DNA of 13,676 bases from NCBI GenBank assembly GCA_003554945.1, contig PWHN01000101.1:1-13676 (forward strand), given 5' to 3'. The DNA is from a bacterium. Lineage in GTDB: Bacteria > T1Sed10-126. Positions 1-13,676 of this stretch are shown piece after piece; the stretch's first letter is position 1, and the number at the start of each line of letters is the position of its first letter. The translations under genes and the position numbers were made by a program. A model generated the notes under the pieces. The model was not told the origin of the DNA and ran no database searches. It worked only from the letters and a program-made list of their open reading frames with translations.

Positions 1-367
1 CTTCCTCCAACCGGCCACCGCTCGTTACAAATCCAAAGTGAGAAATGGGAAGCTCCTGCGCCTCATCATAAGCTTCTTTTAGCTTTTCCGGCGGCAGTAA
101 ATCGTATTCCTCCGCTCCCGCCCGGTAATGAACAGACTGGGCGCAAAAAGCACAGTCCTCCCCACAGAGTCCGCTTTTGGCGTTGACAATTGAGCATAGG
201 TGTATCTCATCGCCAAAATTGCGGCGGCGCAGACGATCGGTCAGGGAAAGTAGATCAATAAAGCTCTCGCGACCCAGGGTGAGTATTTCAAGCCCCTCGT
301 CAGCGCTCAGAGGTACACTTTGCTCTATCTTCTCTTTTAGTTTACAAAACAGTGATGATTGACTCAT
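1..367 (-). CDS. bioB: Biotin synthase BioB, N-terminal part (cut by window edge)
   Basis: Partial gene: the first 122 codons are present and the rest lies beyond position 1. The product is the radical SAM enzyme that inserts sulfur into dethiobiotin, the last step of biotin synthesis, in the cytoplasm. The translation starts MSQSSLFCKLKEKI and contains NAKSGLCGEDCAFCAQS. Cys68, Cys72 and Cys75 form the CxxxCxxC motif that binds the [4Fe-4S] cluster and S-adenosylmethionine, in exactly the sequence context found in BioB. HFGFVTSGGR follows near the cut end. The ATG at 367 is preceded by GGAGGA at a normal distance. The PilZ gene lies 45 bp upstream on the same strand, so the two may be co-transcribed. 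The second, [2Fe-2S] cluster ligands are outside the window and cannot be checked. Confidence 0.96.
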   Translation of the reverse strand, partial: MSQSSLFCKLKEKIEQSVPLSADEGLEILTLGRESFIDLLSLTDRLRRRNFGDEIHLCSIVNAKSGLCGEDCAFCAQSVHYRAGAEEYDLLPPEKLKEAYDEAQELPISHFGFVTSGGRLEE

Positions 368-412
368 AGGTCGGTTTCCTCCACGAGTCAGGGAAAAGAA
401 GTTTAAACTCGT

Positions 413-778
413 TTATCTCTTGAAAAGCTCCTCAAGTTCTCGTTCGACTTCGTTAGGATCGGCCAGGTTGTAGGTCAGCAACCGGCGCAGATGGTCAAGA
501 CTGTCCGGATCGATAAGCTTCCACCTGAAACCCAGTCTGCCGTCTTCCCTGTGAACTAAATCCACCTGTTGACTAATAACAGGACCTGATCCTTCACCGA
601 GCAGCACTTTTAACGAATATTCCTCCCCCTTTTCTCCGGACCATCCTTCCGGTTCTTCCAGGAGAAGACCTTTCAATGAAATATCTATTAATTTCGACGA
701 CCAGGTTTTATCATCCTGAGATAAAATTACCTCTTTGTCTAAAACAACCCGTTTGTATTTACGCCGCTCATTTTCCAT
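413..778 (-). CDS. Single-domain PilZ protein (probable c-di-GMP receptor)
   Basis: 121 residues from the ATG at 778 (MENERRKYKR). A GTG at 787 would add three codons, but it falls inside the Shine-Dalgarno-like GGGGTG that serves the ATG, so I prefer the ATG. The N-terminal RRKYKR and the later DISLKG (about residues 33-38) match the two c-di-GMP-binding signatures of PilZ domains, RxxxR and [D/N]xSxxG. No other domain, signal peptide or membrane segment is visible; the C-terminus is a charged helix (NEVERELEELFKR). Stand-alone PilZ proteins usually pass the c-di-GMP level to a partner controlling motility, polysaccharide or adhesion. No such partner lies nearby: the downstream neighbour is bioB. 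The family call is firm and the target is unknown. Confidence 0.88.
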   Translation of the reverse strand: MENERRKYKRVVLDKEVILSQDDKTWSSKLIDISLKGLLLEEPEGWSGEKGEEYSLKVLLGEGSGPVISQQVDLVHREDGRLGFRWKLIDPDSLDHLRRLLTYNLADPNEVERELEELFKR

Positions 779-880
779 GATTATCACCCCGGTAAAAGAT
801 AAAACCCAACTGACCCTTTCTTCAAACCCCTCTCCCCTGATGCGAGTGGGAAAAGCCGTAAGGTTCTGTCCGGCAAAACA

Positions 881-889
881 AGTATAGCA
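881..889 (-). promoter_or_regulatory. Extended -10 promoter candidate for PilZ-bioB
   Basis: On the minus strand TATACT (881-886) is preceded directly by TGC (887-889), giving an extended -10 (TGnTATAAT-like). The hexamer at the -35 distance (AAAGCT) is poor. Transcription would start near 874, leaving a leader of about 95 nt before the PilZ ATG. The call rests on base pattern alone. Confidence 0.35.
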
Positions 890-988
890 AAATTTACTCG
901 AAAAGCTTTAAAATTTTACAATCTCCAAAACCACCCAGTGCTCAGTTACTGTCGAAACTGTGACCGCACTTTTATCCGTTTTTCGGTT

Positions 989-1013
989 GTCATTCCCGCG
1001 GAAGCGGGAATCC
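989..1013 (-). repeat. GGATT-hairpin repeat, copy 1
   Basis: Perfect inverted repeat with arms ATTCCCGC and GCGGGAAT (992-999 and 1004-1011) and a 4-nt loop. Read on the minus strand the copy has the family flanks GGATT on the left and AATGAC on the right. It also fits the form ATTCCC-N8-GGGAAT known for Neisseria dRS3 repeats; this is a resemblance, not evidence of kinship. Confidence 0.85.
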
Positions 1014-1053
1014 AGTGACGTTAAATTTCTAACTGGCGAAGGTCAAAGTCACC

Positions 1054-1090
1054 GGATTGCCCAATCAAGTTGGGCAATGACGATCTTAGG
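1054..1090 (+). repeat. GGATT-hairpin repeat, copy 2, with tail GACGATCTTAGG
   Basis: Stem ATTGCCCAA (1056-1064) pairs perfectly with TTGGGCAAT (1070-1078) around loop TCAAG. The flanks are GGATT and AATGAC, followed by the tail CGATCTTAGG. The copy at 13382-13415 (minus) has the same loop and nearly the same tail but a different, still paired, stem. Confidence 0.85.
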
Positions 1091-1099
1091 GTCTGGTTT

Positions 1100-1129
1100 G
1101 CCCGGTTGCTACTCATATCAAGTCCGGGC
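1100..1129. repeat. Inverted repeat GCCCGG...CCGGGC, possible divergent hairpin copy
   Basis: Arms at 1100-1105 and 1124-1129 with an 18-nt loop. The loop ends in TCAAGT and the element is followed by ACGATGACC, which resembles the loop and right flank of the neighbouring GGATT-hairpin copy. It may be a degraded third member of that cluster. Confidence 0.5.
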
Positions 1130-1261
1130 ACGATGACCTATTGATAATGATGGCAAGGAGCAACCCAAAAATTCAATTGTGACTAAGCACCAGTGTATCT
1201 TTTAGCGAACTCTTTACTCGCAACTCCTTTTTCTATAGAGAGAAACCATTCTCCAAAGTCT

Positions 1262-2314
1262 TTACAACTCGTCAACCACTGTCAAATCGCGGCGAAAGAA
1301 CTGTTCTTCAAGTTCCAGGGTAACCTCTTCCAGTATTTCCGACTTTTTATCATAGGAGAGAAAAGCCGATTTGAAGCCGTTAATGATCAGACGGCGGACG
1401 TCACGAAGACTGAAGTTAAATTTTTCAATAGCCAGGAGATACTCGTCAGTAACAGTTGTATCGCTGACAGTCCGGTTGTCCGTATTCAGCGAAACCCGGA
1501 GTCCCTTCTTAAGGTAATCAGGAAGCGGATGCGCCTCATAAGATTCAACCGCCCGGGTCTGGACGTTGCTGCTCAGACAAATTTCCAGTGGTATCCGATG
1601 GTCGTTAACATAATTTAGGAGCTCTTCGTCTTCGCGCAGACGAACGCCGTGACCGATACGGTGAGCGCCGCAGTAATGAATCGCCTGATGAATGCTCTCG
1701 GGCCCAAAATCCTCACCAGCATGAACGGTGAGGTTAATATTACGGTTACGGACAACATAAAAAGCCTCCAGGTGATCCTTGGCCGGGTGACCCCGTTCGG
1801 CGCCGGCCAGATCCAGAGCTACAACGCCCCGGTTCCAGTATTCGGTTACCTTCTCTGCCAGGACGGTGGTCTTCTCGGGTGAACTCTGTCGCAGACCGGT
1901 CAATATAAGCCCCGTATCTATGTTGTAATCTTGCTCAGCTTGCTCTAATCCCGTCAAGACACTTTCAATCACCTGGTCTAGGGTCAGTCCCTGTTCACAG
2001 TGCAAAAGAGGTGCAAATCGAACTTCCAGGTAACGAATATTTTCGGCGGCCGCGTCCTCGGCCAGCTCGTAAGCTACCCGTTCAAGACGCCCGGCAGTCT
2101 GAAGCAACCGGCAGGGCAACTCAAAGGACTCCAGATACTGCTCCAGATCGGCGTTGTCCGATGCCACCCGCAACTTCTCCTCCAGCTGCCCCGGCACCGC
2201 TTCACCGTCCTCACGCAAAAAATCACGGGCCGTCGACGCTCGCAGTCCCCCGTCAAGGTGACAGTGCAGGTCAGTCTTGGGAAGTGATATGATTGTCTCA
2301 CGATTAATTTTCAT
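1262..2314 (-). CDS. add: Adenosine deaminase
   Basis: 350 residues, the usual length for bacterial adenosine deaminase. The enzyme hydrolyses adenosine (and deoxyadenosine) to inosine in cytoplasmic purine salvage. It is a metal-dependent TIM-barrel of the amidohydrolase superfamily. All metal and catalytic positions are visible: His17 and His19 in TDLHCHLDGG, His198 and Glu201 in VHAGED, His222 in RIGHGV, and Asp279 in LNTDN. The residue after Asp279 is Asn; many homologues, including the mouse enzyme, have Asp there, and I recall Asn in other bacterial members, so I do not treat it as a defect. The ATG at 2314 is preceded by GAGG about 8 nt upstream. The gap to the upstream lipoprotein gene is 171 bp and A+T-rich, with no clear terminator. 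Related aminodeoxyfutalosine or adenine deaminases are possible, but the fit to adenosine deaminase is good. Confidence 0.93.
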   Translation of the reverse strand: MKINRETIISLPKTDLHCHLDGGLRASTARDFLREDGEAVPGQLEEKLRVASDNADLEQYLESFELPCRLLQTAGRLERVAYELAEDAAAENIRYLEVRFAPLLHCEQGLTLDQVIESVLTGLEQAEQDYNIDTGLILTGLRQSSPEKTTVLAEKVTEYWNRGVVALDLAGAERGHPAKDHLEAFYVVRNRNINLTVHAGEDFGPESIHQAIHYCGAHRIGHGVRLREDEELLNYVNDHRIPLEICLSSNVQTRAVESYEAHPLPDYLKKGLRVSLNTDNRTVSDTTVTDEYLLAIEKFNFSLRDVRRLIINGFKSAFLSYDKKSEILEEVTLELEEQFFRRDLTVVDEL

Positions 2315-2485
2315 CTTCTCTACCTCGCATTAATAATTATCTCTGTTTAGCGTCTCATATTTTTTTGCAATTCTCAACTCTCGCTGGTTATTAATATTTT
2401 TTACCACCCGAGGCTTCGCCATAAATATATATTAAATATTGGGTTTCGTAAGTTTTTGAACAACTTTACCTCCGAGGCAAGAGGG

Positions 2486-2932
2486 TCAGGGAACTAAGGT
2501 GAGGAAGGATTCGAGGGGGGACCAGGTGATTACCCAGGTCTCTTCAAGTATTTTTTCTACTTCCAGGGTGGTTTCTCCTATCGGTTCATCAGCGGGAATA
2601 GCGTAGAGAACGGCAACCGGACGCCCGACCATGCGGTCAGAACCCACCCGGGCTTTGAAAGCATCGGAAGGTTGGTTGATGTTTTCGATTTTTATATGTT
2701 CCCAGCCCTGCTGATAGGCCAGCTCGGCTGCTCTGTATTTGGCATAAGAATTGACTGTCTCCTGGGAAGTGTAGGCGTTGGCAACAAAAATAACCAGGAC
2801 ACCATCTTCATAAGGGGCGATTTCCGAATACCCACCGGTAGTCCCCCGGGGCTGGTAAGCGGTGGCACAGCCGCCAATAAAAAGGACCATCGCTGTTATA
2901 AAAAAGAGTTGCGACCAGAGTTTAAGCTTCAT
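2486..2932 (-). CDS. Small lipoprotein, CC0125/CC1285-like family
   Basis: 148 residues. Residues 1-22 are a lipoprotein signal peptide (MKLKLWSQLFFITAMVLFIG) ending in the lipobox IGGC, with Cys22 the lipidated residue. The mature part begins CATAYQPRGTTGGYSE and continues VANAYTSQETVNSYAKYRAAELAYQQGW. That pattern (YQP, GGYSE, then YTS, a helix with RAAELA, then an aromatic) is what I recall of the CC0125/CC1285 family of envelope lipoproteins, whose function is not established. The start codon overlaps the stop codon of the upstream OmpA-like gene (ATGA), so translation is probably coupled and the two products likely work in the same compartment. The family assignment is from memory. Confidence 0.8.
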   Translation of the reverse strand: MKLKLWSQLFFITAMVLFIGGCATAYQPRGTTGGYSEIAPYEDGVLVIFVANAYTSQETVNSYAKYRAAELAYQQGWEHIKIENINQPSDAFKARVGSDRMVGRPVAVLYAIPADEPIGETTLEVEKILEETWVITWSPLESFLTLVP

Positions 2933-4089
2933 ATTTCAGGCATTTCTTCAAAAAACTTATAGGGAATCAGCCAGAATTCAACTCGTCTTTTTTCAGCTTC
3001 GGGCAAATCTTCATACTCCGGCCGAAATTCTCCGTATTCACCCAGGCTTAAGCCAGCCACTTTCTGTGCATCTATATCAAAATTTTGGATTAAATCCTCA
3101 ACAGAATTTAAAGCTCGCTGCGCCCCCACCTCCCAATTCGAATTAAAATTATCCCCGAGAGTGGGTGGAATATCGTCTGTGGAGCCAACAGCAAGCAAAA
3201 AATGATTACTAAACGCTTGAGCTACTTCTGCTACTGAATGCAGTTCTTCTCGGTGGCTATCAGTAATGGTAACTCGTCCAATATCAAACTCAAGCTGTGA
3301 TTCCAAGCGATAAAAAGCGGTATCAGATGCCTGGTCCTCAAGCTCCTCAGCGTCAAAGGTTTCGCTGGAAATTTTTTGCCAATCCCAACCTTCTTCGGTT
3401 TTTGAAGCCAGAGAAAATACTTTTTCTCTAAGCAACATAATGGTGTCAGCACGTGACTCCAGAGCTGACTTCTGCAGACTGACAGTCTCACTCAAATTAT
3501 CAATTTTAGCTTCACGCCGGGCGAGGGTGTCGTGCAAGCTAACCAATCTGCTTTCCTTTTCTGCCACCGTATCTGCCAGTAACTCTGTTTTATTTTCTAA
3601 GCGAACTACCATATCCTGTAATGTTTCATCCTTTGCCTTTCGACTTGCAAGCTCATCCTCCAGAGCTGTCACCGTTTGCTCTCTCTCTTCAAGCTTCTCT
3701 TTATGTTCAATTATCTGAGCTGATTTCTCGTCAAGCCGTGATTTTTTTTCGGAAATTGAAGAATTACGTGCTTTTAGTAACGTTTGTTGAGCGCTGATAA
3801 CAGCTTCATCCGCTTTTGCTCGAACCTGCCGAAATTTTTCTGCGGTTTGTTTCGTAGGTGCTTCTTCCAAGGAAAGACGAGCTTCTTCGAACAACGATTT
3901 GGCCTGCTCAAATTTTTCTTTCGCCTGCTGGTCTGCTTGTAATTCTTGTGCCCTCTCAATGGCCTTGCTTGCGTTCTGGTAGCTCTGGATACTCTCCTCT
4001 TCGGCCAGCTCGGGCGCATAAACGCCCGCACACCCACTGAGTACAATTGCCAGTAACACTACCACAAATCCCTGGTAGTATGATTTCAT
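2929..4089 (-). CDS. Coiled-coil lipoprotein with DUF4398-like region and C-terminal OmpA-like domain
   Basis: 386 residues. The signal peptide ends in lipobox LSGC with Cys20 lipidated. Residues ~28-105 are an Ala/Glu/Gln-rich helical region resembling DUF4398 (repeated AxxxxxxA spacing as in SKAIERAQELQ). Residues ~110-230 form a long predicted coiled coil. Residues ~265-376 look like an OmpA/MotB-type peptidoglycan-binding domain: a FDIGRV strand, then VGSTDDIPP, then SNWEVGAQRALNSVEDL with the conserved R, then LSLGEYGE and KRRVEFWLIP. Such proteins tether the outer membrane to the cell wall. The ATG at 4089 has GGGAG 7 nt upstream and a promoter candidate at 4165-4193. The gene overlaps the next lipoprotein gene by four bases. 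The domain order is clear; the exact cell role is not. Confidence 0.86.
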   Translation of the reverse strand: MKSYYQGFVVVLLAIVLSGCAGVYAPELAEEESIQSYQNASKAIERAQELQADQQAKEKFEQAKSLFEEARLSLEEAPTKQTAEKFRQVRAKADEAVISAQQTLLKARNSSISEKKSRLDEKSAQIIEHKEKLEEREQTVTALEDELASRKAKDETLQDMVVRLENKTELLADTVAEKESRLVSLHDTLARREAKIDNLSETVSLQKSALESRADTIMLLREKVFSLASKTEEGWDWQKISSETFDAEELEDQASDTAFYRLESQLEFDIGRVTITDSHREELHSVAEVAQAFSNHFLLAVGSTDDIPPTLGDNFNSNWEVGAQRALNSVEDLIQNFDIDAQKVAGLSLGEYGEFRPEYEDLPEAEKRRVEFWLIPYKFFEEMPEI

Positions 4090-4164
4090 AAATTAACTCC
4101 CGTTATTAAGTTTACCCCCAGCCTCAAACTCTTATGACTTGTTTAAAGTTTAACACCTGCCCAA

Positions 4165-4193
4165 ATAATAATAAATGCTTTACTAATCTTCAA
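4165..4193 (-). promoter_or_regulatory. Sigma-70-type promoter for the OmpA-like/lipoprotein pair
   Basis: On the minus strand: -35 TTGAAG (4188-4193), a 17-nt spacer, then -10 TATTAT (4165-4170, five of six consensus bases). Transcription would start near 4158, giving a leader of roughly 70 nt to the ATG at 4089. No other comparable pair is seen in the gap. Confidence 0.45.
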
Positions 4194-4333
4194 TCCATAA
4201 ATACGACAATCACATATCCCTAACAATTTTTAAATTACTGTCTTTCCTTCCAGTATCCAGGAACATTTGCTCGTTTGAAATTTTAAGAAAAAAATTGCGA
4301 ATCGATAGGTCTGACACTAAAAGCATCACTAAC

Positions 4334-4355
4334 TACGTCAAAGTATTTTGACGTA
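4334..4355. promoter_or_regulatory. 9-bp palindrome TACGTCAAA / TTTGACGTA, operator or weak terminator
   Basis: Perfect 9-bp arms (4334-4342 and 4347-4355) around GTAT. It lies about 100 bp downstream of the coding remnant that ends at 4455 and about 140 bp upstream of the promoter candidate at 4165-4193. There is no T-run on the minus strand and the stem is A+T-rich, so an operator is as likely as a terminator. Confidence 0.45.
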
Positions 4356-4454
4356 TTGAGAGGCCAGTAATATATGATATCTCCATGTTTGAAAATACCG
4401 GCTTGATTGTACGGAAATTTATAGGAAAACAGAAACTAAAATGAAAAGAGAAAG

Positions 4455-4634
4455 TTATTCTCCCTGATATTGGAAGCCGCGAGAGGTTTCGTTGTCGACG
4501 GTTACATCAATTTCGTCCTGGGCCGTGTTTGCCTCATCGTCTTCGATTTCTACTTCAATGGTATATTCGCCGTCAGGAATGTTGTTGGTATTTCAGTCCA
4601 CTTTGGAGATTTTTTCATTCATCGTGATTGACCG
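4455..4634 (-). pseudogene. Decayed Ig-like C-terminal fragment downstream of the propeller/LRR gene
   Basis: Past the stop of the propeller/LRR gene at 4615, a different frame reads MNEKISKVD, then TGA (4593-4595), then NTNNIPDGEYTIEVEI and IDVTVDNE, ending in TAA at 4455. Bacterial Ig-like repeats typically show W-D-T...PDGxYT...D...N...VTVDN; here the TGA sits where that pattern has Trp (TGG). The fragment is in a different frame from the upstream gene (offset of one base) and also holds the TGA, so at least two lesions separate it from a complete gene. It is probably the broken end of a once longer surface protein, or a fragment left by recombination between paralogues. Confidence 0.6.
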
Positions 4635-6804
4635 TCCAGCCACGTTCAGCTTCTAACCAATCTGCATCGTCTTCGCCAGCGGCACTCGGGGCGGCATTAT
4701 CAGTTAGATCCACGCCAATGTTTTCAATATTCTCATTGTCTGCGGCAATTCTAAGATCAGCCAGCATGTTGTCGATGTCTTCTTGCTCAAGCTGATTAGA
4801 GCTGACATCAATTTGTGGAGTATCGCCTTCTTCCAGTGCTGTGGTGAACCCGGCAAACGCGCCGTCCTCATATCCGCTCAGGTCGTTGCCCCACAGTCCC
4901 AACTGCTGCAGGTTCATTAAATCCCCCAGTTCCCCTGGGATCTCTCCTGACAATTCATTTAAGCCTAAATCTAATTCCTCTAATTCTGCAAGATTTCCCA
5001 GAGTACCAGGAATTTCTCCATAGAATTCATTTCCATCAAGCCAGATTCTTTGCAGATTCTCTAAGAATCCAAGCTCAGAAGGTATATCAGCGGTGAGCGA
5101 ATTATCAGACCATTCCAGTGAAATAACCGCTTCAGGCTGATTGATCTGCACCGTGAAGTCCTTGGTGTCGGCTTCGCCTTCAAAATCATGGTCAATTGTA
5201 TTTGTATTTTCGTAGATAGTGTAATCAGTACCGTCCGCGTTGTAGACGATCCAGTTTATAGTCTCCTCTGCTCCTGTATCTACATCAATTGAAAGTGACA
5301 TTGTATCTTCTTCTATTGTCTGCCAGTTCAATTCCACAGGGGCCACTTCATATTCAATTTGACCGGTATTTCTCGTATCCCGGCCAAACTTGGGCCAGAG
5401 ACTATTCTGTTCTTGCAGTCCAGGTGCGGCTGTCTCTATCCCGTATAAATTACCGTCGCCGGAGCCAAAAGCGCCGAGGGTATCGGAAATATTCAGCGAA
5501 GAAGCTATCGCACGTCCGGTTTCTATTTTCCCCAATGCTTCTCCCTCAGAATTCACACCGTATAAATTACCGTCGGCGGAACCAACATAGACGTTTTCTT
5601 CCGAATCTACGGTAGGTGTAGCAGTTATCTGCTCGCCAGTTTCAAAGCTCCATTTTACCTCTATATTGTCGTCATCGTCTTTTTCAAGCGCATACAAGTT
5701 ACCGTCCCAGGAGCCAACGTAAGCGGCCCCTTCTCCAAATACAAAAGAAGAAGTTAGAGCTCCGCCGACTTGTTTATCAGCTATCAACTCACCGTTTAAC
5801 GGCTCTACCGCGTAAGCATATCCCTCTTCACAACCAAACACTAATTCATCAATATCAGCAAAAGCCGGCGAGGATTTAATCTCGCCCTCCGCCGAAAAAC
5901 TCCACTGGTATTCCCCACCGTCTTCCCCCGCACTGATTGCATACAGGTGGTTGTCCCAGCTACCAAAATAAACATTTTGCCCGTCTATTGCGGGCGAAGA
6001 AGTTATCCTGCCGTCGGTTTCATACTCCCACAGCTCATCGCCGTTTTCACCATCGATAGCATAAAGACTGCCGTCGGTAGAACCGACATAGACGATGCCA
6101 TCAGAATCGACTGCGGGTGAGGAAGTGATCATGCCGTCGGTTTCAAAAGTCCAATCCTGGGTAAATTCTTCACCATCGGTATCCAGCGCGTATACTTTTC
6201 CGTTAAAACTACCGACGTATACCCGGTCATCCGGCCCGACAACCGGCGAGGAAGTGACCGGTGTTCCTATATCCAGCGTATCTATTTTCTTGCCCTCCTC
6301 GTCGACAGCGTGGAGGACACCGTCCCGGCTGGCGGTGATGGTGACTCCATTAATCATGACGGGAGAAGCAGTGACAGCCGCGTCGGCTTCATACTCCCAG
6401 ACAGTGTCGTGTGAGTCGACGTCCTCGCGCGCCTGAGTTGCTTCTTCTTGATCGGAGGATTCATCGTAAGGGTCTTCAGGAGCTGCATCAGGATTATCGA
6501 GCCAGTAATCAACTACCATTTGTGGGAATTCAGGATCACCATCTTCACAATCAGGCTCCTCATCAGGATCCCATTCACATTCATAATTATCCCAGACACC
6601 ATGCCAGTGTTCGTTGGCCTCTTTGTCAAGATCATCGACTACATCTTCAACGGCGTCGACAGGGCCGAAATATATTCCGGCAAGTTCCTCTCCCGATTGT
6701 TCTATCAGCTCGTCGGCGCGACTGATATTGTACACCGGATAGGCTAAAGAACCGGCGAGAAGTATAAATATTAAGATAGCCGAAACAGCATAAAGTTTTT
6801 TCAT
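4615..6804 (-). CDS. Exported PQQ-type beta-propeller protein with leucine-rich repeats
   Basis: 729 residues, start ATG at 6804 with GGAGG 5 nt upstream. Residues 1-~23 form a signal peptide or N-terminal anchor. Residues ~30-130 are a very acidic linker with two Cys (76, 86). Residues ~134-458 hold eight propeller blades of the PQQ/quinoprotein type, each with SSPAVD-like and VYVGSxDGxLYAID-like strands, closed by WPKFGRDTRNTG (470-481), a motif common at the end of such propellers. Residues ~485-555 are a beta-rich, Ig-like stretch. Residues ~559-700 hold leucine-rich repeats, three of them regular 24-residue units with LxGEIPxxLG, followed by the cap-like GWTVNHDE. Nothing shows that it binds PQQ or is an enzyme; a binding or adhesive surface protein is likelier. 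It is last in the envelope gene row, and its 3' side shows decay. Confidence 0.85.
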   Translation of the reverse strand: MKKLYAVSAILIFILLAGSLAYPVYNISRADELIEQSGEELAGIYFGPVDAVEDVVDDLDKEANEHWHGVWDNYECEWDPDEEPDCEDGDPEFPQMVVDYWLDNPDAAPEDPYDESSDQEEATQAREDVDSHDTVWEYEADAAVTASPVMINGVTITASRDGVLHAVDEEGKKIDTLDIGTPVTSSPVVGPDDRVYVGSFNGKVYALDTDGEEFTQDWTFETDGMITSSPAVDSDGIVYVGSTDGSLYAIDGENGDELWEYETDGRITSSPAIDGQNVYFGSWDNHLYAISAGEDGGEYQWSFSAEGEIKSSPAFADIDELVFGCEEGYAYAVEPLNGELIADKQVGGALTSSFVFGEGAAYVGSWDGNLYALEKDDDDNIEVKWSFETGEQITATPTVDSEENVYVGSADGNLYGVNSEGEALGKIETGRAIASSLNISDTLGAFGSGDGNLYGIETAAPGLQEQNSLWPKFGRDTRNTGQIEYEVAPVELNWQTIEEDTMSLSIDVDTGAEETINWIVYNADGTDYTIYENTNTIDHDFEGEADTKDFTVQINQPEAVISLEWSDNSLTADIPSELGFLENLQRIWLDGNEFYGEIPGTLGNLAELEELDLGLNELSGEIPGELGDLMNLQQLGLWGNDLSGYEDGAFAGFTTALEEGDTPQIDVSSNQLEQEDIDNMLADLRIAADNENIENIGVDLTDNAAPSAAGEDDADWLEAERGWTVNHDE

Positions 6805-6835
6805 GTTTGCCTCCAGGTGTTTATCTTAAAAACTT

Positions 6836-6917
6836 GCAAACGCAAAGACGCAAAGTTTTGGGACACGGATTAACACGGCTGAACATAGATTAAACGCAAA
6901 GGCGCTAAGGTGCAAAG
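6836..6917. repeat. GCAAAG-phrase dispersed repeat pair
   Basis: In the 127-bp gap between the propeller gene and the small outer-membrane gene, GCAAACGCAAAGACGCAAAG (6836-6855) and a variant with ACGCAAAGGCGCTAAGGTG and a final CAAAG (6892-6917) flank a segment reading ACACGGATTAACACGGC. These low-complexity phrases recur in intergenic DNA of many unrelated bacteria, from general recollection. They leave little room for a dedicated promoter ahead of the propeller gene. Confidence 0.6.
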
Positions 6918-6931
6918 TAACTTCAATAGCG

Positions 6932-7762
6932 TTAAAAATGGAAATTTACGCTTGCGTTCATGATAAATTTCCAATCATCTGCTTCAACGGCTCCGCCGGA
7001 TAAATCGTCCTCCAGCTCAATGTAGTAGGGTCCCGTGTCTATATTGAAAGAGAAGCGGCGGCCAAAGTAGTGCTGCAAACCGAAAAAACCGCCGGCCATC
7101 CAGCCGTCTCCTTCGGTTAAATCTCCCTCGAACTCGCTGATGTAAAAGATATCGGCACCCCAGTATATGTTTCCACCTTCATAGGCGAAGGGATAGTGTG
7201 TGAACCGCGGACCGTAAAGAACGACGTCACCGCTGGCAAAACCACGCATTTCAGCACCAAAGCGTTCCCCCTGGTAGCCAACCGTAACTCCCGGGTAGGT
7301 AACACCAATCAGCAAGCGGCGGTCTCGCTGTGGATAAGTGGTGGGATTTTCCGATTCCGCGGACCACTCATCTAAACCAAAGCTGTCCAGGGCCACACCA
7401 GAAGACTCTTCAGCTTGACCGACAGCCGGAAACAGCGTCAAGGTGGCTGCCAGTAGGACTGCCAGTAACAGTATGAATACTCCCCGCCCCGCTGTTTTTC
7501 GGGATTCGGTAGTCGGTATTAACAAGGAGCGGGGGGCAGGGAGCGGGGCGCCGGGGGCAGAACCAAAGTCAAGACCATAAATCAAACCAGTCGCTACCCT
7601 CGGGAGAGCGGAATTTTGCAGCGCCCCCTGCTTTCTATTACCGTTTACGGACCTAAACCATGGATTCCGGGTCGCACTCCCTGCGGTCGTTTGCCCGGAA
7701 TGACGGCGGCTGGGAATTGAAGCCTCAGCAGTTGTTTGCTCGGAATGACGTGATTTATTCAA
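6932..7762 (-). CDS. Small outer-membrane beta-barrel protein, 5' end built of repeats, start uncertain
   Basis: 276 codons from a TTG at 7762 that overlaps the TGA of the FecR gene (TTGA). Residues ~94-116 are a signal peptide core (GVFILLLAVLLAATLTLFPA) with a likely cleavage after GQA. The mature ~160 residues alternate polar and aromatic positions in short strands (LLIGVTYPGVTVGY, NIYWGADIFYISEF, RRFSFNIDTGPYYIEL) and end in NASVNFHF; a terminal Phe is the usual outer-membrane insertion signal. The first ~90 codons have no protein-like character: they are the translation of dispersed repeats at 7640-7749 and of G-rich repeat-like DNA near 7525-7560. A TTG at 7525 would give a 197-residue protein with a normal signal peptide but has no Shine-Dalgarno. 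Either the start moved after repeat insertion or the extension is translated. Function unknown; it follows the FecR gene directly. Confidence 0.68.
   Translation of the reverse strand: MNKSRHSEQTTAEASIPSRRHSGQTTAGSATRNPWFRSVNGNRKQGALQNSALPRVATGLIYGLDFGSAPGAPLPAPRSLLIPTTESRKTAGRGVFILLLAVLLAATLTLFPAVGQAEESSGVALDSFGLDEWSAESENPTTYPQRDRRLLIGVTYPGVTVGYQGERFGAEMRGFASGDVVLYGPRFTHYPFAYEGGNIYWGADIFYISEFEGDLTEGDGWMAGGFFGLQHYFGRRFSFNIDTGPYYIELEDDLSGGAVEADDWKFIMNASVNFHF
7640..7749 (+). repeat. GGATT-hairpin repeat, copy 3 plus a half copy, inside a reading frame
   Basis: The full copy runs from GGATT at 7662 to AATGAC at 7704, with arms ATTCCGGG and CCCGGAAT and a 25-nt middle. A right half only (TTGCTCGGAATGACG) follows at 7736-7750. 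Upstream, ACCGTTTACGG at 7640-7650 matches the element that precedes other copies at 10429 and 13440. Read on the minus strand this DNA supplies codons for the N-terminal part of the small outer-membrane protein. Confidence 0.75.
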
Positions 7763-10320
7763 AAAGGATCAACCCCCCGGTAGCGAAAGACTGGACGATC
7801 GAGACCGTCTACCAGGTCACGGGCAGAGATAACGCGCACCTGTACATAGGACGGACTAACATCGACTATCTCTATCAGAGCAGTTAGCTGTTCTCCCCAC
7901 TCTTTGACAATATTAACACCAAACATCTCGCCCACCTCAATCCCCACTTCATCGTCATACCTATTTAAACCGGATGATATCGAACTCACGTCTGAGAAAT
8001 CAGAAGCAGTTAAACGCTTAATACCGCCATCTTCCACCTCACCACCAATTGCCAGCTTATTTACAATCATTGCCGGGTCAAAGGTTTCAGCGATGATATC
8101 ACCGGCAGCCGTATCATTGTAGGTGCGGAAATCCTCTATTGATATACTCCCCAGGTCATCAATTAAAATATCCTCGCGATTGAAGACATACATGTGCAGG
8201 GGAAAATCCTGCATTGACTGCAGTTTAAACTGACCGTCCTCCGCCCGGACGTAACTATTTTCAACATCAGAAGCGACCATGACAAAGGGCCGGTTGGCGT
8301 TATTATCCACACCACGCCACTCAAGCGAGTAATTCACTTCACCGCCCGTATGGCTGGAGATAAGCTGGTCGACATCATAGAAGACACTCAGATCACGAGC
8401 ATCCCTGAAAAAACCACGTAGAAAACTGCGGAAGTCGTAATAATCCTTCTCGCGGCCGCTCCGGGAGTCGCGGTAGTAAAAATCGTCATACCAGTATTCT
8501 GTCACCTGGCGCCGGTTCTCGTTTTCAATTTCGTCAAACATCTCCTCCATCTGACGGCGCAGCAGCGTGTTGAAAGTAATGTTTTCGTGAACAATCTCAT
8601 CCGGCTCATAGATATCACCAATCTCTCCCGCCTCGCTCCAGGCAACCAGTTCCAGCCTATCGTAAGTTACTTCACCGTCTGCAGGCAGCTCAATTCGCCA
8701 GTTTTCGTCTTCTCCCGCTGACTGCCAGTCACCGCCGTCATAACGATAGGCGACACCGGCTATGTCGGGCGGCGCCTCCGCTACCCCCTCAAGCAGAAGC
8801 TGACCACCTTCCAGGTCACCCTGGTAGGTATGGTAGGGAAAATCAAGGTCGTCATAACTACGTCCGGCCAACATTTCAACTTCTACCTCCACGTCTCCTT
8901 CCCTAAAATCAAACGGAGGAAAGGATGGTTCAACAATGTATTCAATCGGGCCAACAGAGACGGGGCCCCCTATTTCTGTGGAAGTCCAGGCAACTATTTC
9001 AAGCTCAAAGTCCGCGTCCTCGTCGGCCGGCAGGTTAAAATTCCAGTCTTCCGTTCCCTCAGCCGCCGTCCAATTCTCTTCTCCCGCCTGCCGGTAGGCC
9101 ACTCCTTCAACCGCCTCGTCTGCCTTAGCGCGGCCGCTAATGACTATTTCCTCTTCCTCAAACTGGTCGCCCGAGAGTTGAAAGGGAAAGCTAATCTCAT
9201 CATAAGAGATCCCGCCAATCTCAGTAATTTCTACCGGAACATCACCTTCATCAAGACCAGGAGGAATCACACCCTCGGGTTCGGGATGATCAAGCTCAAC
9301 CTGGAAGGGATAGGCACGCGAGCTGTTACCCAGCGAATCATGAGCTCTTACCCGGCCGTTAACTCGCTTTTCTTCACCAACTTCCGGAGGTTCAGCCTCA
9401 AGTTCTGCCGACCACTCTTCCAACCCCTCGACCGACAACTGTTCATCCCCGACCTGGACTTCAACTTCTTCAAGCTCCGCTTCATCTTCACGAGCTTCGG
9501 CAGTTCCGCTCAGCGTCAGGAGCTCCTCTTCTCTGTATTCTTTGCTTATGCGAAATACGCCCTCACCCGTCTGTTCCATCTTTTCCCCTTCCAGCTGCAA
9601 TTCATCAACAGCGGGGGGAAACTGAGCCCTGTCCCGATATTCGGAAAGCCGGCGCTCACTTTCTTCATCTATTTCTTCCGGTTCGTCGGGAGCTTCTTCA
9701 CCCGGACGCATTGAACTGCGCTGACGGGCTTCGATGATTTGCGAGCGCTCAGGTGCAGCACGGCTGGCAAACTCAAGCGAACCGGAGAGCACCGAGCAGG
9801 AAGTACTTTCGTCAATATCACACTGAAATACCGTGCCGCGGACTCCGGCTACAGAGTTAGGGGTGTTAATTTCAATTTCTGTCTCCATCTCCTCGTCACC
9901 GCGGTGGCGGGAGTTAATTTCGCCCTGATACATTTCAAGATCAATCTCGTTTTCAGTCACCGCATCCTCGGTCCTGTAACTCTCGAGCTCATTGACTTCC
10001 ATCTGACTGCCCATTGCCAGCTCCATGTGAGTTATTCCCGGGATGTTTAAGCTCACTTCACCATCGATAGCCTCGATCCGCGCCCCCGGTTGAAGCTCCT
10101 CGCCTTCCTCAAGTTGACGCGGTTTTGTATCTTCTTCTGTTGTTACCTTGACCCCCTCCTCTACCTCCAGAACTTCCAGCGCTACCTCCGGTTCCTCAAG
10201 CTGCTGACGCAGTTCTCCAAGAGCATCCTCCGGAGTTTCAACGGCCACTGCGGGGTAAATGACTGCCGCGAGTAACCAGCTAAAAGCAAGGACATAAAAA
10301 AGCAGATGTTTTAGCTTCAT
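7759..10320 (-). CDS. Large exported FecR-domain protein with Ig-like modules and an NTF2-like domain
   Basis: 853 residues from the ATG at 10320 (MKLKHLLFYVLAFSWLLAAV, a normal signal peptide). An upstream TTG at 10377 lies in repeat DNA and would spoil the signal peptide. Residues ~48-190 are a FecR domain: ELQPGARI, a Gly-rich turn region, then TPNSVAGVRGTVF (153-165), the FecR hallmark. Residues ~240-345, 358-463 and 475-578 are three Ig-like modules; the last two are clear repeats of each other (GDVPVEI/GDVEVEV, ISYDEISFPF/RSYDDLDFPY, GVAYR, ELPADGE-type strands, VAW). Residues ~585-705 look NTF2-like (VTEYWYDDFYYRD...DFRSFLRGFFRDARDLSVF) and match the lipoprotein at 12269-12769. The last ~130 residues are unassigned. 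There is no membrane anchor or FecI partner nearby, so it is probably a periplasmic or surface component rather than an anti-sigma factor. It contains Cys167 and Cys175, which could pair. Confidence 0.84.
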   Translation of the reverse strand: MKLKHLLFYVLAFSWLLAAVIYPAVAVETPEDALGELRQQLEEPEVALEVLEVEEGVKVTTEEDTKPRQLEEGEELQPGARIEAIDGEVSLNIPGITHMELAMGSQMEVNELESYRTEDAVTENEIDLEMYQGEINSRHRGDEEMETEIEINTPNSVAGVRGTVFQCDIDESTSCSVLSGSLEFASRAAPERSQIIEARQRSSMRPGEEAPDEPEEIDEESERRLSEYRDRAQFPPAVDELQLEGEKMEQTGEGVFRISKEYREEELLTLSGTAEAREDEAELEEVEVQVGDEQLSVEGLEEWSAELEAEPPEVGEEKRVNGRVRAHDSLGNSSRAYPFQVELDHPEPEGVIPPGLDEGDVPVEITEIGGISYDEISFPFQLSGDQFEEEEIVISGRAKADEAVEGVAYRQAGEENWTAAEGTEDWNFNLPADEDADFELEIVAWTSTEIGGPVSVGPIEYIVEPSFPPFDFREGDVEVEVEMLAGRSYDDLDFPYHTYQGDLEGGQLLLEGVAEAPPDIAGVAYRYDGGDWQSAGEDENWRIELPADGEVTYDRLELVAWSEAGEIGDIYEPDEIVHENITFNTLLRRQMEEMFDEIENENRRQVTEYWYDDFYYRDSRSGREKDYYDFRSFLRGFFRDARDLSVFYDVDQLISSHTGGEVNYSLEWRGVDNNANRPFVMVASDVENSYVRAEDGQFKLQSMQDFPLHMYVFNREDILIDDLGSISIEDFRTYNDTAAGDIIAETFDPAMIVNKLAIGGEVEDGGIKRLTASDFSDVSSISSGLNRYDDEVGIEVGEMFGVNIVKEWGEQLTALIEIVDVSPSYVQVRVISARDLVDGLDRPVFRYRGVDPF

Positions 10321-10375
10321 AAATCTTCTAAATACCAACCTTCCAAAAAACTTATCAGTTCTTGACTGACGTCCC

Positions 10376-10546
10376 AAGCGTGACTTCGGGGCCCGTCCCG
10401 CAATCGATTTTTACGGTCTTGAACAATAACCGTAAATATTTCAAGATGGATTCCGGCTCGGGGGCCGGAATGACAAGTAATTCAAGATGGATTCCGGGTC
10501 GCGCCCCGCCGGTTCTTGAGAACCAACGGGGCTTGCCTGAAATTAC
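10376..10546 (+). repeat. Composite A-B-C repeat with an extra hairpin copy, upstream of the FecR gene
   Basis: Three modules in order: A, a worn hairpin ending CCCGCAATCGATTTTT (to ~10411); B, perfect arms TTTACGGT and ACCGTAAA (10410-10417, 10429-10436); C, a GGATT-hairpin (10448-10474) with stem ATTCCGGC/GCCGGAAT, preceded by TTCAAGAT. A second C copy (10489-10546) carries a nested hairpin (CCCCG/CGGGG around GGTTCT-TG-AGAACC) and a mutated right end. The A-B-C order is repeated at 13382-13467. The block fills most of the 279 bp between the large barrel gene and the FecR gene. Confidence 0.8.
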
Positions 10547-10599
10547 GAAATAAAATCTATTTTGATAGGTCCACGTCCAACAAACGAAGCGCCATACAA

Positions 10600-12276
10600 T
10601 TAAAATGACGCCTCTACGTTTAGTTCAAACGTCTGCTCGCGGTAGTCACGATCAGAATCTTCCTTGTCAGTCGTGTCGGTCTCCTCGTAACCAAGTGTAA
10701 TCCTGTTGCCAAATTCTGGGCAGAGCACATAGGTGTAATCTGCTCCATAGGAGTGTCGGACAATATCATCATATTCAGCGTCTTTATCAGTCTGATAATG
10801 ATGATAAAAAGAGAAAGTCTCGTCGTCCGTCCGCTGAACGGTAAAATCATTTTCAAGACGCCAGCGGCGATCGGTGCCATCTTCAATATCATCTTCGCGG
10901 TATTCAGTGCTTAAGTCATAATTCAAGGGCAGCTCGTAGGGCTGAAAATCTCCTGAATAACCCAATCTCAAGATGCTAATGTCCGTCTCATTATCTTCTT
11001 CATCTTCCTCTTCTTCACGGAAATAACGAATATTAACCCGGTGAGCAGGCGTAAAAAGATTGTCCAACCCGAACTCCCAGACTTTCTCGTCCGCCTCGTT
11101 GTCTCCGCTGTCCTTATCACGTTCAAACGAGAGGTCCCACTGTTGTGTGCCAAAATAGTCGATTTCTGATTGATAAGAGGTGAAAACCAACCAATTTGTC
11201 ACATCGCGCTGATCAACATCGGAGTCTATATTCTCCCAGTTTGAATATTCGGCATTCAGATCCCAGCGGTCCGTCAACCGCTGGTCGAATCTAAATTCAC
11301 GGCGGCGACGATCGGTGTTTGCAAACCCCTGTTCAGTTTCAAAATCAGGATCAACTTTTTCATAACGGGCAGTAAACTGAGTCCCCGTAAAAGGTCTAAC
11401 CCGGCCCCGTATCCGCCGGGCCAGCTCATTGTCATAGTCAGTGTCTGAATCCAGTTCACCCTCACTGGTGGCAATTTCACCGTCCAGACGCAGTTTGCGG
11501 TCAAAAAAGCTGCCCTCGTAATCGAGGGAATAAACAGTATTATCGATCGTATCACCGACACCGTCCAGGTCGGCACCGCTTAAAGAGCCAGTATGGTCCT
11601 GCGTATGTATGTAATTCAATCCCAGCTCGTGGTTTGCAAATGGTTCCAGTTCACCACGTACTCCGCCTGCATATCGGGCATACTGTTCGTTGCTGCGGGC
11701 ACGACGCTGACGACCGGCAAACGTTTTTAAACGGAAATTATCGGTCGCATGCAGCCAGCCGTCCAGACCGAGCAAAGTTGAATTCATCGTATACTGGGTG
11801 TAGCGGCTGCTGAAGTGTCCACCGGTCAGTTCCCACTCGCCGGGACTGGTGGCGGTAAGATAGACGTTCTGGACGCGCCAGTTGTCACCGCGGGTCTGAT
11901 ACTGAGGGTCGTCGGTTCCCTGCAGATAAAACATTCCCCGGTAGTGAATACCATTGGTCTCTTCCCGGGACGGTTGAAAATAGAAATAAAGATCGGTCAG
12001 ATAGTTGGCACCATCGGTCTTGTAGGAGAGGTCCTCGTTGCCTGTGATACGGTCGTAGTAAGCTCTGAACTCTAAATCACCGCTGATTGACTCTCTCCAT
12101 ACGCCAGCCGTGACGGGGGTGGTGAGAAATAGCGTAAACAGACAGATTAGGCAGAAAATCGTAACTTCTCCCCCCCACCTAACCTCCCCCTCCAGGGGGG
12201 AGGAATTAGAAGGCGAATTAACCTCGGACTTGTCTCCCCCGTGGGACTTCGTTCTTGCAGCCGGCGACTTATTCAC
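10600..12276 (-). CDS. Large outer-membrane beta-barrel protein (family not recognised)
   Basis: 558 codons from a GTG at 12276 that overlaps the stop of the upstream lipoprotein gene (GTGAATAA) and has a strong GGGGGAGG about 9 nt upstream, so this start is convincing and coupled. Residues ~38-57 are the hydrophobic signal core (VTIFCLICLFTLFLTTPVTA), then a mature chain of about 500 residues. Throughout, strands alternate with charged loops (SGDLEFRAYYDRIT, YLTDLYFYFQP, VQNVYLTA, WDLNAEYSNW, VWEFGLDNLF) and the chain ends FELNVEASF with the C-terminal Phe of outer-membrane barrels. Loops are extremely acidic (REEEEDEEDNETD). Residues ~20-36 are the translation of a dispersed hairpin repeat (12183-12203), which lengthens the signal peptide's n-region. 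I do not recognise the family; its size would suit a barrel of roughly 18-24 strands, but I cannot model it. Confidence 0.83.
   Translation of the reverse strand: MNKSPAARTKSHGGDKSEVNSPSNSSPLEGEVRWGGEVTIFCLICLFTLFLTTPVTAGVWRESISGDLEFRAYYDRITGNEDLSYKTDGANYLTDLYFYFQPSREETNGIHYRGMFYLQGTDDPQYQTRGDNWRVQNVYLTATSPGEWELTGGHFSSRYTQYTMNSTLLGLDGWLHATDNFRLKTFAGRQRRARSNEQYARYAGGVRGELEPFANHELGLNYIHTQDHTGSLSGADLDGVGDTIDNTVYSLDYEGSFFDRKLRLDGEIATSEGELDSDTDYDNELARRIRGRVRPFTGTQFTARYEKVDPDFETEQGFANTDRRRREFRFDQRLTDRWDLNAEYSNWENIDSDVDQRDVTNWLVFTSYQSEIDYFGTQQWDLSFERDKDSGDNEADEKVWEFGLDNLFTPAHRVNIRYFREEEEDEEDNETDISILRLGYSGDFQPYELPLNYDLSTEYREDDIEDGTDRRWRLENDFTVQRTDDETFSFYHHYQTDKDAEYDDIVRHSYGADYTYVLCPEFGNRITLGYEETDTTDKEDSDRDYREQTFELNVEASF
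12183..12203. repeat. C-rich/G-rich hairpin repeat inside the barrel gene's signal-peptide region
   Basis: Arms CCTCCCCC (12183-12190) and GGGGGAGG (12196-12203) pair perfectly around TCCAG. The flanking ACCTAACCTCCCCC phrase is a dispersed repeat I recall from intergenic DNA of many bacteria. On the minus strand it encodes SPLEGEVRWGGE ahead of the hydrophobic signal core. Confidence 0.65.
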
Positions 12277-12769
12277 GGTGACGAACCTCCCCCGGATCCT
12301 TCTCCCCTAAAAGCCGGTCGCCTCGCTGGCTTATTATCTGCAGCGTATCGTCTTCGCCCGGGCGCAAACGGAAAGTCGTTCGGCCTCGACGGCGTTCCGT
12401 CTCGCCGTCTTCGGTATCACGCCAGCGCAGGTTCCACTCCAGCTCCAGGTTAACCTCGTCGTTGGCGCGAGAAAAATCAAGCGTATGAAAATCCAGGTCA
12501 TGGAGGTTATATCGACGAAAAACAACACGCAGGTCACTGCGCAACTCGCTTCTCGAGGGGCTATAGTCGTCATGTATGTTTCTCATCACACCGGAGGTGT
12601 TTTCGGATCCAAAAGCTCTTTCTAATTCAAATGTCAGTTGATTTACTTGATCACGAAGTTGACGGTCGTCAGGTGAGTCTACTATGGGGGCGCAGGCGGA
12701 GAGTAAATAGATAAATACGGATAGCACAGCACAGGTGAGAAACAATTTCTCAAGCCTGAAAAAATACAT
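12269..12769 (-). CDS. Lipoprotein with NTF2-like domain
   Basis: 166 residues from the ATG at 12769 (MYFFRLEKLFLTCAV). A TTG at 12835 would add 22 polar residues ahead of the signal peptide and has no ribosome-binding site. GGGAG lies about 12 nt before the ATG, a little far. The lipobox LSAC puts the lipidated residue at Cys26. The mature part (about residues 40-150) reads as an NTF2/SnoaL-like alpha+beta fold: QLRDQVNQLTFELERAF helix, MRNIHDDYSPSRSEL, DLRVVFRRYNLHDLDFHTLDF, then strands NDEVNLELEWNLRW and RTTFRL. The same signature occurs in the FecR protein three genes along. It is first in the envelope gene row, overlapping the barrel gene by eight bases. Exact role unknown. Confidence 0.8.
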   Translation of the reverse strand: MYFFRLEKLFLTCAVLSVFIYLLSACAPIVDSPDDRQLRDQVNQLTFELERAFGSENTSGVMRNIHDDYSPSRSELRSDLRVVFRRYNLHDLDFHTLDFSRANDEVNLELEWNLRWRDTEDGETERRRGRTTFRLRPGEDDTLQIISQRGDRLLGEKDPGEVRHRE

Positions 12770-12911
12770 AAAAATAATCAAGCTCCCATCCAACGAAAGC
12801 TTATGACGTTTGCTACTTAAAAAAGATCTTTTCAAAAATCATCGACCAAAACTCTATGTTAAAGACTCAAGGTAAAAAACAGAATTTTCTACGGAGCCAA
12901 AAATATCTCAT

Positions 12912-12939
12912 CCCTATACCCACTGATAACAGTATAGGG
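12912..12939. promoter_or_regulatory. Inverted repeat over the -10 and start site (candidate operator)
   Basis: Perfect 8-bp arms CCCTATAC (12912-12919) and GTATAGGG (12932-12939) separated by 12 nt. The right arm covers most of the -10 hexamer and the left arm lies just past the expected start site, the classic place for a repressor. The TATAGGGGGTA core resembles sites of CsoR/RcnR-type metal sensors, but no such regulator or metal gene is in the window, so that link is weak. Confidence 0.45.
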
Positions 12940-12959
12940 GGTAGTGTTAATAATTGCAA
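12931..12959 (-). promoter_or_regulatory. Promoter for the envelope gene row
   Basis: On the minus strand: -35 TTGCAA (12954-12959), an exact 17-nt spacer, -10 TATACT (12931-12936, five of six consensus bases). Transcription would start near 12924, giving a leader of about 155 nt before the ATG at 12769. Inverted repeats overlap the -10 and lie just upstream of the -35, as expected of a controlled promoter. Confidence 0.5.
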
Positions 12960-12966
12960 TGTAAAA

Positions 12967-12992
12967 TTTTTCACATTGATTAATGTGAAAAA
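12967..12992. promoter_or_regulatory. 11-bp palindrome upstream of the -35 (candidate regulator site)
   Basis: Perfect arms TTTTTCACATT (12967-12977) and AATGTGAAAAA (12982-12992) around GATT. Its centre is about 55 bp upstream of the predicted start, eight bases beyond the -35. The half-site TGTGA faces the opposite way from a CRP site, so CRP is not implied. Confidence 0.5.
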
Positions 12993-13110
12993 ATTTATCT
13001 TTGCTTTTCAAAATATAATCGGTAAAATGGTCTGTTGTGGGAGAGTGGGGAATTCGTGAGTAGGAGATGCGGTAAAGTCAAGTTCGGGGAATCATGGGGA
13101 GACAAGACCG

Positions 13111-13238
13111 GTAATCGGTAATCAGTAACTTCAAGATCAAACGTCAGCCACTGATCACAGCTTACAGATTGTAAGTTCCGGTGTCGAAAGTTGGTGTTGA
13201 AGCAACCGAATACCGATCACCGATTACTGAATACTGAA
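13111..13238. repeat. Inverted pair of GGTAATCGGTAATC phrases
   Basis: GTAATCGGTAATCAGTAAC (13111-13129) and, in the opposite sense, ACCGATCACCGATTACTG with ATACTGAAC (about 13211-13239) share the ACCGATTAC core. Both are followed by TTCA(AG)ATG-like bases, the left flank of the GGATT-hairpins. A related stretch (ACCGACTACCGAATCCCG, minus strand near 7500-7520) lies in the 5' part of the small outer-membrane gene. Confidence 0.55.
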
Positions 13239-13246
13239 CTTCAGAT

Positions 13247-13288
13247 GGATTCTGGCTCGGAGGGGGAGTGCTCGATGGGGCGATGGGG
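13247..13288 (+). repeat. Left-half GGATT element and CGATGGGG tandem
   Basis: GGATTCTGGCTCGG (13247-13260) is the left half of a GGATT-hairpin with no right half. It is followed after a short gap by two head-to-tail CGATGGGG units (13273-13288). Confidence 0.55.
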
Positions 13289-13329
13289 CGAAAAGGCGCA
13301 AGACCGAAAATCAAGGTCAAGTTCAAGAT

Positions 13330-13356
13330 GGATTCCGGCTCGGAGGCCGGAATGAC
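13330..13356 (+). repeat. GGATT-hairpin repeat, intact copy
   Basis: Stem ATTCCGGC pairs with GCCGGAAT around TCGGAG, with flanks TTCAAGAT-GGATT and AATGAC. It differs from the copy at 10448-10474 by one loop base. Confidence 0.85.
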
Positions 13357-13381
13357 GTCAAATTCAAGAGCGGGCTTGACC

Positions 13382-13467
13382 TAAAGATCGTCATTGCGGG
13401 CTTGACCCGCAATCCATTTTTAACGGGTTTGAAAGATAACCGTTTAAAGTTCAAGCTGGATTCCAGA
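13382..13467 (+). repeat. Composite A-B-C repeat, second copy
   Basis: Module A: ATTGCGGG and CCCGCAAT (13393-13400, 13405-13412) with loop TCAAG on the minus strand. Module B: AACGGGTT...AACCGTT (about 13422-13443). Module C: left half only, TTCAAGCTGGATTCCAG (13450-13466). By eye the segment from CCCGCAATC onward is about 80% identical over roughly 60 bp to the copy at 10396-10458, with the same order and orientation. Confidence 0.78.
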
Positions 13468-13500
13468 ATATTAGCAGCGTTTTTTGTGGTCTAACCCGGA

Positions 13501-13531
13501 TAATTCCCGACAGCACAACTGTCGTGAATTA
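13501..13531. repeat. 13-bp inverted repeat, one mismatch
   Basis: TAATTCCCGACAG (13501-13513) pairs with CTGTCGTGAATTA (13519-13531) at 12 of 13 positions around loop CACAA. No T-run follows on either strand, so it is not a typical terminator; a REP-like element is the closest description. Confidence 0.6.
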
Positions 13532-13676
13532 TTCGCCCGTAGGGGCGCATTCAAGCGAAGCCGGAATTTTGATTCAAAACCATTATACGGCTTTAAAACA
13601 TTGGTTTCAATGCTATACACAATAATTAATCATCTCGATTGAAGGCGCGGTTAACCGAGCACTCAAGCTGTTGCCA

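Follow-up and report, generated by a model that had tools for sequence, protein, structure and literature searches.

The hairpin repeats in the window (the whole stretch of 13,676 nucleotides that was analysed) are almost certainly CGTC-tagged REP elements, which are short non-autonomous DNA repeats. There are ~300 copies in the genome, and many of these form REPIN-like heterodimers in head-to-head orientation. Published CGTC REPs carry CGTC unpaired at one end and a CCA tail at the other; their stems of 8–9 bp start from A-T pairs, and their loops have 4–5 nt (PMC3733652). They occur as head-to-head dimers, often of unlike partners, and have no associated transposase (Di Nocera, De Gregorio and Rocco 2013, PMC3733652). 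The families described are CGTC-1 to CGTC-4, the neisserial dRS3 and the rickettsial RPE-4 and RPE-6 repeats are of the same kind, and copies in the 2013 survey were mostly downstream of genes (PMC3733652).

The genome of this uncultured bacterium (G000) amounts to 2.2 Mb over 121 contigs, and in it the pattern GGATT-N(10-40)-AATGAC has 306 matches (162+144), a density of ~1 per 7 kb, while a reversed control has 13 (8+5). The copies are thus not few, as the original prediction of REP-type or RNA hairpins with covarying stems required. A detailed sample of 485 kb of stretches yielded 116 hairpin copies, or 115 without one chance match, and these were sorted by length and stem into six subfamilies.

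Subfamily A: 25 nt, ATTCCCGC stem, 4-nt loop
Subfamily B: 27 nt, ATTCCGGC stem, loop TCGNNG
Subfamily C: 26 nt, ATTGCGGG stem, loop TCAAG
Subfamily D: 28 nt, 9-bp stems, loop TCAAG
Subfamily E: mostly 43 nt, long loop of ~22 nt
Subfamily F: 27 nt, ATTGCGG[GA], loop TCGNNG

Tag, tail, stem, loop sizes and dimer geometry all correspond to those published for CGTC-tagged REPs, and the REP-type assignment that had been suggested stands. AATGAC is followed mainly by G in all subfamilies but A, which gives the unpaired CGTC; subfamily A often reads TGTC, a published variant of the tag. On the folding strand the unpaired tag lies at the 5' foot of the hairpin. The stems of 8–9 bp start with ATT/AAT and include compensated variants. 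The loops of A, C and D have 4–5 nt, those of B and F have 6 nt and that of E ~22 nt; exceptions to the 4–5 nt loop are published. Most copies carry a T ahead of GGATT (i.e. AATCCA), which corresponds to the CCA tail. Beyond the CGTC tag there is a weak consensus, GANCGTTNGNTCAAG, over ~15 nt, after which conservation is gone. Loop and tail had been described as fixed, and this holds within a subfamily; across subfamilies it fails, with TCAAG, TCGNNG, 4-nt and ~22-nt loops. A literature search with the letters of the repeat sequence gave no relevant match.

The window contains the following features.

989–1013, minus strand: subfamily A CGTC REP, stem ATTCCCGC/GCGGGAAT of 8 bp, 4-nt loop; left half of a head-to-head heterodimer
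1014–1053, no strand: heterodimer spacer of 40 bp with pairable ends AGTGAC and GTCACC; partly conserved among other A-D pairs
1054–1081, plus strand: subfamily D CGTC REP, stem ATTGCCCAA/TTGGGCAAT of 9 bp, loop TCAAG; right half of the heterodimer
1082–1091, plus strand: outer flank GATCTTAGGG past the CGTC tag, originally described as the tail
1095–1137, plus strand: decayed D-like copy GGTTTGCCCGG...TCAAGTCCGGGCACGATGAC with extra stem-loop bases (direct reading)
7662–7704, plus strand: subfamily E CGTC REP with long loop, within a doubtful N-terminal extension of the ORF at 6932–7762
10448–10474, plus strand: subfamily B CGTC REP, stem ATTCCGGC/GCCGGAAT, loop TCGGGG
10489–10546, plus strand: decayed long-loop (E-like) copy adjoining the B copy, 41 bp register
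13243–13263, plus strand: half of a subfamily B copy, consisting of its left arm (direct reading)
13330–13356, plus strand: subfamily B CGTC REP; forms a pair with the C copy in which the tags point inward
13390–13415, minus strand: subfamily C CGTC REP, stem ATTGCGGG/CCCGCAAT, loop TCAAG; outer flank 13379–13389

The copy at 1054–1081 (plus strand) reads GGATTGCCCAATCAAGTTGGGCAATGAC, then GATCTTAGGG, and the copy at 13390–13415 (minus strand) reads GGATTGCGGGTCAAGCCCGCAATGAC, then GATCTTTAGG. The other stems quoted in the original prediction were located at 989–1013 (minus), 10448–10474 (plus) and 13330–13356 (plus), in addition to the long-loop copy at 7662–7704 (plus). The span 989–1129, first reported as a single feature, is a composite of an A copy (minus), the 40-bp spacer, a D copy (plus) and the decayed D-like third copy. 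Elsewhere in the window, 4615–6804 and 7759–10377 encode large proteins predicted to lie at the surface; one is a PQQ-type beta-propeller that also has leucine-rich repeats, and the other combines a FecR domain with Ig-like repeats.

The copies at 989–1013 (minus) and 1054–1081 (plus) form one REPIN-like heterodimer, consisting of two unlike hairpins with CGTC tags outward and a partly conserved spacer. Alone, the A copy folds at –9.0 kcal/mol (z –4.6) and the D copy at –9.7 kcal/mol (z –4.4). A cloverleaf-like fold of the complete heterodimer on one strand contains both hairpins and a spacer stem, at –22.3 kcal/mol (z –4.7). The arrangement recurs in the 485-kb sample, where the CGTC tags point outward in 11 of 12 A-D pairs and inward in one (P = 2e-6 against 25%). 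Over all 46 close pairs, 24 are outward, 7 inward and 15 tandem (outward P = 7e-5). The sequences GTTGAATTT and GTCAACGTCAAAGYCACTGG are common to the spacers of several A-D pairs, and the two tails CCAGTGAC and GTCACCGG are able to pair. Outside the hairpin, conservation continues for ~15–20 nt on each side and then stops, so that the unit has defined edges in otherwise unrelated intergenic DNA.

Other palindromic sequences are found in this genome. A second palindromic repeat (CCCCCCTTTGTCTTTCCCCCCTTCAAGGGGGGAAAGACAAAGGGGGG and variants; ~22 core matches in 485 kb, both strands counted) lies within the spacer of several REP dimers (L052:1134–1223, L097:3532–3620, L094:2503–2589 and L046:5900–5988). 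Similar dimers lack it (L039:16086–16195 and L097:16900–16993), which indicates a nested insertion. A long hairpin, (C)GAATTATTC[AC]CGACAG-N5-CTGTCGTGAATAATTCG with a GGGGCG motif after it, is also repeated, occurring at 13500–13540 of the window, at L034:2365–2403, at the start of L042, and near the RAYT gene of contig C14. The perfect palindrome TGATTAATTCATCAGCTGATGAATTAATCA, followed by CCCGTAGGG, is found near contig ends (L055:18172–18202, L087:3879–3909 and L088:16789–16819).

Covariation was tested inside subfamilies, because differences between subfamilies are by themselves weak evidence; the copies compared are paralogs of unknown relatedness. Among the 22 distinct sequences of the 28-nt subfamily D, pairing holds in 96% of stem cells, compared with 85% in shuffled sequence and 22–43% when the partner is slid. 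There are 24 doubly changed cells where 7.3 are expected, a value reached by 0 of 500 shuffles, and double changes fall in five of the nine stem pairs. In the 27-nt B/F set 97% of cells are paired, with 29 doubly changed cells against 11.8 expected (0 of 500 shuffles). The number of pairs with double changes and the number of pair types show no significant excess over shuffles, so the strength of the covariation rests on the cells and the score. The claims that the arms change together and that stem differences pair better than shuffled sequence are both confirmed. These results show that the hairpin is conserved as a structure and that the folded form is what is kept; covariation does not tell the cause.

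Part of the reason for this is that compensated stems also arise when replication switches template from one arm of a palindrome to the other (PMC8794818), so that such stems alone are no proof of selection. The repeats could accordingly be old REPs undergoing passive decay under mutation bias, with arms matched by template switching (quasipalindrome correction) and with neither current mobility nor selection on the fold. Template switching does create and maintain perfect hairpins (PMC8794818), the changes in subfamily D affect neighbouring pairs (GG/CC to AA/TT), and an active mobiliser was not found. However, the loop, the CGTC tag and the tail are also conserved within subfamilies, and the dimers retain both partner type and orientation; template switching alone explains neither these features nor the copy number, and we consider this account unlikely. 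A founder effect, by which six unrelated palindromic repeats mimic covariation when pooled, is very improbable. Much of the contrast first noticed is indeed between subfamilies (C versus D, A versus B), but compensation is found within D alone, where several distinct fully paired stems share the same loop.

Genomic location bears on whether the hairpins instead act as RNA, in the form of terminators, mRNA stabilisers or riboregulators whose pairing is kept by selection on the transcript. The compensatory changes include a few G-U cells, the majority of copies lie between genes read one way, and C and F copies often have an A-run, i.e. T on the CGTC strand after the hairpin. Against this, no subfamily is oriented relative to neighbouring genes (F/C 9:9, B 13:9, A 6:4, D 6:7), and unidirectional, divergent and convergent gaps are occupied to about the extent expected from their length. 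The region 780–1280 showed no terminator-like site, no Rfam family matches above its gathering score within the window, and wobble pairs versus A-C mismatches (12 versus 7) give no clear strand preference. Only 3 of 115 copies are inside ORFs of at least 170 aa, although such ORFs (from simple ORF calling, no gene finder) make up 76% of the sample. Location, strand neutrality and the missing terminators are more in keeping with mobile, non-autonomous hairpins of DNA than with elements that act as RNA. The RNA structure offered as an alternative in the original prediction is therefore disfavoured and, in our judgement, quite improbable.

The explanation as non-autonomous CGTC REPs, trans-copied dimers included, is as a whole the probable one. 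It is supported by the copy number (306 versus 13), the covariation, the stem, loop (A, C and D), tail and tag features shared with published CGTC REPs, the dimer geometry, the conserved spacers, the edges and the avoidance of ORFs, as well as by the absence of A-type copies from a sister genus and the presence in this genome of TnpAREP-like proteins with HUH and Tyr motifs. Counted against it are that neither movement nor an empty site was observed (the sister genome is not syntenic here), that no transposase gene is flanked by the repeats, and that genomes with 117, 71 and 65 copies have no TnpAREP-like gene. The copies sampled in one of these (G184) are single rather than dimeric and often in ORFs (6 of 27), which also counts against it. 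In the sister genus an ortholog of the adenosine deaminase is present (68% identity) in a locus that carries no A-type copies, and its neighbours differ.

The 2013 survey did not settle which agent spreads CGTC REPs (PMC3733652). The dimer may be copied whole while folded as a single strand. The probable agent would be a single-strand nuclease or transposase that recognises hairpins and acts in trans, in the way that RAYT/TnpAREP handles GTAG REPs. We lean slightly towards such trans-mobilisation of a single-strand hairpin. The candidate partners are six TnpAREP-type (RAYT-type HUH) proteins found in this genome, five by PF01797 and the sixth (C83) by profile. The five that were aligned have HUH and Tyr motifs and a C-terminal HTH, and three of these score above cut-off for Bac_DnaA_C. 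That one of the six mobilises the repeats is a doubtful proposition. A shade more doubtful is that CGTC REPs in general are mobilised in trans by TnpAREP, perhaps of subclass 2.1, as two orphans (a repeat with no known transposase and a protein with no known REP) that belong together and are never chromosomally linked.

None of 36 Y1 loci (6 from this genome, 27 from ten other CGTC-carrying genomes and 3 from the sister genus), some of which end at contig ends, is flanked by CGTC REPs. In this genome the nearest CGTC copy is ~1 kb from a RAYT gene and on one side only. At one copy per 7 kb, ~2 chance neighbours are expected around these RAYT genes; given this small number and the contig-end cuts, the missing flanks indicate that there is no REPtron structure rather than avoidance. 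Genes that do have CGTC REPs on both sides encode ordinary enzymes, a FecR protein and one HTH protein, and no transposase. GTAG-type repeats were considered as RAYT partners and rejected, since GTAGGGGCG is a rare sequence, with 4 occurrences in 485 kb, and the RAYT loci do not contain it.

An exploratory co-occurrence comparison covered 290 genomes (~223 families), of which 52 have A-type copies. PF01797 is present in 45 of these 52 carriers and in 124 of the 238 others (P = 2e-6), with the IS110 control at 19/52 versus 64/238 (P = 0.18). A TnpAREP profile, cut at 1e-20 or better because weaker matches are probably DnaA, gives 37/52 versus 71/238 (P = 6e-8), although the profile was built in part from CGTC-carrying genomes in the set and could favour the link. 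Full-length subclass-2.1-like genes are found in 21/52 versus 36/238 (P = 1.5e-4); in all of these comparisons the E-value cuts were picked after the table was seen and the counts are uncorrected for phylogeny. The odds ratios with A-type copies (3.8 for subclass 2.1, 2.6 for other TnpAREP-like genes and 5.8 for any) do not single out subclass 2.1. The link of A-type copies to TnpAREP-like genes holds for whole genomes (odds ratio ~6) but not for position. A TnpAREP-like gene is absent from 15 of the 52 carriers, including G184 (117 copies), G275 (71) and G282 (65), so that no obligate partner is demonstrated and present-day TnpAREP is not required for keeping large copy numbers. In G095, G145, G184, G227, G275 and G282, 11–117 A-type repeats occur where a TnpAREP-like gene is absent. 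The RAYT or IS200 partner originally proposed is thus upheld in that RAYT-type genes are present and co-occur with the repeats across bacteria; it is not upheld at the level of flanked loci or in several repeat-rich genomes.

Among known systems, GTAG REPs with their RAYT (REPIN/BIME) share the inverted hairpin pair with the tag at the 5' foot and pointing outward, the high intergenic copy number, and TnpAREP-type proteins in the same genome. They differ in the tag, which here is CGTC rather than GTAG/GTGG, and in the REPtron arrangement, which is seen at no Y1 gene examined. The proteins of this genome (~286–321 aa, with HUH, Tyr and C-terminal HTH) resemble TnpAY1 subclass 2.1 (group 1 RAYT, DnaA-like C-terminal HTH). 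That subclass is reported without flanking REP-like sequences (PMC6006769), and the genes here also lack flanking REPs. Compared with published CGTC REPs, subfamily A resembles CGTC-1, C resembles CGTC-2 and D resembles CGTC-3, and the compensated stem variants, the mostly unlike head-to-head partners and the absence of an adjacent transposase are shared. Unlike those REPs, the present set has two further loop classes (6-nt TCGNNG in B/F and ~22-nt in E) and no preference for sites downstream of genes. It also occurs in a host lineage for which no close named relative was found; the best matches of its adenosine deaminase are at 50–58%, in FCB-group and other bacteria. The repeats add to the CGTC REPs a new example that is well formed though ordinary, and that was recognised correctly from the sequence letters. 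What deserves further attention is the mobiliser of CGTC REPs and the genome-level TnpAREP link, which makes the pairing of CGTC REPs with TnpAREP a concrete, testable candidate.
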